Position numbers and translations under genes: made by a program. The notes under the pieces were generated by a model that was not told the DNA's origin, made no database searches, and saw only the letters and a program-made list of their open reading frames with translations. This document shows, one piece after another, positions 1 through 64,000 of a DNA stretch of 64,000 bases. The DNA comes from an uncultured Saprospiraceae bacterium (GTDB lineage Bacteria; Bacteroidota; Bacteroidia; Chitinophagales; Saprospiraceae), in contig CALLPI010000004.1 in the NCBI GenBank assembly GCA_938015595.1, forward strand, positions 248,001 to 312,000, given 5' to 3'. Each line of letters begins with the position of its first letter. Positions within the stretch are counted from its first letter, which is position 1.

Positions 1-536
1 ACGATGCCTCTCGCCAGATGACTTTTGACTTTAAAGCCGAAGGCGATGTCATATACATGGTGGGTACACCCTGCGGCGATATCAACTCCTCGGAGTACCT
101 GCGCATTGTACACGGCATACACTACTCGCCAGCGCCACACTTCGACCTAGATGAAGAGTATGCCATTCAGCAGGCCGTCAGGGCGCTTATCACCCAGCAA
201 ATTATCCGTTCGGCTCACGATGTATCAGAAGGCGGCTTGTTTGTAACGCTCATGGAGTGTGCCATGGCGGGTAGCAAGGGCTTCGCAGTGGAAACCGATG
301 CCAATTTCCGCAAGGACGCCTACTTGTTTGGCGAATCCCAGAGCCGCGTTGTGGTAAGTGTCGTACCGGCAAAAGAAGACGAATTGGTCAACTATCTTAA
401 CAGCCACAATGTTCCTTTTTCGCGCTTGGGTGAAGTGTGCGGCCAGCACATACAAATTGACGGTGAAAACTTTGGCGCCCTGGATGCCTGGCAAACCGTT
501 TACGAGCATTGGCTCTCTGATAAAATGGCAGAATAA
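1..536 (+). CDS. purL: Phosphoribosylformylglycinamidine synthase PurL, C-terminal part (5' end outside window)
   Basis: This is the end of the enzyme that converts FGAR to FGAM with ATP and glutamine in de novo purine synthesis. The reading frame is open from the left edge, with in-frame codons before the first ATG at 18, so the gene starts outside the window. The PurL signature AHDVSEGGL lies at about residues 67-75 counted from that ATG, followed by the small-residue stretch AMAGSKG and a GESQSRVVVSV segment typical of the C-terminal AIRS-like ATP-binding domain. The family match is clear. Whether the full protein is the long single-chain or the short multisubunit form cannot be seen here. 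Confidence 0.93.
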   Translation, partial: DASRQMTFDFKAEGDVIYMVGTPCGDINSSEYLRIVHGIHYSPAPHFDLDEEYAIQQAVRALITQQIIRSAHDVSEGGLFVTLMECAMAGSKGFAVETDANFRKDAYLFGESQSRVVVSVVPAKEDELVNYLNSHNVPFSRLGEVCGQHIQIDGENFGALDAWQTVYEHWLSDKMAE

Positions 537-616
537 GGCTACCGATCCAAGCTAATGTAAGTCAATTTTTGTTCATTCAATCATTTGCACGCAGTTTCAC
601 AAAAGTCCTTTTGAAC

Positions 617-1735
617 ATGAAAAAGTATTTTCCCTTCCTGTTTGCCGTATCTACGATGCTATCTTTGTGGCAATGCGCTGAGCTGCCGAAGGGCACAACC
701 ATAGAAGGCGTCGTACAGAATGCCGCAAACTTGCAGGCCTTCTTCGACAAGGTAGTGCTAGGCCAGGCCAACTCTGTGCTCAGCAAAGCCGACATCAACA
801 GCACTGGTAAGTTTGAGTTTTCCTTCCCGGAAGGGCTGGAAGCCGGCGTGTATAGTATCCGCATTGGCGCCAAGCGTACTTTCCTGGTACTCAATGGCAA
901 TGAAAAGAAAATTCGCTTCAATGCCGACCTCAATACCATGGACGCTTTTCAAAACATGGAGGTCAGCGGCGCGCCCGATACCGAAGCCTACATCCGCGTA
1001 ATACAAGGCTTGATTGCCCGCAGCGTATCCTCACAGGACATCACCACCCTGGTGGACACCTGCTCCAACCCCATGCTGGGCGCTTTTCTCGCCTATCAGG
1101 CGCTGGCCGGTAGCCCGGAGTTCCTGCCTATTCAAAAAAAGGCGCTGGCTAAGCTACAAAGCGCGTACCCCACAGCAGAAATCACTGCCGGCTACGCCCA
1201 GACCATCTCCAACATGGAGGCGCAGTATATGCAGCAGCAAGCCATGGAGCTCATTAAGGTAGGTCAGCCTGCGCCTGATATTCGCCTGGCCAGCCCTAGC
1301 GGAAAAATTTACGCTCTCTCTGACCTTAAGGGCAAGATTGTGTTGCTCGACTTCTGGGCTAGCTGGTGTGGCCCCTGCCGTCGCGAAAACCCCAACGTAG
1401 TGAAGGTCTATAAAAAATATAAAGACAAGGGGTTTACGGTATTCAGCGTATCTCTTGACGGCGTAGAATCGCGAGCGCTTTTAGGGCAGACGCCCGACCA
1501 GATTAGAATGGTGCAGGAATCCGCCAAGCAGCGCTGGATCGAAGCCATCAAGCAGGATGGCCTGGAGTGGGAGTATCACGTGAGCGACCTCAAAAAATGG
1601 GAAGCCGCGCCTGCAGCACTTTATGGCGTTACGGGCATTCCGCGCGCATTCATGATTGACCGCAACGGCATCATTACCTCTACCAGTGTGCGTGGCGCAG
1701 AGGCTATCGAAGCCGAGATACTCAAGTTGCTTTAA
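617..1735 (+). CDS. TlpA-like thioredoxin-fold lipoprotein (thiol-disulfide oxidoreductase)
   Basis: This is a 372-residue predicted periplasm-facing lipoprotein. The ATG at 617 is chosen because it opens a signal peptide ending in a lipobox (SLWQC). A TTG at 569 in the same frame only adds residues in front of the signal. The N-terminal half resembles the DUF4369-type beta domain found before TlpA/ResA domains in Bacteroidota. The C-terminal half is a redoxin domain with the active site WCGPC at about residues 250-254 and the cis-Pro loop GIPRAF. The likely role is reduction of extracytoplasmic disulfides, for example in cytochrome c maturation (family knowledge). Its stop codon shares the palindrome TTAA with the stop of the convergent M1 peptidase. 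Confidence 0.85.
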   Translation: MKKYFPFLFAVSTMLSLWQCAELPKGTTIEGVVQNAANLQAFFDKVVLGQANSVLSKADINSTGKFEFSFPEGLEAGVYSIRIGAKRTFLVLNGNEKKIRFNADLNTMDAFQNMEVSGAPDTEAYIRVIQGLIARSVSSQDITTLVDTCSNPMLGAFLAYQALAGSPEFLPIQKKALAKLQSAYPTAEITAGYAQTISNMEAQYMQQQAMELIKVGQPAPDIRLASPSGKIYALSDLKGKIVLLDFWASWCGPCRRENPNVVKVYKKYKDKGFTVFSVSLDGVESRALLGQTPDQIRMVQESAKQRWIEAIKQDGLEWEYHVSDLKKWEAAPAALYGVTGIPRAFMIDRNGIITSTSVRGAEAIEAEILKLL

Positions 1736-3585
1736 TTCGCTGCGCTCCGTAGCATAGCTTCTATGGAGTTGCGGCTTACAGCATGATAGCCAGCTTTGGC
1801 CTTATCGAATATGCGCCGAGCCTCGGCCGCATGGCCATATTGTATCAGTGCACCATACACCGGCCTGAGAAAGCGCCGCCGGCCTACGCCTGTCAAAAAC
1901 GCCTCCACTTGGGGCAGGATGTTGCTGACATAGCCTTGCTCGATAGCACGAACATACCAGGCACAGCGTATTTCGGCATTGCCTGACGAACTGAGACCGT
2001 AGGCATCATCCAGTTTCTGCATTAAGGCGTTGGGAATCCCGTCAGGAAGATGTTGCACAAAGTACACCCACTCGTGCGAAGACCAGCCTGTGGTATCGGG
2101 CAAGGCTTGGGTTATGCCAGCAGCTGCCTGTGCGGCTTTTTCCAGCCGGCTAGAATAGGGCGCCGGGCTGTTGGCTGGCAGCCCCGTACCATAGACCCAT
2201 TCGTCCACATTTGCTTTGAGTTGATACCGCTGCAGGTAGTGTTGTTTCAGGAAGGCCAGGAAATCCTCAGTGCTGCGGGCCTGAAAAGCATGTGTATCAA
2301 ACCAGCTTTTCAGGAAGGTATCCCAGCGCTTGCGGTCGCTGAGTTTTTCCAGCATCTCTAGGAAGGCTGCGCCTTTGACGTAAGCTATGTTGCTAGATGC
2401 AATGTCGGGGTTTCGATCTTTCAGGTCTAATTTGAGACGGGTATCGGAATGATCGCGCCCCAGTTCTTTCAGGGTGGCTTTCAACTCTGCGTATTCCAGT
2501 TGAGCAGGCATGGCCGCGTATTCTGCGCCATAGAGCGCCTGCATGATACGGCGTTCAATATATACGGTGAAGCCCTCGTTGAGCCAGAAGTCATTCCAAG
2601 TGGCATTGGTCACCAGGTTTCCCGACCAGGAGTGCGCCAGTTCATGCGCCACCAAGGCTACGAGGCTGCGATCGCCGGTGATGACGGTGGGGGTTGCAAA
2701 AGTAAGGCGGGGATTTTCCATACCGCCGAAGGGGAACCCCGTAGGCAGCACGATGAGGTCATAGCGCCCCCAGCGGTAGGAGCCATAGAGTGCTTCAGCG
2801 GCGACGAGCATCTTTTCCATGTCGGCAAACTCCCAGGCGGCTTTGTCCAGCATAGCAGGTTCAGCATATATACCAGTACGAGGGCCAACTGCCCGGAAGG
2901 CAATGTCGCCTATGGCTAGCGCTATGAGATAAGGTGCTATAGGCTGCTCCATGCGGAAGGCATAGCGCCCGTTGGCATCTTTGTGTTGGGGGTTTTCGGC
3001 GCTCATCACAGCCATCATGCCAGGAGGGGTTTCAATTTGCGCTGTGTAGGTGATGCGGTTTCCAGGGGTGTCCTGGCAGGGTATCCAGGTGCGGGTCAGG
3101 ATGGCCTGGCCTTGTGTAAAGAGAAAAGGCTGCTGTTTGCCGGCTGTCATAGCGGGTTCCATCCAGCCCAGGGCAGCAGCGTCGGGGCGGGTGGAGTAGG
3201 TAATGGTTACAACCTTGGCGCCGTGTTCGAGGGCAACATGGAGCGCGGCTCCCAGCAAGGAGTCGCGTTCGGCCAGGTACCAGCGCGCCGGCCGATTATC
3301 TGGCCCCAGGCTCACCGATTTGATGTCTAGCTGATCGGTGTCAAAAATAATTTCAGAGGCTTGGCCGGTGTATTCGATTTGCCAACGAGCGGCGCCGGTC
3401 AATTGTTTCTGGGCGAAATCAGCCTTGAGGCTTAGGTCCAGATGTGTGGTGCGCGCCAGCCAAGGCTGAGAGAAGGAGTGAGGATCATGGGCTGCGTCGT
3501 GGGGTTGGGAAGGTTTTACCTTGTTTTGGCAGGCTTGTAGCAGCCCAACGATGGCCAAGCAGCAGCAGAACGTGAGATTACGCAT
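1732..3585 (-). CDS. M1 family aminopeptidase lipoprotein (leukotriene A4 hydrolase-like)
   Basis: This is a 617-residue gluzincin metallopeptidase predicted to trim N-terminal residues from peptides outside the cytoplasm. It carries the exopeptidase motif GGMENPRLTF and the zinc site HELAHSWSGN, with the third ligand Glu in WLNEGFTVY. The order and the C-terminal helical region fit the LTA4H/cold-active aminopeptidase branch. The start at 3585 gives a signal peptide with lipobox LLQAC. A second in-frame ATG lies six bases upstream (3591), and a further ATG at 3639 would fall inside the upstream terminator hairpin, so it is rejected. The gene overlaps the convergent TlpA-like gene by four bases at the stop codons. 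Confidence 0.9.
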   Translation of the reverse strand: MRNLTFCCCLAIVGLLQACQNKVKPSQPHDAAHDPHSFSQPWLARTTHLDLSLKADFAQKQLTGAARWQIEYTGQASEIIFDTDQLDIKSVSLGPDNRPARWYLAERDSLLGAALHVALEHGAKVVTITYSTRPDAAALGWMEPAMTAGKQQPFLFTQGQAILTRTWIPCQDTPGNRITYTAQIETPPGMMAVMSAENPQHKDANGRYAFRMEQPIAPYLIALAIGDIAFRAVGPRTGIYAEPAMLDKAAWEFADMEKMLVAAEALYGSYRWGRYDLIVLPTGFPFGGMENPRLTFATPTVITGDRSLVALVAHELAHSWSGNLVTNATWNDFWLNEGFTVYIERRIMQALYGAEYAAMPAQLEYAELKATLKELGRDHSDTRLKLDLKDRNPDIASSNIAYVKGAAFLEMLEKLSDRKRWDTFLKSWFDTHAFQARSTEDFLAFLKQHYLQRYQLKANVDEWVYGTGLPANSPAPYSSRLEKAAQAAAGITQALPDTTGWSSHEWVYFVQHLPDGIPNALMQKLDDAYGLSSSGNAEIRCAWYVRAIEQGYVSNILPQVEAFLTGVGRRRFLRPVYGALIQYGHAAEARRIFDKAKAGYHAVSRNSIEAMLRSAAN

Positions 3586-3626
3586 ATGCATAGGATGAAG
3601 GTTGTAATGAACGCAAAATAAATATA

Positions 3627-3657
3627 AAAGCCACCCCATACTGTATGAGGTGGCTTT
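3627..3657 (-). terminator. Rho-independent terminator of the OmpA-like lipoprotein gene
   Basis: AAAGCCACC at 3627-3635 is the exact inverse of GGTGGCTTT at 3649-3657, and CATAC/GTATG continues the stem inside with one mismatch. Read on the minus strand the stem is followed by a T-rich run (TTTTATATTTATTT). On the plus strand no T-run follows. It lies 36 bases after the OmpA stop and before the M1 start. Confidence 0.85.
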
Positions 3658-3692
3658 GATGAACTGAAAAGAACTCCCTCGGAACTCTTTGG

Positions 3693-4451
3693 TTATTTCT
3701 GTTGCATAAGGCTACCGAGGTTAGGATCCGGTGCCACCACTGTGCGGCGGTTTTTGGCACGGCCTTCCTTGGTGCTGTTGTCTCCTTCAGGATTGTTTTC
3801 ACCACGGCCCACAGCAGCCACTTGGTCGGGCTTCACGCCCTTGCGCAGCAAGTAGCGCACCACGCCCATAGCGCGGTTGACGCTGAGCTGCCAGTTGTCC
3901 ATGCCGGAGCCAGCAGCATACTGCTTGTTGTCGGTATGACCCTCTACGAGAATTTTCACACCTGGATTATTTTTTAGCGTCATGGCTAGTTCATCGAGAG
4001 CTTTGCGCTGACTGCGGTTGAGGCTGGCAGAACCACTGGCGTAGTTCACTGGAGCAGTGACTACGTAAAGGCGACCGCCGCGCTGCTCCAGGCTCAGGCC
4101 GCTGTCTTTGTACGTCTTAAAGATGCCATCAATCTCAGCGCGGAGCTTGGCCAATTCAGCTTCTGTCATAGAGAGTTTGGACTGCACTTGGTTCAGTTCG
4201 CCTTTGGTGGCGTCGAGGTCTTTGCGAATGGCGGCGATTTCACCGTTGAGGCGGGTTTTTTCTGCTTCAAGTGTAGAGGCCAGTTCGGCATTTTGGGTTT
4301 CGAGAGCCTTCACGCGAGCCTGGGTTTCGGCCAGTGCACGGTCTACAGCTTCTTTGGATGCCTTGAGTTCGTCGAACTTTTTCTTGGATACGCAAGCCGT
4401 CAGAGAGCCGAACGCGAGGGTAAGGATGAGTAACTTGGCAATGAGACGCAT
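3693..4451 (-). CDS. OmpA-family peptidoglycan-binding lipoprotein
   Basis: This is a 252-residue outer-membrane lipoprotein that should tether the envelope to peptidoglycan. The signal peptide ends in lipobox SLTAC. It is followed by a heptad-rich coiled coil (about residues 25-105), and the C-terminal OmpA domain starts near residue 130. Peptidoglycan-binding residues are visible in EGHTDN, in LSVNRAMGVVRYL and in KNRRT. It has its own terminator at 3627-3657 and looks monocistronic. It is a paralogue of the OmpA lipoprotein at 32907-33830; both begin their mature parts with C-V-(A/S)-K-K-K. Confidence 0.9.
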   Translation of the reverse strand: MRLIAKLLILTLAFGSLTACVSKKKFDELKASKEAVDRALAETQARVKALETQNAELASTLEAEKTRLNGEIAAIRKDLDATKGELNQVQSKLSMTEAELAKLRAEIDGIFKTYKDSGLSLEQRGGRLYVVTAPVNYASGSASLNRSQRKALDELAMTLKNNPGVKILVEGHTDNKQYAAGSGMDNWQLSVNRAMGVVRYLLRKGVKPDQVAAVGRGENNPEGDNSTKEGRAKNRRTVVAPDPNLGSLMQQK

Positions 4452-4625
4452 GTTTTTTGCAATTTAATGAAGAAAAATTTTGGTTTTCGTTTCCGGCCCG
4501 CCGGTACAGGCCTTTAATCAGCATGCAAAACAAGGCATATTTTTTCAAATACCCAAAGATTTGGGGCGGGTATTTTTTGTACTTATTCAACAAACAAACA
4601 AATGAACAGCAATTCCATGAAGTGG

Positions 4626-4656
4626 TTTGCTCAAACGGCGGAAAAACTTAATTTTG
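4626..4656 (+). promoter_or_regulatory. Bacteroidota-type promoter (TTTG-N19-TAATTTTG)
   Basis: TTTG at 4626-4629 is separated by 19 bases from TAATTTTG at 4649-4656, which matches the -33/-7 consensus of the Bacteroidota housekeeping sigma factor. It points at the alpha/beta hydrolase gene starting at 4727, leaving a leader of roughly 60 bases. Confidence 0.7.
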
Positions 4657-4726
4657 CCACCGGCAGATGCCCTGGTGGTGCCTGCGGCGCAAAGTGCTTT
4701 GTTTTCATCATTATGTGTGCTGATAC

Positions 4727-5506
4727 ATGAACCTGCAAGTACATCAGGAGGGGCGTTTCAAGTATATCGAAACCGGCGGTGGCGAGGAAAATCTGCTCTT
4801 ACTGCACGGCCTCTTTGGTGCACTCAGCAATTTTGACTCCATCATCCGCCATTTTGGCGACCATTACAACGTGGTAGTACCCATCCTGCCCATCATGGAC
4901 TTGCCGCTGCGCAAGCTCTCCGTCATGGGCCTGGTAGAATATGTGGACGACCTGGTGGAGTACAAAGGGTACGAATCGGTACACGTATTGGGCAACTCGC
5001 TGGGCGGCCACGTAGCGCTACTTTATGTGCTACAGTATCCGCACAAGGTGCGCTCGGTCATTCTCACCGGTAGTTCTGGGTTGTTTGAAAGTGCTATGGG
5101 CACCAGTTTCCCCAAGCGGGGCGACCGTGAGTTTATCCGCAAAAAAACACAGAGCACGTTCTATGACCCCAATGTAGCCTCTGAAGAACTGATTGACGAA
5201 GTGTTTGATACAGTGAACGACCGCAATAAAGCCATCCGCGTCATTGCCACTGCCAAATCGGCCGTGCGTCACAATCTTGGGGACAACCTCGGCCAAATTA
5301 AAGCCCCAGTGTTGCTCATCTGGGGGCGCGATGACCAGATTACCCCGGCTTTCGTAGCCCAAAAGTTTCACGAACTACTGCCCGATTCACGCCTGGTTTT
5401 CATTGACCAATGTGGCCATGCTCCTATGATGGAACACCCTGAACTCTTCAATCAATACCTCGAAGCATTTCTGAATGAAGTAGTGGCCAAAGAAGTATCT
5501 GCGTAA
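4727..5506 (+). CDS. Alpha/beta-fold hydrolase
   Basis: This is a 259-residue cytoplasmic hydrolase with no signal peptide. The oxyanion-hole segment LLLLHGLFG lies near residue 25. The nucleophile elbow is GNSLGG (Ser near residue 88), the acid is probably in WGRDDQITP, and the catalytic His is in CGHAP near the C-terminus. The pattern fits the large esterase/C-C hydrolase family (MhpC/BioH-like), and the substrate cannot be told from sequence. It is a single gene behind the promoter at 4626-4656, upstream of an M1 peptidase but separated from it by more than 80 bases. Confidence 0.85.
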   Translation: MNLQVHQEGRFKYIETGGGEENLLLLHGLFGALSNFDSIIRHFGDHYNVVVPILPIMDLPLRKLSVMGLVEYVDDLVEYKGYESVHVLGNSLGGHVALLYVLQYPHKVRSVILTGSSGLFESAMGTSFPKRGDREFIRKKTQSTFYDPNVASEELIDEVFDTVNDRNKAIRVIATAKSAVRHNLGDNLGQIKAPVLLIWGRDDQITPAFVAQKFHELLPDSRLVFIDQCGHAPMMEHPELFNQYLEAFLNEVVAKEVSA

Positions 5507-5589
5507 GCAGCCAGCCCCTGCAACATTCCTCCCCACAACTTCGTTTCACTTTTCAATTTTTACCACTTGCCATTCACAATCATCCTTTT

Positions 5590-8241
5590 ATGAAAAAATC
5601 TTTGTTTTTGTTTGTCTTGCTGTTTGTACTGGTTGCCTGCCAAACTCCCAAGAGTGTTTCATCTGATAAAAAGCGCTACACCAACCCCCCAGAGCAGGAG
5701 CTCTACATCTCTGATGCAGAGGATAACTACGAGGATGACGACCTCGAGCTAACCCCTTACGACGGCCCTAATGAATTGCCCATTTATCAAGCGACTAACA
5801 AACGCACGTACGACCTCATCCACACCAAGCTGGACTTGCGCTTTGACTGGGCACAGGAGAAGGTCATCGGCAAGGCTGAACTCCAGCTCAAGCCTTACTT
5901 CTATGCCAGCGATAAAGTAACCTTGGACGCCAAGGGCTTCGAATTTCACAAAGTAGCGTTGGCCAACAGTAATGCGCCGCTCAAATATAGCTACGAAAAC
6001 GACCAGATCACTATACAACTGGGCCGTACCTACACCTGCCAAGAAACTTTCACCTTGCTCATCGAGTACACTGCCCAGCCCTCTGCTACAGGGGGCAGCG
6101 CAGTGATTACTTCCAACAAGGGGCTTTTCTTTATCAATCCTAAGGGCGAAGACCCTAACAAACCCATGCAAATATGGACGCAGGGCGAAACCAACTGGAA
6201 CTCGCGCTGGTTCCCCACCATTGACAGCCCCAACGAGCGCTGTACCCAAGAGGTGTATCTCACCGTGGAAGACCGCTTCAAAACCCTTTCTAACGGCTTG
6301 CTGCTCAAGTCCACTAAAAACGCCGATGGTACGCGTACGGACTACTGGAAACTGGACAAGCCTCATGCGCCTTATCTATTCATGATTGCCATAGGCGAGT
6401 ACGCCGTGGTAGAAGACAAATGGCGCAATATACCGGTACAATATTTTGTGGAGCCAGAATATACCGCTGACGCAAGAGCCATCTTCCCCTATACTCCTGA
6501 GATGCTGGAGTTTTTTTCCAAAAAGCTGGGTATAGACTACCCCTGGCCCAAGTATGCTCAAATTGTAGTGCGCGACTTCGTCTCAGGTGCTATGGAAAAT
6601 ACCACGGCTGTGACCTTCGGCGAATACGTGCAGAAACACCGCCTGGAACTCGTGGATGAGCGCACCAATGAAAAAGTGGTAGCCCACGAAATGATGCATC
6701 ACTGGTTTGGCAACTTGGTCACCTGCGAAAGCTGGTCCAACCTCACCCTCAATGAAGGCTTTGCCAACTACAGCGAATACCTCTGGCTGGAGCACAAGTA
6801 TGGCCGCGATGAGGCCGATTATCATCTCCTTGACGAATGGCAAGGCTACTTCAATGCCGCCGCTTCATCGGTGCATCCGCTCATTCACTTCAGCTACAAC
6901 AACAATGAAGATATGTTTGATGCACACAGCTACAACAAAGGCGGCTCGGTATTGCACATGCTGCGCTACTACCTCGGCGACGAAGCATTCTTTGCCAGCC
7001 TGAAACACTACCTCGAAAAACACGCCTATTCCTCTGTGGAAGTGCACGACCTGCGTCTGGCCTTCGAAGCCGTCACTGGCGAAGACCTCAACTGGTTCTT
7101 CAATCAGTGGTTCCTTTCCGCAGGCCATCCTGCTATGGAAATTAGCTACGAGTACAATGAGGCTACCCGCAAGCTCTCCGTGAATACGACCCAGACCCAA
7201 GACCCCCAACTTATGCCCGCCATCTTTGACCTGCCTACCGCCATAGACATTTACTTCGAAAATGCACCCAAGCGCCGCGAGCCCGTTCGCGTCAGTCAGC
7301 GCACCCAGACCTTTGAATTTGACGTGCCGGCCAAGCCTGCCCTCGTACTGTTTGACCCCGAGCGCGTGCTCTTGTGCGAGTGTACCCAATCCAGAAGTGA
7401 AGAAGAGTGGATATACCAATATTTCAACTCGCCCTCTTTACCGCATCGCATTGAGGCCCTTCAGTTCTTGGTAAACAGCGAAAGCGACGAAGCCCCGCGT
7501 GTATTCAATGCGGGGCTGAATGATAAGCACTGGCTCATTCGCGCGGTTTCAGTATCCTACTGCGACTTTGAAGAAGAACCCATCCGCAAGACCATCCGCC
7601 AAATGGCCAAAACCGATCCGCACTCCACAGTGCGTCGCGAAGCTATAAACAACCTTCAGGAGTGGGAGGATGAAGAAGCCGCCTTGGTAGCTCGGTACAT
7701 TCTTGACCGAGACTCTGTATATAGTGTGCTGGCTGCTGCGCTTTCCGCGCTGGCCCAAACTGACCAGGAAGCTGCCCTGCAATATGCTCGCAAAATGGAG
7801 AACACCCTCAGTGAAGATTTACTGAGTATCATTACCGACTTGTATGCCAAGCAAGAAGACCCCGCCTATATGCCCTTCTTCGAGCGCCGCATACAGAAGG
7901 TTGACGGCTTTGCTGCACTTTCTGCGTTTGGTGGCTACCAGAAAATACTAGAGCAGAAAGACCCCGATCAAGCCTTGCCGGCGCTCCAACAAATGTATGC
8001 GTTGGCTACAGACACCGCCCAGTCGCTCTGGCGCAGGTTTGCCGCTGCCAAATGCCTGCTCGATACCAGTAATACCTACCTGGTGCGCGCTAAAGATACC
8101 CAGGACACCGAGCTGCAGGCCCGCCTACAAGCCCGTGCTGCTGAACTTAGAAAGCAAGTAGAAGCCATCCGCGACGCTACCGAAGACGAAGACCTCAAGG
8201 GCATTTACAACAAAATGATGGGGGAAGGCTTCAATGATTGA
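5590..8241 (+). CDS. M1 family aminopeptidase lipoprotein, large form with C-terminal helical repeats
   Basis: This is an 883-residue aminopeptidase N-like protein. The signal peptide ends in lipobox VLVAC. The catalytic core carries GAMENTTAVTF, the zinc motif HEMMHHWFGN, and the distal Glu in LNEGFANYSEY. The last 280 or so residues look like HEAT-type helical pairs (for example WLIRAVSVSYCDF and VRREAINNLQEW), as in eukaryotic-type M1 enzymes. It is expected to act in the periplasm or at the cell surface on peptides. A small hairpin overlaps the stop codon. Confidence 0.92.
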   Translation: MKKSLFLFVLLFVLVACQTPKSVSSDKKRYTNPPEQELYISDAEDNYEDDDLELTPYDGPNELPIYQATNKRTYDLIHTKLDLRFDWAQEKVIGKAELQLKPYFYASDKVTLDAKGFEFHKVALANSNAPLKYSYENDQITIQLGRTYTCQETFTLLIEYTAQPSATGGSAVITSNKGLFFINPKGEDPNKPMQIWTQGETNWNSRWFPTIDSPNERCTQEVYLTVEDRFKTLSNGLLLKSTKNADGTRTDYWKLDKPHAPYLFMIAIGEYAVVEDKWRNIPVQYFVEPEYTADARAIFPYTPEMLEFFSKKLGIDYPWPKYAQIVVRDFVSGAMENTTAVTFGEYVQKHRLELVDERTNEKVVAHEMMHHWFGNLVTCESWSNLTLNEGFANYSEYLWLEHKYGRDEADYHLLDEWQGYFNAAASSVHPLIHFSYNNNEDMFDAHSYNKGGSVLHMLRYYLGDEAFFASLKHYLEKHAYSSVEVHDLRLAFEAVTGEDLNWFFNQWFLSAGHPAMEISYEYNEATRKLSVNTTQTQDPQLMPAIFDLPTAIDIYFENAPKRREPVRVSQRTQTFEFDVPAKPALVLFDPERVLLCECTQSRSEEEWIYQYFNSPSLPHRIEALQFLVNSESDEAPRVFNAGLNDKHWLIRAVSVSYCDFEEEPIRKTIRQMAKTDPHSTVRREAINNLQEWEDEEAALVARYILDRDSVYSVLAAALSALAQTDQEAALQYARKMENTLSEDLLSIITDLYAKQEDPAYMPFFERRIQKVDGFAALSAFGGYQKILEQKDPDQALPALQQMYALATDTAQSLWRRFAAAKCLLDTSNTYLVRAKDTQDTELQARLQARAAELRKQVEAIRDATEDEDLKGIYNKMMGEGFND

Positions 8242-8277
8242 AGCCCCTCTGGTGAGGCGTTTGGTAAAGAGGGGGCT
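8227..8277. terminator. Hairpins between convergent genes, possible terminator
   Basis: GGCTTCAA at 8227-8234 and TTGAAGCC at 8238-8245 form a perfect 8-bp stem over the M1 stop codon. A second alternative stem pairs AGCCCCTCT (8242-8250) with AGAGGGGGCT (8268-8277). There is no clear T-run on either strand, so termination is only a suggestion. Confidence 0.35.
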
Positions 8278-8303
8278 GGCTTAGTTGCGCGGAGTGAGAT
8301 TTG

Positions 8304-9092
8304 TCAAATCTTGCGTTTGCGTGGCGGCATCGGGATGAGCGCCGAAGTACGTGCTTTGTAGGCCTGGTAGGCTGTATGCCCCTCATAACGCTGCTCTAAC
8401 ATGGGTACGCCCGACACCTTGGTCAGCAGCCAAGTGATGAGTAGCGGGCTGATGATGGCCATCCAGCCCCAGGGAAGCCAACACACCATGAGCCACAGCC
8501 CCCACCACACGAGTATTTCGCCAAAGTAGTTGGGATGCCGGCTGTAGCGCCACAAACCGGTCTGCAGGATTTCGTCTTTGCTTCGCCGTTGTTTTACGAA
8601 GCGCAAGAGTTGATAGTCGCTGATGGTTTCGCATAAGAAGCCCGTTGTCCACACGGCTAGGCCTGCCCATACAAAGCCGTTGGAAGCTAAAGCAGCCGCC
8701 TGTTGTGCTGGAGCCATACCTGCCACGAAGATTGGTGCAGCAATGCAAAACATGAAAAAACCTTGTAGTAGATACACCTGCAGGTAAGACCTCCAGTAGA
8801 ATGTGCGACCCCACTCCTCGCGCCACTGCCGGTAGCGAAAATCTTCGGACTTGCCGCTATTACGCACACCGATATGCACTGACAGACGCATCGCCCACAG
8901 CACTACCAAGCTGTATATCCACCAGGCTACAGGCGTGGGCGCCTGGTGCTGTGCCAGGTAAGCGACTATTGCTGCAAAGCCCAGCCCCCAGGCTACGTCG
9001 GCTACGTCGTTGCGCTGGCGCCACAGCGAAATGAGATACCAGGCGCTGGAGTGCGCCCACACGAGCAGGGCTGCTTGAGCGAGCAGGTACAT
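8304..9092 (-). CDS. DUF1295 / steroid 5-alpha-reductase-like membrane protein
   Basis: This is a 262-residue multispan membrane protein with about six hydrophobic segments. The family hallmarks are the N-terminal DVAWGLGF, the RQWREEWG loop, and the C-terminal [20 protein letters not shown] block, which corresponds to the NADPH-binding region of steroid reductase/ICMT-like enzymes. Family members reduce or methylate lipids, and the substrate here is unknown. It lies 15 bases downstream of the DUF2177 gene on the same strand. The pair DUF2177-DUF1295 is often found near genes of unusual lipid metabolism, so a shared role in membrane lipids is reasonable. Confidence 0.85.
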
Positions 9093-9107
9093 GAGATAAG
9101 CGATTTT

Positions 9108-9518
9108 TCAGCCTCTGATAGCCTGGGTGATGAAATACCCCGCCGTAGCTACGCTACCGGTAAGCACCATGCCCCATAGGATGTCTATAGGTACTATCTG
9201 CATAGGCCAATCTTTTAGGGTGGCCAGGTTGGTGAGCTCATAGGTAGCGTAGGTGAAAAAGCCAAACAGTACTCCGTACCATAGGGCCGTCTGCCAGGAG
9301 CCCTTTTCCAGCCCTGGAAAAATAGCAAAAATGAAGATGCCCACGATAAAGAGCAAATAGAAGACGATAGCCGCTGCCCAGTTGACCTGCTCGGCCAATA
9401 GGTGGCCTAGTAGCCTGTTGTACATGCCTTTAGCTATAAAGCCAAGCCAAACTATATCAATAGCAAAAAAAACTGCGGCCGTGAAGAAGTAGGCCAAAAT
9501 CAATTTGCTGAAGGGCAT
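9108..9518 (-). CDS. DUF2177 family membrane protein
   Basis: This is a 136-residue integral membrane protein with four predicted transmembrane helices. Recognisable family features are the first helix followed by DIVWLGF, the FGFFTYATYELTNLATLKDW block, and the DILWGMVL helix. No enzymatic motif is known. It is the first gene of a two-gene unit with the DUF1295 protein downstream (15-base gap). Confidence 0.85.
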   Translation of the reverse strand: MPFSKLILAYFFTAAVFFAIDIVWLGFIAKGMYNRLLGHLLAEQVNWAAAIVFYLLFIVGIFIFAIFPGLEKGSWQTALWYGVLFGFFTYATYELTNLATLKDWPMQIVPIDILWGMVLTGSVATAGYFITQAIRG

Positions 9519-9591
9519 GATTTATTGGTTTTGAATGAAGAATAAGTGCCCACTAGCTAAACAATGCACGGCTTACTTGGTTTGGTCATCA

Positions 9592-12186
9592 TCACAGTGC
9601 GTAGGCGTACACGCTATCGCCGTAAGTAGTTACTATTATGGAGCGGCCATTTTGATAGAGATCGGCAGCCAAAAAGCGAGTGTGACCAGCCAGGGGGAAG
9701 CCCGGGTATAGGTTGCCGGCGGCATCGTACAAGTAAATTTTGCCAGCAGTTCGGCTTAGCACACCAATGTATTCAGTGGCTGGTGCGCTGGGTAGTTGCA
9801 CGCCAAACACATCGTCCAAAGGAGCGTCTAATGTGCGGCTGAACACCCGCCCGAACTTGTTCCCTTCCCCATAGGCATACAGTGCCAGCTCTTGCGTAGC
9901 AGCTACGGCGTAGTCTTTGCGTTCATCACCCACCGCCGACACAAAGGCCAGGCGTACGTCTTTACCTGCCCCTGCAGGGCAAGCCAGGCGAAAATACTCC
10001 TGCTGCAAACCGACGACATGTACCGTACCGGCACTGTTCATGGCCACTATGCGATTGCTCTTGTCGGATACTTGCCAGTAGGGCGGCGACAAGAATACCC
10101 CCTCCAAAGCGCGGGCTGGCTGGCGCTCGCTGCCGTCGCGGCGGTGTACGCGCAGCACGCCTTTGTCGTTGAGCATAATAAGGTAGTCCTTGTCTTCTTT
10201 GTAGAAATGCACCAACGGAAACCTTACCTTACCGACATTCATCAGGGGGTTCCAGCCAGGCAGCGGCCGCCCTAGCCGGTCAAAGCCATAAAAATTGCCG
10301 TTAGCGCAGGCCACAAAAAAGCCGATTTGCTGCTCGCCGTCAAAATTTACTACTGTGACACCATTGGTTGCTGGCGACTGCAGCGGCAGCGGGAAATTGC
10401 CCACATCGGCGCCTTTCAGATCCAGTAAATATATGTTATGCGCCGTATTCAGCAGCATAGCTGTGCTGCCGTCTGAGTAGTAGTCCATGCGCTGAATGGC
10501 CGATAGCACTGGTCCGTCCAGGACTTTTGACCAGCGTATCTCGCCCGAAGGACCCAGCAAAAACAGGCGGAAGGTTGAATCTTGTACAGCGATAAAAGTT
10601 TGCTGGCTATTCCGGTCTTCCACTGCATACGGTGGGGTGATAGCAGGGGCAGCGAGGAGGGCTTTCCAAGCTACTGTGGCACCCTCTGGTTCGGCCTCCT
10701 GGGGAGTTCGGTACCCTTCCCATTGCAGCAAAGAGTTGCGCTTGTAGCCTTGAATCATCATGCCGCCTAACAGATGAGCCATTTGCTGCGGCAAGTGCGA
10801 GGAAGGCTGTACGAAACTCTTGGCAAGAGCCTCCAGTTGTCTGGCAGGAAGGTAGCACCAGAATGAGCCAGCCGGCGGTAGTTTGGCGCTCTGGAGTGCC
10901 AGCACCTGAGGGTTGCTGGCCAGAGTCTTTCCAGCCACAAAACAGTCAATCCAAACTTCTATAGCTGCCTGCGAAGAAGCAAATACGGCAAAGTTGTCCA
11001 GAAAAACAAAGAAAGGGTTGCTTTCTGGGCCGATGGGCACCAGGTTTTCGCTCATTAGTTGGCGCACCCGAAAGGTTTGATATAGATAGTCTTTGAGCAC
11101 CCCGTCTTTATCGGCCAGTGTGGCGAGACACTGCTCGGCCAAAGCCATATCCTCCACGGGCAAGACCAAAAACCATTCAGACTCCAACCCTGCCCCTTTA
11201 GCCTGCCCTAGTACCAGTACCATTTCGCGTTTTGCCCAGGGGGCAATGTACTTTTTGAAGCGTTGTTGCGCAGTTGGCATCCACTGCGATAGAGCGCCTG
11301 CGCTGGCCCAGGTAATGTTGTCAGGTATCGCTGACAAGTATTGTTCCAAGGGCACGAGCATACGGTCAGTAAGGGCATTCGCCCAATGGTTATATGGGCT
11401 ATATAGCCAAGCACCTGTGAAGCGCTGCGTCTCGCCTTGTGGTTCATGCCAGTCTATGCGCAGCCAAGTGGCTTGATTTTTCCACTCTTTCAGCGCTGCG
11501 ATGCCCTCAGGAGTAGCTACGCTGGCTAGCAATCTCGGCAATTGAGCGGCCTGGAGGTAGAGCCGTTGAGTAGGCTTCGATCTGGTGGCAGGGCCACAGG
11601 GCAATACTCGCCGGAAATCCTTCTGCCTGTCCAGGCTGGTGTTGCGCCACTCCAGGCGGCTAATAGCCTCTTCCACCAACAAGGGCAGCGGTGCAATGAT
11701 GAGCAGATTGCGATAGGCTGCGAGAGCAAAAGACTGCTTGTCGGCAAAATATACGGTGTGAATCAGCCGCCCGTAGTACGTGGAAGTGATGACTCGGCTT
11801 ACTTCGGTGTGAACTAACATTTGCTCCAGCTCGGCGTGGGCGTTTGGGGTGTCGAGTACTACCGAAAATGAGCAGCGGCCGTAGCCCGTAGCATAGATAC
11901 CTGCCAGACAGGCTACTGTTTTTGGCGCCTTCAGTGACCAAATGCGCAATGCGCGTCTCAACAGTGCCGATTCTTTCTGCAGGGCATCCGTGAAGGCAAA
12001 CTCAGACAGCCATGCGCTGGAGTCGGGTGTAAAATACGGCCATTCCAATGCTGCGGGTACATCAGCCGGAAAGGCTGCCCACGGGCTGACGTGCCCCCAG
12101 GGCATTCCTTTGAAATAAACCCACATAAGCGCTGCAGCCAGGGTCGTAGCAATAAATGCTATAAAACGGAGTTTGAATCGCTTCAA
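9592..12186 (-). CDS. DUF3352-like membrane-anchored protein with C-terminal beta-propeller
   Basis: This is an 864-residue protein of unknown function. It has one N-terminal transmembrane helix (about residues 8-25), then a long globular part resembling DUF3352. The last 300 or so residues repeat short beta units such as WSKVLDGPVLSAIQRMDY, GRPLPGWNPLMNVGKVRFPLV and YPGFPLAGHTRF, typical of PQQ-like/FG-GAP propellers. The first codon appears to be TTG (complement of 12184-12186), because the next ATG would cut into the membrane helix. It probably faces the periplasm. I do not recognise a characterised homologue. Confidence 0.7.
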   Translation of the reverse strand: MKRFKLRFIAFIATTLAAALMWVYFKGMPWGHVSPWAAFPADVPAALEWPYFTPDSSAWLSEFAFTDALQKESALLRRALRIWSLKAPKTVACLAGIYATGYGRCSFSVVLDTPNAHAELEQMLVHTEVSRVITSTYYGRLIHTVYFADKQSFALAAYRNLLIIAPLPLLVEEAISRLEWRNTSLDRQKDFRRVLPCGPATRSKPTQRLYLQAAQLPRLLASVATPEGIAALKEWKNQATWLRIDWHEPQGETQRFTGAWLYSPYNHWANALTDRMLVPLEQYLSAIPDNITWASAGALSQWMPTAQQRFKKYIAPWAKREMVLVLGQAKGAGLESEWFLVLPVEDMALAEQCLATLADKDGVLKDYLYQTFRVRQLMSENLVPIGPESNPFFVFLDNFAVFASSQAAIEVWIDCFVAGKTLASNPQVLALQSAKLPPAGSFWCYLPARQLEALAKSFVQPSSHLPQQMAHLLGGMMIQGYKRNSLLQWEGYRTPQEAEPEGATVAWKALLAAPAITPPYAVEDRNSQQTFIAVQDSTFRLFLLGPSGEIRWSKVLDGPVLSAIQRMDYYSDGSTAMLLNTAHNIYLLDLKGADVGNFPLPLQSPATNGVTVVNFDGEQQIGFFVACANGNFYGFDRLGRPLPGWNPLMNVGKVRFPLVHFYKEDKDYLIMLNDKGVLRVHRRDGSERQPARALEGVFLSPPYWQVSDKSNRIVAMNSAGTVHVVGLQQEYFRLACPAGAGKDVRLAFVSAVGDERKDYAVAATQELALYAYGEGNKFGRVFSRTLDAPLDDVFGVQLPSAPATEYIGVLSRTAGKIYLYDAAGNLYPGFPLAGHTRFLAADLYQNGRSIIVTTYGDSVYAYAL

Positions 12187-12239
12187 TGTCTTACTTTTGT
12201 TCGCTTAATCACCACGCAAGATAAACACTTTTTTCTGCT

Positions 12240-12665
12240 ATGAGAAAAATGTTCCTCCGCATTGGCAGCATCCTGGCGTTTTTGGCAGTGGCGCTAGGCG
12301 CGCTGGGTGCGCATGCTCTGAAGGCCATGCTTAGCCCCGAACGCCTGGCCTCCTTTGAAACTGGCGTGCGCTATCACCTCGCTCACGCGCTGGCAGTGTT
12401 GCTATTGGCTACGCTTATCCACTTTGGCAAAAAACGGGGGCTGGTGCTTGCTTGCTGGCTGTTTGTAGCCGGTATTCTGTTGTTTTCCGGGTCTATCTAC
12501 CTACTAACTTTGCAGGACATCCTCACCATCAACCTTAGCTATCTTGGCCCCATCACCCCTGTAGGCGGCATTTTGTTCATGGCTGGCTGGGTCATGGTGT
12601 TCGTGGCCACTTTCCAGAAACCTCAGGTATATCATCAACCCAGGCAGGGCGGTACTTCGTCGTAG
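12240..12665 (+). CDS. DUF423 family inner-membrane protein (YgdD-like)
   Basis: This is a 141-residue protein with four predicted transmembrane helices. Family marks are the N-terminal GALGAHALK, the ETGVRYHLAHALAVL stretch, and the final PITPVGGILFMAGW helix. Its function is unknown in the family. It is transcribed divergently from the DUF3352-like gene, and a TACTTTTG element at 12192-12199 may serve as its -7 box, though no well-spaced TTTG precedes it. Confidence 0.87.
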   Translation: MRKMFLRIGSILAFLAVALGALGAHALKAMLSPERLASFETGVRYHLAHALAVLLLATLIHFGKKRGLVLACWLFVAGILLFSGSIYLLTLQDILTINLSYLGPITPVGGILFMAGWVMVFVATFQKPQVYHQPRQGGTSS

Positions 12666-12819
12666 TAATATACAGATAGGGGGTGGAGTAGGCGAGCTAA
12701 GATGAAGTGCCTTGCACAGCAGGTGGCGAGCATCTCTTCTTCGTCAGTCCTTGAGGCTGTGTCAAAAATAATGATTGAATAGACAAAAGCAGGTAGGGAC
12801 ACTTCTACTCTATCATCGT

Positions 12820-12850
12820 TTTGATTTCCTGTGTAAAGATGCCAACTTTG
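12820..12850 (+). promoter_or_regulatory. Promoter (TTTG-N19-CAACTTTG) abutting the start codon
   Basis: TTTG at 12820-12823, a 19-base spacer and CAACTTTG at 12843-12850 match the Bacteroidota promoter except for C in the first -7 position. The ATG of the next gene is at 12855, only five bases after the -7 box, so transcription would start at or next to the start codon. Confidence 0.5.
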
Positions 12851-12854
12851 CGCC

Positions 12855-14489
12855 ATGCGCGAGTTTCGTTTCCCTGTGACAAACCTCTTGTTGCTGGCTG
12901 CAGCAGTGCATTTGTTGTATCATCGCACCTGGAACGCCGGCTTTGTCACAGATTTCACCGGACTGCAATGGCGCCTGGAAGGGCAGCCTTGGCATGGCTT
13001 CTTGCTGTCTTTTGGCTATCCTGCGTTGGAGCCGTTGCTGCACCTGTTTTTGTATGTATTCTACCGAATATTTGAGGCAGAGGGATTGCCGTGGTACTTA
13101 TTGTTCACTACTATTCACATAGCCAATGCCTGGCTGCTGTACGGCCTGGCGCGCCGCGTGATGGAGTACCTTGAGCTGCCTGATGCGCGCGCGTTGTCAT
13201 TGGCTGCTACCTGGTGTTTTGCACTCTCACCAGTGCATGCCGAGCCTCTGGTATGGCGGGTGTGCCTCAATTTTTTGCTCTCTGGTTTTTTTGTACTGGC
13301 TGTGCTGCACCTGGCCATGAGTTGGCTGCAAACGGGTAAGTGGCCTTATCTATGGAGTACGCTGCTCGGCTCGACGGTAGCTTTGTTTACCTATGAGTAT
13401 GCGCTGGTCATTCCGGCGCTTTGCCTGCTCATGGCAGGATTATTGGCCATGAAGCCTTCTGCCGGCCTACCTCTGCGCAAGCGGCTTGGCCCGCTAGCGC
13501 TGCCGCAGTGGGTTATGATAGCCCTGTACTTCTTACTCAACAAAATAGTGCTGGGGCAATGGATAGGCCATTACGGCCCGGCAGTACACCTGCGTTTCAA
13601 CCTGATCGACATGGCCGCCAACTTTTGGCGCTATGTAGCCAAGCTGTTGCTCTTTGCCCGATATTGGGCTGTACCTGACAAAGAGGCTTTACAAAATTGC
13701 CTGAGCCAGGCGCATGTTGCGCTAGGGCTAAGCCTGGTCTTGCTGTTGGTAGCTGGGATTGTAGCCTGGCGCTACTGGCAGCGCCCAAGTAGGGGGCAAG
13801 CAGCGCTCTTTTGGCTTATTGGCTTTGGTATGGTGCTGGGGCCGGTTATGAACTTGTACTGCAACTACCTGCTGTATGTGGACGGCGACCGCTATGCCTA
13901 CGTGCCGTCGTTGTTTTTCTTTCCGCTGCTGGCCATTTTGCTCGGTCGCCTGGGTACCAAGCCAGCCTTATGGGCCATGACTTTGCTGGCGCTTATATCT
14001 TCCGCTTTGCTGGTGCGCTCCAACCGCTATTGGCGTGAAGGTACGCAGGTGTACTATCAGCTGCTGGAGAACTACCGCTGGCAGGACAGCGCTCATGTCT
14101 TTGTACTCAACCTGCCTGAAAACTACCAGGGGACGCCTATGTTTCGGGATTACTCCGGCGCAGATCTTGCCCTCTATGATGCCTTGTACTATATGGCGCG
14201 TAAGAAACCTGCTGGCACAGTGCGCGAGGTGCTGCAGTACAACATGGTTGCGCCCAATGACGGCGTGAAAGTAGAGGTAGATTCCAGCGGGGTGCTGCAC
14301 GTACAGTTCCAGCAACATGGCAACTGGTGGTGGCGCAGAGGGCTGGGTGCTACGCCGCACCAAATGCCGGAGTACCGCTGCGAACCCAGCGACGGAGCAT
14401 ATCGCCTCTACCTTGATTCCATTCCGCCAGGCAGCTTGTTTCTTTATCAGGTGAGCGGGCGTTGGCACGTCGTGTCGCCAAGCCGTTGA
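12855..14489 (+). CDS. Multispan membrane protein, GT39/TMTC-like glycosyltransferase candidate
   Basis: This is a 544-residue protein with roughly ten hydrophobic helices in the first 400 residues and a soluble C-terminal domain of about 130 residues. The layout (an acidic DFTGLQW loop after helix 1, an HIANAWLLYGLARR segment, and SPVHAEPLVW) recalls the C-type glycosyltransferases of the PMT/TMTC group, which use lipid-linked sugars. The usual first-loop Asp-Asp pair is not complete, so activity is uncertain. There are no TPRs at the C-terminus, unlike TMTC proteins. It stands alone between DUF423 and a long non-coding stretch. Confidence 0.6.
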   Translation: MREFRFPVTNLLLLAAAVHLLYHRTWNAGFVTDFTGLQWRLEGQPWHGFLLSFGYPALEPLLHLFLYVFYRIFEAEGLPWYLLFTTIHIANAWLLYGLARRVMEYLELPDARALSLAATWCFALSPVHAEPLVWRVCLNFLLSGFFVLAVLHLAMSWLQTGKWPYLWSTLLGSTVALFTYEYALVIPALCLLMAGLLAMKPSAGLPLRKRLGPLALPQWVMIALYFLLNKIVLGQWIGHYGPAVHLRFNLIDMAANFWRYVAKLLLFARYWAVPDKEALQNCLSQAHVALGLSLVLLLVAGIVAWRYWQRPSRGQAALFWLIGFGMVLGPVMNLYCNYLLYVDGDRYAYVPSLFFFPLLAILLGRLGTKPALWAMTLLALISSALLVRSNRYWREGTQVYYQLLENYRWQDSAHVFVLNLPENYQGTPMFRDYSGADLALYDALYYMARKKPAGTVREVLQYNMVAPNDGVKVEVDSSGVLHVQFQQHGNWWWRRGLGATPHQMPEYRCEPSDGAYRLYLDSIPPGSLFLYQVSGRWHVVSPSR

Positions 14490-15019
14490 ACGAAAGGCAG
14501 CATAAATCGCAATAGAATGGAGAGGAGTTATGGGGTAGAGGAGGTCAGTAAAAACTTGGAGGGGTTTCATGAACTAGCTCTATGGGGCTAATTTTCACTC
14601 GGTGCTCATTTGACGTTTTCCTGCCCCGGATGACAAATCCGTACCGGATTCCTGGTTTTCAAGCTCTTTCGAGATCCGGTTGCTGCCTTGGAAACCCCTG
14701 AAAGGAGACAGCAAGAAAATCATTTTCCTGGATGAACTGCCCTTAGATGAACATCCCTGGCTCCATGTCTATTACTGCCTTGAAGCATTTCTGGAATATC
14801 CTGAGCCTGAGCCTTCCACAATTTAATTCTGGCGGTGTGTAGCTCTACGGCTTACCGGATGGTTCATCAACCCATTCGCAGTGCTAGCAGGCTATGTAAT
14901 CACATTGCCCGCTGCATTCATTGCCAACGCTGCATTGCGCTCTCGGTCTCTCACACGCTAGCCTCATCAGCATGGATAGGTTGTTTGATTGATGTAGAAC
15001 CAACTGTACTGCCACAGCT
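14490..15019. other. Non-coding stretch with one short coding-like remnant
   Basis: There are 530 bases between the GT-like gene and the convergent minus-strand operon. Apart from the possible ATPase remnant at 14614-14825, I see no RNA gene, repeat or convincing promoter. Short open frames here look random. Confidence 0.5.
14614..14825 (+). pseudogene. Possible remnant of an AAA-type ATPase
   Basis: An open frame without a start codon encodes about 70 residues containing SKKIIFLDELPL, which looks like the Walker B region (KxIxFxDELPW) of the archaeal-type ATPases common in Bacteroidota. This is followed by a degraded helix ending in CLEAFLEY and a stop. No Walker A precedes it. The match is short and could be chance. 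Confidence 0.25.
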
Positions 15020-15394
15020 TCAATTGCTCTGGGTTGGGGTCGCTCCGCTGCTCGGGCGCGGGACAAATAAAAAATTGCTGCCTTGCTCCTGAATGATAAA
15101 CAGGCAGAAGTGCTGCCGGGGATCTTTGTACACTGCCCTGAACTGCGCCACGCGCTGCTCCAACACTACTTGACGTGCCACTAACTCCTCCAGTGTGGAC
15201 GCATATAAGTACCAGCCGGTGGGTTGTAAGTGTGCCAACAATACTCCGATGGGCGCCTCCACACGAGCGGCAACGAAAATGGGATAAGCTGATACTTCGG
15301 CATCTAGTATGGTATCGGCGGCTTGCGCCAAGGTAGGGAAAGCCGGCTGCAGTTCTGTTTGTATTTGGAGAAAAAGGTGGCCGTTGGTTTCCAT
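15020..15394 (-). CDS. Conserved Bacteroidota protein of unknown function
   Basis: This is a 124-residue soluble protein. It has a conserved-looking core: VSAYPIFVAARVE, ASTLEELVARQVV, and FRAVYKDPRQHFCLFII followed by FLFVPR. I recall similar small proteins across Bacteroidota but no assigned function. It starts five bases after the RlmD stop, so it is very likely co-transcribed with rlmD and the upstream TPR-like gene. Confidence 0.7.
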   Translation of the reverse strand: METNGHLFLQIQTELQPAFPTLAQAADTILDAEVSAYPIFVAARVEAPIGVLLAHLQPTGWYLYASTLEELVARQVVLEQRVAQFRAVYKDPRQHFCLFIIQEQGSNFLFVPRPSSGATPTQSN

Positions 15395-15398
15395 ACCT

Positions 15399-16802
15399 TT
15401 ATGGTTTGAGCTGTAAAAGCACTACGTTTTCTACGTGGTGGGTGTGAGGGAACATGTCCACCGGGCGAGAACGAAGTACCTGGTAGCGGGCGGAGAGGAG
15501 CTGAAGGTCGCGGGCCTGTGTAGCGGGGTTGCAACTCACATACACTATACGCGGGGCGGCCAATTGTAGCAGGATGTGCACTACTTTAGGGTGCATACCG
15601 GCGCGGGGCGGGTCGGTGATGAGTACGTCGGGTTTGCCGTGGCAGTTGGCAAAGTCTTCAGTGAGGATATCCTTTACATCGCCGGCGTAAAAGACGCAGT
15701 TGTCTATCTGGTTTAGTGCAGCATTGGCGCGAGCATCGTCAATGGCCGCTGCAATCTCTTCAATCCCTACCACCTGGCGGCATTGGTGCGCCAGGTACAG
15801 AGCTATGCTGCCGATGCCGGTGTAGAGGTCGTATACGTTTTCATGGCCTTGTAGTTGGGCAAATTCAGCTACTGTGTCAAATAGAGCAGCAGCTTGGTGG
15901 CTGTTGGTCTGGAAGAAGGACTTCGGGCCAATGCGAAAGCGCACGTGCCCCAGTTGCTCTTCAATGGCCGGCACACCGTGGTACAGTATCATATCTAGGT
16001 CAAACATGTAGTCGTTGACCTTTTGATTGATGCAGTAGTACACGGAGTGGATCTGAGGAAACTCCTCCAGCACGGCATCAAGGTATTTTTTGATTTTGTC
16101 GGGCGCAGACTCGCCGAAGCTCCATACGGCCATCACTTGCCCCAAGGTGGTGATGCGCAGCATGAGGTTGCGTACGAAGCCCTGGTTGTCGCGGGCATCC
16201 CAGAAGTTGAGCTTCTGGGCTATAGCAATGCGCTTGGCAGCCAGGCGTATGATGTTGGATGGTTCGGGCTGAAGCCAGCAATGCTGAATGTCAATGGCTT
16301 TGTCGAAGGCGCCCGACTGGTGAAAGCCTAGTACATCTTCGAGATTGGAGCCCCCCTGGGCAATTTCTGCTTTGGTGAGCCAACGGCGGTTGCAGAAGGA
16401 AAACTCTAGCTTATTGCGATAGTAGACTGGCTTGCTCGCCCCCAGAATAGGTAAAAACTCGCCCACCTCTAGCTTGCCAATGCGCAGCAAGGCGTTTTCG
16501 GCCATGAGTTGCTTTTGTTGTAATTGGCCAGTGTAGTCCAGATGCTGCCATGAGCAGCCACCGCATTGGTCAAAGTGTTGGCAAAAAGGCTGGATGCGCT
16601 GTGGTGAGGGGTTGCGCAAATTATGGATAAAACCTTGGAAGAAGCCTTTTTTCTTGCTGATGACTTGTACATCGGCCACGTCGCCGGGCACTGCGCCTTC
16701 TACAAAAAAAACACGCCCCTCGGCATCGCGGCCTACACCCCGGCTCTTCTCGGCAATGCTAGTGATGTGAACGGCTTCGGCTATAAAGTCTTTTTTGGCC
16801 AT
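15399..16802 (-). CDS. rlmD: 23S rRNA (uracil-C5)-methyltransferase, RlmD/TrmA family
   Basis: This is a 467-residue SAM-dependent methyltransferase with an N-terminal TRAM domain. The ATG at 16802 gives MAKKDF and the TRAM domain directly; the frame extends upstream to 16871 without a sensible N-terminus. The iron-sulfur cluster Cys are in CQHFDQCGGCSWQH plus a later Cys. The SAM motif is VYDLYTGIGSIALYLA, the catalytic loop is DPPRAGMHPK, and the nucleophile Cys lies in VSCNPATQARD. The family modifies 23S rRNA uridines (1939 or 747), and the exact position cannot be fixed from sequence. It is the middle gene of a probable three-gene operon. Confidence 0.9.
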   Translation of the reverse strand: MAKKDFIAEAVHITSIAEKSRGVGRDAEGRVFFVEGAVPGDVADVQVISKKKGFFQGFIHNLRNPSPQRIQPFCQHFDQCGGCSWQHLDYTGQLQQKQLMAENALLRIGKLEVGEFLPILGASKPVYYRNKLEFSFCNRRWLTKAEIAQGGSNLEDVLGFHQSGAFDKAIDIQHCWLQPEPSNIIRLAAKRIAIAQKLNFWDARDNQGFVRNLMLRITTLGQVMAVWSFGESAPDKIKKYLDAVLEEFPQIHSVYYCINQKVNDYMFDLDMILYHGVPAIEEQLGHVRFRIGPKSFFQTNSHQAAALFDTVAEFAQLQGHENVYDLYTGIGSIALYLAHQCRQVVGIEEIAAAIDDARANAALNQIDNCVFYAGDVKDILTEDFANCHGKPDVLITDPPRAGMHPKVVHILLQLAAPRIVYVSCNPATQARDLQLLSARYQVLRSRPVDMFPHTHHVENVVLLQLKP

Positions 16803-16871
16803 AGAAGTGCAAAAATAGGCACTGACGACCTGATGACAAGCATTAGCACGCGAAAAAGATGGTGTAGCCAT

Positions 16872-18401
16872 TCACTTTCGCCGGGTTATTTTTTTGTTTT
16901 CCAGCGATTCTAGCGCTATTTCCCAAAGATCTTCATAAGGGATGATCTCTACATCGTGCGACTGGCCAGCCATCTCAATCGGCATGGAAAGCAGCATTTG
17001 GCGGTATTTCTCCGCGTGGCGTATCACCGCAGTCTTGTGGAAGCCTTGCATAGGAATGACCAGCAGCATTTTGATAAAGCAGTTGCTGCGGAAGGTATCA
17101 TCTCGGCGAAGGTATCTGGAACAATATTTTTCTATAGCCTCTACGCGATCTATGGCAGTATCGTAGCGCTTGGTGCGAATGAGCGTCAATATCTGAAAAA
17201 TGAGGATGGGAATGTTCATACCGCGTTTGTCGCGCGAGAAGATGGGCATTTCATTGACAAAACGCGCCATGCGAAACCGCGTAAATACAGTATCGTTAGC
17301 CTGTAGTTTTATCTTGTCCATTTCGACTAAATAGAAAAGATAGGCCTCTATGATGCGCCATATTTCGCTGACGGCCTGCGGCAATGACCCGAAGCGCCGG
17401 TGTGCGGTAGTCTTCAGAAAAATCTGGTACGCCTCCTGGTAGCGTCGGGTGTGCATAGATAGGAAGACTAGCAGCTCCTGATACTTAAACCAGTTAAAGG
17501 AGCCTTCGTCCAGCAGGCGCAGACCGCGCTCTGCAGCTGCCTGCCCGCGCTCAAAGTCCTTCAACTGCACATAGCACACCATCTCCTGGTACAGAAATAT
17601 TTGCAGAGGAATTTTAGCCGGGTATTCTTTACACTCAAAGAAATGTATAGCACGCTCACACACCGATATGGTATTGCGATAGTCGTTGATGCTAGTGTAG
17701 ATCAAGTTCTCAATCAGCCTACCGCTCAGGTGGAGCCGGTAGGTGTGGTACGATTCTAGTGCAGGGCGGAGCAGTTCGTAATATTCCTTAGCCTTTTCAT
17801 GTACTTCGCGTTGCGCCATTTTGTTGTTGACAAAACAGCCTACCAGGTCGGTGTACAACGCTTCTGATTGGTTTTCGTAATACAATGTTTTCTCCCAGTG
17901 TTCCGCTTGGGTTTTGTATTGTTCGTACTTTCTGGGTACGCCAGCTATGGAGCCATAGTACAGGCGCAAAGTGCGCATTAAGTCCACTACTATTTCAGTA
18001 AACTCGAATCGGACAGCTTTCTTCAGCAGTTCCTCTGCCAGGCTTACCACATTAACCCAGGCATTACGTCCCATCAGCAGTTTGATAGCGCCCCACTTCT
18101 TGTAGCACTCAAAGTAGGCTTTCTGACGGATATTGTAGGCCGGCAGGCTTAGCTCAACTTGGTATAACTGCTCTATAAGCAATCGGCGGACGCGCTCCTT
18201 GAGCGCGTCGAACTCCGAGCGAGCTGCTTCAGAGGGAAATAACCTGGCTGCCAACTCCGCCTCCTTGTGTAGGCCTTCTTGTGCAACTGCCTTGTACAAA
18301 TTCCACTCCTGAGGATGTTGCACTCGCCAGCGCTCTAGCGCCCCGGAGGCTTTGAGTTTTTTGACTGTTATAATCCCTGTAAGTTCTATAAGCTCTTGCA
18401 T
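16872..18401 (-). CDS. Large alpha-helical (TPR-like) protein of unknown function
   Basis: This is a 509-residue soluble protein made almost entirely of helices, with TPR-like pairs such as QEMVCYVQLKDFERGQAAAERGL and FLSMHTRRYQEAYQIFLKT. There is no signal peptide or enzymatic motif. It is rich in aromatic residues and Lys/Arg. I do not recognise a characterised family; similar paralogous proteins occur in Saprospira-type genomes (recollection). It is expressed from a consensus promoter at 18463-18493 with a long palindrome in the 5' leader. rlmD follows after 69 bases. Confidence 0.7.
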   Translation of the reverse strand: MQELIELTGIITVKKLKASGALERWRVQHPQEWNLYKAVAQEGLHKEAELAARLFPSEAARSEFDALKERVRRLLIEQLYQVELSLPAYNIRQKAYFECYKKWGAIKLLMGRNAWVNVVSLAEELLKKAVRFEFTEIVVDLMRTLRLYYGSIAGVPRKYEQYKTQAEHWEKTLYYENQSEALYTDLVGCFVNNKMAQREVHEKAKEYYELLRPALESYHTYRLHLSGRLIENLIYTSINDYRNTISVCERAIHFFECKEYPAKIPLQIFLYQEMVCYVQLKDFERGQAAAERGLRLLDEGSFNWFKYQELLVFLSMHTRRYQEAYQIFLKTTAHRRFGSLPQAVSEIWRIIEAYLFYLVEMDKIKLQANDTVFTRFRMARFVNEMPIFSRDKRGMNIPILIFQILTLIRTKRYDTAIDRVEAIEKYCSRYLRRDDTFRSNCFIKMLLVIPMQGFHKTAVIRHAEKYRQMLLSMPIEMAGQSHDVEIIPYEDLWEIALESLENKKITRRK

Positions 18402-18417
18402 AAGGTGTTATCCCGCC

Positions 18418-18453
18418 ATTGGAGAGTATGAGTAGCTACTCACACTTTCCAAT
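18418..18453. promoter_or_regulatory. 36-bp near-perfect palindrome in the 5' leader
   Basis: ATTGGAGAGTATGAGTAG (18418-18435) is followed immediately by CTACTCACACTTTCCAAT (18436-18453). The two halves are inverse copies with two mismatches, and the central 14 bases TGAGTAGCTACTCA are perfect. It sits between the predicted transcription start (near 18456) and the ATG at 18401. It could be an operator or a 5'-terminal mRNA hairpin. Confidence 0.7.
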
Positions 18454-18462
18454 AGCTCATTA

Positions 18463-18493
18463 CAAAGATAACACTTTATACATTGTGCTCAAA
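18463..18493 (-). promoter_or_regulatory. Consensus promoter (TTTG-N19-TATCTTTG)
   Basis: On the minus strand, TTTG (complement of 18490-18493), 19 bases, then TATCTTTG (complement of 18463-18470). This is the best match to the Bacteroidota promoter in the window and drives the TPR-like gene and probably rlmD. Confidence 0.75.
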
Positions 18494-18692
18494 GAGAAAT
18501 TAAGCACCTGTAATGTCAATAATGATTACATTTCGGGAGTCATTACAGATTGCTTGTGTAGCGGACAAGGATATTTTGTGCGCGGCGGTGTGCTCGCTGC
18601 GCAAGTGTGTAACTGTATTCATGACCTGTTATGATTTGTTATAAAAGCTTAGAATTCAATGTAAAACTGTTTTTAGCGAGCAAATCTGGTTG

Positions 18693-19829
18693 ATGGAGCT
18701 ATCGAACGACATGTCGGTACTGAAGGATTTGGTCATGTCCTTGCTTGCGAAGGTGGAGGCATTGGAATCCGAGAACGCCGCCCTATGGGCGGAGAATGTC
18801 AGCCTGCGTTCGCGCCTGAAGTTGAACGGCAAGAACAGTCACAAGCCGCCGTCGTCAGATGGTTTGTCCAAGAAACCGGGCCTTCCCCAAGAGCCGCCCA
18901 AAAAGAGCGGTGGCCAGTTGGGGCACAAAGGCAAGACGCTCGAGATGGTGGACAAGGCGGACCACGTTGTAGTGCACCATGCCACATCCTGCCCCTGCTG
19001 CCCGAAGGTTTTTTCCACTGCCGACGTGGTTGAAGTGGTTCAAAAGCGCCAGGTGTTCGATACTCCCACACCCAGCATGGAGGTGACGGAGCACCAGTTG
19101 GGTGTGGTGGCCTGTTGTGGCAGGCTGCACCGAGGTAGTTTTCCGCCCGAGGTGGGTCAGCCAGTGCAGTACGGTTCCCGGATTAAGGCACTGAGCGTCC
19201 TGTTGAACAACGACTACAAACTGCCGCTGGAGAAAATCGAGCAACTATTCGCTGCTCAAGGATTTTCAGGGCCGGGCCGCGCACGACTGCCGGGAGCCTT
19301 ACTTCGGCTTCAAGCAGTGCCAACATGCCCTGTGCAGCGCCCACCTGCTGCGCGAACTGACCAACCTGATGGAAAATGGCTCCAAATGGGCAATCCAGAT
19401 GCACCGGTTCCTGCTCGATCTTTATCGTGACAGCCCAAAAGCGACCGCCACCGTGGCCGACAAGCAAAGTTGGGAGCGAGAGTTCCGGCATATCTGCCAG
19501 TGGGCCGAACGGGAAGAACCGCCGCCCAAACAGGGCAAGAGAGGCAAGCCCAAGCACTCAAAAGGCCGAAACCTGCTCAACCGCCTGCTCGAACACCAGA
19601 GGACGGCTGGCTTGCCTTTGCCTTTGTCGAAGGTGTCCCGTTTTCCAACAATCAGGCCGAGCTGAAAACCAAGCAGAAGGTGGCCACCAACTTCCAGACC
19701 TTCAAAGGTGCGCAGCACTATGCGCGCATCCAATCCTTCATCTCAACCTTTCGCAAACATTCAATGAACATTTTCCAGAACCTGATTCATGCTTTTGATA
19801 GAAATCCTATCATCTTTCAGGCTGGCTAA
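18693..19829 (+). pseudogene. IS66-family transposase (TnpC), disrupted
   Basis: The first frame from ATG 18693 encodes the IS66 N-terminus: a coiled coil, then SHKPPSSDGLSKKP, a zinc-ribbon region with CPCC, and LLNNDYKLPLEKIEQLF. At about 19257 the sequence jumps, one frame over, to DFQGRAAHDCREPYF. The usual segment carrying the first catalytic Asp (DETG) is missing, which I estimate at about 90 codons from memory of the family. The middle frame continues through ALCSAHLLREL to LLEHQ. Near 19598 two extra bases (CA) shift it back to the first frame, giving EDGWLAFAFVEGVPFSNNQAE and the DUF772-like end. No companion tnpA/tnpB and no terminal inverted repeats were found. The element is inactive. 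Confidence 0.85.
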
Positions 19830-20451
19830 GTTTTTGCCGATTTGTTTTAGCGATTCAAAGATATTGGGGTTTTTAGCAAGCGTACCGGACTGAAAAACAA
19901 GGGTTTTAAGTTCGTTTTTTTATTATAAAACTCTTTTTTTAATTTTTAAAAAACTGATTATCAGCGATATGAGCTTGTTAAAAAAATATAAGATCATGCC
20001 CTGACGCGGTCATTCAGCATGCGGTTAGGGGTCTGGCAAAACAATCGTAAATGTCTTATTTTCAGTTATTAATGCAAGTCAGCTTATTGTTTTGCCTTGC
20101 AAAGGCCTTTAAGAAGTTATATCTTCCTCAATGAGATATGTTAGGTCGGCTTTCTTTGCTGGATGGAGATCAACGAGTATAGACCAGGGTCAAGTAGGAG
20201 AATCAGAACTTGCCCAACAGGCCAGATGATATGAGGGAGCCTCGTGTTAGTAAGGTAATTGGTGGGCTTGATGACTTCATGTGTTCTTTGCTGCTCTTAC
20301 TAGAGACTGGTGTGAAAATAGCCCTTCCCCTTTCCTTTTTCTTTATGGAAAAATCTGCATAAGTACAGTGGGTTTGCATGAGATGACCCCGAAGCCTGTG
20401 GCACTTTTATCATAGAGGCACATTTTTTTGAAATTTTTTTTGGCCTCTGTA
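19830..20451. other. Long AT-rich non-coding stretch
   Basis: There are about 620 bases without a supported gene between the IS66 remnant and the promoter at 20452. The first part (to about 20000) is A/T-rich with long T- and A-runs. It holds one perfect 11-bp inverted repeat, GGCAAAACAAT (20035-20045) and ATTGTTTTGCC (20086-20096). A 42-codon open frame from 20231 looks random. Confidence 0.5.
20035..20096. repeat. Perfect 11-bp inverted repeat, 40-base spacer
   Basis: GGCAAAACAAT at 20035-20045 and ATTGTTTTGCC at 20086-20096 are exact inverse copies. The spacer is AT-rich and has no visible gene. It may be the edge of a small decayed element or a structured RNA. Confidence 0.4.
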
Positions 20452-20483
20452 ATTGTATTTTTTACACAAAGCGCGTATATTTG
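20452..20483 (+). promoter_or_regulatory. Promoter (ATTG-N20-TATATTTG) of a small RNA candidate
   Basis: ATTG at 20452-20455 and TATATTTG at 20476-20483, spaced by 20 bases, match the Bacteroidota promoter with one change in the -33 element. No open frame follows before the strong terminator at 20598-20633. Confidence 0.6.
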
Positions 20484-20489
20484 CAGTGT

Positions 20490-20633
20490 GAATTTTGCGA
20501 GAGCGCAAAAAAGTAGAACCAACCGTTCGGTTTTTCTGATTTACAAGACAATTGCCTGAAAAGGCTAAAAATAATTTGGTTTTATTTGGTTAGGGCTGAG
20601 GTAGTACTCATCGGAGTGCTGCCTCTTTTTTTT
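20490..20633 (+). ncRNA. Stand-alone small RNA candidate, about 144 nt
   Basis: The start is inferred as about seven bases after the -7 box, and the end is the last T of a strong terminator. The transcript would contain a 5' hairpin TTTTGCG-AGAG-CGCAAAA, a second small stem around AACC-GTTC-GGTT, an A/U-rich single-stranded middle, and the terminator hairpin. It has no credible open reading frame. The SPOR-domain gene downstream has its own -7 element at 20646, so this does not look like a plain leader. I could not assign it to 6S RNA, tmRNA or another known class; 6S would normally be longer. Confidence 0.5.
20598..20633 (+). terminator. Strong rho-independent terminator
   Basis: GAGGTAGTACTC (20598-20609), loop ATCG, GAGTGCTGCCTC (20614-20625) form a 12-bp stem with two G-U pairs, followed directly by eight T residues (20626-20633). 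It lies upstream of, and pointing toward, the SPOR-domain gene. Confidence 0.9.
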
Positions 20634-20645
20634 GTCAAGTATTCG

Positions 20646-20653
20646 TATCTTTG
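20646..20653 (+). promoter_or_regulatory. -7 element TATCTTTG of the SPOR-rodA-tgt unit
   Basis: TATCTTTG at 20646-20653 matches the Bacteroidota -7 box exactly. A properly spaced TTTG is not present upstream, where the terminator lies. The predicted start leaves a short leader before the ATG at 20662 or 20674. Confidence 0.45.
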
Positions 20654-20673
20654 TTCTTCAAATGCAAATTGTC

Positions 20674-21078
20674 ATGGCAAAATGGTTCCTATTCGTCTGC
20701 TGTGCACTTGGGGTGTGGGGCAGTACCCAAGCTCAGGGCAAACTCTACATCAAGGAAGATCCTCTCATCACTCAGATGATGGACAGATACGTACAGGCGA
20801 ACAAATCCAGAAAGTTTGTGGACGGCTGGCGGGTGCAAATCATGGCTACCCCTGATCGTCAGAATATGGATCGCCAATTGCAGATCTTCCAATACCGCTA
20901 TCCTAAGCTCTTTGCTGACTGGGTGCACCACAACCCGTACTACAAGATTCGGGTAGGTGCATTTGCCACCCGCTTAGAGGCGCTGCGGTTGCTGTACTTG
21001 CTCAAGCCGGACTACCCGGGCGCTTATCTGCTGGCCGATAAGGAGGTGAAACCCTCTGAATTACTGGGCAACTACTAA
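20674..21078 (+). CDS. SPOR-domain secreted protein
   Basis: This is a 134-residue protein with a signal peptide (cleavage near AQG) and a C-terminal SPOR domain: GWRVQIMATPDRQNM, FQYRYPKLFADW, and YKIRVGAFATRLEALRLLY. SPOR domains bind denuded peptidoglycan at division sites. The start at 20674 gives a compact signal peptide; an ATG at 20662 in the same frame would add four residues. It is followed after nine bases by rodA, which supports a cell-wall role. Confidence 0.85.
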   Translation: MAKWFLFVCCALGVWGSTQAQGKLYIKEDPLITQMMDRYVQANKSRKFVDGWRVQIMATPDRQNMDRQLQIFQYRYPKLFADWVHHNPYYKIRVGAFATRLEALRLLYLLKPDYPGAYLLADKEVKPSELLGNY

Positions 21079-21087
21079 TACTAGCAC

Positions 21088-22491
21088 ATGGCAGGCGCTA
21101 CGCATTACAGTTGGCGAAACATTGATTGGGTCACTTTCTCTATTTTCTTGGGTTTGCTGGCTATTGGGTGGCTCATGGTGTATGCTGTCAATTACAAAGA
21201 GTTAGAAGCCGGGGTTAATTTTTTTAGTTCTACGGCTGGCAAGCAGACGATCTGGCTTTTCATTGCTACTCTGTGCTTTGCCTGTGTCATGGTGATTGAC
21301 TGGAGGTTTTGGCAAACCTTTAGCCTGCTCATTTACATAGCCTCGCTATTGCTTTTGGCAGGCGTGCTGGTTTTTGGCAGCAATATTAAGGGGGGCACGT
21401 CCTGGTACTCCTTTGGCGGATTCACTTTTCAGCCTTCGGAAATCGCTAAGTTTGGTACCTGTTTGGCTTTAGCGGCGTATTTGAGCCAGTACAGCACCAA
21501 TCTTCGGTTTCGGCAAAGCCAGTTGATTACCTTCGGCATAATTGGAGCACCTATGGGGCTGATTATGTTGCAGCCCGATGCCGGCTCTACTCTTACCTTC
21601 CTTTCGTTTTTCATTGTACTGTACCGTGCCGGGCTATCGCCCGCATACTATATCGTGGGGTTCTTCCTGGTGGGGGTGTTGCTGTTCAGCCTATTGTTCA
21701 ATCCGATCTACATTCCTATAGCCATAGCGCTGTATACACTGTATGTGCTAGTGCAAAACTTTCGGGAGCCAGGGCATTGGCGCTGGGTATTGTATGGGGC
21801 AGTTGGCGGTACGGTACTTGCGCTGGTTTTCAAGCAGCTTTGGGTAGCCCTCGCACTGAGCCTGGGGGCGTTTGGCGCAGCCAGTTTCCTGCATTTGGCC
21901 AAGTACAATACTCGCCTGGCTGGCATGCTCATCCTGGTGTTGACTATGGGTAGCGGCCTGGCTTTTTCTACTGATTATGCTTTCAACAAAATACTAAAAC
22001 CTCATCAGCAAGACCGCATCAATGTGTGGCTACACCCAGAGCGCTGCAATGAGCGCGGCTCGCTCTACAACCTGATGCAGAGTAAGATGGCTATTAGTTC
22101 GGGCGGTTTTCAGGGCAAGGGTTTCCTGGAGGGCACCATGACCAAAATGAACTATGTACCGGAGCAAAGCACCGATTTTATCTTTTGCACTATCGGTGAG
22201 GAGCAGGGTTTTGTGGGCAGCGCTACGGTTATCGGGCTTTTTCTGGCACTGCTGCTGCGCATTTTGACCTTGGCCGAACGACAGCGCTCGCTGTTTAGCC
22301 GGTACTATGCTTATGGCGTTGCGGGCTTGCTGTTTATTCACTTCTTCGTCAATATTGGCATGACTATGGGCCTGCTGCCCATCATTGGCATTCCTTTGCC
22401 ACTCATTAGCAAGGGCGGCTCAGCGCTGCTGGGATTCACTCTGCTGATTGCCTTATTGCTCAAGTTAGACTCCAATCGCTACAGTCTTTAA
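21088..22491 (+). CDS. rodA: Rod-shape-determining peptidoglycan glycosyltransferase RodA (SEDS family)
   Basis: This is a 467-residue SEDS protein that polymerises lipid II for lateral wall growth with its partner PBP2. It has about ten transmembrane helices. Family marks are GGTSWYSFGGFTFQPSEIAKFG, the catalytic Asp in MLQPDAGSTL, and the C-terminal GMTMGLLPIIGIPLPLISKGG. It is somewhat longer than the E. coli protein, with a hydrophobic insertion in the middle (about residues 185-285). mreBCD and pbp2 are not in the window. The gene stands between the SPOR protein and tgt. Confidence 0.92.
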   Translation: MAGATHYSWRNIDWVTFSIFLGLLAIGWLMVYAVNYKELEAGVNFFSSTAGKQTIWLFIATLCFACVMVIDWRFWQTFSLLIYIASLLLLAGVLVFGSNIKGGTSWYSFGGFTFQPSEIAKFGTCLALAAYLSQYSTNLRFRQSQLITFGIIGAPMGLIMLQPDAGSTLTFLSFFIVLYRAGLSPAYYIVGFFLVGVLLFSLLFNPIYIPIAIALYTLYVLVQNFREPGHWRWVLYGAVGGTVLALVFKQLWVALALSLGAFGAASFLHLAKYNTRLAGMLILVLTMGSGLAFSTDYAFNKILKPHQQDRINVWLHPERCNERGSLYNLMQSKMAISSGGFQGKGFLEGTMTKMNYVPEQSTDFIFCTIGEEQGFVGSATVIGLFLALLLRILTLAERQRSLFSRYYAYGVAGLLFIHFFVNIGMTMGLLPIIGIPLPLISKGGSALLGFTLLIALLLKLDSNRYSL

Positions 22492-22505
22492 AAACGCCTT
22501 CTGTT

Positions 22506-23639
22506 TTGTTTACTTTCCAACTGCAATACACCGATGCACACTCCAAGGCCAGGACAGGGCTGATACGCACGGCGCATGGAGTCATTGCCACCCCTATTTT
22601 TATGCCGGTGGGCACGGTAGGCACAGTAAAAGCTGTGCATCAACACGAACTACGCGACACCATCCACGCGCAGATCATCCTGGGCAACACCTACCACCTG
22701 TTTTTGCGCCCAGGGCTGGAGGTGCTGCGCGAAGCCGGAGGCCTTCATCGCTTCATTGGCTGGGAGCGCCCTATGCTCACTGATAGCGGCGGCTACCAGG
22801 TGTATAGCCTGAGTGGTACGCGCAAGATTGCCGAACAGGGCGTAACCTTCACCTCCCATATTGACGGCTCTAAGCACGTATTCACCCCAGAAAACGTGAT
22901 GGATGTGCAGCGCGTTATCGGCGCCGATATCATCATGGCCTTTGACGAATGCCCTCCTTACCCTTGCGACTACGCCTACGCCCGCCGCTCTATGGACATG
23001 ACGCACCGCTGGCTTCAAAGGTGCATTGAGCGCTTCAAGGCCACCAAAGGGCTATATGGCTATGAGCAGACGCTCTTCCCCATTGTACAGGGCAGTACCT
23101 ACGAAGACCTGCGCAAGGCTTCTGCCGAAACGGTAGCAGCAGCCGACATGCCCGGCAATGCCATTGGCGGCCTCAGCGTAGGCGAGCCAGAGGACGAACT
23201 CTACCGCTTCACTGAATTGGTGTGCGATATCTTACCCCAGGACAAGCCCCGTTACCTAATGGGGGTAGGTACGCCAGTGAACATCCTGGAGGCCATAGCC
23301 CTGGGCGTGGACATGTTTGACTGCGTACTGCCCACCCGCAACGCCCGCCACGGCATGTTGTACACCACCGAGGGGGTTATCAACATCAAAAACGAAAAAT
23401 GGAAAAACGATCACAGCCCCATTGACGAGCATAGCACCAGCCCAACGAGCCGTGCGCATTCCAAAGCATACCTGCGGCATCTAATTTACAACCAGGAAAT
23501 ACTGGGTGCACAGATTGCTTCCCTGCATAACCTCTGTTTTTTTCTTTGGCTAGTGGGCGAGGCCCGTAAACAGATTGAAGCTGGGCAATATCTGACCTGG
23601 AAAAATCAAATGGTAGCTAAGCTTAGCCAACGCCTGTAA
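22506..23639 (+). CDS. tgt: Queuine tRNA-ribosyltransferase Tgt, without the zinc Cys cluster
   Basis: This is a 377-residue enzyme that exchanges guanine-34 for preQ1 in tRNAs with GUN anticodons. The start is TTG at 22506: the N-terminal FTFQLQYTDAHSKARTG fits the family, and the first ATG would remove it. Asp in LTDSGGYQVYSL and the nucleophile Asp in GVDMFDCVLPTRNARHG are both present. The region that carries CxCxxC in most bacterial Tgt reads DEHSTSPTSRAHSKAYLRHL, with no cysteines. I recall the same loss in other Bacteroidota. queA, the next enzyme of the pathway, is at 51690-52940. The gene follows rodA by 14 bases. Confidence 0.92.
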   Translation: MFTFQLQYTDAHSKARTGLIRTAHGVIATPIFMPVGTVGTVKAVHQHELRDTIHAQIILGNTYHLFLRPGLEVLREAGGLHRFIGWERPMLTDSGGYQVYSLSGTRKIAEQGVTFTSHIDGSKHVFTPENVMDVQRVIGADIIMAFDECPPYPCDYAYARRSMDMTHRWLQRCIERFKATKGLYGYEQTLFPIVQGSTYEDLRKASAETVAAADMPGNAIGGLSVGEPEDELYRFTELVCDILPQDKPRYLMGVGTPVNILEAIALGVDMFDCVLPTRNARHGMLYTTEGVINIKNEKWKNDHSPIDEHSTSPTSRAHSKAYLRHLIYNQEILGAQIASLHNLCFFLWLVGEARKQIEAGQYLTWKNQMVAKLSQRL

Positions 23640-23645
23640 GTGTGG

Positions 23646-24446
23646 CTAATATCGCGCATTGCCTTTGAGGCGTTGGCTGAACAGCCATTTGAGCAAGTCA
23701 GGCTCGGCAAAGGCTGGCGTCCAACTGTCGTGATTCACATTGGCATACTCCGTGTAGCGCACTCGGCCTCCGGCAGCCCGTATGGCTTGTACCATTTTGC
23801 GAGACAAAGCTACTGGTACTACTGCATCGGCATCGCCGTGAAACACCCACAAGGCCGTATGGCGCGCATATAGCGGCACTGCCAGGGCATTGCCGCCGCC
23901 GCAAATGGGTATAGCTGCTGCAAAGCGATGCGGCTGGCGTGCCAGCAATTCAAATGTACCCATACCACCCATAGACAAACCGGCTACATACAGGCGTCGA
24001 GCATCCACTCGCTCTTGCTGCACCAGAGCATCCAGCCACTCCAGAAGCAGGGCCATAGGCGCTCCTGGGGTCTCCCAAAGCGGGAAGTCCCAGTGTTGGC
24101 GCTGTGGCTCCCGTACTACGCTGGCCCAATACTGGTCTTTGGGGCACTGCGGAAAAACCACAATGGCAGGATATTTGGCGCGCACGTCGGGGCGAATAAA
24201 TAGACTAGCGCCATGCGTGAGTTGCAGGGCATTGTCGCGGCCACGCTCGCCAGCCCCGTGTAAGAACAGCAGCAGGGGGTAGCGCTTGCCAGAGGCATAG
24301 TTTTTCGGCAGTAGAATGCGATAAGGTAGCGTGTCGCCGGTAGCCCCTACAAAATGACGGTACTGATATAAGGATAGGTCTTGAGCTGCTGACCAAGGCA
24401 AGCTTGCGGACCACAGCGTCAATAAAAGCAAGATAAAGCGCAGCAT
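23646..24446 (-). CDS. Secreted esterase / alpha-beta hydrolase (phospholipase/carboxylesterase type)
   Basis: This is a 266-residue protein with a signal peptide (cleavage after SAAQ). The fold marks are LLLFLHGAGERGRDN for the oxyanion hole, GLSMGGMGTFELL for the nucleophile Ser, HGDADAVVP for the acid, and NHDSW for the His. This matches the LpqC/feruloyl-esterase-like group (COG4099), which acts on ester bonds of polysaccharides or lipids outside the cell. It ends seven bases from the convergent tgt stop and is divergent from the histidine operon. Confidence 0.85.
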   Translation of the reverse strand: MLRFILLLLTLWSASLPWSAAQDLSLYQYRHFVGATGDTLPYRILLPKNYASGKRYPLLLFLHGAGERGRDNALQLTHGASLFIRPDVRAKYPAIVVFPQCPKDQYWASVVREPQRQHWDFPLWETPGAPMALLLEWLDALVQQERVDARRLYVAGLSMGGMGTFELLARQPHRFAAAIPICGGGNALAVPLYARHTALWVFHGDADAVVPVALSRKMVQAIRAAGGRVRYTEYANVNHDSWTPAFAEPDLLKWLFSQRLKGNARY

Positions 24447-24620
24447 AAGGTGTGATGTTTGGATGGCTATGAATCAAAATCAAGAACAATAATAGCGGGT
24501 TCAAATGTAAAATACACTCAATAAAATCTTGCCCCCGACGGCCGCCAATGACTGTGGCAGTAAACCACCAGGCACGGATTGCTGTTGGTAAACGTTCGTA
24601 GCAAGGTGCTTGAGGCAAAA

Positions 24621-24628
24621 TACCTTTG
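24621..24628 (+). promoter_or_regulatory. Possible -7 element (TACCTTTG) of the his operon
   Basis: TACCTTTG at 24621-24628 fits TAnnTTTG and would place the transcription start about 30 bases before the hisD ATG. No TTTG is found at the right distance upstream, and no His-rich leader peptide or attenuator hairpin is visible. Confidence 0.35.
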
Positions 24629-24666
24629 GCTCGTGCTGCACTTGCATCAAACCCAAACGCAAGCCG

Positions 24667-25947
24667 ATGAAAAAAATCATACTGCCGCCGCCACATGCCT
24701 GGCCAGAGCTGGCGCAAAGACCCACAAAAGAGCCGGCTCAACTCGAGGCACTGGTCAAGGAGGTATTCAACGCCGTAGCTGAGCAGAGCGATGCTGCCGT
24801 GAAGGATTATACTGCTCGGTTTGACTGTACGGTGCTGAACGATCTGGCGATACCAGCCGGCGCCATCCAGGCTGCTGCGCGGCAAATCTCTCCTACCTTG
24901 CAAGAGGCTATGGCCGTAGCCGCGCACAACATAGAGGTATTTCATACTATGCAGCGCGAAGTTCCCTGTGTAATTGAAACCAGCCCAGGTGTGCGCTGCT
25001 GGCGCGAGAGCCGCCCTCTGGAGTGTGTAGGTATTTACATCCCGGGTGGTTCGGCGCCGCTTTTTTCAACAGTACTGATGCTGGGTATTCCGGCACGGCT
25101 GGCTGGCTGCCGGCAGATCGTGCTGTGCACGCCGCCCAATACCGAAGGCAAGGTGCATCCGGCCATCTTGTACGCCGCTAGCATTACCGGTGTCACCGCT
25201 GTATTTAGAGTGGGAGGCATCCAGGCCATTGCTGCCATGAGCATCGGTACGTCGAGTATTCCCAAAGTGGACAAAATCTTTGGCCCTGGCAACCAGTACG
25301 TCACAGCAGCCAAACAATACGCCCAGCGCCTGGGGACGGCCATTGACATGCCGGCTGGCCCCAGCGAGGTGCTTATCATTGCCGACCACACCGCCCGACC
25401 AGACTTTGTGGCAGCTGACTTGCTCTCACAGGCCGAACACGGCCCTGATAGCCAGGTTGTACTACTCTCGCCCGACGAAGCCCTGGTACAGCACACCTTG
25501 CTGGAAATAGACCGCCAACTGCAAACTCTTCCCCGGCAAGACATTGCCCGGCAGGCTCTGGCGCACAGTCGTGCCATTGTATTGCCCGATATGGAGGCCT
25601 GTATGGCCTTCAGCAACTTGTATGCACCCGAGCACCTGATCATTGCTGCTGAGCAAGCTGCCAGGTATGCGCCCCTGGTGCAGCACGCCGGCTCGGTATT
25701 CCTGGGGCATTACAGTTGCGAAAGCGCCGGAGATTATGCCTCTGGCACCAATCACACCCTACCTACCAACGGCTTTGCCCGGCAATACAGCGGCGTATCG
25801 CTGGATAGTTTTGTCAAAAAAATCACTTTCCAGGAAATCAGCCGCGAAGGCATTCAACGTATCGGGCCAGCCATACAAGCCATGGCCAAAGCTGAAGCCC
25901 TGGAAGCCCATCGTAGGGCCGTGGCAGTACGCCTGGCAGATGCTTAA
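24667..25947 (+). CDS. hisD: Histidinol dehydrogenase
   Basis: This is a 426-residue zinc enzyme that oxidises histidinol to histidine in two NAD-dependent steps. The ATG at 24667 is chosen; the frame runs back to 24610 but without family similarity. Marks: GIYIPGGSAPLFSTVLM, GPGNQYVTAAKQ, the zinc ligands Gln and His in LLSQAEHGPDSQ, the catalytic Glu-His in YAPEHL, a ligand Asp in ESAGDYASG, and the C-terminal His in EAHRRAVAVR. It is the first gene of the operon. hisG, which normally precedes it, is absent. Confidence 0.95.
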   Translation: MKKIILPPPHAWPELAQRPTKEPAQLEALVKEVFNAVAEQSDAAVKDYTARFDCTVLNDLAIPAGAIQAAARQISPTLQEAMAVAAHNIEVFHTMQREVPCVIETSPGVRCWRESRPLECVGIYIPGGSAPLFSTVLMLGIPARLAGCRQIVLCTPPNTEGKVHPAILYAASITGVTAVFRVGGIQAIAAMSIGTSSIPKVDKIFGPGNQYVTAAKQYAQRLGTAIDMPAGPSEVLIIADHTARPDFVAADLLSQAEHGPDSQVVLLSPDEALVQHTLLEIDRQLQTLPRQDIARQALAHSRAIVLPDMEACMAFSNLYAPEHLIIAAEQAARYAPLVQHAGSVFLGHYSCESAGDYASGTNHTLPTNGFARQYSGVSLDSFVKKITFQEISREGIQRIGPAIQAMAKAEALEAHRRAVAVRLADA

Positions 25948-25965
25948 CTTTGCTTGATCGAATCT

Positions 25966-26544
25966 ATGATTGCCATTGTAAAATACAATGCCGGCAACAT
26001 CCGCTCCGTGGAAAATGCCCTGCAACGGCTAGGGCAGGATTGCCTCATAACCGATATACCGGAGCAAATTTTGCGCGCCGACAAAGTCATCTTTCCAGGA
26101 GTGGGCGAAGCTGGCTCCGCCATGGCTCACCTACGCGAAAGAGGGTTGGATCAACTCATCTGCACGCTGGCTCAACCCGTGTTGGGTATATGCTTGGGCT
26201 TACAGCTTCTGTGCCGCCACTCCGAAGAGTCCAACACGCCCTGCCTCGGTATTTTTGATGCACAAGTACGCCGGTTTCCACCACTGGACAAAGTGCCCCA
26301 TGTGGGCTGGGACAACTTCAGCCACTGCAGTGGGCCGCTTTTTATGGGGGTTCATCCTTCGGAGGATGTGTACTACGTGCACAGCTACTATGCCGACTTG
26401 TGCCCGCATACCGTTGCCGTGTGCGATTATATTTTACCTTTCAGCGCGGCGCTGCAACGAGACAACTTTTTTGGCGTGCAATTTCACCCTGAAAAATCAG
26501 CCGATACCGGCGAGAAAATACTGCAAAACTTCCTGGCTTTATGA
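25966..26544 (+). CDS. hisH: Imidazole glycerol phosphate synthase glutaminase subunit
   Basis: This is a 192-residue class I glutamine amidotransferase that feeds ammonia to HisF. The ATG at 25966 gives MIAIVKYNAGNIRSV, the usual N-terminus; a TTG at 25954 is less likely. The nucleophile Cys is in GICLGLQLL and the His-Glu pair in QFHPEKS. Its stop overlaps the hisA start (ATGA at 26541-26544), indicating translational coupling. Confidence 0.95.
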   Translation: MIAIVKYNAGNIRSVENALQRLGQDCLITDIPEQILRADKVIFPGVGEAGSAMAHLRERGLDQLICTLAQPVLGICLGLQLLCRHSEESNTPCLGIFDAQVRRFPPLDKVPHVGWDNFSHCSGPLFMGVHPSEDVYYVHSYYADLCPHTVAVCDYILPFSAALQRDNFFGVQFHPEKSADTGEKILQNFLAL

Positions 26545-27254
26545 GAATCATTCCAGCCATTGACCTCATCGGCGGCAAATGCGTGCGTCTTACCCAGGGC
26601 AATTACCAAACCGAAATTGTGTATAACGAGCATCCTTTGGAGGTGGCGCGCGCTTTCGAAGACGCCGGCCTGCAATATCTTCACTTGGTGGACTTGGACG
26701 GCGCCAAGTCGGGGAGGGTAGTTCACTATAACATCCTCGAACAACTGGCCTCTAAAACCAGCCTGCACATTGACTTTGGCGGCGGCTTGCGCTCCGATGA
26801 AGACCTGCGCATCGCTTTTGAGAGCGGCGCCCAGCAAGTCAATATCGGTAGCATAGCCGCTCAGCAGCCGACGACATTCCTGGCATGGCTAACCCGGTAC
26901 GGCCCCGAACGCATCATCTTGAGCGCTGATGCTCAAGAGCACAAGATTGCCACTAATGGCTGGACACAGGGCACTTCGCATAAAGTAGTGGATTTCATTC
27001 ATGACTACGCTGCCCGTGGGGTGGTTTACGTAGCCTGCACTGATGTATCGAAAGACGGCACCCTTGAAGGTCCTGCCTTGGAACTGTATCGGGATATACT
27101 GGCCAAAACCCGCGTTAAACTTATTGCCTCCGGCGGCATTGCCTGCCTTAACCACCTCGAGCAACTGCGCGATGCCGGCTGCGAGGGCGCCATCATTGGC
27201 AAAGCCATCTACGAAGGCCGTATCACCCTCAAAGACTTGGCCAGGCTATGCTGA
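26541..27254 (+). CDS. hisA: ProFAR isomerase HisA
   Basis: This is a 237-residue TIM barrel that converts ProFAR to PRFAR. The catalytic Asp are in [12 protein letters not shown] near the N-terminus and in [15 protein letters not shown]. The phosphate-binding loops are FGGGLRS and ASGGIACLN. It overlaps hisH by four bases and hisF by seven bases. Confidence 0.95.
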
Positions 27255-28000
27255 AGAAACGAATCATCCCCTGCCTGGACATCCGCGATGGCCGCACCGT
27301 CAAAGGCGTACAATTCATCAACCTACGCGATGCCGGCGATGCTGTAGAGCTAGCCCGCGCGTATGCCCAACAAGGAGCTGACGAACTGGTGTTTCTCGAC
27401 ATCACTGCCACCGTAGAGCAACGCAGCGCACTCATACATTTAGTAGAAAAAGTAGCAGCAGCCATTCACATCCCCTTTACTGTGGGCGGCGGCATCAACT
27501 CGGTAGCAGATGCGTCTGCGCTTATTCAGGCCGGCGCCGATAAGGTAAGCATCAACTCTGCTGCACTGAAAAATCCTCCGCTCATCAGAGAGTTGGCTAA
27601 TACTTTTGGTAGCCAGTGCATTGTGCTGGCTATTGACGCTCGCCGAGAAACCGACGGCTGGAGGGTGTATGTACACGGCGGGCGCACACCTACGTCGCGC
27701 TCTGCCTTAGATTGGGCAAAAGAAGCTGAACAACTTGGCGCCGGCGAAATCCTCCTGACCAGTATGAATCACGACGGTGCCAAAACAGGCTTTGCCCTCG
27801 ACCTCATCCGCGAAATAGCCGCTGCTGTGCAAATTCCCGTCATTGCCTCTGGTGGCGCTGGTCAATTGGTGCACTTTGAGGAAATCTTCACCCACACGCA
27901 AGCCAGTGCAGCGCTGGCTGCCGGTATCTTTCACTTCGGAGAGATTTCCATCCCCGAGGTCAAACAATTTCTGAAAAACCGTCAAATCCCCGTGCGATGA
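27248..28000 (+). CDS. hisF: Imidazole glycerol phosphate synthase cyclase subunit
   Basis: This is a 250-residue TIM barrel that, with HisH, makes IGP and AICAR from PRFAR. Catalytic Asp are in [12 protein letters not shown] and [11 protein letters not shown]; the phosphate loops are VGGGINS and [11 protein letters not shown]. It overlaps hisA (7 bases) and hisIE (ATGA, 27997-28000), so the last four genes are a tightly coupled block. Confidence 0.96.
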
Positions 28001-28587
28001 ATCTCGACTTTGGCAAAAGTGACGGCCTTGTGCCTGTCGTCATTCAGCACTGCGACAGCCTGCAAGTGCTCATGCTCGGCTACATGAATGCCGAAGCCCT
28101 TGAAAAAACACAGCGCGAAGGCGTGGTCACCTTCTTCAGCCGCAGCAAAAACCGGCTATGGACCAAAGGGGAGACCTCCGGACACTTTCTTCATGTGCAA
28201 AGCATCCAGAAAGACTGCGATGCGGATGCACTCCTCATTCAAGTGCGCCCGCGAGGTCCTGTGTGTCATACGGGCACGGCCTCGTGCTTTGGCGAGCAGT
28301 CTGCCAAAGGCTTCTTGTACAAGTTGGAGCAAACCATTGCCGAGCGCCTGGCTGAAAACAGCAACACCTCCTACACTGCCCGATTGGCTCAGCTCGGCAT
28401 CAACAGGGTAGCCCAAAAGGTAGGCGAAGAAGCCGTAGAGCTCATCCTCGAAGCCAAAGACGACCACCCGGAGCTATTCAAGAATGAAGCCGCCGATCTA
28501 CTCTATCACTTGCTGGTGCTCTTGCGCGTCAAAGGCGTAACATTGGAAGAAGTAGAAGTCGTATTGCGAAGCCGCGCCAAAGAATAA
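27997..28587 (+). CDS. hisIE: Bifunctional phosphoribosyl-AMP cyclohydrolase / phosphoribosyl-ATP pyrophosphohydrolase
   Basis: This is a 196-residue fusion that performs the second and third steps of histidine synthesis. The HisI part (about residues 1-110) has [27 protein letters not shown], and the metal-binding Cys in KDCDADALL and [11 protein letters not shown]. The HisE part (from about residue 115) has YTARLAQLG and [16 protein letters not shown]. It is the last gene of the operon, and a convergent gene begins 20 bases later. Confidence 0.95.
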
Positions 28588-28606
28588 CCGAGAGAGACCT
28601 GCTGGC

Positions 28607-31600
28607 CTAAAAATCAAGCCCCATGGCTAGGTATAGCTTGGGCTTTTGCACCTGGCGGGTTTCAATACCCCAAGCATAGTCTGCGCGGATGAAGTACCCA
28701 AAAAGCATGGTGCGTATGCCCATACCGTAGCCGGCCACTACAGGCTCGCGGAAGTAGTTGAGCTTGACGGTCACCCGATCGCCGTTGGTAATGATGCTGG
28801 AGTTGAGCGGGTTGTCGGTACTAAAAGGGCTTGGGCCTTCCCAGGCCGTGCCAGCGTCCAGGAAGCCCAACACCTGGAAGTTGCGCAAAAAGTTAGAACT
28901 TACCCGTCGAGAAATCATGCGAAACACCGGCACGCGTAGTTCAGCATTGAGGACCGCGTAGGAGTTGCCATTGCGGATGTTGATATCAAACCCCCTCATA
29001 GGTGCAGCCAGCGCCTGAAAAGCAAAAGCTGCGGAGGGGTCAGCAATGGGTACGTTGTTGTCAAAGCTTGGGAACACCCAGTTGTCCACACCACCCAGGT
29101 AGTAAAGAAACTTTTGCGAGCCAAAAGAAGTAGCCCCTGCCGCCCGCATGGCCAGTATGGGGTACTTGCCCAGGCGCAGGTAGTGGCGTGCGTCAAAGCC
29201 CAGCACACCTAGGAAGCCTTTGTCAAAGTCTAGCGAGACACCATTAGACACCTGCAGGTTGAATGCCTTGTAAAAGTCAGCATACACCTTGTAGCGCGTG
29301 CCATTTTTGATGTTGGTAGCTACGTCCATAGTATTGTCGAAGACGTATTCCAGTTTAAGCCCGACGCGCTGCTCGCTGCGGGAGGGCGTATTGAGGCTGG
29401 GTAAATCAGTGGCCAGTTGGGTGAGGCGGTCGCGGCGCAGGGTAGCCGTAGAGCGCACGCTGCGAAATACATCAAAAGGATAGGAAAGCCCGTATTGCCC
29501 CAGCACTGTGTTGAGTTCTCTGCGGTTAAGGCTGAAAGAACCCTCGGATGAGAAGCGGTTGTTGCGGCGATAGACGGAGAAGCGCTGGTCGAGGCGGCGC
29601 TTTTTGTTGTGCCAAGTAATGAAATATTCCGAACCGTTGAATGTAGTAGGCAAGCGCATGCCGGCCTCGAGTTCGTAGTCTTCGAAGATGTCTTTAAAAT
29701 CAGCTTTGAGCAAAATGCCTGGCGCAGGGTAGGTGAAGCGCTGCGGGTTGAGCGAAAAACTCTCCAGCCCTTCAAACAGGATGCTGTTGTCCAGTTGAGT
29801 AGTGACGTAGTTGGTGCGAAACTGCAAGCGGGAAGGAACAATCAGCCCTGGGCGAAAGCGATGCATATCTCGCTGCACAGACGGTATCTTGAGCGCTGAT
29901 ACCATTGGCTCAGGTACGAAAAACCGGATGTCGGGAGGGGTGTTTTCTTCCTTTTGCAGTACAGTGACGGCAGGCTTTTCTGCGGGGTCAAATTCGCTTT
30001 GGAACAGATAGTTGCCTATGTCTATTTTGCCGGTGTCGCGCACGGGCGGGGCAGGCGCTGGGGCGGGTAGTGCTGGGGGCAAGGCGGCCGGCGGCTCAGT
30101 CTTTTGCATAAGTTTGGCTTCTACAGGATTGTTTCTCTGGCGAAATTGCGTAGGCTGGGGAGCTGCCGCAGAGTCTGCCGTCACGTCTCGCACCAGGATG
30201 TGGTGCCTGCCTTGCCGCACAAGCAATTCGGCTATTCGGCCAGCGCGCACCGAAGCATGCTGGCGTAGGATGCTTCGGTCAAAGTTAGTATTAGCGTGTG
30301 TTATTGCCCTTTGCTTGATGACTGGCCGGATAATGATGGAATCAATCTGTGTGGAGTCTATGGCGGTCAAGGAAGAATCGGCGTGTAGGATGATTTCTGA
30401 ACCGTCTTTGAGTTGCACAATCTGGTCGTAGTGATGAATGTATTCCTCCAGATAGCCAACTTCCCGGTTGAATATGCCAGAACTGGTGCTGAGATAGGCA
30501 AAGCGCGCAGAGTCCAGGGCTATGGGATTGCGTTCGTCGGCATAGGGTGTATGAGTAACGCGTACCAGCTCGTTGGAGCGGCGGTCGAGGTCATAAAAGA
30601 AGATGTCAAAATGCCCTAAGGGGAGCAAGGAGTCTAGTCGCACCGGCATCATGATGGAGTCTGGGCGGTTGGAGGCGAAAAGAATACCGCGCTGGTTGCC
30701 CAGGCGCACAAAACTGGCGTCCAGGTCATCGAAAATATCATTGGTCAGGCGCTCTGACTGCGTGGTCGGAATATGGTATTGAAAAATATCGGTAAAGCCG
30801 CGCACTGTAGCCGAAAATACCAAGTGGTTGGGCGAGCTGTAGTCCATGCTATGGATGCGGTTGTAGGGGGTAGTAATAGCATTGGACTCGCTTTTCCTGG
30901 TGTCTAGGTTTATCCTTTGTAGGCGGATGACGTCTTGGCGCTCGTACAAGACGGCCACCTCCTTGCCGTTGGGGTTCCAGGCTATGTGGGGGTAGTTGTA
31001 GTCGGTAGCCTGAAAGGCATTGCGCATGCCGAAGCGCAGCAGGCGGGTACGCTCCGTGCTGCGGGCCTCCTGCAGCCATACCGTAAAACGCCCCAATTCG
31101 TTGGTTACATATACTACACTGCGTCCATTAGGGCTAATGCTCAGGTGCGTGATGGGCAGGTTGCGGCGGTTTTTGATTTTCATGGCGCGCTGCATGGGCG
31201 TGGCGCGCCCCTCTGCTTCTTGGGCGTAGCGCCGGCGGAAGTAGAGTTCCCATACCTCTAGTACGTTTTTGTATGGGCTGCCCAGTACATAGAGAAAGCC
31301 GCTCTCCACGCTGCGATTGATACGCGTGAGGTAGAGTAGATTGGATACGGCGTTGAGACCAAAATTATCGCTGATATAGTACCAGAGGGCATGGCCAGCC
31401 AAGCGAGGATTTTCGGCGGCAAAACGATCAAAACCAGGGAAGTTCTCACGCAGGATGGCGTCGCGCAGTTCATTGTCGCATTCCACGCTCCAGGGTTGGC
31501 CGGCATAGGCTACCAGCCCCTGCTTAAACCATTCCGGCAAGCTGAGCATGACAGCGTTCTGTACAATTTCCTGCAGATTGGAGCCAAAGAGCATGGCGTC

Positions 31601-32047
31601 CACAAAGACAGAAGCAATGCCTTCCCTGATTTGTCGGCGCAGATGGTTATGATTACCGTCGAAATACACAAAGATTTTGTTGCCTACGATTTTGGTTTGC
31701 CCACCGGTATTGGTGAATGCCTCCTCGCTGCCTACATTGCTCTGCTTGATGTCGGTCAGGTCAATATAGACAATGAGTTGGAGTTTATTGTTAATGCGGT
31801 GCTCCATCAGGGCTTGTACGGCGCGGTATTCCTGTTCGGCTATCTGTACGGCTGCCTGGCCGATGTTGCGCCCATCACCGTACCAGTAGGTGATGAAGTG
31901 CTCGCTTTCATACTCGCTCCACTCGTCAAAGTCGCGGTGATACTGCACGCGATTTTTACCAAAAGTTATCTGCGCGCCTTGCGCAAATACCTGTAGACTG
32001 CCAAGCAGTAGAAGCAAAGGGACGAGCAAAACAGCAGGGCGCGTCAT
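28607..32047 (-). CDS. Giant outer-membrane protein: peptidase-MA-like domain, TolB-type propeller, Omp85-like barrel
   Basis: This is a 1146-residue secreted protein with signal peptide (cleavage after VFAQ). Residues 25-280 resemble the MA-type gluzincin peptidase fold, but the place where HExxH is expected reads IREGIASVFVDAML, so the zinc site seems lost. Residues about 290-560 hold WD40/TolB-like blades (LSISPNGRSVVYVTNELGR, HIAWNPNGKEVAVLYE). A Pro/Ala-rich linker follows near residues 655-685. The last 390 residues form a beta-barrel with Omp85 features: VLGFLDAGTAWEG, YGMGIRTMLFGYFIRADYAWG, and a terminal Phe. The order suggests an outer-membrane anchor with periplasmic or surface propeller. 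Function is unknown, and no POTRA domain is apparent. Confidence 0.75.
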   Translation of the reverse strand: MTRPAVLLVPLLLLLGSLQVFAQGAQITFGKNRVQYHRDFDEWSEYESEHFITYWYGDGRNIGQAAVQIAEQEYRAVQALMEHRINNKLQLIVYIDLTDIKQSNVGSEEAFTNTGGQTKIVGNKIFVYFDGNHNHLRRQIREGIASVFVDAMLFGSNLQEIVQNAVMLSLPEWFKQGLVAYAGQPWSVECDNELRDAILRENFPGFDRFAAENPRLAGHALWYYISDNFGLNAVSNLLYLTRINRSVESGFLYVLGSPYKNVLEVWELYFRRRYAQEAEGRATPMQRAMKIKNRRNLPITHLSISPNGRSVVYVTNELGRFTVWLQEARSTERTRLLRFGMRNAFQATDYNYPHIAWNPNGKEVAVLYERQDVIRLQRINLDTRKSESNAITTPYNRIHSMDYSSPNHLVFSATVRGFTDIFQYHIPTTQSERLTNDIFDDLDASFVRLGNQRGILFASNRPDSIMMPVRLDSLLPLGHFDIFFYDLDRRSNELVRVTHTPYADERNPIALDSARFAYLSTSSGIFNREVGYLEEYIHHYDQIVQLKDGSEIILHADSSLTAIDSTQIDSIIIRPVIKQRAITHANTNFDRSILRQHASVRAGRIAELLVRQGRHHILVRDVTADSAAAPQPTQFRQRNNPVEAKLMQKTEPPAALPPALPAPAPAPPVRDTGKIDIGNYLFQSEFDPAEKPAVTVLQKEENTPPDIRFFVPEPMVSALKIPSVQRDMHRFRPGLIVPSRLQFRTNYVTTQLDNSILFEGLESFSLNPQRFTYPAPGILLKADFKDIFEDYELEAGMRLPTTFNGSEYFITWHNKKRRLDQRFSVYRRNNRFSSEGSFSLNRRELNTVLGQYGLSYPFDVFRSVRSTATLRRDRLTQLATDLPSLNTPSRSEQRVGLKLEYVFDNTMDVATNIKNGTRYKVYADFYKAFNLQVSNGVSLDFDKGFLGVLGFDARHYLRLGKYPILAMRAAGATSFGSQKFLYYLGGVDNWVFPSFDNNVPIADPSAAFAFQALAAPMRGFDINIRNGNSYAVLNAELRVPVFRMISRRVSSNFLRNFQVLGFLDAGTAWEGPSPFSTDNPLNSSIITNGDRVTVKLNYFREPVVAGYGMGIRTMLFGYFIRADYAWGIETRQVQKPKLYLAMGLDF

Positions 32048-32319
32048 AGTACAAGGCGATTTACGTTGGTCTGATTTATTTTGGAGGCATTAAGTTAAAC
32101 GATTTATTCGTTACTCTCCTATATTTTATACCTCGGCTTGCCAAGGCTTGTGCACAACACGTGTAAATTATGCACAAGACTTGCGCACTGCTCAGTATAA
32201 CAAAAAAATACCCTCCCAGATTGTTGTGTTTGCCAAACAACGGGAAGATGCCTTCAGGAGAATTCGCAGCAATGCAGCCTTTTCCAGGCTCACTTCCGTG
32301 TCTATGTATAAGGAGACTT

Positions 32320-32520
32320 TTAGTTATCCACCCGGAACGACACGTTGCAGATAACGCCGTAGGTAGTCACTTTTCCGTCCTTTACATGCGCCTTAATGTC
32401 TTTGACATACACGGAGTCCACATTGCGCACCGTTTTGGAGACTTCGGTTACCGCTTTTTGGATAGCGTCTTCAATACCAATTTCAGAAGCGGCAATGACT
32501 TCAATTACTTTTACAATCAT
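32320..32520 (-). CDS. Dodecin-like protein
   Basis: This is a 66-residue protein of the dodecin family, small proteins that form hollow dodecamers and store or buffer flavins. The family pattern is clear: KVIEVIAAS, IEDAIQKAVTEVSKTVRNV, and VKDGKVTTYGVICNVSFRV. The flavin-stacking Trp of canonical dodecins appears as Tyr38, and the flavin-contacting Gln near residue 55 appears as Gly. Flavin binding may therefore differ or be absent. A short inverted repeat sits directly before its start codon. Confidence 0.82.
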   Translation of the reverse strand: MIVKVIEVIAASEIGIEDAIQKAVTEVSKTVRNVDSVYVKDIKAHVKDGKVTTYGVICNVSFRVDN

Positions 32521-32521
32521 G

Positions 32522-32538
32522 ATACGAAGTTTTCGTAT
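32522..32538. promoter_or_regulatory. Inverted repeat touching the dodecin start codon
   Basis: ATACGAA (32522-32528), GTT, TTCGTAT (32532-32538) is a perfect 7-bp inverted repeat ending one base before the dodecin ATG. It could fold over the ribosome landing site or serve as an operator. Confidence 0.4.
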
Positions 32539-32654
32539 GGTTAAGAAAATGACACAATGGCATGCGAAACTCGCTGCCGTGAAACGTGGGGCATAATTAC
32601 GAAAAATTCATGTGAATCTCCAAAAAAAGCCGGTTTAAGACATCCTGAGAGCGC

Positions 32655-32819
32655 TTACGTCCGTTGCGCCGGGCACTTCTTGCAGCGCTTGCCCTTCTTA
32701 AATTTCTTGCAGCACTTTTTCTTTCTGCAGAGTCGTTGGGGGTACTCCGTGCAAGGTGAGGCAGGTTTGTGGCCTTCCGGTAGGAGTTCTTCCTTTATAA
32801 ATGGACAAAAAGCAGGCAC
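32655..32819 (-). CDS. Cys/Lys-rich microprotein, 54 residues
   Basis: A short open frame starts at GTG 32819 (there is no in-frame ATG) and ends at TAA 32655-32657. The first part contains CPFIKEELLPEGHKP. The C-terminal half is strongly basic with a Cys pattern CX4CCX8CX2C: LCRKKKCCKKFKKG, then KRCKKCPAQ. The density of Lys codons with ordered Cys is far from random, and I recall similar CCKKxKKGKxCKKCP tails in Bacteroidota proteins. It may bind metal or nucleic acid (inference). It lies between the dodecin gene and the OmpA gene, same strand as both. The start is uncertain. Confidence 0.5.
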   Translation of the reverse strand: MPAFCPFIKEELLPEGHKPASPCTEYPQRLCRKKKCCKKFKKGKRCKKCPAQRT

Positions 32820-32850
32820 AACGATAGAGTATTTACAGTGAAAGATACGG

Positions 32851-32895
32851 CAAAAGAGATGACCGCCGCAGTAGGTGTCGCGGTCATCTCCTTTG
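32851..32895 (-). terminator. Terminator of the OmpA lipoprotein gene
   Basis: CAAAAGAGATGACCGC (32851-32866) and GCGGTCATCTCCTTTG (32880-32895) pair along 16 bases with one mismatch. On the minus strand the stem follows the OmpA stop by 11 bases and ends in TCTTTTG, a weak T-run. Confidence 0.65.
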
Positions 32896-32906
32896 TTACA
32901 GGAGGT

Positions 32907-33830
32907 TTACCTGCCTCCTCCTGCTGGGGTTTCCAGCAATTTGAAGAACTGGTCGAGCTTGGGCTTGAGCACAATTTCGGTACGGCGGTTGATGCTGCGC
33001 CCATCGGCAGTGCTGTTACTGGCCTTGGGTATGAATTCTGAACGCCCAGCGGCCGTGAGGCGTTCGGGTGCTACGTTGTACTTACTCTGTAGCATACGAG
33101 TGACTGCCGTGGCACGGCGTACGCTCAAATCCCAGTTATCGGCTATGCAGGCCGTATTGATGGGTACGTTGTCGGTATGGCCTTCTACCATGACCTCAAA
33201 GTCTTTATAGTCATTGATGATACGGGCTACTTTGCCCAATACGACTTCGGCGCGTGGACTGATGTCAGAGCTGCCGGAGCGGAAGAGGAGTTTGTCTGCG
33301 ATAGATATATATACCACGCTGCCACGCACTTCCACCTGGATGTCAGAGTCGTTTACATCAGCCAAGGAACGCTTGAGATTCATGACCAAAGCGAGGTTGA
33401 GCGAGTCTCTGGCCTGAATGCTGGAGGTGAGTTCCTGGATGTATTTGGTTTGTGCATTGATGGATTCCAAGGATTTCTTGATGCTTTCGGCGCCTTCCTT
33501 GCTGATGACGGAGAGATCGGCCATGCGGTCTAGCAGGCTGGTGTTGGTGCGCTGTAGGTTTTCCACCTGGGTTTCCAGTTGCTGAATCATGCGGTTTTTG
33601 GCTTCGATTTCGCTTGTGCGGGCGCCGATTTCCTGGTCGCGGCGGCGCAGTTCGTCCTGGTAGTTGCGCGAAGCAGCGAGGCATTCGTCCAGGCGAGCTT
33701 TGGTTTCTTCGTATGTTAGGCGCATGCGCTCCTGGCTGTTTTGAAGTTCTACATATTTTTTCTTGGCTACACACGAGGGCAAAGCAATGATAGCACTCAA
33801 TAGCAAAAGGCTCCATGCGATGTGTCTCAT
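32907..33830 (-). CDS. OmpA-family lipoprotein with long coiled coil
   Basis: This is a 307-residue outer-membrane lipoprotein. The lipobox is ALPSC, followed by a coiled coil to about residue 150 (ERMRLTYEETKARLDE, RNRMIQQLETQVENLQ-type heptads). The C-terminal OmpA domain has VYISIADKLLFRSGSSDI, VEGHTDNVPI, LSVRRATAVTRML and INRRTEIVL, the residues that hold diaminopimelate of peptidoglycan. It is the second such protein in the window. It may link the outer membrane to the wall. Confidence 0.9.
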   Translation of the reverse strand: MRHIAWSLLLLSAIIALPSCVAKKKYVELQNSQERMRLTYEETKARLDECLAASRNYQDELRRRDQEIGARTSEIEAKNRMIQQLETQVENLQRTNTSLLDRMADLSVISKEGAESIKKSLESINAQTKYIQELTSSIQARDSLNLALVMNLKRSLADVNDSDIQVEVRGSVVYISIADKLLFRSGSSDISPRAEVVLGKVARIINDYKDFEVMVEGHTDNVPINTACIADNWDLSVRRATAVTRMLQSKYNVAPERLTAAGRSEFIPKASNSTADGRSINRRTEIVLKPKLDQFFKLLETPAGGGR

Positions 33831-33926
33831 AAGCAGTGTTTTTAGGTTGATGGATGAATGAATTCTGCCATTGGAACGACGCCAGAGGAATATTCGTTCG
33901 CACAGGAAGGAATAATTTGCGCTTTT

Positions 33927-36248
33927 TCAAAACACCCACACGGTGCCCAGCGAGACATTGCGCCCCATGTCGTCAGCAAAGTAGCGCTGGCGGTTTAGGT
34001 AGTCGCGGTAGGCTACGTTGAGCAGGTTGTCGGCTTTGACATAGACGTTCCAATGCGAATGGCTCAGGTGTCGGCGTGCGGAGATTTTCATCCCTAGCAG
34101 GTTGTAGCTAGGCGGTGGCGGGGCAAAGTCCTGCTCGGGTAGCAGGCGATGTTGGCGAAATACGTAACGGCTGAACAGTTCTACCTCGAGTTGCTCCAGG
34201 AAGCCAAGGCGAGGTACTTCGTAGGCAATGGAGCCAAATAAGTTGTTAGGGGGCATAAATACGAGGGGCTGGTTGTGTATTACATCCTGGCCGTAAATGA
34301 AGCTGTATTTCACTTGCAACTGGAATCGCTCTGAAGCCCGCCAGGCGGTGGAGGCGTCGCACCCCAGAATGAGGGCGTCCGTCTGCTCATACTGAAATAC
34401 GGGGAACGCCCCCCTGATGGTAAGCCGGATTTCGTCTTGCGGTGCCAGATAGATATAGCTGGCCACGCGCTGGGCATATCCAAGCGCCTCAAAGAACAGT
34501 TTTTTGCGCAGATGCCCTTCTACGGAGATCACATTCTTGAGCGAGAACTCCGGTTTCAGCCCTGGGTAGCCTTCTTCAATGCCACTTACACCCTGGTGTA
34601 AGCCATTACTATACAGTTCGTTGATGGCGGGGTTTCGGCTGGCAAAGCCGGTGTTCCAGCCTAGTTTGAAAGCTTCGGAGAAGTGATGATTCCAGCCCAG
34701 CGAAGCGCTGAAGTTGTGAAAGCGGTTGTAGTAGCGCAGGATTTCTCTGGGCAGGGTGAAGGAAATGGCAGCTACATTTTGGAGGATGAAATCGTAGCGG
34801 GCACCCAGCTCCCACAAGGAGTGCTTGTGTTGCTTCTGCCACAGAGCGAAGGCGCCGGCTTGGGCAGAGAAGTAGTCAGGGATGAGAGGCAAGATACCGG
34901 TCTCGGGGTTGTTGGCGTTGTCGGTGAAGATCAGTTGCAGGCCTGTACGGAGGTGCTGTCCCTTGCCCAGTCGGGTATCGTATTCTGCATTGGCCCAGTG
35001 GCTGAGTTGCCAAAGGCTGAGAGCAGGTCTGTCAGAGCGTCCGCCGCGGCGTACATCAAACTCCTTGCGGTTGTTGATCTGGCTGGCGTAGTTGAAGTCC
35101 AGGTAGCGGCCATCTTGCAGGGTGATGCGATTGCGCCATTTGAGCAAATGGTGACTGACCTGCTGGCGCGGTGCTTCGATGCGCGCCGAGAAGTTGGGTT
35201 CGGTGAAGAAAGGTTCTTTTCGCTGGAGGGCTTCTTCAAGGTCAGTGAGGTTGCCGATGTGCGCTCCGCGCAAGACGCCCAACTTTGTATTGAAAGAACT
35301 GAAATAGAGGCTACTATGCCAACGGTTGGAGAAGTCTTTTTCAAGTTGTAGTGCCAAGTTGACTTCCTCAGCGCCAGTGTTGCGCAGCCAGTAGCGAGCG
35401 CTTTGGCGGTCGCCATTTTTTTTAAGCGTAGTACTCAGCCGCCAGGCTAGCGCCTTTTGGTGCTGTTGTACTTGCGCATGTAGGCCTAGGCCCCTGCCAT
35501 TGCTCTCGCCGTAGGCCGTCACGCGCCCATGTAAGTGAGGCTCGCGAGCTATTCTACTGCTTTCTACCGATATGACGCTGCCTAGTGCGCCGCCTGGGTG
35601 TGCTATGGCACCTACGCCTTTGATTACGCTGATTTTTTGGGCGGCCAAAGGATCTATTTCGGGGCTGTGGTCGTTGCCCCATTGCTGACCGCTCTGGGGT
35701 ATACCATTGTTGAGTATTAGCAGGCGATTGCCATACAGGCCATGCACTACCGGTTTAGCTATGCCATAGCCACTGCGCAATACGCTGACCCCAGTAATAG
35801 CCTCCAACATGTTGGCCAGGGTGAGCTGGGCATTTTCAGTAATTTTTTGTTCGCTGAGCAGCTGGAGTTTTTGCGTGGTGGTCGGGCCTGCACTCCCTTT
35901 GACCACCACGCCCTCCAGTACTTTGCTGTAGTGATCAAGAGCCACAAGCAAAGCAGTATCCTTCTGAAGTGCAATGAGCAGGCGCAGCGTCTCACAACCA
36001 ATGTGACTAACGCGCAAGTGGTACTGCCCGGGACAAATACCACTCAGCTGAAACCTACCCATGCTATCACTTACAGCGCCGATCTGGGTTTCTTCCAGCC
36101 AGATGTTGGCATCCGCAATGGGCAAGCCTGTGCGTACATCCTGCACTCGGCCGCGCACATGGATGTGGCAGGGCTGGCCAGACGCCGCCAGCAAAGACAA
36201 ACATAGCAAAAGCGTGAGTAGTGCTGCGTAAACAGTCTTACTGCACAT
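33927..36248 (-). CDS. TonB-dependent outer-membrane receptor
   Basis: This is a 773-residue receptor for energised uptake across the outer membrane. The ATG at 36248 opens a signal peptide (cleavage near AASGQ); upstream codons in frame add a non-signal extension. Order: a carboxypeptidase-regulatory-like domain (VRGRVQDVRTGLPIADANIWL, about residues 30-105), a plug domain (ANMLEAITGVSVLRSG, VHGLYGNRLLILNNG), then a 22-strand barrel ending in GTVWVF. The plug signature QQWGNDHSPEIDPLAAQ recalls ZnuD-type metal receptors, so zinc or another metal is possible (inference). Its start overlaps the end of the upstream lipoprotein by 11 bases. Confidence 0.9.
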   Translation of the reverse strand: MCSKTVYAALLTLLLCLSLLAASGQPCHIHVRGRVQDVRTGLPIADANIWLEETQIGAVSDSMGRFQLSGICPGQYHLRVSHIGCETLRLLIALQKDTALLVALDHYSKVLEGVVVKGSAGPTTTQKLQLLSEQKITENAQLTLANMLEAITGVSVLRSGYGIAKPVVHGLYGNRLLILNNGIPQSGQQWGNDHSPEIDPLAAQKISVIKGVGAIAHPGGALGSVISVESSRIAREPHLHGRVTAYGESNGRGLGLHAQVQQHQKALAWRLSTTLKKNGDRQSARYWLRNTGAEEVNLALQLEKDFSNRWHSSLYFSSFNTKLGVLRGAHIGNLTDLEEALQRKEPFFTEPNFSARIEAPRQQVSHHLLKWRNRITLQDGRYLDFNYASQINNRKEFDVRRGGRSDRPALSLWQLSHWANAEYDTRLGKGQHLRTGLQLIFTDNANNPETGILPLIPDYFSAQAGAFALWQKQHKHSLWELGARYDFILQNVAAISFTLPREILRYYNRFHNFSASLGWNHHFSEAFKLGWNTGFASRNPAINELYSNGLHQGVSGIEEGYPGLKPEFSLKNVISVEGHLRKKLFFEALGYAQRVASYIYLAPQDEIRLTIRGAFPVFQYEQTDALILGCDASTAWRASERFQLQVKYSFIYGQDVIHNQPLVFMPPNNLFGSIAYEVPRLGFLEQLEVELFSRYVFRQHRLLPEQDFAPPPPSYNLLGMKISARRHLSHSHWNVYVKADNLLNVAYRDYLNRQRYFADDMGRNVSLGTVWVF

Positions 36249-36804
36249 TAATATCAAACGTGGTCTCGATGTCAGTTTCGCCGCCAGCATTGGCTATATT
36301 ACCCTGGGCTACTCCGGCAGCAGCTTTGTTAGGATTGTGACGCAGCGTAATGGTCAGGTTGCCGGAGCCTCTGGCGCCGGTGCTCAACTGCGTTGACAAG
36401 CCTATTGGGCGGCCGTCGGCGTCGGTGTCGGTATAAGTAATAGTCATTCCACTTACGGTGCTGCGGAAGAATAACTGGTGCGCTTTGCCCTCGGCGCGTA
36501 CTTCGGCCGTGATGTCTTCAGCAGGGGTTTTTGATTCATTCAGCAATACAATCGTACCGTTGTAGGTAGTGTTAGCCGTCAGATTGCCAGTGGTGATGAC
36601 AGGCGGGTTGCCGCCGTCGCCATCCAGGTCGCGGTAGCTCAGCACTACGGGGGCGCCACCTGCTGTGGGGGTAAGGGTGTAGATCAGCGTAGTGATCAGC
36701 TCTTCTTCATTAGGCAGTTCAGGGTCTCGATTGCAAGAAGTCGTAAGGATAAGCACGGTTGCCAGTGAGGCTATCAACCATGATGCAAGGAAAAATCTTT
36801 TCAT
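36238..36804 (-). CDS. TonB-receptor-associated lipoprotein
   Basis: This is a 188-residue lipoprotein; the ATG at 36804 gives a signal peptide with lipobox LTTSC. The mature part is a beta-sandwich-like sequence with EEELITTLIYTLTP, SYRDLDGDGGNPPV, LTANTTYNGTIVLLNES, and TYTDTDADGRPIG. Similar lipoproteins precede TonB-dependent receptors in Bacteroidota (recollection), and this gene overlaps the receptor start by 11 bases. The role is probably as a surface-exposed substrate-binding partner of the receptor. The acidic DGDGG and DTDADG loops could bind a metal ion. Confidence 0.75.
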   Translation of the reverse strand: MKRFFLASWLIASLATVLILTTSCNRDPELPNEEELITTLIYTLTPTAGGAPVVLSYRDLDGDGGNPPVITTGNLTANTTYNGTIVLLNESKTPAEDITAEVRAEGKAHQLFFRSTVSGMTITYTDTDADGRPIGLSTQLSTGARGSGNLTITLRHNPNKAAAGVAQGNIANAGGETDIETTFDINVQ

Positions 36805-37166
36805 GCGGATGAAGCTTTTGATGAGTAATTTTAGCAGATAAACGGATAAAATGCAATAATGTTGCATTTTGGGCGAGGTTTTTTCGTCTTCCCCCTCTTG
36901 CGCTGTATCCAAAAAAAGTACAATTTGCGCCCCGAAAGAAAGACTATCAGCCGTCTGACGCACTGGTCCAAAAGCCGATTGTGCCGGTAAAGCAGCCTCA
37001 AAACTGGCTGTAGAAGCAGGCCACTGCAACTTCTCCTTGCTCTGGGTTTATGCTCATTGGATTACTATCTGCTTATGCTCGCAGCAGCAGAGCCCTTTGG
37101 GTATTGCGGCTGTTTAGCTTGTGTGTTTTGCATTGATAACCAGATACTTGTAATCCTTTAAATCTC
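36805..37166. other. Divergent intergenic region
   Basis: There are 362 bases between the minus-strand receptor operon and the plus-strand surface-protein operon. It holds the inverted repeat at 36848-36870. On the plus side, TTTG with a GTGTTTTG-like element about 60 bases before the gene at 37167 is a weak promoter candidate. No open frame or RNA gene is supported. Confidence 0.45.
36848..36870. promoter_or_regulatory. Fur-family-like operator candidate upstream of the receptor operon
   Basis: AAAATGCAA (36848-36856), TAATG, TTGCATTTT (36862-36870) is a perfect 9-bp inverted repeat with a 5-base centre. It lies 44 bases before the lipoprotein ATG. The form (AT-rich arms, TGCAATAATGTTGCA core) resembles Zur/Fur-family boxes, which fits a metal-uptake receptor operon. 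The identification is by resemblance only. Confidence 0.45.
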
Positions 37167-38630
37167 ATGAATAAATACTGTACGCTCATTCTCCTACTGT
37201 TTTTTAGCCTGGCATCTGGCCTGCTCGTAGCCCAAACGCCTCAGGCCTTCAGCTACCAGGCAGTAGCTACTGACAGCCGAGGCAAGGAGCTCGTCAATCG
37301 CAGCATCGGCATACGAGCCAGTATCCTGCGCAGCAGCCCTTCTGGTCAGGCAGTGTGGGTAGAAACACACCAGGTTGTTACCGATGACTTCGGTCTTTTT
37401 ACTATTCCTGTGGGGCAAGGCGCACCTCAACCTGGTGCCAGCCCCAACTTTAGCGCGATTGACTGGAGTGCAGGACCTTATTTTCTGCGTATTGACATGG
37501 ACGCTGACGGCGGCAGCAATTATGCTTTTGTAGGCGCTACCCAGTTGCTATCCGTGCCTTATGCCTTGTACAGCGAAAATGCTGCCAAGGCCGCCCGCGC
37601 TGAACAAGCCGATGGCGCCCTCTTGGCTCAGCGCGCTACCCTGGCCGACAGTGCCGCCGTAGCCCAGCAGGCTGTACGCGCCGCTTTAGCCGACAGTGCC
37701 GCCTTGGCCCAATTGGCCCGACGTAGCCTCCTGGCTGATAGTGCCACCTCTAGCGCTTTGGCGGCCCACGCCCTGCTGGCTGACAGTACCTCCATTTCTG
37801 CCCGTGCGCTCCGCTCTACATTGGCCGACAGCGCCTTTGTTGCTGCGTTGGCGCATCGCGCCCTGTATGCCGACTATGCAGACTCTACCCGCATGGCGGC
37901 ACAAGCCATGCAGGCAAATGGCGCCTTGGTAGCCGGATACGCTGATGTGGCTGGTACGGCCGCTACTACCAACTTTGCCAATAGTGCTGGCACAGCCCAG
38001 TACGCCCAGTTTGCTGGCTCGGCCGTAGATGACTTCGACCGCGACCCGGCCAACGAATTGCAAACCCTATCCATCAATCGTGATACCATCCGCATTTCCA
38101 ATGGTAATGTTATAGCCCTCACTTCCGTCAGCCCCTTCCATGCCCCGGGCGCTACCCTTGACTTTCCCGAAGGCACTGATCACGCTTTTTTTCTCTACAT
38201 CTTCAACAGTTACACCGTGCCTGCCGGGAGAAATTTTTACATCACTGCCGCCCAGAGCGAAATTCGTCTGCCCAATGTGGGTAATGCTCTGGGCCGGCAC
38301 TTCACCACCCCTTCGCTGCCGTTGATACCTGCTGGCACAACTGTGTCGAACTGCCGCTGCACCGGATTTCTGGTCAACCAGACTTCACAGATCAATCCAG
38401 TAGTAATTGTGCTCCAGCCCAATAATGGCAACTCCTACCAAGTGCCCAACGGCCGCTATCTCGTCATTAAAAGCGGCGTGACAGCCGCTATGCCCATCTC
38501 CTTTGACGGTACGGTCATTGACTTTTTCAGTAGTACTATCAAGGCCATGATTGCTCCCTCTGGCGTGACGCTGCGCAACCCCAATACAGAAGAGATCATC
38601 CTGACTGGCTATTTGAAAAACAACCAATGA
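37167..38630 (+). CDS. Secreted fibre-like protein with 15-residue repeats
   Basis: This is a 487-residue protein with signal peptide (cleavage after LVAQ). Residues 24-140 form the Bacteroidota domain that begins PQAFSYQAVATDSRG and includes GPYFLRIDMDADGGSNY and LLSVPYALYS, often seen at the base of tail-fibre- or collagen-like proteins. Residues 159-248 carry six units of exactly 15 residues, each starting with LADS or a variant. A Gly/Ala-rich stretch follows to residue 285, and then a beta-rich C-terminal head (about residues 295-487). The repeats suggest a trimeric right-handed coiled-coil stalk. The stop overlaps the next start (ATGA at 38627), so the two are coupled. The function is probably an adhesin or surface fibre (inference). 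Confidence 0.7.
   Translation: MNKYCTLILLLFFSLASGLLVAQTPQAFSYQAVATDSRGKELVNRSIGIRASILRSSPSGQAVWVETHQVVTDDFGLFTIPVGQGAPQPGASPNFSAIDWSAGPYFLRIDMDADGGSNYAFVGATQLLSVPYALYSENAAKAARAEQADGALLAQRATLADSAAVAQQAVRAALADSAALAQLARRSLLADSATSSALAAHALLADSTSISARALRSTLADSAFVAALAHRALYADYADSTRMAAQAMQANGALVAGYADVAGTAATTNFANSAGTAQYAQFAGSAVDDFDRDPANELQTLSINRDTIRISNGNVIALTSVSPFHAPGATLDFPEGTDHAFFLYIFNSYTVPAGRNFYITAAQSEIRLPNVGNALGRHFTTPSLPLIPAGTTVSNCRCTGFLVNQTSQINPVVIVLQPNNGNSYQVPNGRYLVIKSGVTAAMPISFDGTVIDFFSSTIKAMIAPSGVTLRNPNTEEIILTGYLKNNQ
37641..37865 (+). repeat. Five exact 45-bp-period protein repeats (15 residues, LADS motif)
   Basis: LADS occurs at residues 159, 174, 189, 204 and 219 of the fibre-like protein, a period of exactly 15. 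A diverged sixth unit (YADYADS) starts at residue 234. Each unit has Ala at several fixed positions. The DNA varies between units at third positions, so selection on the protein is likely. Confidence 0.85.
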
Positions 38631-39862
38631 ATCTGGCCATGCGCAACTTGTCTGCCATACGATGCGGGCTGCTATTGGCCGGAGCACTGCTCTGCCAGGC
38701 TGCCCTGTACAGCCAGGGTATTCGCAGAGGGGTGGTTTGCAGCACTGGTACTTCGGGTGCCAATACGGCTGGATACCGCCTGTATGCCACTGCCGCTCAG
38801 CCACCTAATGCCGGCACAGTAGGGAATACTGCCTATTTTCTACGACAGGGCTTCCAGCAGCCTACTACTTGTGCAGGTGCACCGCAAGCTCGATTTGAGG
38901 TGCTGCCTCAAGGTTCGGACACTTGCGGAGGCGCCTACGTATTTCGATACTTGGATACGCCCGACCCAGAAACCCGCATATTTTGGACTTTCGGGCTGGG
39001 GGCGCGTCCAGAAGCCTCTTATGAACTGTTGCCGCCCGAAGTCAGCTACTTGGCGCCAGGGCTGAAATACGTTATCCTGGAGGTGCTCACTGACGAGTGC
39101 CGTAGCATAGATACTCTGGAGCTGAACGTGCCGGTCATACCACTGAGTGCTGTCGCTAACGTCAGCGATCTATGGTGCCGTGAGGAGGAAGATGGTGGTA
39201 TCAGTTTGTTCATTCAAAATGGTACAATGCCTTATGCCGTGACTTGGTCCGACGGGCAAACTGGCCCAGAGATTGGTGGTCTGGCCCCCGGCACATATAC
39301 CTATCGCATTGCCGATGCCAACAACTGCATTCTCACCGGCGATGCCATTGTGCAAAGCCCCGATAGCCTGCGCGCCGATACGCTGCTGCGTGCCGAAAGC
39401 TGCAATGGTACTCTCGACGGTGCCATTGCGCTGAATATAAGTGGCGGTACGGCGCCCTATGCTTACCGATGGAGTGACGGCACTACAGCCCCGAATCTGG
39501 TCAACCTGACCAAAGGCCGCTACGCCGTTACAGTGAGCGACGACAATGACTGCCAACTCTTCCTCAATTTTGAGGTTGGCCGGCTTTGCGATGGCTTGGT
39601 GTTTTACGATGTGTTCAGCCCTAACGGTGATGGTCGCAATGACCTGTGGATCATTGACAGCATTGAGCGTTTTCCCGACAATCAGCTCAGTGTTTATGAC
39701 CGATGGGGGCTGCTGGTGTTTCAGGCCCGAGGCTATGCCAACACCTGGGATGGCCGCCGCAGCGATGGGGCAGAGTTGCCTGTTGGGGTGTATTTCTACA
39801 CCCTGCACCTGGGCGATCCGGCTAATACGCTACTCAAAGGCACTGTGACCATACTGCGATGA
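38627..39862 (+). CDS. T9SS type-B cargo: SprB-like repeats with gliding-motility-type C-terminal domain
   Basis: This is a 411-residue secreted protein. The signal peptide ends near LYSQG. There is a region of about 100 residues (WTFGLGARPEASYELL, typical of PKD-like folds), then two SprB-type repeats: GTMPYAVTWSDGQTG with GTYTYRIADANNC, and GTAPYAYRWSDGTTA with GRYAVTVSDDNDC. The end is the CHU_C/T9SS type-B sorting domain: VFSPNGDGRNDLW, LSVYDRWGLLVFQ, NTWDGR, LPVGVYFYTLHL and KGTVTILR. It should be exported by T9SS and depends on a PorP/SprF protein, which is encoded right downstream. Translation is coupled to the fibre-like gene. Confidence 0.9.
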   Translation: MNLAMRNLSAIRCGLLLAGALLCQAALYSQGIRRGVVCSTGTSGANTAGYRLYATAAQPPNAGTVGNTAYFLRQGFQQPTTCAGAPQARFEVLPQGSDTCGGAYVFRYLDTPDPETRIFWTFGLGARPEASYELLPPEVSYLAPGLKYVILEVLTDECRSIDTLELNVPVIPLSAVANVSDLWCREEEDGGISLFIQNGTMPYAVTWSDGQTGPEIGGLAPGTYTYRIADANNCILTGDAIVQSPDSLRADTLLRAESCNGTLDGAIALNISGGTAPYAYRWSDGTTAPNLVNLTKGRYAVTVSDDNDCQLFLNFEVGRLCDGLVFYDVFSPNGDGRNDLWIIDSIERFPDNQLSVYDRWGLLVFQARGYANTWDGRRSDGAELPVGVYFYTLHLGDPANTLLKGTVTILR

Positions 39863-39930
39863 ACCGCTACCAAATTCATACGAGTGATTGATTTTCAGTA
39901 GAAAGCCATTTTCAAACTATCCGCTGCATC

Positions 39931-41682
39931 ATGAAAAAAATTTACGCCCTTACTTTGCATATTCTGGCACAACACCACCTTTGTACATGGGGGGCGTGCC
40001 TGCTGTGTAGCCTGACGCTGGGCACGGCCTCAGCGCAGCAATATCCGCTGTTTACCAATTATCTGCTCAATCAATACGGCTACAACCCTGCCACTACTGG
40101 CCTGGTAGGCGGTATGCAAGTAAACCTTTACTATCGCAAGCAGTGGACGGGCTTTCCCGATGCGCCGGTGACGCGGTTGGCAGCCTTCCGTACGCGCTTG
40201 CGCCAGGTGCCCTTTGGCTTTGGAGGCTACTTTTTCAATGACGAAGCCGGCGCGTTGCGGCGCAGCGGTGGCTCTGCCCTGCTGTCTTACACCCAGCGTC
40301 TGGGTGAAAAATCAGCCATTTCGGCAGGATTTGCCGGCGGTATGCACCAGTATCGGCTGGTGGATGGTTTTAGCATACGCGACCTCGACGACCCTGTGGT
40401 GTACAATGCGCGGCTGGGTGCTTGGTCGCCCGATTTCAATGCTGGCATCCATGTGCAGGCGGGCGATTTTTACGTGGGGTTTTCCATTCCGCAACTGTTT
40501 TCGCCTCGCTTGCGCCTGGGCGACGGCGAGCGGCTGAGCCGGCTGCAGGCACATTATTACCTGGTGACGGGCTACGACTGGATGCTACATGAGGATTTCC
40601 GCCTGGAGCCTTCTTTCATGCTCAAGATGGTAGAAGGCACACCCCTGCAGGTGGAAGCAGCTCTGCGCGGTATTTTCCTGAATCGCTTTTGGGTAGGCGG
40701 GCTGTATCGCTCGGAAGACGCCATGGCTGTCATGGCTGGTTTTGCAGCTGGGCGCCTTTTCGAGGCAGCTTATAGCTACGACTTTACCACCTCCGGTCTG
40801 CGCCATGTCAGTTCCGGCTCACATGAACTGAGCCTGATATTCAGGTGGGGTGACCCCGCGGATACCGACAAAGATGGCATTGCCGACAAACATGACAGAT
40901 GCCCCGACCGCCCCGGCCCTCAGCGCAACAATGGCTGCCCTGAAGATATCTTTGCCGAAAAAAGTGTCAGCGACCGCGACGGCGACGGTATCCCTGACCA
41001 CCTAGATCTCTGCCCTGACCTGGCCGGTCTGGCTGACCAACAAGGTTGCCCCACCCAGGACCGCGACGGCGATGGCATCCCCGATCACCAGGACGACTGC
41101 CCCGGCATTCCCGGCGTAGCTATAAATAATGGCTGCCCAGTAAACGACCGCGACGGCGATGGCATCATTGATATGTTTGATCAGTGCCCTGATGTGCCCG
41201 GCACTTTTGTAAACCGAGGCTGCCCCGAAACCGATACCGATAAGGACGGCACACCCGACTCCTCCGATAAATGCCCTAATACCTTTGGCCCGCCCTCCAA
41301 CCAGGGCTGTCCCGTAGTAACGCCCGAAGAAAACCGCATTTTGGAGCTGGCCATGCGCAACCTTTACTTTGAAACCGCACAAGTAGAAATCTGGAAGCAA
41401 TCCTGGCCCTACCTGGAAAAACTGGCCGAGTTGATGAAAAAGCGCTCCGACTGGCGCCTACGCATCATAGGCCACACTGACAACCGAGGCTCAGAGAAAG
41501 CCAACTTCCAGCTATCCAAAGACCGCGCCGAGGCCGTACTCTACTTCCTCTTTGACCGGGGCGTGCGCCGCGAGCAACTCATCATGGAGTACTATGGACA
41601 TACCCGCCCCTTTGCCGATAACAGTACCGAAGCTGGCCGACAACTTAATCGCCGGGTGGAGTTGGAGTTTGTGTTTGACTGA
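39931..41682 (+). CDS. PorP/SprF-type T9SS protein fused to TSP3 repeats and an OmpA domain
   Basis: This is a 583-residue protein. After a signal peptide (cleavage after SASAQ) comes a PorP/SprF barrel (about residues 37-305): FTNYLLNQYGYNPATTG, YYRKQWTGFPDAP, FGFGGYFFNDEAG. Residues 311-460 hold five thrombospondin type 3 units of the form D-x-D-x-D-G-x-x-D...C-P...G-C-P, each able to bind calcium. The C-terminal OmpA domain (from about residue 465) has IGHTDNRG, LSKDRAEAVLYF and LNRRVELEF for peptidoglycan binding. PorP/SprF proteins place type-B cargos on the surface; here the barrel is tied to the wall through its own OmpA domain. It is the third gene after the fibre-like protein and the cargo. 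Confidence 0.88.
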   Translation: MKKIYALTLHILAQHHLCTWGACLLCSLTLGTASAQQYPLFTNYLLNQYGYNPATTGLVGGMQVNLYYRKQWTGFPDAPVTRLAAFRTRLRQVPFGFGGYFFNDEAGALRRSGGSALLSYTQRLGEKSAISAGFAGGMHQYRLVDGFSIRDLDDPVVYNARLGAWSPDFNAGIHVQAGDFYVGFSIPQLFSPRLRLGDGERLSRLQAHYYLVTGYDWMLHEDFRLEPSFMLKMVEGTPLQVEAALRGIFLNRFWVGGLYRSEDAMAVMAGFAAGRLFEAAYSYDFTTSGLRHVSSGSHELSLIFRWGDPADTDKDGIADKHDRCPDRPGPQRNNGCPEDIFAEKSVSDRDGDGIPDHLDLCPDLAGLADQQGCPTQDRDGDGIPDHQDDCPGIPGVAINNGCPVNDRDGDGIIDMFDQCPDVPGTFVNRGCPETDTDKDGTPDSSDKCPNTFGPPSNQGCPVVTPEENRILELAMRNLYFETAQVEIWKQSWPYLEKLAELMKKRSDWRLRIIGHTDNRGSEKANFQLSKDRAEAVLYFLFDRGVRREQLIMEYYGHTRPFADNSTEAGRQLNRRVELEFVFD

Positions 41683-41767
41683 CGGAAATTTGCCTGAATC
41701 AATGCCCACTCAAGTGAGCTTCGCTGGCTAAAAAAGCAGAAATTTGTACGCTCAAAATACTTGGGTT

Positions 41768-43633
41768 ATGTTCTTGCTTTTGATTTGGGCTGCCATTGTA
41801 GGAGGACAAAGGTCAAAACCTGCGCCGGAGGCAACATCGTTTCGTTTTGCTATCGTGTCGGATACGCACATAGGCGGTGCAGCCAGCGCCCAGGAAGATT
41901 TGCGCCGCACAGTAGCTGACATTAATGCCGATACTACTCTGGCGTTTACCATTATCACTGGCGATGTGACGGAACTTGGATGGGATGCCGAACTGGCAGA
42001 AGCCTATGCCTTGCTGAGCCAGTTGCGCCGCCCGTGGTATGTAATTCCCGGCAACCACGATACTAAGTGGTCAGAAAGTGGCAACAACAGCTTTAGGCAA
42101 GTTTTTGGATATGAGCGCTTCTTTTTCCAGTATAAGGACTATGCTTTCATTGGTTGCAGCAGCGGCCCTAACATGCGCATGGCACCCGGCCTGGTGCCAG
42201 CTGAAGATCTGAGGTGGCTGGATTCCGTGCTACAACAACTACCCGCTCATCAACCTTTATTTTTTTTCAATCACTATCCGCTGGATGCTGGTTTGGCCAA
42301 CTGGTACAAAGTGATTGAATTGCTCAAGCGCGTAAATACCCAGGCAGCGTTTTGCGGGCACGGGCACACCAACAAGGCTTTCGATGCCGAAGGCATTCCT
42401 TCGGCCATGTGCCGCTCCAACCTACGCGCCAGAGCCGATACAGGAGCTTATACCGTCGTTACAGTATGGCCTGATGTGCTCACGTTGGCCGAACGCAAGC
42501 CAGGCGGGATTACTGCGGCTCCGTGGCATCGCATACCGCTTGGGCAAAAGGCATACGCTGCAGATACTACTGTCTATGCGCGCCCATCATATGAGGTAAA
42601 CGAGCAGCACCCCCAAGTGCAAAGGGTTTGGCTATTGCAGGACTCTTGCGACATCGGCGCCGGCATTGCCGTGGCTGGTCGCTTGGCGGTTTATGCCAAC
42701 ACTTGCGGCCAGGTGAAAGCTATTGATGCTCAAACCGGAGCATTGCGCTGGCATTTTACAGCCAAAGGCAAAATCTATGCTACGCCGGCTATTGCAGAGG
42801 GCAAAGTTGTATTTGCTTCTGCCGACAGCAACATCTACTGTCTAAACGGCGAAACTGGCGCGCTTGTGTGGATGTTGAAAACCGGCAAAGCTATAGTAGC
42901 TTCTCCTCTCGTGTATGACGGCACAGTATACATTGGCTCTTCAGAAGGCGCCTTTCGGGCCATATCCCTGAAAGATGGACGCATATTGTGGACTTTTAGG
43001 GGGCTCGAGGCCTTTGTGGAAACCCGACCAGTGGCAGATGCCCAAAGGATATACTTTGGCACCTGGGATACCTACTTTTATGCGCTGAATCGCAAAGATG
43101 GCACGCTGGCCTGGAAATGGCACAATGGCAACACCAACCGCCTGTACGCTCCGGCAGCAGTGTGGCCTGTGCTAGCTCATGGCAAGGTTTTCATAGTAGC
43201 GCCTGATCGCTTCGCTACAGCCTTGGACGTGCGCACAGGCCGACAGGTGTGGCGCACGCCCAACAGAGTAGGCCGAGAATCCATAGGACTCTCACAAGAC
43301 GCCCGCACACTCTATGTCAAATCCATGAACGATACAGTGTATGCCTTTGATGCAGTTGGCCATGTCTTGAAACTGCGCGCCAAAGTAATGGCTGGCTATG
43401 GGTATGATATTGCCCCTTCGCCTATGGCAGAGCGCGACGGTACGCTGTACATTCCTACCGATAAAGGGGTCATCATTGCCGTGGACACCCGTAACTGGCA
43501 GATAAAGTGGGCACATAAGCTATGTAATGCACTCATCAACAACATAGTACCCTTAGAACGGGGCGCGGTAATGGGAACGGCTATGGACGGCAAGGTGTTT
43601 TATCTGACACCAGGGCCAGCGCAAAGAGATTAG
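41768..43633 (+). CDS. Calcineurin-like metallophosphoesterase fused to a PQQ-type beta-propeller
   Basis: This is a 621-residue protein with a signal peptide; the ATG at 41768 is chosen over a TTG at 41744. The phosphoesterase part (about residues 20-270) has all metal motifs: SDTH, TGDVTE, GNHD, NHYP and GHGH. From about residue 300 a propeller follows with repeated blades such as GQVKAIDAQTGALRWHF, SNIYCLNGETGALVWML and ATALDVRTGRQVWRT. Similar two-domain proteins occur in Bacteroidota; the substrate is unknown. It lies 85 bases downstream of the PorP-OmpA fusion on the same strand and may or may not share its transcript. Confidence 0.85.
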   Translation: MFLLLIWAAIVGGQRSKPAPEATSFRFAIVSDTHIGGAASAQEDLRRTVADINADTTLAFTIITGDVTELGWDAELAEAYALLSQLRRPWYVIPGNHDTKWSESGNNSFRQVFGYERFFFQYKDYAFIGCSSGPNMRMAPGLVPAEDLRWLDSVLQQLPAHQPLFFFNHYPLDAGLANWYKVIELLKRVNTQAAFCGHGHTNKAFDAEGIPSAMCRSNLRARADTGAYTVVTVWPDVLTLAERKPGGITAAPWHRIPLGQKAYAADTTVYARPSYEVNEQHPQVQRVWLLQDSCDIGAGIAVAGRLAVYANTCGQVKAIDAQTGALRWHFTAKGKIYATPAIAEGKVVFASADSNIYCLNGETGALVWMLKTGKAIVASPLVYDGTVYIGSSEGAFRAISLKDGRILWTFRGLEAFVETRPVADAQRIYFGTWDTYFYALNRKDGTLAWKWHNGNTNRLYAPAAVWPVLAHGKVFIVAPDRFATALDVRTGRQVWRTPNRVGRESIGLSQDARTLYVKSMNDTVYAFDAVGHVLKLRAKVMAGYGYDIAPSPMAERDGTLYIPTDKGVIIAVDTRNWQIKWAHKLCNALINNIVPLERGAVMGTAMDGKVFYLTPGPAQRD

Positions 43634-43667
43634 ACCTATCGCTACTCTGAAAGGAGCTACCTAATAT

Positions 43668-44408
43668 TCACTTCAATATCAGCTGTGCAAAAATACCAGC
43701 GTCTATCCAGCCTCGGTTTTTGTCGTGGCCGGGTACAAAAGTGGAGCCGATGAAATTCTCACGCTCGGGGCTGCGGTCGTTGTCGCAGTAGGCTAGCGCA
43801 AAGCCCATGACCTTGCCGCGGCGCAACTTTACAGGCTTATTGTGAGGGTTATCGTCCTGGTAAGTATCTGGATAGAGCGCTACGGCGGCCTCCCAAACGG
43901 ACGTATTGCCCTTGGTAACGCGGCGGCATTGTACGTGGCTGTCGTAGTAGTGGGGCAGGCTGTCAGGGCCGATATCGGCCACGCGGTAGTCCAGGGCTAT
44001 ATGGTAGGCAAAGGCCTGATGGTTGTACTGATGAATGCCGCCGGAAGCGTCTTCGTCCACAAAGATCTCAAGGCAGTCATCGTCCCAGTAGAATTGCAGT
44101 CCGTCCGGATGAATATCCACAAGGGTATCGTCCTGTATTTCGGCCAGGATGTAGAGGTGGTCTTCCGTCCAGGCCAACTTGTAGCGCCCGCTGAAATCCT
44201 GAGGCGTGATGGAATCGCCTATCCAAACCTGATTGAGCGGATACCAGGGGGCTTTTTGCCATGCGGCATCATCTGCTATGCCATCTATCACAGGCGCTGC
44301 AGAAGCATACACAGCATAATACGCAGGAGCGTCAGATTTGCAACTCAGGGTAGCGAAGGCGAGCCAACAAAGACCGATAAACTGGTTTAAGATGTGCAAT
44401 AGGCGCAT
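43668..44408 (-). CDS. CBM9-like sugar-binding lipoprotein
   Basis: This is a 246-residue lipoprotein; the ATG at 44408 gives a signal peptide with lipobox TLSC. The remainder matches the carbohydrate-binding module family 9-like fold: PVIDGIADDAAWQKAPWYPL, FSGRYKLAWTEDHLYILAEIQDD, YWDDDCLEIFVDED, SVWEAAVAL, and a final GWIDAGIFAQLIL. Such modules bind sugars or act as domains of outer-membrane enzymes; standing alone it is probably a surface or periplasmic binding protein. It is divergent from the sigma-factor gene. Confidence 0.85.
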   Translation of the reverse strand: MRLLHILNQFIGLCWLAFATLSCKSDAPAYYAVYASAAPVIDGIADDAAWQKAPWYPLNQVWIGDSITPQDFSGRYKLAWTEDHLYILAEIQDDTLVDIHPDGLQFYWDDDCLEIFVDEDASGGIHQYNHQAFAYHIALDYRVADIGPDSLPHYYDSHVQCRRVTKGNTSVWEAAVALYPDTYQDDNPHNKPVKLRRGKVMGFALAYCDNDRSPERENFIGSTFVPGHDKNRGWIDAGIFAQLILK

Positions 44409-44519
44409 TGTTTGAACTTTATTAGTGAGCACAGATGCCCCGGCTTTGCCCACAGGGAGCAATTTGATAGGGATAAAAGTACGGAAATTGCTCAATTTTG
44501 CATCAGAATCACAATTGCC

Positions 44520-45107
44520 TTGTTCCGCATCCTTAGAAAACAAGCGCCTGCGGCTGACACCGACGAAGCCCTCCTTACGCGCTACCAAACCAGCGGCGAC
44601 ATGGAAGCCCTGGGGTATCTGTATGAGCGCTATGTGGAGTTGATATACGGCGTATGCTTAAAGTACCTCCAGAGCGAAGCCGAAGCAGAGGATGCCGTCA
44701 TGCAAATTTTTGAGGAACTGATCGACAAATGCCGAAGAGCGGAAATTCACACCTTTCGACCCTGGCTCTACTCCGTAGCTAAAAACCACTGTCTGATGGC
44801 ACTGCGCAAGGCAAGCCGCCAAGTACTGAATACTTCTGACCCTGCGCTTGTGCAATCGGGCGCGCTCTGGCATCCTGATATGGAAAATGCGGACGAAATC
44901 GCGCTGCACCTGCTACGCCAATGCCTGGAGCGCCTGCCTCTGCAACAAAAGCAGTGCATTGATTTGTTTTATCTACAGGGGTATTCCTACAAGAGCATTG
45001 CAACCATGCAGGGTGAAGACGTTGGCACGGTACGCTCGCATATTCAAAACGGCAGGCGTAATTTGCGTAAATGTATGAACCGCCAAAACCACAACAATGA
45101 TGAGTAG
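44520..45107 (+). CDS. ECF-type RNA polymerase sigma-70 factor
   Basis: This is a sigma factor of about 195 residues. The start is placed at TTG 44520 (FRILRKQAP...), which fits related proteins that begin MFRxLRKQ; the first in-frame ATG is at 44600 and would cut into region 2. Region 2 includes YLYERYVELIYGVCLKYLQSEAEAEDAVMQIFEEL, shown here only in part, with conserved EDAVMQIF. Region 4 has LPLQQKQCIDLFYLQGYSYKSIA, a typical helix-turn-helix. The gene for a membrane partner starts ten bases after its stop (45117), so a sigma/regulator pair is likely. Confidence 0.85.
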   Translation: MFRILRKQAPAADTDEALLTRYQTSGDMEALGYLYERYVELIYGVCLKYLQSEAEAEDAVMQIFEELIDKCRRAEIHTFRPWLYSVAKNHCLMALRKASRQVLNTSDPALVQSGALWHPDMENADEIALHLLRQCLERLPLQQKQCIDLFYLQGYSYKSIATMQGEDVGTVRSHIQNGRRNLRKCMNRQNHNNDE

Positions 45108-45116
45108 TAGACGGCC

Positions 45117-46412
45117 ATGAAAAAGCCAACTGACCACATAAGCGAGCTACTCCAAAGGCGCATAAACGGCGAAGTCAATGCCAGCGACGAAAAAACGCTG
45201 AGCACCCTGGCCGAAGGTGACCCTTTTGTAAAAGATGCACTGGAAGGCTTTGAACTCTTGCCAGATGGCAAGCACGACCAAAACCTTGCTCGCCTAAAAG
45301 CCCGGTTGCGCCAGCGCACCCGCCAACGCGCGCCCGTTGCGCTTTCTGCGCCCCTGCGTCGCATTGCCGCCGTACTGATTGTCGGCCTAATGACTGGCGC
45401 CCTGTGGTGGTTTTTTCAACTTCATACTCCTCTGACTTCTGAGCAAAGCCTGGCCGTGCAGGATGCCTCTGTTGCTATGCCGGAAGTGACTACTGCCGAA
45501 GATTCAACCCTTCAAACCCTTGCCGAGGAGGCGTCGGTCACTCCGGCCTCGTCGCCTGCCAGGTTGCTGCAAACTCGCAAGCCACACAATAACACGTCAC
45601 AAAGCGCAACACCGCGAAATGCAAAACCGCAAAGTTCTGCCCAACCCGAGGCCTCCCTTCCACCTGCTGCTATCCGAAGCTCGTCGGATCAATTCTCCGA
45701 AGCCACATCATCCTCTTCTGCTGTGCCGGGCGCTCCGGCCCAATCCGCTCCAGCGGTCCGAAATCATCCGGCAGCAGTTCTTTCCATTGCAGAATCTGCT
45801 AAATCCCAAACCTCTGACGCCTCCTTCATTATTTCCGGCAAAGTGACAAATGCCGCCGGCGAGCCGCTTGCAGGTGCATCCATTCAATTATCAGGTACGT
45901 CTCAGGGCGCCGTCACCAATCAGGAGGGGCGCTATGAACTTGCCGTGCCAGCCCATATCAACCTGGCCAGACTGGTAGTCAGCTACACCGGCTATGCCGC
46001 ACAGACGCTACAGGCCGCGCCTGGTAGCCAGGTCAATGTTGTACTGGAAAAATCCGGCCCGGTGTTGAATGAGGTGGGTGTGGCCAGTGGGTTTGAAAAG
46101 GAACCGCTAACAACTAATGGCACTACCTGGGCAACACTGCAACCTCGCGGGGGCTTTTCCGCGCTAGAAGCGTACATTGCCCAGCATAAGCAGATGCCGA
46201 AGCAGACTGGGGCAGTTCCTGAAAGCTCAGCTTCTTTGTCGGTAGAGTTGCTTTTCAGCGTGCTGCCCAATGGCCGGCTACGGGGGGTCACAGCCTTGCG
46301 CTCCCCAGGCGCCGATTGGACTCGCGAAGCTATTCGCCTATTGCGCACTGGCCCTCGTTGGGAGAACAAAACCAGGCGCCGGCAAATGGTACGCTATACT
46401 GTAGTATTTTGA
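45117..46412 (+). CDS. Membrane regulator with anti-sigma-like N-terminus, carboxypeptidase-regulatory domain and TonB-like C-terminus
   Basis: This is a 431-residue single-pass protein. The cytoplasmic N-terminus (residues 1-82) has ISELLQRRINGEVNASDEKTL and FVKDALEGFELL, as in Bacteroidota regulators that sit next to ECF sigma genes. One transmembrane helix follows (about 84-102), then a long Ser/Pro/Ala-rich linker. A carboxypeptidase-regulatory-like domain (ISGKVTNAAGEPLAGASIQL, about 243-322) and a TonB C-terminal-like domain (SVELLFSVLPNGRLRGVTAL, TREAIRLLRTGPRW) complete it. This suggests signal transfer from the envelope to the sigma factor. Its 3' end overlaps the convergent batD by 19 bases. 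Confidence 0.8.
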   Translation: MKKPTDHISELLQRRINGEVNASDEKTLSTLAEGDPFVKDALEGFELLPDGKHDQNLARLKARLRQRTRQRAPVALSAPLRRIAAVLIVGLMTGALWWFFQLHTPLTSEQSLAVQDASVAMPEVTTAEDSTLQTLAEEASVTPASSPARLLQTRKPHNNTSQSATPRNAKPQSSAQPEASLPPAAIRSSSDQFSEATSSSSAVPGAPAQSAPAVRNHPAAVLSIAESAKSQTSDASFIISGKVTNAAGEPLAGASIQLSGTSQGAVTNQEGRYELAVPAHINLARLVVSYTGYAAQTLQAAPGSQVNVVLEKSGPVLNEVGVASGFEKEPLTTNGTTWATLQPRGGFSALEAYIAQHKQMPKQTGAVPESSASLSVELLFSVLPNGRLRGVTALRSPGADWTREAIRLLRTGPRWENKTRRRQMVRYTVVF

Positions 46413-48052
46413 TGCCACTGCTCTAGCAAGGCTGCAGTTTGCCGGTAAATAGCAGGTGCTTGAGCCTCTTGGTTGGCCTTGGCGTACAGTGCAGTCTCTG
46501 CTGTATGCAAGATATCTTCCATTTGCGTCACTGTAGATGCTTCTACCTCTTGTGCTGTCAAGGCTTTGACTGCGTTTGCTTTGCTCCAATCTGCTGGCAT
46601 CAGGCCGTAGCGCTCTTGCAAAAAGGTGTAAATGGCTAAAATAATAGCCTGGTAAAACGACTCCATTGTGCCGGTTTGCAGATGTTCAGCAGCCTGTGCC
46701 AGATATTCTTGATACGCAGCACCTGGGACTTGCTCAGACATTTCCGAGGCGTGACTGCCCCCAAAATGCCACGCATACCACAGCGCCAATACCAGTAGCA
46801 TACCAGCAGCAATAGCCAGGCCAATGGACTTGCGGCGCACTGGGTTCGGGGTAGGCTTTTGTGGCCGCAGCGCATCCACTGCAGCAGCAGCATCCACGGC
46901 ATCGCCGCCCGGCGTTACCATCAAAGTAAATGGCTCTGAAAAGATAGTGCGATAAGCGGTGCTATCGGGGTCAAACCAACTCATGGCTACTCGAAAGGTG
47001 TAGCGGCCGGTGTCGGTGGCGGTCAGCATGTAGCGGAAGGTTTTCAGGAAGGTTTGTTGGCGGTGAGAAGGCAGCATTCGCTCCTCTGTCAGTTCGGATG
47101 GCCAGGCTTTTAGGCCAGAGGGCAATTCCAATGTAGGGGCTTCCACACGTGCCATGTCGCCCGTGCCTATGATGCTCAGGTTTAGTGTAAAAGCCTCTTG
47201 TACACTGCCTTGCAAAGGTGCGCAAGAGGCCTCCATGTCAAAGTAGCCCACGCCGCCGCAAAATGAACGCGGCGCACCTGGCGGCAGAGGTTTCACGTCA
47301 ATGAAGACCGGCTTGGAGGCTAGTTTGACACGGCGCGTATGATGGCCTAGCCCTGTGGTGCTGTCGCGCTGCCACTCCAGCACTTCCGCTTGTATAGGGT
47401 CTATGAGCAGCCGCCCAGATTTTTGGGGATATAAACTCACGCGCTCGGTTCTTATCAGGTAAGAAAAGCCCTGAATCTGCTCCGTGCGGTCGGGTAGTTT
47501 TTCCCAGGGGGCAGCCCGCATGCCAGCGTAGTCGGGCGCTTTTTGTACTTGTACACTCCATTGGGGGTTGCGTAGGTAAGCGGCAAAGTCCGTCACAACT
47601 TGTGCGCCAACCCAGGTTTGAAGTTCGCTGGGGCGGGCCTCTACCCACGCTTCGGAGGGCTTCATCGTCGTTGTTGGCGCGTACTCGATGCGCAATGTCC
47701 GAGTATAGAGCCACTGCTCGCCTATGCGCACACTGGCAGCCCCTATAGTGGAGAAGCCTGTTTTCAGCGGCTTCAACTGATATACATAGCTAATTTCGCG
47801 CTGTGGTATGCCCTGTTGCAAATAAGCGCTTTGTCGTTTCTCGGGGCCAGACAAGATTTTGAAACCAGCCAGAGCAGGCGCTTTGAAGTCTTCGGCTTCC
47901 GCATTGAACAGCGTGAAGGACACCTCCAATGGATTGCCCTCTAATACTACAGAGGAAGTCGCAGCGGCTTCCCACCGGATTGGAGCCGGCTGGGACATAG
48001 CGAGGCAAATGCCGCTCAGCATACCAGCCAGCAAACTGATGGTTCTGATCAA
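46394..48052 (-). CDS. batD: BatD-family aerotolerance protein
   Basis: This is a 552-residue protein of the Bat (Bacteroides aerotolerance) set, with signal peptide, tandem beta-sandwich domains (VVLEGNPLEVSFTLFN, VSVRIGEQWLYT-type strands), a transmembrane helix near residues 410-428 and a helical cytoplasmic end. The start is TTG at 48052, overlapping the stop of the upstream gene (TTGA), or ATG 48022. The other Bat genes (batA, batB, batC, batE) and moxR are not adjacent. It is convergent with the sigma-partner gene. Confidence 0.82.
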   Translation of the reverse strand: MIRTISLLAGMLSGICLAMSQPAPIRWEAAATSSVVLEGNPLEVSFTLFNAEAEDFKAPALAGFKILSGPEKRQSAYLQQGIPQREISYVYQLKPLKTGFSTIGAASVRIGEQWLYTRTLRIEYAPTTTMKPSEAWVEARPSELQTWVGAQVVTDFAAYLRNPQWSVQVQKAPDYAGMRAAPWEKLPDRTEQIQGFSYLIRTERVSLYPQKSGRLLIDPIQAEVLEWQRDSTTGLGHHTRRVKLASKPVFIDVKPLPPGAPRSFCGGVGYFDMEASCAPLQGSVQEAFTLNLSIIGTGDMARVEAPTLELPSGLKAWPSELTEERMLPSHRQQTFLKTFRYMLTATDTGRYTFRVAMSWFDPDSTAYRTIFSEPFTLMVTPGGDAVDAAAAVDALRPQKPTPNPVRRKSIGLAIAAGMLLVLALWYAWHFGGSHASEMSEQVPGAAYQEYLAQAAEHLQTGTMESFYQAIILAIYTFLQERYGLMPADWSKANAVKALTAQEVEASTVTQMEDILHTAETALYAKANQEAQAPAIYRQTAALLEQWHQNTTV

Positions 48053-48582
48053 AGCCGGATGGTTTTGCGTTTTTTTTCTGGCTCAGGTGCTGTTTTGGGC
48101 ATGGGCTCATCAAATAATGAGGGTGGGAAGCCAAAGTCGTCCCATTGAAAACGGAAGCGCGTGCCGCTATCCTTGGGTTGCTGTTTGATATTGTCTGGGT
48201 TGGGCGCTACCTTGATAGCAACGGGAGCCGTCTCCAGCGTGGCGCCATTGTGCTCTGCAAAAGCTGGCGGGATGTAAAATACGCCCATAGATTTAGGTTC
48301 TAATTGATAGGAATAGGACACCGATTGGGAGGAAGTCCCATTGACGAAACGAAAACTGGAACTCATGCTGGGTCCAGCTACCACTTGGAAGTCTTGGAAA
48401 TCAGGCGCTTCAAACTTCGCCCCCGACACATTTTCCAGCGTGAAAGTGACGGTAAAGGAGTTGCCCCAGAGTACGGAGTCGGTGCTGACCTCCACGGTAA
48501 ACCTGGGTGTTTGCTGAGCCAGGAGCCAGCAGGGCAGGCTCCAAGCTAAAAACCATAATACCTTGTTCATGCTTTTACTCAT
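48049..48582 (-). CDS. Short BatD N-terminal-like protein
   Basis: This is a 177-residue secreted protein with signal peptide (cleavage after LLAQ). The mature part repeats the BatD N-terminal domain: VSTDSVLWGNSFTVTFTLEN, FEAPDFQDFQVVAGP, VSYSYQLEPKSMGVFYIPPA. It lacks the later sandwich domains and the membrane helix, and ends in a Lys/Pro-rich tail. Its stop overlaps the batD start, so the two are coupled. It may be a split or duplicated BatD N-terminus. Two ATGs (48582 and 48570) are possible. Confidence 0.75.
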   Translation of the reverse strand: MSKSMNKVLWFLAWSLPCWLLAQQTPRFTVEVSTDSVLWGNSFTVTFTLENVSGAKFEAPDFQDFQVVAGPSMSSSFRFVNGTSSQSVSYSYQLEPKSMGVFYIPPAFAEHNGATLETAPVAIKVAPNPDNIKQQPKDSGTRFRFQWDDFGFPPSLFDEPMPKTAPEPEKKRKTIRL

Positions 48583-48636
48583 TTTTAGTTAAACCATGAA
48601 TGGAGGAATACGCATCTCTACAAACGCTACAATTGG

Positions 48637-49233
48637 CTATCCTTGTTCTTGTCGGCGGCGAATTTCGTCGCGTATCTGGGCGGCGCGCTCGTAGTCTTCT
48701 GTGCTTAGCACCTCTTCGAGAAGTTTTTGCAAGGCTTCCAGCGGGTAGGACGATAGCGCCCCGCCTTGCTTCTGGGCTTGTTGCCGGCGTGGGTTGCGAC
48801 GCGCAGCTGGCGCATCACCCGGTTCTTCCATTTCAATGCCGGCAGTATCCATCACAAAATCGTAAGTATAAATCGGGCAGTTGAACCGCACGGCCAGCGC
48901 CAGAGCGTCAGAGGTGCGGGAGTCAATCTCGTAGAGTTCGCCGTCTTTCCAGCATACCAGTTGGGCGAAGAAGATGCCATCGCTCAGGTCATTGATAACA
49001 ACCTCCTTGAGCTCAATTTGAAAAGCCTCAAAAATATTTTTGATCAGATCATGGGTGAGCGGGCGGCTCGATACCATGCGCTCGATGGCCACAGCAATGG
49101 CCTGCGCTTCAAAGTTGCCAATGATGACGGGGAGCCGGCGCGTGCCGTCCACTTCGCCCAGTACCACAGCAAAGTTGTTGGACTGCGATATGCTTCCCGA
49201 CATGGCCACAATTTCCAACTCTATCTTTCTCAT
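48637..49233 (-). CDS. Bifunctional nuclease (BFN/DUF151) family protein with UVR motif
   Basis: This is a 198-residue cytoplasmic protein. The BFN domain (about residues 1-135) has VVLGEVDGTRRLPVIIGNFEAQAI, ELKEVVINDLSDGIFFA and IDSRTSDALALAVRF. A basic linker is followed by a UvrB/UvrC motif, LQKLLEEVLSTEDYERAAQIRDEI, at the C-terminus. The BFN family has been linked to RNase/DNase activity in plants and bacteria; the UVR motif mediates protein contacts. It appears monocistronic. Confidence 0.87.
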   Translation of the reverse strand: MRKIELEIVAMSGSISQSNNFAVVLGEVDGTRRLPVIIGNFEAQAIAVAIERMVSSRPLTHDLIKNIFEAFQIELKEVVINDLSDGIFFAQLVCWKDGELYEIDSRTSDALALAVRFNCPIYTYDFVMDTAGIEMEEPGDAPAARRNPRRQQAQKQGGALSSYPLEALQKLLEEVLSTEDYERAAQIRDEIRRRQEQG

Positions 49234-49293
49234 TGTTTTTTGCGTTTAAATCGGTGTAGTGTGTAGTGGGTTATGGGTTTGTACTTCGCACTG

Positions 49294-50061
49294 TCAAGGC
49301 TTAAGCACTGCTTTGGCTTCCTTCCACAGGGCGTCAATTTCCTCTACAGACATCTGGCGAATATCGGTAGAGCCATTAGCTTCGACATATTCATATCGCT
49401 GTTTGAATTTTCGGTTGGCACGCTCTAAGGCGGTTTCAGCCTCTATGCCACAGAAGCGGGCGTAGTTGACCAGAGAGAAGAGGAGGTCGCCAAACTCTTC
49501 TTCGCGTTTTTCCTGTGGTAAGTTTTGCGAAATGGTTTCCTTGAACTCTGCTATTTCCTCTTCCACTTTTTCCCATGCATGGTCTTTGTTTTCCCATTGA
49601 AAACCTAATTGTCCAATTTTTTCCTGCATCCGGTAAGCCTTGACCATGGCGGGTAGTGAGTTGGGTACGCCCTGCAGCACAGATTTTTTGCCTTCCTGGA
49701 GCTTGAGTTGCTCCCAGTTTCTTTTGACGTCTTCTTCACCGCTTACGGTTACATCGCCATAGATGTGGGGGTGTCGCTTGATGAGCTTGTCGCATACAGC
49801 GTGTAGGGCATCGCCGATGTGGAAGGCGCCTTGCTCATCGGCGATTTTGGCGTAAAAGACCATGTGAAGCATGAGGTCGCCGATTTCTTCCTTAACCTCG
49901 GGCAGGTTGTTTTCGAGGATGGCATCGGCCAGCTCGTAGGTTTCTTCGATGGTGAGGTTGCGCAGACTTAGCATGGTTTGCTTGCGGTCCCAGGGGCATT
50001 GGGCGCGCAGAGTGTCCATAATATCCAGCAACCTGGCAAAAGCCTCTAATTTATCTTGCAT
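49294..50061 (-). CDS. mazG: Nucleoside triphosphate pyrophosphohydrolase MazG
   Basis: This is a 255-residue enzyme that hydrolyses NTPs to NMPs and PPi and cleans aberrant nucleotides. The ATG at 50061 gives MQDKLEAFARLL; frame extensions to 50286 have no similarity. Two MazG domains are visible: CPWDRKQTMLSLRNLTIEETYEL with EEIGDLMLHMVFYA, and KVEEEIAEFKE with EEEFGDLLFSLVNYARF. The length equals the usual tandem form. A small membrane protein is divergently transcribed from 50156. Confidence 0.93.
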   Translation of the reverse strand: MQDKLEAFARLLDIMDTLRAQCPWDRKQTMLSLRNLTIEETYELADAILENNLPEVKEEIGDLMLHMVFYAKIADEQGAFHIGDALHAVCDKLIKRHPHIYGDVTVSGEEDVKRNWEQLKLQEGKKSVLQGVPNSLPAMVKAYRMQEKIGQLGFQWENKDHAWEKVEEEIAEFKETISQNLPQEKREEEFGDLLFSLVNYARFCGIEAETALERANRKFKQRYEYVEANGSTDIRQMSVEEIDALWKEAKAVLKP

Positions 50062-50155
50062 GGCGATGCGATGTTTTGGCAACGAGCGCAAAAATAAACC
50101 TAAAAACAGCAAGGGGTGTTCAATAGGCATTAATTTCGCACTCAAAATCGGACTT

Positions 50156-50362
50156 ATGAAGTTCTTGCTCCTATTTGCCGTGATTTTTGGCTTCTTTGGC
50201 ATAGCCTTTATTATGATGAACATCCGCCACATTTTCACAGGCAAAGAATTTCGCGGCACTTGTGCTTCCAACAATCCTATGCTCAAAAATCAGATCGGCG
50301 AGTGCAGCGTGTGCGGTCGTATGCCTGGTGAAGCCTGTAAAGGAGATACGGCCAAGGCCTGA
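50156..50362 (+). CDS. Small Cys-containing membrane protein
   Basis: This is a 68-residue protein: one N-terminal transmembrane helix (LLFAVIFGFFGIAFIMM), then a short basic part and a C-terminal Cys motif (GTCASNN, GECSVCGRMPGEAC) with CX2C plus two more Cys, suggesting metal binding. Small proteins of this type recur in Bacteroidota and are usually annotated only as membrane or secreted protein (recollection). It precedes the next gene by 46 bases and is likely co-transcribed with it. Confidence 0.7.
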   Translation: MKFLLLFAVIFGFFGIAFIMMNIRHIFTGKEFRGTCASNNPMLKNQIGECSVCGRMPGEACKGDTAKA

Positions 50363-50408
50363 ACATACGTCCGATCCCGTTCATTCATCCATCCATATTC
50401 CAGTTGAT

Positions 50409-51080
50409 ATGTATTTTTTTCTGATCACTATGCTGATTGGCATCATTGGGCTGCTTTTCCTGCTGCGCATCATGGCAGATTTTCAGCCCGGCGAGCACAA
50501 AATCAAGGAAGACCTGGCTAAAATGCGGGCTGAAATAGCCCAGTACGGCGGCGAACTGGCACCAATTGACAAGGCTGAACTGGACCTCTTTGCCATAGAC
50601 CAGATGTATCGCGTACTCAAAAAGCGCGCCGTGCTCACCGCCAAGGGTGTATTCAGTACCATCTACCAAGAGCCAGTGGCTGCCTACAGCTACAAGCGCT
50701 ACGTGTCGTCTAAACTCAATGCCTTGCTGTATGTGCGCACCGCCGAGCGAGAATATGTATATCGCTTCCGCGACCAGGAGGTTCAAATCATAGTAAACAA
50801 CCAACCTTTGGGCACGCTCAAAGCCAATGGCGTATTGTACAGCGCCCGCGATGGTCACATGTTGGCGCGGCTCAACCCCGAAACCAGCGGCCTATTGCCC
50901 GTCGTTACTCAGGAGCGCGAGTTGGGTGCCATCAACACCCTGGTGCCGGTAGGGAAGACTACGCTGCAAACTCGCGCTTTTGAGTTTGTCAAAGACAATC
51001 TCAGCGACGAAGAAGAAACGCTCTTCCTCTCCATTGCTCTTATGCAATTGGTAAAGCGCTCGGTGGAGCAGCCAAAATAA
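50409..51080 (+). CDS. Membrane-anchored protein of unknown function
   Basis: This is a 223-residue protein with an N-terminal hydrophobic helix (FFLITMLIGIIGLLFLL). The cytoplasmic part is an alpha/beta sequence of unknown family: QMYRVLKKRAVLTAKGVFSTIYQEP, AYSYKRYVSSKLNALLYVRT, and DGHMLARLNPE. The start at 50409 is chosen because it opens the helix. It stands between the Cys-rich membrane protein and trpG/pabA, with a 24-base gap to the latter. I do not recognise it. Confidence 0.6.
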   Translation: MYFFLITMLIGIIGLLFLLRIMADFQPGEHKIKEDLAKMRAEIAQYGGELAPIDKAELDLFAIDQMYRVLKKRAVLTAKGVFSTIYQEPVAAYSYKRYVSSKLNALLYVRTAEREYVYRFRDQEVQIIVNNQPLGTLKANGVLYSARDGHMLARLNPETSGLLPVVTQERELGAINTLVPVGKTTLQTRAFEFVKDNLSDEEETLFLSIALMQLVKRSVEQPK

Positions 51081-51104
51081 GGAAAAAGGAAAAAATTCAA
51101 AGGG

Positions 51105-51722
51105 ATGAACATTCTCGTTTTGGACAATTACGACTCCTTCACGTACAATCTGGTGCAGTACATCCGCGAGTTGAACCCCGCCTGGAATGTGGAGGTGCAT
51201 CGCAACGATGCTATTGCCCTGGAAGCAGTAGCCGGCTACAATGCCATTGTGCTCTCGCCTGGGCCGGGGCTACCTTCCGAAGCGGGTATCATGCCAGCAC
51301 TCATTCGGCGCTATGCGCCCACTAAGCCCATTCTTGGCGTATGCCTGGGGCAACAGGCTATTGGGGAGGCCTTTGGTGGCACGTTGGAAAACCTGAGCCA
51401 GGTGTTTCACGGTGTGGATACTGACATACACGTGACAGATCCTCAGGAGCCATTGTTTTGGGATATACCGCCGGTGTTTCGCGCTGGGCGCTATCACTCC
51501 TGGGTGGTGCGTCGCCGAGATTTGCCTTCGGAACTGATAGTCACTGCAGAAGATGACCAAGGCGCCATCATGGCGCTGCGGCACACTGTACATAACGTGC
51601 GTGGTGTGCAGTTTCACCCCGAATCCATTATGACTGAACACGGCCGCCAGATACTGGCCAACTTTTTTCGGCATTGTGCAGGTGCCTTGCTACAAGAGCA
51701 GGCTGCTGTCGCCATAGCTTAA
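51105..51722 (+). CDS. Anthranilate / aminodeoxychorismate synthase component II (glutamine amidotransferase)
   Basis: This is a 205-residue class I glutaminase that supplies ammonia to TrpE or PabB. Marks: LDNYDSFTYNLVQYI, LSPGPGLPSEAG, nucleophile Cys in GVCLGQQAIGEAFGG, and the His-Glu pair in VQFHPESIMTEHG. TrpG and PabA cannot be told apart without the partner; no trpE or pabB lies nearby, which slightly favours PabA. The last 33 bases overlap the convergent queA. Confidence 0.9.
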   Translation: MNILVLDNYDSFTYNLVQYIRELNPAWNVEVHRNDAIALEAVAGYNAIVLSPGPGLPSEAGIMPALIRRYAPTKPILGVCLGQQAIGEAFGGTLENLSQVFHGVDTDIHVTDPQEPLFWDIPPVFRAGRYHSWVVRRRDLPSELIVTAEDDQGAIMALRHTVHNVRGVQFHPESIMTEHGRQILANFFRHCAGALLQEQAAVAIA

Positions 51723-52940
51723 GAAGCGGAAGTCGTGATCAAGAGCGTATTGATATATACGCCGCCAATCGGTGCCTGCCCAAGCGGCTACAAGCAGCAT
51801 GAGCGTGCTTTTAGGTTGGTGAAAGTTGGTGATCAAGCCGCTGGCCAGTCGGAAGCGGTAGCCTGGGGCAATCATTAAGCGGGTATGCCCTTCGAGCGTC
51901 TGCGCGTTGGCAACTTCCATTTGTTGGGCCAGCCGTTGCAAGGCTTCGCGGGCGGTCAATTCGCCAGCATATTGGTAAGGCGTCCATTGCCCTACATCTA
52001 GCAGGGGCGCTTCCTCTGTTGAGGCTTGGACGCCCTGCCAGTAGAGGCTTTCCAGTACACGCATGGCAGTGGTGCCCACCGGGATGATGGGGCGGCCTTG
52101 CGTTGTGGCGTCCAGAATCTGCTGCAGGGCGTTCTGGCTTACGATAATGCGCTCCTCGTGCATGGCGTGCTCGCCGATGCGTTCGGATTTTACGGGTACA
52201 AAAGTGCCCGCCCCTACGTGCAGCGTGACAAATACGCGCTCCAGGCCATGTGCCTCCAGCGCATCAAACACTCGCGCGGTGAAATGCAGACCTGCCGTAG
52301 GCGCCGCCACCGAGCCTTCGGGCCTGGCGTAGATGGTTTGATAGCGGGCTTCGTCATCGGGTTCGGCATCTCGGTTCAGGTAGGGCGGCAAGGGGATGAC
52401 TCCTGCCAGATGTAGCACTTCACCAAAGCACAAGTGGCTGGGCTGCCAGGAAAGCTGCACCTCAAAGCTGTCGTCTACACGCTGTAGCCGCTCGGCCAGC
52501 AAGGTGAGTTTGCCTTGGGGGGTAGCTACTTGCAGGTTCAGCGGGCCTTGTTTCCAGTGCCGGTTGCCACCAATGAGGCAATGCCAGCGCACGGAGTCAG
52601 TGCAACTGAAATTGAGTTGGTAATCTGCAGGTGAGCTGGGCTCCAGGCAAAAAATCTCTACTGACTTGCCGGCAGGTGTAGAGAAACGCAGGCGGGCATG
52701 AATGACGCGCGAGTCGTTGAATAACAGCACAGCTCTGGGGGGCAATACTTCTGCGAGGTCTCGAAAAGTGCAGTGGCAGATGTCTCCTTTGCGATACACC
52801 AACAATTTGGAAGCATCGCGTTCCGGCAGCGGATAGCGTGCGATGCGCTCTTCGGGCAGCTCGTAGTCGTAGTTTTGTATCAGTATGTCAAACGGCGAAT
52901 CTGCACTGCCAGTTAATTCCATAGGTGATGGCATGAACAT
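51690..52940 (-). CDS. queA: tRNA S-adenosylmethionine ribosyltransferase-isomerase QueA
   Basis: This is a 416-residue enzyme that transfers and isomerises the ribosyl part of SAM onto preQ1-tRNA to make epoxyqueuosine. Marks: DYELPEERIARYPLPERDASKLL, LLFNDSRVIHARL, PTAGLHFTARVFDAL, TLHVGAGTFVPVK and LITNFHQPKSTLMLLVAA. The length is slightly above the E. coli protein (about 356 residues). Start ATGs at 52940, 52934 and 52922 are possible. Together with tgt at 22506 it completes two steps of queuosine synthesis. Confidence 0.95.
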   Translation of the reverse strand: MFMPSPMELTGSADSPFDILIQNYDYELPEERIARYPLPERDASKLLVYRKGDICHCTFRDLAEVLPPRAVLLFNDSRVIHARLRFSTPAGKSVEIFCLEPSSPADYQLNFSCTDSVRWHCLIGGNRHWKQGPLNLQVATPQGKLTLLAERLQRVDDSFEVQLSWQPSHLCFGEVLHLAGVIPLPPYLNRDAEPDDEARYQTIYARPEGSVAAPTAGLHFTARVFDALEAHGLERVFVTLHVGAGTFVPVKSERIGEHAMHEERIIVSQNALQQILDATTQGRPIIPVGTTAMRVLESLYWQGVQASTEEAPLLDVGQWTPYQYAGELTAREALQRLAQQMEVANAQTLEGHTRLMIAPGYRFRLASGLITNFHQPKSTLMLLVAAWAGTDWRRIYQYALDHDFRFLSYGDSSLLL

Positions 52941-53061
52941 TTCATTTTTACGAATCAGCCTGCCAACAACAAATAGCGAGCGAATGTTTGGAGCACTGTG
53001 CGGCGTTCAGCTATTTTTCGGTATTTCAAGGCCTGGCACAACCGTACTTAAATATCCGGCG

Positions 53062-53069
53062 TATCTTTG
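53062..53069 (+). promoter_or_regulatory. -7 element TATCTTTG
   Basis: TATCTTTG at 53062-53069 is an exact -7 box; the transcription start would lie about 14 bases before the ATG at 53090. No TTTG is found at the -33 distance. Confidence 0.45.
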
Positions 53070-53089
53070 TGCGTTAAATCTTCATTTCT

Positions 53090-53563
53090 ATGAAAAAAGC
53101 AATTCTTCTGTCTCTTGTCATTGCTGCTTCATTGGCATTGACCACCTGCAAGAACGACGGCAAGAAAGCCGCTTCTGACACCAGCAGCGCATCAGCATCG
53201 GCACCATCAGCCTCGGCGGTGGCCGTCAAGCACTACATTTGTCCGAACAACTGCGCGGGTAGCGGCGGCGACACCCCCGGGCAATGCCCTGTGTGCAAAA
53301 CAGAATATCAGCACAACGATGCCTACCACCAGCAACCTGGCCAGCAGCCAACACCGCAACCAAGTGCGCCCGCAGTAGCTGATCCCGCCAGCAGCGGGCA
53401 GTCACCGGTGATCCAGATGCCGCCCTCCAACGACCCACCGCAAAATGCCAAAGGCGTGTGGCACTACACCTGCCCTAAGGGCTGCTTGGGCGGCAGTGGT
53501 GCAGCTGGCCCCTGCCCCAAATGCGGCGAACAACTGGCGCACAACGCTGCCTATCACGAGTAA
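53090..53563 (+). CDS. Lipoprotein with two tandem zinc-ribbon-like repeats
   Basis: This is a 157-residue lipoprotein with lipobox-like LALTTC after a signal peptide. After an Ala/Ser-rich linker there are two similar units: HYICPNNCAGSG, CPVCKTEYQHNDAYH; and HYTCPKGCLGGSG, CPKCGEQLAHNAAYH. Each has C-x3-C ... C-x2-C plus terminal His, as in the heavy-metal-binding (YHS/HMBD-like) domains of Bacteroidota. A Gln/Pro-rich linker separates the units. It probably binds a metal ion in the periplasm (inference). Confidence 0.75.
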   Translation: MKKAILLSLVIAASLALTTCKNDGKKAASDTSSASASAPSASAVAVKHYICPNNCAGSGGDTPGQCPVCKTEYQHNDAYHQQPGQQPTPQPSAPAVADPASSGQSPVIQMPPSNDPPQNAKGVWHYTCPKGCLGGSGAAGPCPKCGEQLAHNAAYHE

Positions 53564-53641
53564 TGAGATTGGTTCGTGTGCCTCGGTGTACCGGTTTTAC
53601 TTTAACCGCAGGGCAGACTATCCTGGCAACCTGCTTTTGAC

Positions 53642-54916
53642 ATGAAGCCGCTGGCCGAACGCATGAGACCTACCACCCTCGACGACTACCTGGGGCAAGC
53701 ACACCTGGTGGGCGAGGGCAGCGTATTGCGCCAAGCCGTAGAGGCCAATCGCATACCTTCGTTCATTCTGTGGGGGCCACCTGGCGTTGGTAAAACCACC
53801 CTGGCACGCATCGTGGCTCGGCAATCCAACCGATTGTTTTTTACGCTCAGCGCAGTAAGCGCCGGGGTAAAAGATGTGCGCGAGGTGATAGATAAAGCCC
53901 GCAGTACGCGCTTTTTTGATCAGCCTGCACCCATTCTATTCATTGACGAAATACACCGCTTTAGCAAGGCGCAGCAAGACTCACTCCTAGGCGCTGTAGA
54001 AGAAGGCGTGGTCGTGCTCATAGGCGCCACTACCGAAAATCCTTCCTTTGAAGTCATCTCTGCCTTGCTGTCGCGCTGCCAGGTCTATGTATTGCAGCCT
54101 CTGTCGCGGGAAGTGCTCATTCAACTCGTGGACAGAGCCTTGCGCCAGGACGAAATCCTGTGTCATAAGCCCGTTAAAGTACTGGAGTACGAGGCCATGT
54201 TGCGTTTATCCGGTGGCGATGCCCGTAAGCTCTACAATATTCTGGAGTTGGTGACCAACTTCCAGCAGGGCGAAATTCCGTTGGAGATCACCGACGCTAT
54301 GGTAGCACAATTGGTACAGGAAAACATAGCCCAATACGATAAGGGTGGCGAGTATCACTACGATGTAGCCTCGGCCTTCATCAAATCCATTCGCGGTAGC
54401 GATCCCAACGCGGCTATTTACTGGCTGGCCCGCATGATTGACGCTGGCGAAGACGTCAAGTTCATTGCCCGTCGTATGGTTATCGCTGCTGCTGAAGACA
54501 TCGGCCTGGCCAACCCCAATGCACTGCTCCTGGCGCAAACAGCCCTTGAAGCCGTGCAGGCCGTAGGGCTACCAGAAGCCCGTATCATCCTGGCTGAAGC
54601 GGTCGTCTATCTGGCGACTTCGCCCAAAAGTAACTCGGCTTACCTCGCCATTGATGCTGCCCTGGAAGCCGTGCGCCAGCACGGCGCTCTGCCTGTACCG
54701 CTACACCTGCGCAATGCGCCCACCTTCCTTATGAAAAAACTAGGCTACGGCAAGGATTACCAGTATGCCCATGACTTTCCAAACCACTTTGTGGAGCAGG
54801 ATTACCTGCCCAGCACCCTGGAAGGCCAAGTTTTCTTCCAGCCACAAGATAATGCAGCCGAGGAAAAGATACGCCAGTTTTTACATGCTCGCTGGAAGGA
54901 GCGCTACGGCTACTAA
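53642..54916 (+). CDS. rarA: Replication-associated recombination ATPase RarA (MgsA)
   Basis: This is a 424-residue AAA+ protein of the clamp-loader superfamily that acts at stalled replication forks. Walker A is WGPPGVGKTTLA, Walker B is ILFIDEIHRF, sensor 1 is IGATTENPSFEV, and sensor 2 is SGGDARKLYNILE. The C-terminal tetramerisation part contains KSIRGSDPNAAIYWLARM and EDIGLANPNAL. The length matches the family. It is monocistronic by spacing. Confidence 0.94.
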   Translation: MKPLAERMRPTTLDDYLGQAHLVGEGSVLRQAVEANRIPSFILWGPPGVGKTTLARIVARQSNRLFFTLSAVSAGVKDVREVIDKARSTRFFDQPAPILFIDEIHRFSKAQQDSLLGAVEEGVVVLIGATTENPSFEVISALLSRCQVYVLQPLSREVLIQLVDRALRQDEILCHKPVKVLEYEAMLRLSGGDARKLYNILELVTNFQQGEIPLEITDAMVAQLVQENIAQYDKGGEYHYDVASAFIKSIRGSDPNAAIYWLARMIDAGEDVKFIARRMVIAAAEDIGLANPNALLLAQTALEAVQAVGLPEARIILAEAVVYLATSPKSNSAYLAIDAALEAVRQHGALPVPLHLRNAPTFLMKKLGYGKDYQYAHDFPNHFVEQDYLPSTLEGQVFFQPQDNAAEEKIRQFLHARWKERYGY

Positions 54917-55004
54917 AAAATACATGAAAGTTTATTCATACAAAATTAAACCGAGCGCCGGCGACAGGTGTTTTCAGGCGTTCGTTTACCTAAAATAACT
55001 CATT

Positions 55005-55409
55005 ATGAGAGTATTGCCTTTGTTTGCAATGTTCGGTCTGGCTATGTTCGGCATGGCGTGCCAGCCCCAGGCGCAGCCTTCGCAGTCGGTCTCAGCCAAA
55101 GCAGCATCTTCCTGGCAAAACATTGACGTGGTTACGTTCAGGAAGATGATGTCGGCACCCAACACCGTGGTGCTGGACGTGCGCACCCCCGAGGAAACCG
55201 CCCAGGAGAAGATACCTGGTGCTATAGAAATCAACTACTACGACCCTGGCTTTGCCCAGAAGATAGGCAAATTAGACAAAACCAAAACTTATCTGGTGTA
55301 TTGTCGCAGTGGCAACCGGAGCAGTAGGGCATGCGAGGCTATGCAGCAAATGGGCTTTTTTAATTTATACAACCTACAAGGCGGCATGCTAGCCTGGAAG
55401 ATGCAGTAG
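55005..55409 (+). CDS. Rhodanese-like lipoprotein
   Basis: This is a 134-residue lipoprotein with lipobox FGMAC. The rhodanese domain fills the rest: VVLDVRTPEETAQEKIPGAIEINYYD and the active-site Cys in YCRSGNRSSRACEAM, followed by LQGGMLAWK. Periplasmic single-domain rhodaneses handle sulfane sulfur; the substrate is not known. Confidence 0.88.
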   Translation: MRVLPLFAMFGLAMFGMACQPQAQPSQSVSAKAASSWQNIDVVTFRKMMSAPNTVVLDVRTPEETAQEKIPGAIEINYYDPGFAQKIGKLDKTKTYLVYCRSGNRSSRACEAMQQMGFFNLYNLQGGMLAWKMQ

Positions 55410-55442
55410 AGTTTTAGCAAAAGGATTAGGAAGACGGAGGTG

Positions 55443-56897
55443 TCAGCCGTTCTGCCAGTTTTTCCGCTCTTGCTCAATGTGCCTAAGCACTACCTTCACG
55501 CCGTATCTGTCTTGTAGGTGTTTGGCCAGGGCATCGGCAGCGTATACGGAGCGATGCTGGCCCCCAGTACAGCCAAAACTCACCATAAGGTGGGTAAAAC
55601 TCCGCTCAATGTAGTCTTCTACAGCTTCGTTTACTAAATGGAAGACGCTGTTGAGAAACTCGTTCATGTGGCTGTGGTGCTTGAGGAAGTTGATGACGGG
55701 TTCGTCGCGGCCAGTCAGTTTTTTGTAGGGTTCATAACGGCCAGGGTTATTGATGCAGCGGCAGTCAAATACAAAGCCGCCACCATTACCGTGTGGGTCT
55801 TCGGGTATGCCGGTGGTATTGTAGGAAAAACTGTTAACTGTCACCGTCAGTAAACTAGAAGTGCCTTTAATCTTGTCAAAAGGCTCAAAGCGCTTGGATT
55901 CAATGATGTGGTACATGGCGCGGCTGAGTTCGGGTATTTGTACAGGCAAGTGGGCGTTTTCCAAAATCCACTTCACGTTGCGCAGGGCAAAAGGAATGCT
56001 TTCCAAGAAATGCGCCTTGCGCTCAAACAAGCCCCGAAACCCGTAAGTGCCAAAGGTCTGGATGCTTCGGATGAGCACGTAGCCGTAGAAATACTGTATA
56101 AAATGCTCGCGATCAATATCTATCATTTGCCCAGCTACCTGGATGTAATGATCGAGTAGTTCCTGGCGGATGTCTTCGGGTATGCTTGCCTTGGCCTGGT
56201 ATAACAGCGAGGCCAGGTCGTACTGAAGCGCACCGCGGCGCCCGCCCTGGTAGTCAATGAAATAAGGCTGCCCGCCTTTGATCATGATGTTTCGGGTTTG
56301 AAAATCCCGAAACATGAAGTGCGAGCAGTCGGCCTGCAACAGGTAGTCGGCCAGGCGTTGGAAGTCGTCTTCCAGAGCTTGCTCGTCGAAAGGTGTGTAG
56401 GCCAGGCGCAGGAAGTAATACTTAAAGGTGTTGAAATCCCACATCATGGACTGGCGGTCGAATGCCTGGCGCGGATAGCAGTAACTGTAGTCTAGATCGC
56501 GGCCACCCTCAATCTGCAGTCGGGCCAACTGCTGCACAACTTGGCGGTAAATCTGCACCAGGTAGTCAGGGAAGTAATCGCCTCGTTGCAACAGGTAGCT
56601 GTACAGTGTGGTGGAGCCGAGGTCTTCTTGCAAATAGACATCCTGGCTGAGGTCTTCTGCGAAAATCTCCGGCACGGGCAGTCCTTTGGCCTTGAAGTGG
56701 CGGCTGAAATGCAGAAAGGCTTCGTTTTCTTTGCGGTTGGGATTGTAGGCGCCGATAGCCGACTTGCTTGATCCTTGCAGCCGGTAATACACGCGTTGCG
56801 AGCCGGAGGGTGCCAACGGCAATACGAGCATGGCGTTTTCGCCGGCCCATTGTTCAAATAAAGCAACCAGAATGTGCTCAACTTTTACCGGTACCAT
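55443..56897 (-). CDS. Aminoglycoside-phosphotransferase-like sugar kinase fused to a RapZ C-terminal domain
   Basis: This is a 484-residue fusion. The N-terminal two thirds is an APH/choline-kinase-like domain similar to AmgK: VYLQEDLGSTTLY, the Brenner-type catalytic loop FRDFQTRNIMI and the metal loop YFIDYQGG. The last 160 residues are the RapZ C-terminal domain (FDCRCINNPGRY, LTGRDEPVINFL, VSFGCTGGQHRSV), without the RapZ N-terminal kinase domain. In E. coli, RapZ-C senses glucosamine-6-phosphate, and AmgK phosphorylates MurNAc/GlcNAc, so a role in amino-sugar recycling or sensing is a reasonable guess. The single chain makes it unlike E. coli RapZ. Confidence 0.85.
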   Translation of the reverse strand: MVPVKVEHILVALFEQWAGENAMLVLPLAPSGSQRVYYRLQGSSKSAIGAYNPNRKENEAFLHFSRHFKAKGLPVPEIFAEDLSQDVYLQEDLGSTTLYSYLLQRGDYFPDYLVQIYRQVVQQLARLQIEGGRDLDYSYCYPRQAFDRQSMMWDFNTFKYYFLRLAYTPFDEQALEDDFQRLADYLLQADCSHFMFRDFQTRNIMIKGGQPYFIDYQGGRRGALQYDLASLLYQAKASIPEDIRQELLDHYIQVAGQMIDIDREHFIQYFYGYVLIRSIQTFGTYGFRGLFERKAHFLESIPFALRNVKWILENAHLPVQIPELSRAMYHIIESKRFEPFDKIKGTSSLLTVTVNSFSYNTTGIPEDPHGNGGGFVFDCRCINNPGRYEPYKKLTGRDEPVINFLKHHSHMNEFLNSVFHLVNEAVEDYIERSFTHLMVSFGCTGGQHRSVYAADALAKHLQDRYGVKVVLRHIEQERKNWQNG

Positions 56898-57002
56898 GGC
56901 GGCGTTTTATTTTGCGAGGTGAAGGTAGGAGGGATTTTTTAATTTTGGAGGTGAATTGGCGGGGTAAAGTACGCCATTCAAATTAAAAATTAATGCACAG
57001 GC

Positions 57003-58088
57003 ATGAATGCACTGGACATCCTGCGACCGCCGGCGGAAACAACCTATGCCGCCGAACTCGAAGCCCTGGCCGCAGCCGATACTTACCCCAAACCAGCCAA
57101 TTGGCGGCTCTCGCCCTGGGCGGTCGTCACTTATCTGATGGGCGGCCAATTGGCCGACGGTACAGTCATCGAACCCAAATACTTCGGCGACCGCCGCCTC
57201 ATAGAAATTGCCGTGGCCACCCTTGCCACCGACCGCGCGCTGCTACTGCTGGGCATTCCCGGCACGGCCAAAACCTGGGTAGCCGAGCATCTGGCTGCTG
57301 CTATCAGCGGCAATTCCACCCTGCTAGTGCAAGGCAGCGCTGGTATGAGCGAAGACCTACTGCGCTATGGCTGGAACTATGCCCGCCTGCTGGCCGAAGG
57401 TCCTAGCCTGAACGCCCTTGTGCCCAGCCCCGTGATGCGCGCCATGGAAATCGGCTGTATCGCCAGGGTAGAAGAGCTTACTCGCGTACCTGCTGACGTA
57501 CAGGATACGCTCATCACCATACTGTCAGAGAAAGTCATGCCTGTGCCTGAGTTGAACACTATGGTACAGGCCCACCGGGGCTTCAATCTCATTGCTACTG
57601 CCAACGACCGCGACAAGGGCGTTAACGAGCTGTCGAGCGCTTTGCGCCGTCGCTTCAACACAGTGGTTATGCCCTTGCCAGCCACCCTTGAAGAAGAGGT
57701 GGCTATTGTGTCCAATCGCGTAGAAAAAAATAGCCAGGCACTTCACTTGCCTTTCAAGGCTGTGCCTGCCCAGGAAATCCGCCGCCTGGTCACTATCTTT
57801 CGAGAGCTGCGCAGTGGCAAAACTGAAGATGGCCGTACCAAGCTTAAGTCGCCCAGCGCCACCCTCAGCGCCGCGGAGGCTATATCAGTGCTAAGCCAGG
57901 GGCAGGCACTTGCCGTGCACTTCGGCGATGGCACCCTCAAAGCTGACGACCTGGCTGCCGGCCTCACCGGTGCTATAGTCAAAGACCCTCTTCAGGATAA
58001 GGCAGTGTGGCAGGAGTACCTCGAAACCATAGTCAAGGAGCGCAACAACTGGCAAGACCTCTACCGCGCCTGTCGTGAACTGCTCTGA
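57003..58088 (+). CDS. MoxR-type AAA+ ATPase
   Basis: This is a 361-residue AAA+ ATPase. Walker A is LLGIPGTAKTW, a pore-side segment is VQGSAGMSEDLLRYGWNYARLL, and the Walker-B position reads CIARVEELTRVP. The sensor and arginine-finger segment is ATANDRDKGVNELSSALRRRFN. This branch usually sits in a cluster with a DUF5682 protein, a VWA protein and a SWIM zinc-finger protein (recollection); none of these is here. The next gene is a threonine-synthase-like enzyme starting 23 bases later. Confidence 0.82.
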   Translation: MNALDILRPPAETTYAAELEALAAADTYPKPANWRLSPWAVVTYLMGGQLADGTVIEPKYFGDRRLIEIAVATLATDRALLLLGIPGTAKTWVAEHLAAAISGNSTLLVQGSAGMSEDLLRYGWNYARLLAEGPSLNALVPSPVMRAMEIGCIARVEELTRVPADVQDTLITILSEKVMPVPELNTMVQAHRGFNLIATANDRDKGVNELSSALRRRFNTVVMPLPATLEEEVAIVSNRVEKNSQALHLPFKAVPAQEIRRLVTIFRELRSGKTEDGRTKLKSPSATLSAAEAISVLSQGQALAVHFGDGTLKADDLAAGLTGAIVKDPLQDKAVWQEYLETIVKERNNWQDLYRACRELL

Positions 58089-58111
58089 ACAACCTAAGCA
58101 ACACCGTACAA

Positions 58112-59194
58112 ATGACGCCAAGCGACGAAGCCTACCTCCGCGATACTGCGCCCGAAGAGCGCCCTTTCGATTTGTTTAAAGAATTAGAACATCACTACAA
58201 GCTCTTGCAAGACGCCCGCAGCAGCCTGGCGGAGCGCATAGAAGCCTTTGAGCAAATTACCGACCTGGAAGTAGGCGATACCCCGCTCGTACGTGCCCGC
58301 AACGTCGAGCGCGAAACCGGCGTAAGCCAGCTCTACCTCAAGTTTGAAGGCAGCAATCCCACCGGCACGCAAAAAGACCGCATCGCCTTTGCTCAGTGCA
58401 TGGACGCCTTGCGCCGTGGATACGCCGGTATCACCCTGGCCACCTGCGGCAACTATGGCGCCGCCTGCGCTCTAGCAGCCAAAATAGCTGGATTGCGCTG
58501 TGTCGTCTTTATTCCAGAAAGCTATCACTCCAGGCGCGTGATAGAAATCGGTGAACTGGGCGCCGAACTGGTTCGCAGTCCTGGCGACTACGAGCAAGCC
58601 GTAGTGGCTTCTCAGGCTTTCGCCAAGCAGGCCGACCTCTACGACGCCAACCCCGGCGGTAAAAATACGCCGCTCCAACTGAAAGCCTATGGCGAAATTG
58701 CCTACGAAATATACGATGAACTGCGCGATGCCCCCCGCATTGTAGCCGTGCCTGTGTCCAACGGTACAGTGTTGGCTGGTTTGTACAAGGGGTTTGTCAG
58801 CCTGTACCGCCGTGGCAAAACCTCCCACATACCCATTATGGTAGTGGGTTCGGCCCACGGCAAAAACCCCATTGTGGAGGCCTTCCTGCATCAACGCCCA
58901 ACCTGCGAAGACCTCCTGCCGCAGCGCATTCACGAAACCCCAGTGAACGAACCCCTTATCAGTTGGCACGCCTTTGACGGAGACGTCGCCCTGGTGGCCA
59001 TCCGCAAAACGCAAGGTTGGGCGCGCAACGTAACCGATAAGCGCATGTTACAACTGTCCAAAATGCTTCGCGAAAAGGAAGGCCTGAACGTTTTACCGGC
59101 AGCCACGGCTGGTTTAGCGGCGCTGCTGGATGCTCCTTCACCCGATATAGTGCACAATGAGCGCTTTGTAGCCGTACTCACTGCGCGCCGGTGA
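58112..59194 (+). CDS. Threonine-synthase-like PLP enzyme
   Basis: This is a 360-residue fold-type II PLP enzyme. The PLP-binding Lys lies in NPTGTQKDRIAFAQ, the cofactor-binding loop is LATCGNYGAACALAAK, and the substrate loop is NGTVLAGLYKG. The family is threonine synthase (homoserine phosphate to threonine) or a close paralogue. The N-terminal extension of about 60 residues and the missing C-terminal motifs of canonical ThrC leave the exact reaction open. It is 23 bases downstream of the MoxR-type gene and may be co-transcribed. Confidence 0.78.
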   Translation: MTPSDEAYLRDTAPEERPFDLFKELEHHYKLLQDARSSLAERIEAFEQITDLEVGDTPLVRARNVERETGVSQLYLKFEGSNPTGTQKDRIAFAQCMDALRRGYAGITLATCGNYGAACALAAKIAGLRCVVFIPESYHSRRVIEIGELGAELVRSPGDYEQAVVASQAFAKQADLYDANPGGKNTPLQLKAYGEIAYEIYDELRDAPRIVAVPVSNGTVLAGLYKGFVSLYRRGKTSHIPIMVVGSAHGKNPIVEAFLHQRPTCEDLLPQRIHETPVNEPLISWHAFDGDVALVAIRKTQGWARNVTDKRMLQLSKMLREKEGLNVLPAATAGLAALLDAPSPDIVHNERFVAVLTARR

Positions 59195-59280
59195 GGGGTG
59201 CAATCTCTGCCGGCTGCATCAGTGGCAAAGAAGTTCGGCCTCACAGCAGCGGCGCATCCCCTTTTCCGAGCGAATACGCC

Positions 59281-60954
59281 CTATTTGCCTGGCTCAAAGA
59301 GCAGCCAGCCGTCGGGATCCACCACAGGCTTGTCATCTTTATCCAATTTTAGGGTAAGCCCCTGTGCCAGAATGGTAAGCCGTTGCCGTTTGCCTTGCAT
59401 TTCCACTTCCACAGGCATGAGGAATGGCATATCTTTTACCGGCGATTCCCAGCGCAGGCTTAGCGTGCGGTTTTCTATACGCGAATGCAGCACTGGAAGG
59501 GCGGCTTGGCGGAGATAGACCTCAAAGAACCAATCTAGTGCTAGCCCTGATTCTGCCTCGCAGATGCGCCGAAAGTCATCAGTGCAGGCAAAGCGCGTCT
59601 GACGGCCATCGCTTAGGTTTTCTATGGCAGGATCTGGGTATGCCATGCGGCGCAGTGCGCGAAAGAAGGCTTCGTCGCCCATGAGAAACCGCAGGGTGTG
59701 CAGCACCCAGGCGCCTTTGTTATAGATGGGAGCGCGGTAGATATCTTTGCCGGTTTTGGACTCGCGCGGGGCTATGGGCAAGGTATTGGCAAACCAGCGC
59801 ATGCTCTTCATGTAGGCCTGGTACTGCTCCTTGCCAAAGCGCTGCTCGGCGTATAGCGGCTGCATGTAAGAGCCAAAGCCCTCGTGTAGCCACATGTCGC
59901 ACCAGTCGTTATTAGTCACTAGATTACCCCACCATTCGTGAGCCAACTCATGATGGTGCAGGGCATCGAAGCCCCAGTCTTTGCCGCGGGTCATGGAGGT
60001 ATTGCGGAAGTTGGCACCGTATGCTATGATGCTCTGGTGCTCCATACCGAGGTGGGGCGTCTGTGCTACGCCGTACTTGTCGGCGCGGAAGGGGTAGGGG
60101 CCAAGTAGCTTTTCATAAAATTGCAAGTGTTCCAATATTTCAGGGAAGAGCTTTTGCCCCTTTTCGTAATCTTCGGGCAGTACGTAAAACACTACCGGAT
60201 AGCGCTCGCCGTTCACGCAGGTCATGGTGTCTTCAATAGTGCGGTAGGGTGCTATGTTGAGCGCCACGTTATAGGCGTTGATGGGGTTGGAAATGAACCA
60301 GTGCCAGGTAGTTGTACCATTCTGGTGTGATTCGCTGCGCAAGAGGCGGCCATTGCAGGCGGCCACCAGCGGATTGGGTACACGCACGTGCAAGGCCATG
60401 GAGTCGGGTTTGTCTGAAACGTGGTCTTTGACTGGCCACCACACGTCGGCACCGTCGCCCTGGCAAGAGGTGGCAATCCAGTGTGCACCGGAGGGTGTAC
60501 GCGCCCAACTGAAGCCGCCATCCCAGGGCGCGCGTGGAGCGGGGCGCGGCTTGCCGCCATAGCTGATTTCGACCGTTACCATTTGCCCGGGCTGGTGCGT
60601 AGCGCCAAGGTCTATCCACAGCTTGCCGCCTCGGCGCTGAAACGGACTTGGCGCACCGCCCGAAGCCGACAATAGCCGCGCTTCGCGCACGGCCAGCAGG
60701 GTGTCCAGGTCGAGCACCAGCCAGTACATAGGATGCACAACGCGCGCCGTCACTTGTACGCGCCCTTCGATGCGCTGCTCGTCGGGAAAGACCTGCACGG
60801 CCAAATCGTAAAAAGTGACGTCGTAAGCAGCCTGCTCCGGCATGAGCGGCCCGCCGGTATCGTAGATGGCTGTTTGAGCTAGGCTCAGGGTGTGGCTCAA
60901 CAGCCAGGCTGCCATGCCCAAACGAGCCAGGCTGAAGTGGGTAATCATACGCAT
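59281..60954 (-). CDS. M1 family aminopeptidase, secreted
   Basis: This is a 557-residue metallopeptidase, the third M1 enzyme in the window. The ATG at 60954 gives a signal peptide (cleavage after SLAQ); the frame runs to 61167 but without similarity. The exopeptidase motif is GMEHQSIIAYG and the zinc site HHELAHEWWGN, with the distal Glu in LHEGFGSYM. The protein has no lipobox, unlike the two M1 proteins at the left end. It is divergent from the SDR gene. Confidence 0.9.
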   Translation of the reverse strand: MRMITHFSLARLGMAAWLLSHTLSLAQTAIYDTGGPLMPEQAAYDVTFYDLAVQVFPDEQRIEGRVQVTARVVHPMYWLVLDLDTLLAVREARLLSASGGAPSPFQRRGGKLWIDLGATHQPGQMVTVEISYGGKPRPAPRAPWDGGFSWARTPSGAHWIATSCQGDGADVWWPVKDHVSDKPDSMALHVRVPNPLVAACNGRLLRSESHQNGTTTWHWFISNPINAYNVALNIAPYRTIEDTMTCVNGERYPVVFYVLPEDYEKGQKLFPEILEHLQFYEKLLGPYPFRADKYGVAQTPHLGMEHQSIIAYGANFRNTSMTRGKDWGFDALHHHELAHEWWGNLVTNNDWCDMWLHEGFGSYMQPLYAEQRFGKEQYQAYMKSMRWFANTLPIAPRESKTGKDIYRAPIYNKGAWVLHTLRFLMGDEAFFRALRRMAYPDPAIENLSDGRQTRFACTDDFRRICEAESGLALDWFFEVYLRQAALPVLHSRIENRTLSLRWESPVKDMPFLMPVEVEMQGKRQRLTILAQGLTLKLDKDDKPVVDPDGWLLFEPGK

Positions 60955-60982
60955 CGGTTTTTTTATATGCCTTAGATTCACA

Positions 60983-61008
60983 AAGCTAATCATTAGCTTG
61001 TAGCTTTG
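60983..61008 (+). promoter_or_regulatory. Palindrome within the promoter of the SDR gene
   Basis: AAGCTAAT (60983-60990), C, ATTAGCTT (60992-60999) is a perfect inverted repeat. It ends one base before TAGCTTTG at 61001-61008, which fits the -7 box (TAnnTTTG). The site would therefore lie in the spacer of the promoter and could be an operator for the divergent pair M1 peptidase/SDR. Confidence 0.45.
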
Positions 61009-61027
61009 CATTAGAAAACAGCATGAG

Positions 61028-61735
61028 ATGAAGCAATACATCGTAACCGGTGCTGGCCGGGGTATTGGGCGAGACACGGCGCTGGCGCTGGCTGCCGACT
61101 CCAGCCACTGGGTATTGGCGCTGTCGCGCAACCGGGAAGCACTCCAGCAACTCTGGGAAACCGCCAAAGCCCAGGGCTGCAGCGAACGCTTGTGCTGCCT
61201 ACCCTACGACCTGACCCACCCGGAACCTACCCGGTTGATGGAAGAGCTAAGCCAGTGGGGTAAGCTACACGGCATTGTCAACAATGCTGGTCTGCTCATT
61301 CACAAATCTTTTGAAGAGCTGACGGATGCCGACTGGCTTGCCATGTTTCAGGTTAACTGCTTGAGCGTGGTATCGCTTATTCGGCAGGTATTGCCCTTGC
61401 TGGAAGTTGCACAGGGCGCCCATATTGTGAATATAGGCAGCATGGGCGGCTTTCAGGGTAGTGCCAAGTTTGCCGGTCTGAGCGCCTATAGCGCCTCTAA
61501 AGCGGCATTGGCTAACCTGGCCGAAACTCTGGCAGAAGAGTTCTCTTCCCGGAAAATTGCCGTCAACTGCTTGGCCTTAGGCGCAGTGCAAACCGAAATG
61601 CTAGCGCAGGCTTTTCCCGGCTACGAAGCCCCGCTGAGTAGTGCACAGATGGGCAGCTTTATAGCCTGGTTTGTAACCCACGGCCACACTTTCTTCAATG
61701 GCAAGGTTCTGCCCGTATCGGTCAGTACGCCATGA
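61028..61735 (+). CDS. Short-chain dehydrogenase/reductase
   Basis: This is a 235-residue classical SDR. The NAD(P)-binding motif is VTGAGRGIGRDTAL, the NNAG motif is present in GIVNNAGLL, and the catalytic Ser-Tyr-Lys are in IGSMGGFQGS and YSASKAAL. The length is the usual one. The substrate is unknown. It starts 20 bases after a -7-like box. Confidence 0.88.
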   Translation: MKQYIVTGAGRGIGRDTALALAADSSHWVLALSRNREALQQLWETAKAQGCSERLCCLPYDLTHPEPTRLMEELSQWGKLHGIVNNAGLLIHKSFEELTDADWLAMFQVNCLSVVSLIRQVLPLLEVAQGAHIVNIGSMGGFQGSAKFAGLSAYSASKAALANLAETLAEEFSSRKIAVNCLALGAVQTEMLAQAFPGYEAPLSSAQMGSFIAWFVTHGHTFFNGKVLPVSVSTP

Positions 61736-61786
61736 TGGAGTTTCGATTGGGCTGAAAAGCTATCTGCAATGCGCTTTGCACTTTGC

Positions 61787-64000
61787 TCATGCTGGCCAAA
61801 ACGGCTGGTGATAGTAGCGCTTGCCTGTAGCCCTATACAAAGCATTAGCTAAAGCGCCAAACACCGGCGGGAAGATGGGTTCGCCCAGCCCGGTAGGGTC
61901 GGTGTCGCTTTTCACGAAGTGCACTTCAATAGCTTCGGGTGCCTCGCTGTGGCGTATAAGGCGGTACTTGTCAAAGTTGCTTTGCTGGGGTGCGCCTTCC
62001 TTGAAGGTGATGGCGCTGTACAGTGCATGGCCTATGGCATCTACTATAGAACCTTCGGCCATGTTGATAGCGGCGTCCGGGTTTACCACTATGCCGCAGT
62101 CAATGGCGCAATAGGCTTTTTTGACTTTGGGTTTGCCGTCTTGTATGATCAGGTCGAGGACATTGGCCACGTAAGAGTTGTGGCAGAAGTAAGCCGCCAC
62201 ACCGCGATAGATGCCGCTGGGCGCGCTGTTCCAGCCTGCTTTGTCTCGGGCCAGCTCCAGCACGCCGGCGTAGCGTGCTGGGTCGTAGTCGTTGTTTTCG
62301 CCTACGGGGCGCTCCTGGGCGCGCTTGAGCAGTTCAAGGCGGAAAGCGATGGGGTCTTTACCTGCAGCTTCGGCCACTTCGTCAAGGAAGGCCTGCTCGG
62401 CACCAGCGATGAAGTTGGAGCGCGGCGCGCGAAAAGCACCCACAGTAATGTTGGAGTCAATTTTCCATTCTTCGGCCAGGTAATTATCCACGGCGCCAGC
62501 CGGAAAGCGGTTGGGTACAAGCGGACTTTCAGGTATGCCGCCTGCTTTTACGTGGAAGGCTATGAGTTGGTTGTTGGTATCCAGGGCAGCGCGGTACGTG
62601 GCCCAATAAGCAGGGCGATAGCAGCCAAAGGTCATGTCATCTTCGCGAGTATAGATGAGTTTGATGGGGGCTTTCATACGCTGTGAGATCACAGCAGCCT
62701 CTACCACAAAGTGGCCGTAGAGTCTGCGGCCAAAGCCTCCGCCCTGGCGAGTCATCTGGATATCTATCTTTTCAAGTGGCAGCCCCAACCGGGCGGCTAC
62801 GCTCTTTTCCATGAACTCTGGTGTCTGAATGGGGCCTACCAGTTCTGCTTTGTCATCGGTTACGTGGGCAAAGAAGTTCATCGGCTCCAGCGTATTGTGT
62901 GCCAGGAATGGAGCAGTGTAAGTACGTTCTATGATTTTGGCAGCTTTGCGGAAAGCGGCTTCGGGGTCGCCGTCTTTGCGCACTATGGTAGCTGGTCTGG
63001 TGGCCATTTCAACCATTTTGGCGGCATGAGCATCTGAGCTTTCCAGTGCTGAGGAGGGGGTGGTCACCAGTTTTCGCCCAAACACATCCGCTTCGGCTTT
63101 CTTAGGCTGTATGGGTTCCCATGCCAGTTGAAGGGCTTTTTTGGCATTCATTACCTCCCAGGTGGTGTTGCCCACCACCACGGCCAGTTCAGTGAAGGCG
63201 CTCACGTCGCTCCATTGCGGCTGGTAGTCATCTTGGTATGTTTTTATGGTGAACGCATCCTTGATACCCGGCATGGCCTTGGCGGCGGAGGCATCCATAG
63301 ATTTGAGTTTCAGGCCAAAAGCCGGCGGGTGCACTATCATGGCTATGAGCATACCCTCGCGGTAATAGTCCAGGCCATAGAGAGGTTTACCGGTAACAAT
63401 AGCCGGGCCATCCACATTTTTGCGAGAGGTGCCGATGATTTTGAATGCTGATTTTTCTTTGAGCGTTACTTCTTCGGGCACGGGTAATTGAGCGGCAGCG
63501 GCAGCCATTTCACCGTAGCTGGCCTTGCGTTTGCTGGGAGGGTGTAGAAGACGGCCGCTATCGGTTTGTACTTCCTCTACGGGCACGCCCCAAGCTTGGG
63601 CGGCGGCGGCTCTGAGCATTTGGCGGGCGGTGGCGCCAGCCATGCGCAGGGATTTCCAGCCCTGGCGGATGGATTGACTGCCGCCGGCGAGTTGACGAGT
63701 GAACACAGCGGTGTTAAGCGGGGCTTGCTCTACTATTACTTGCTTCCAGTCCACGTCAAGTTCCTCGGCAACAATCATAGGCATAGAGGTCTTTACGTTT
63801 TGCCCGATCTCTGGGTTGGGCGACATGATGGTGACCATGCCATTAGGGGCTATTTTGAGAAAGCCGTTGATCTCAAACCACTCCTCCGGTATGTCGGTCA
63901 GGGTGCTGTCTTTGGGTCTGCAGGAGGCCAGCCAGTTGAAGCCCAACAACATGCCACCGCCAGCCAGGGTGGTCACTTTGATGAAAGAGCGACGATTCAG
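61787..64000 (-). CDS. Xanthine-dehydrogenase-family molybdopterin-binding subunit, Tat-exported (5' end outside window)
   Basis: This is the large catalytic subunit of a molybdenum hydroxylase of the IorB/aldehyde-oxidase type. The frame is open past the right edge. The visible N-terminus reads LNRRSFIKVTTLAGGG, a twin-arginine signal, followed by a hydrophobic segment. Domains: an AldOxII-type region (SPNPEIGQNVKTSMPMIVAEEL), a Mo-cofactor part (GGSQSIRQGWKSLRMAGATARQ), the first catalytic part (GKPLYGLDYYREG), TRQGGGFGRRLYG and GAFRAPRSNFIAGAEQAFLDE. The C-terminus is complete at RYYHQPFWPA. It probably acts in the periplasm with a small iron-sulfur subunit that is not in the window. Confidence 0.9.
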   Translation of the reverse strand: MNRRSFIKVTTLAGGGMLLGFNWLASCRPKDSTLTDIPEEWFEINGFLKIAPNGMVTIMSPNPEIGQNVKTSMPMIVAEELDVDWKQVIVEQAPLNTAVFTRQLAGGSQSIRQGWKSLRMAGATARQMLRAAAAQAWGVPVEEVQTDSGRLLHPPSKRKASYGEMAAAAAQLPVPEEVTLKEKSAFKIIGTSRKNVDGPAIVTGKPLYGLDYYREGMLIAMIVHPPAFGLKLKSMDASAAKAMPGIKDAFTIKTYQDDYQPQWSDVSAFTELAVVVGNTTWEVMNAKKALQLAWEPIQPKKAEADVFGRKLVTTPSSALESSDAHAAKMVEMATRPATIVRKDGDPEAAFRKAAKIIERTYTAPFLAHNTLEPMNFFAHVTDDKAELVGPIQTPEFMEKSVAARLGLPLEKIDIQMTRQGGGFGRRLYGHFVVEAAVISQRMKAPIKLIYTREDDMTFGCYRPAYWATYRAALDTNNQLIAFHVKAGGIPESPLVPNRFPAGAVDNYLAEEWKIDSNITVGAFRAPRSNFIAGAEQAFLDEVAEAAGKDPIAFRLELLKRAQERPVGENNDYDPARYAGVLELARDKAGWNSAPSGIYRGVAAYFCHNSYVANVLDLIIQDGKPKVKKAYCAIDCGIVVNPDAAINMAEGSIVDAIGHALYSAITFKEGAPQQSNFDKYRLIRHSEAPEAIEVHFVKSDTDPTGLGEPIFPPVFGALANALYRATGKRYYHQPFWPA

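Follow-up and report, generated by a model that had tools for sequence, protein, structure and literature searches.

A Saprospiraceae gene trio proposed to form a wall-anchored adhesion fiber from a MAT-type protein, a T9SS cargo, and a PorP/SprF-OmpA fusion

Three consecutive genes of an uncultured Saprospiraceae bacterium probably encode the parts of one surface-anchored adhesion fiber, namely a MAT-type fiber, a connector, and a carrier barrel that grips the cell wall. The genes lie on the + strand of the window, a 64,000-nucleotide stretch of DNA (assembly GCA_938015595.1, contig CALLPI010000004.1, positions 248,001 to 312,000) whose numbering is used throughout. The domains, the linkage of the genes, the division of secretion signals (a C-terminal sorting domain, or CTD, in the connector and none recognized in the fiber), and the correlated distances described below were computed in this study.

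The three genes and their domains

The open reading frames (ORFs) of gene 1 (37167 to 38630, 487 aa), gene 2 (38627 to 39862, 411 aa), and gene 3 (39931 to 41682, 583 aa) bear out the layout given in an earlier note on this DNA. Genes 1 and 2 overlap at an ATGA (TGA of gene 1 at 38628-38630, ATG of gene 2 at 38627-38629), and 68 bases separate gene 2 from gene 3. That note had described a fiber-like protein, a T9SS type-B cargo with an SprB repeat, and a neighboring PorP/SprF protein with a putative wall-binding domain. The first description agrees with the MAT-type N-domain, predicted helical stalk, and tip of gene 1, and the other two with Pfam and NCBIfam matches above cutoff (PF13573, PF13585, and TIGR04131 in gene 2; PF11751, TIGR03519, and PF00691 in gene 3). 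The earlier interpretation as a whole is partly supported: its parts and their linkage stand, but it missed the MAT kinship of gene 1 and the connector domain of gene 2. Gene 4 (41744-43633), considered as a fourth member, was excluded from the unit because downstream neighbors differ among trios.

Directly after its signal peptide, gene 1 has a beta-rich domain of about 130 aa, as is a feature of MAT fibers. This MAT-like N-terminal beta-sandwich domain (MAT-N; residues ~20-134, 37224 to 37568) matched the corresponding profile with 165 bits, the HMM match covering residues 13-152. The AlphaFold2 model has a predicted N-terminal helix (residues 3-17) followed by predicted strands (28-127), with pLDDT block means of 85-98 over residues 11-130 and 49 over 131-140. 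The stalk (37641 to 37910) comprises six 15-residue repeats, five starting with LADS and the last with YADY, and is predicted to be helical, with modeled helices at residues 134-202 and 210-258. The tip domain (residues 290-487, 38034 to 38627), delimited by an alignment of trio fibers, is common to those fibers; of 398 same-family genomes, 11 carry it, at 17 loci in total. Its pLDDT is mostly below 50, which gives no confident model.

At E 0.01, Pfam gave nothing for gene 1, and the sole NCBIfam model to match it was NF053851 (Bdello_MAT_N; E 7.4e-10), a model of the Bdellovibrio MAT subfamily. We refer to gene 1 as MAT-type rather than as a Bdello_MAT_N member because its 38.9 bits fall short of the cutoff of 60. 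Similarity to NF053851 was shared by 66 of 68 relatives, and no match was found in 14 control genomes. These relatives represent 68 of 110 MAT ORFs from the best 80 among at least 567 confirmed stretches; each locus contributed the first complete ORF on the + strand that did not exceed 1200 aa. On the shared N-domain their C-terminal parts vary, with Pfam matches to collagen (15), S74 (13), Lcl_C (10), FISUMP (9), and others, so that the exchangeable C-terminal parts of MAT fibers are found here too. The tip of the trio fibers is a separate, further domain beside these.

Mature gene 2 begins with a domain of ~50 residues, and each Pfam family that was matched at all was matched by at most 1 of 20 members of this domain. 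This connector (partner) domain (residues 30-79, 38714 to 38863), which ends in RQGFQQP, scored 63.3 bits with a profile (G000:C4:286714-286863) and 58.7 bits with an HMM, gene 2 being itself a seed of both. An SprB repeat follows at residues 258-287 (39398 to 39487; PF13573, 49.5 bits, cutoff 28), and the protein ends in a type-B CTD (39602 to 39850; PF13585 [CHU_C], 90.7 bits, cutoff 27). The score for TIGR04131, the CTD model that marks T9SS type-B cargo, was 58.7 bits against a cutoff of 35. For such cargo, a PorP/SprF gene directly downstream is common but not universal; here it is gene 3. We coined the name "MAT connector" for proteins that, like gene 2, combine an N-terminal domain of ~50 aa, an adjoining MAT gene, and a T9SS CTD.

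Gene 3 begins with a PorP/SprF barrel (residues 34-304, 40030 to 40842; PF11751, 220.7 bits, cutoff 22.3), and with 222.7 bits for TIGR03519 (cutoff 90.55) it qualifies as a PorP/SprF carrier. A TSP3 linker (residues ~307-470, 40849 to 41340; PF02412, 57.8 bits, cutoff 25), also matched as a block in relatives, leads to an OmpA-like domain (residues 479-574, 41365 to 41652; PF00691, 64.8 bits, cutoff 27.2) that is a putative peptidoglycan binder. PorE, too, has an OmpA-like peptidoglycan-binding domain; the full-length PorE model NF052230 reached 44.3 bits against a cutoff of 600, over the OmpA part of gene 3 only. The CxC motif, the twin cysteines in the C-tail of SprF, is absent throughout gene 3. 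The idea that the fusion is specific to fibers was rejected because four loci (L168-L171) carry a PorP-TSP3-OmpA fusion paired with type-B cargo and have no MAT gene.

Neither the tip (single row, E 0.69, a ribosomal protein), MAT-N (best E 1.3, an antibody), nor the connector domain (best E 0.18, an antibody) had a sequence match in the PDB set. For the MAT-N fold, a phage neck protein was the one Foldseek match below 1e-3 (E 4.4e-4), all others being weaker, and a second structural comparison gave Z scores of up to 7.0 with sandwich domains of GH2 enzymes on top. We claim no fold relationship for MAT-N because the GH2 likeness may merely reflect a common arrangement. The connector domain was modeled as four short strands with moderate confidence, and the Foldseek list for a whole connector was headed by Ig-like DUF3244 domains, with a T9SS CTD at rank 37. 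Absent matches to Pfam, the PDB, or structures prove nothing about the fold of these three domains.

Conservation of the trio and of the connector-MAT pairing

The complete trio, in order, was present at 16 of the 17 tip-domain loci in the 398 same-family genomes, and at 11 of 12 when the 5 loci that had served as search-profile seeds were removed. The linkage of the three genes is thus beyond chance. The earlier note had named unlinking in relatives as a refutation of its linked unit; this was looked for and was not the case. Flanking genes, judged by eye, differ between trio loci except for copies in a same-genus pair (G030 and G172), in which two copies in one genome match two in the other copy by copy in all three genes. 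Distances were correlated among 15 trios (Mantel r of 0.866, 0.851, and 0.926, with 0 of 5000 permutations each; species history was not corrected for). Two loci were left out of this test: L166, whose gene 2 is broken up over two ORFs with the connector domain on a separate one, and L045, which has neither gene 2 nor gene 3 in the ~6 kb downstream of its tip gene. At two loci, L042 and L159, the HMM did not find the connector domain. Inspection of the frames located gene 2 at L039 and gene 3 at L160.

The connector domain of gene 2 makes the trio a variant of a phylum-wide fiber-connector pair. Of 100 relatives, 33 had no more than 100 contigs and a completeness of 95% or higher. In these 33 genomes, 34 of 38 connector-domain matches were beside MAT genes, as were 22 of 26 non-seed matches (about 0.24 expected); the other 4 of the 38 had no MAT match within 5 kb. 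The proportion was 55 of 57 in the 80 named loci (the best 80 of at least 567 confirmed stretches), the remaining two lying three ORFs from a MAT gene, and 32 of 35 gaps between MAT gene and connector in these loci measured from -4 to 63 bases. All 17 connector matches in a 70-genome phylum sample adjoined MAT genes, and the domain was not found in the 50 genomes of this sample without a MAT match. In the opposite direction, 34 of 79 MAT matches in the 33 genomes and 42 of 74 in the best 80 stretches had a connector neighbor, and no connector was detected at two MAT arrays of one genome (L057 and L058 of G061). Fibers therefore outnumber connectors, so they must share them in trans or use other anchors.

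Outside the trio, the usual connector is a protein of ~160 aa with a type-A T9SS signal, little more than the connector domain and a CTD. After 2 of the 57 connector ORFs were left out because they were at locus ends, a type-A CTD was recognized in 52 of 55 by Pfam and in 52 of 55 by NCBIfam, whereas no T9SS sorting model of NCBIfam matched any of the 68 fibers (both sets from the best 80 of at least 567 stretches). A PorP gene was found within two genes of the connector for 4 of 4 type-B connectors, all of them trio members, versus 0 of 73 others. Alignments comprised 83 of 107 MAT-N segments besides gene 1 and 51 of 57 connector-domain segments besides gene 2. Connector-domain distances correlated with MAT-N distances when those of the CTD of the same protein were taken out (partial r of 0.508, 0 of 2000 permutations; 9 of 77 pairs left out by length limits), and the value for MAT-N versus the CTD was 0.214 (2 of 2000 permutations). 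Among 213 MAT frames and 117 connector frames, counts that include overlapping loci, none had both MAT-N and the connector domain. SprA was present in all 20 genomes of the 70-genome sample with a MAT match, weak matches included; this association is confounded because 15 of the 16 SprA-less genomes belong to one family.

Proposed assembly and alternatives

We propose that T9SS-exported connectors hold, and perhaps also export, fibers that lack a T9SS signal. Gene 1, with no recognizable T9SS signal, would supply the fiber, with its base domain, helical stalk, and tip, and this fiber presumably trimerizes. The N-terminal domain of gene 2 would hold the base domain of the fiber, probably through direct binding of MAT-N, and its type-B CTD would direct passage through the T9SS translocon and then docking on gene 3. 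Gene 3 would be the dedicated carrier barrel of gene 2, its TSP3 linker reaching to an OmpA domain that may anchor the assembly to the wall. The fiber might be exported by its connector or simply held by it. The trio would be a variation on a phylum-wide design of two genes, where a type-A cargo of ~160 aa mostly serves as the connector and no PorP is encoded beside it.

Bdellovibrio is not known to have a T9SS. MAT fibers are displayed on the surface of Bdellovibrio bacteriovorus (Caulton et al. 2024, PMC10769870), and gene 1 might likewise be self-reliant in reaching the surface, with gene 2 an independent T9SS adhesin that is coexpressed and makes no contact with it. The many MAT genes without a detected connector neighbor would suit this arrangement, but it is improbable given that the connector domain occurs almost solely next to MAT genes (34 of 38, 55 of 57 in the best 80 of at least 567 stretches, and 17 of 17) and that typical connectors hardly exceed the connector domain plus CTD, so that a separate adhesin would have little space. 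Slightly less probable still is a connector that serves only as an export escort, binding the fiber in the periplasm, lending its CTD in trans, and being released while some other anchor holds the fiber. Such an escort could account for the sorting signal in 52 of 55 connectors versus 0 of 68 fibers (best 80 of at least 567 stretches) and for SprA in all 20 MAT-positive genomes. However, type-B cargo remains attached to PorP-like proteins (PMC9143113), and all 4 type-B connectors are accompanied by a PorP-OmpA fusion, which would be needless for a transient escort.

The earlier note had suggested adhesion or motility. Gene 2 could be an SprB-like mobile adhesin with gene 3 as its carrier, as the type-B CTD, SprB repeat, and PorP/SprF neighbor might suggest, but a gliding unit is very unlikely. 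Gliding in Flavobacterium johnsoniae requires the CxC twin cysteines of SprF (PMC12635249), and in this species type-B sets that include a PorE-like gene are regarded as static (PMC12618676). Motility is less likely because gene 3 lacks CxC and carries an OmpA domain instead; adhesion is retained. We propose that the trio serves static adhesion and not gliding, the fiber being held static on the wall because the OmpA domain of gene 3 would grip peptidoglycan.

More tentatively, and with somewhat less than even confidence, we suggest that across Bacteroidota the T9SS is not confined to exporting CTD-bearing proteins. By way of small dedicated connectors it would also display, and perhaps export in trans, many trimeric adhesion fibers that form a large class without a CTD. 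The connector N-domain would be the socket for MAT-N, a swap of its tail (type A, or type B plus PorP-OmpA) would change the anchoring, and the trio would be the wall-anchored version. If so, T9SS-displayed proteins could be recognized through a partner and not solely through a signal of their own, many fiber proteins without a recognized CTD would join the predicted surface proteome of Bacteroidota, and socket, tip, and anchor would form a modular system. The trio would illustrate how a wall-fixed barrel can replace a type-A signal as the anchor.

Relation to known systems

The paper that named MAT fibers states that the Bdellovibrio surface element holding the MAT N-domain is not yet identified (PMC10769870), and the connector domain is a concrete candidate for this role in Bacteroidota. 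Gene 1 resembles the fibers described there in its signal peptide, the beta-rich N-domain of ~130 aa that follows, its stalk, and exchangeable C-terminal tips; it differs in scoring below the NF053851 cutoff, in belonging to a Bacteroidota branch, and in its linked T9SS-exported connector. Among the matches listed in a literature search, with most subscription papers and all bioRxiv preprints outside its scope, no publication was found on a link between MAT fibers and the T9SS or on a PorP/SprF-OmpA fusion.

The pairing of type-B cargo with a PorP/SprF factor is itself already described, the carrier being needed for secretion of the cargo and anchoring it (PMC12618676, PMC9143113). SprB-SprF and Fjoh_3952-Fjoh_3951 are like the trio in that a gene with a type-B CTD is followed by its PorP/SprF gene. 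Unlike them, the trio has a preceding CTD-less fiber gene, a MAT-linked connector domain, and a carrier fused to TSP3 and OmpA. The PorE-PorP-PG1035 complex of Porphyromonas gingivalis (PMC9143113) also brings together type-B cargo, a PorP barrel, and an OmpA-like peptidoglycan-binding domain. The trio differs from it in that the full PorE model is unmatched in gene 3 and a fiber is added. All parts are present in one complex in P. gingivalis, whereas in gene 3 barrel and OmpA domain are one polypeptide.

Domains of the three genes

Gene 1 (37167-38630, plus strand), gene 2 (38627-39862, plus strand) and gene 3 (39931-41682, plus strand) are spaced as the earlier note had it: the ORF coordinates give an ATGA overlap of genes 1 and 2, with gene 3 following 68 bases further on. 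Promoter-like and terminator-like sites occurred at least as often in shuffled sequence, and it is therefore from the spacing that we infer co-transcription.

Gene 1 encodes a fibre of the MAT type (mosaic adhesive trimer fibres, known from Bdellovibrio). It had no match in Pfam, and its only NCBIfam match was NF053851, the N-terminal domain of Bdellovibrio MAT fibres (E 7.4e-10; 38.9 bits, below the cut-off of 60). NF053851 matched 66 of 68 relatives of gene 1 at E 0.001, and the remaining parts of the 68 differed, including collagen, S74, Lcl_C, FISUMP and others. In this they resemble the Bdellovibrio fibres, for which passages of PMC10769870 describe a common N-domain with varying other parts. 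The model of gene 1 has a signal peptide, then a confident beta-sandwich, then long helices spanning six 15-residue repeats; for its C-terminal domain (the tip), structure prediction gave no usable model. The tip carries a CxC motif at residues 396-398 (38352-38360) that is invariant across the five aligned tips.

Gene 2 contains an SprB repeat and a type-B C-terminal sorting domain (CTD) of the T9SS secretion system, and gene 3 contains PorP/SprF, TSP3 repeats and an OmpA domain, all above curated cut-offs. Among the 13 PorP/SprF matches in the genome the open frame of gene 3 is the longest by far (596 versus 311-400 amino acids), so the other 12 lack room for such a fusion. PorP-TSP3-OmpA fusions adjoin type-B CTD genes at four further loci (L168, L169, L170 and L171) whose stretches lack a MAT gene; thus the fused barrel serves other cargo too and is not unique to the trio. 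The protein downstream (41744-43633) combines a calcineurin-like phosphoesterase with a PQQ/BamB-type beta-propeller, and in relatives it was not found beside the trio.

Linkage of the trio within the family

A tip profile built from five trios and searched in 398 genomes of the same family found 17 tip loci in 11 of them. The earlier proposal of a linked unit was borne out: 16 of the 17 loci carry the complete trio in unchanged order (11 of 12 without the seeds). At the exception (L045, on G017:C259) the fibre gene is truncated by the end of its contig, and neither gene 2 nor gene 3 occurs in the ~6 kb downstream. In one of the 16 trios (L166) gene 2 is divided into two ORFs. An HMM picked out the N-terminal domain of gene 2 in 13 of these 16 trios; the domain was recognized by eye in L039 and was not found in L042 and L159. 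By eye, the flanks of the trios vary, save between copies of the same-genus pair of genomes G030 and G172.

Pairwise protein distances of the three genes over 15 trios were correlated (0.866, 0.851 and 0.926; 0 of 5000 permutations as high), species history included. Each of the two trio copies of G030 has its own counterpart among the two of G172, the same one for all three genes, a pattern that goes beyond what species history alone would give. As an exception, gene 1 of one tandem copy (L165_G131c) differs slightly less from L042 than from the other copy of the tandem.

Connectors, MAT genes and sorting signals

The stretch of ~50 residues with which mature gene 2 begins is found again in small proteins adjoining MAT genes, here called connectors, most of which also carry a T9SS CTD. 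Within this genome gene 2 is the sole match to the connector-domain profile A2, and gene 1 is the sole gene with the MAT N-terminal domain (MAT-N; profile of Bacteroidota relatives). Both domains were searched in 33 genomes, namely those among 100 relatives that had no more than 100 contigs and were 95% complete or better. Of 38 A2 matches, 34 lay on the same strand as and within 5 kb of a MAT-N match, versus ~0.24 expected from density (22 of 26 without the 12 profile seeds). All 21 genomes with a connector match also had a MAT match, and three had MAT only. Eighty named loci were collected by MAT-N alone, as the best 80 of at least 567, from records labelled as Bacteroidota groups plus three Chlorobiota. 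Their 761 ORFs include 57 connectors, 55 of which directly adjoin a same-strand MAT ORF; with the connector as the leading gene, the gap is -4 to 63 bases in 32 of 35 cases. In a phylum-wide sample of 70 genomes, whose MAT matches include weak ones (E 1e-7 to 1e-4) and whose genomes may in part be of the same species as named loci, 17/17 connector matches lay within 1.5 kb of a same-strand MAT match (13/13 outside genomes already used for these counts), and the 50 MAT-less genomes had none.

The reverse association is weaker: a connector neighbour was detected for 34 of 79 MAT matches in the 33 genomes and 42 of 74 MAT ORFs in the named loci, and several remaining MAT genes (L086, L094, L112, L115) have a diverged one by eye. 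One genome of the same order, G061, has two tandem arrays of six MAT-N matches each (L057 on C107, L058 on C276) with no connector domain detected alongside; it carries a connector elsewhere, at L068. Three connector genes stand alone, with no MAT gene in the surroundings retrieved (L172:6751-7296, L173:6411-6920, L174:6965-7441). The Chlorobiota-labelled records with MAT-N genes are L136, L147 and L150, and a connector-domain ORF adjoins the MAT-N gene in L136, lies three ORFs off in L147 and was not detected in L150. Near one MAT-connector pair, a 1508-residue protein (L046:774-5300) scores 317 bits against gene 2 and a weak 34 bits against gene 3.

The sorting signal lies on the connector. 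A type-A sorting domain was found in 52 of 55 connectors with Pfam and in 52 of 55 with NCBIfam. Among the 14 NCBIfam families listed for the fibres, a T9SS sorting model occurred in 0 of 68 (one per locus), and no sorting domain was among the 25 of 28 Pfam families listed for them. PorP lay within two genes of all four type-B connectors, all trio members, and of none of the 73 others. This fits the known routes, type-A cargo traveling by the PorV shuttle and type-B cargo by its own PorP/SprF, as passages of PMC12618676 and PMC9143113 describe. Over 68 pairs, connector-domain and MAT-N distances remained linked with the CTD of the same protein removed (partial r 0.508, 0 of 2000 permutations); MAT-N and CTD distances gave a partial r of 0.214 (2 of 2000). 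The former link suggests, without proving, that the two domains are fitted to each other.

A candidate route for fibre display

Cargo-carrier pairs and MAT fibres are already known; the literature matches listed included no report of MAT fibres linked to T9SS connectors, or of the three genes together. Most likely, Sec would carry the gene 1 and gene 2 proteins into the periplasm, where the N-domain of gene 2 would bind the base of a presumably trimeric fibre. The type-B CTD would take gene 2, and perhaps the fibre with it, through SprA, which this genome encodes, and leave it on gene 3, whose OmpA domain would hold the assembly on the wall while the tip might bind a ligand. The wider claim, and the novel case, is that the T9SS serves a fibre-display system whose anchors can be exchanged, a claim we regard as possible and somewhat less probable than its opposite.

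Gene 3 would combine in a single polypeptide the roles that PorP and PorE of Porphyromonas are thought to play jointly, as passages of PMC9143113 have it. According to parts of PMC12635249, SprF joins the gliding track by twin cysteines; unlike SprF, gene 3 has none. The trio is therefore read as static adhesion, and of the earlier suggestion of an adhesion or motility unit, motility is considered the less likely and adhesion is kept.
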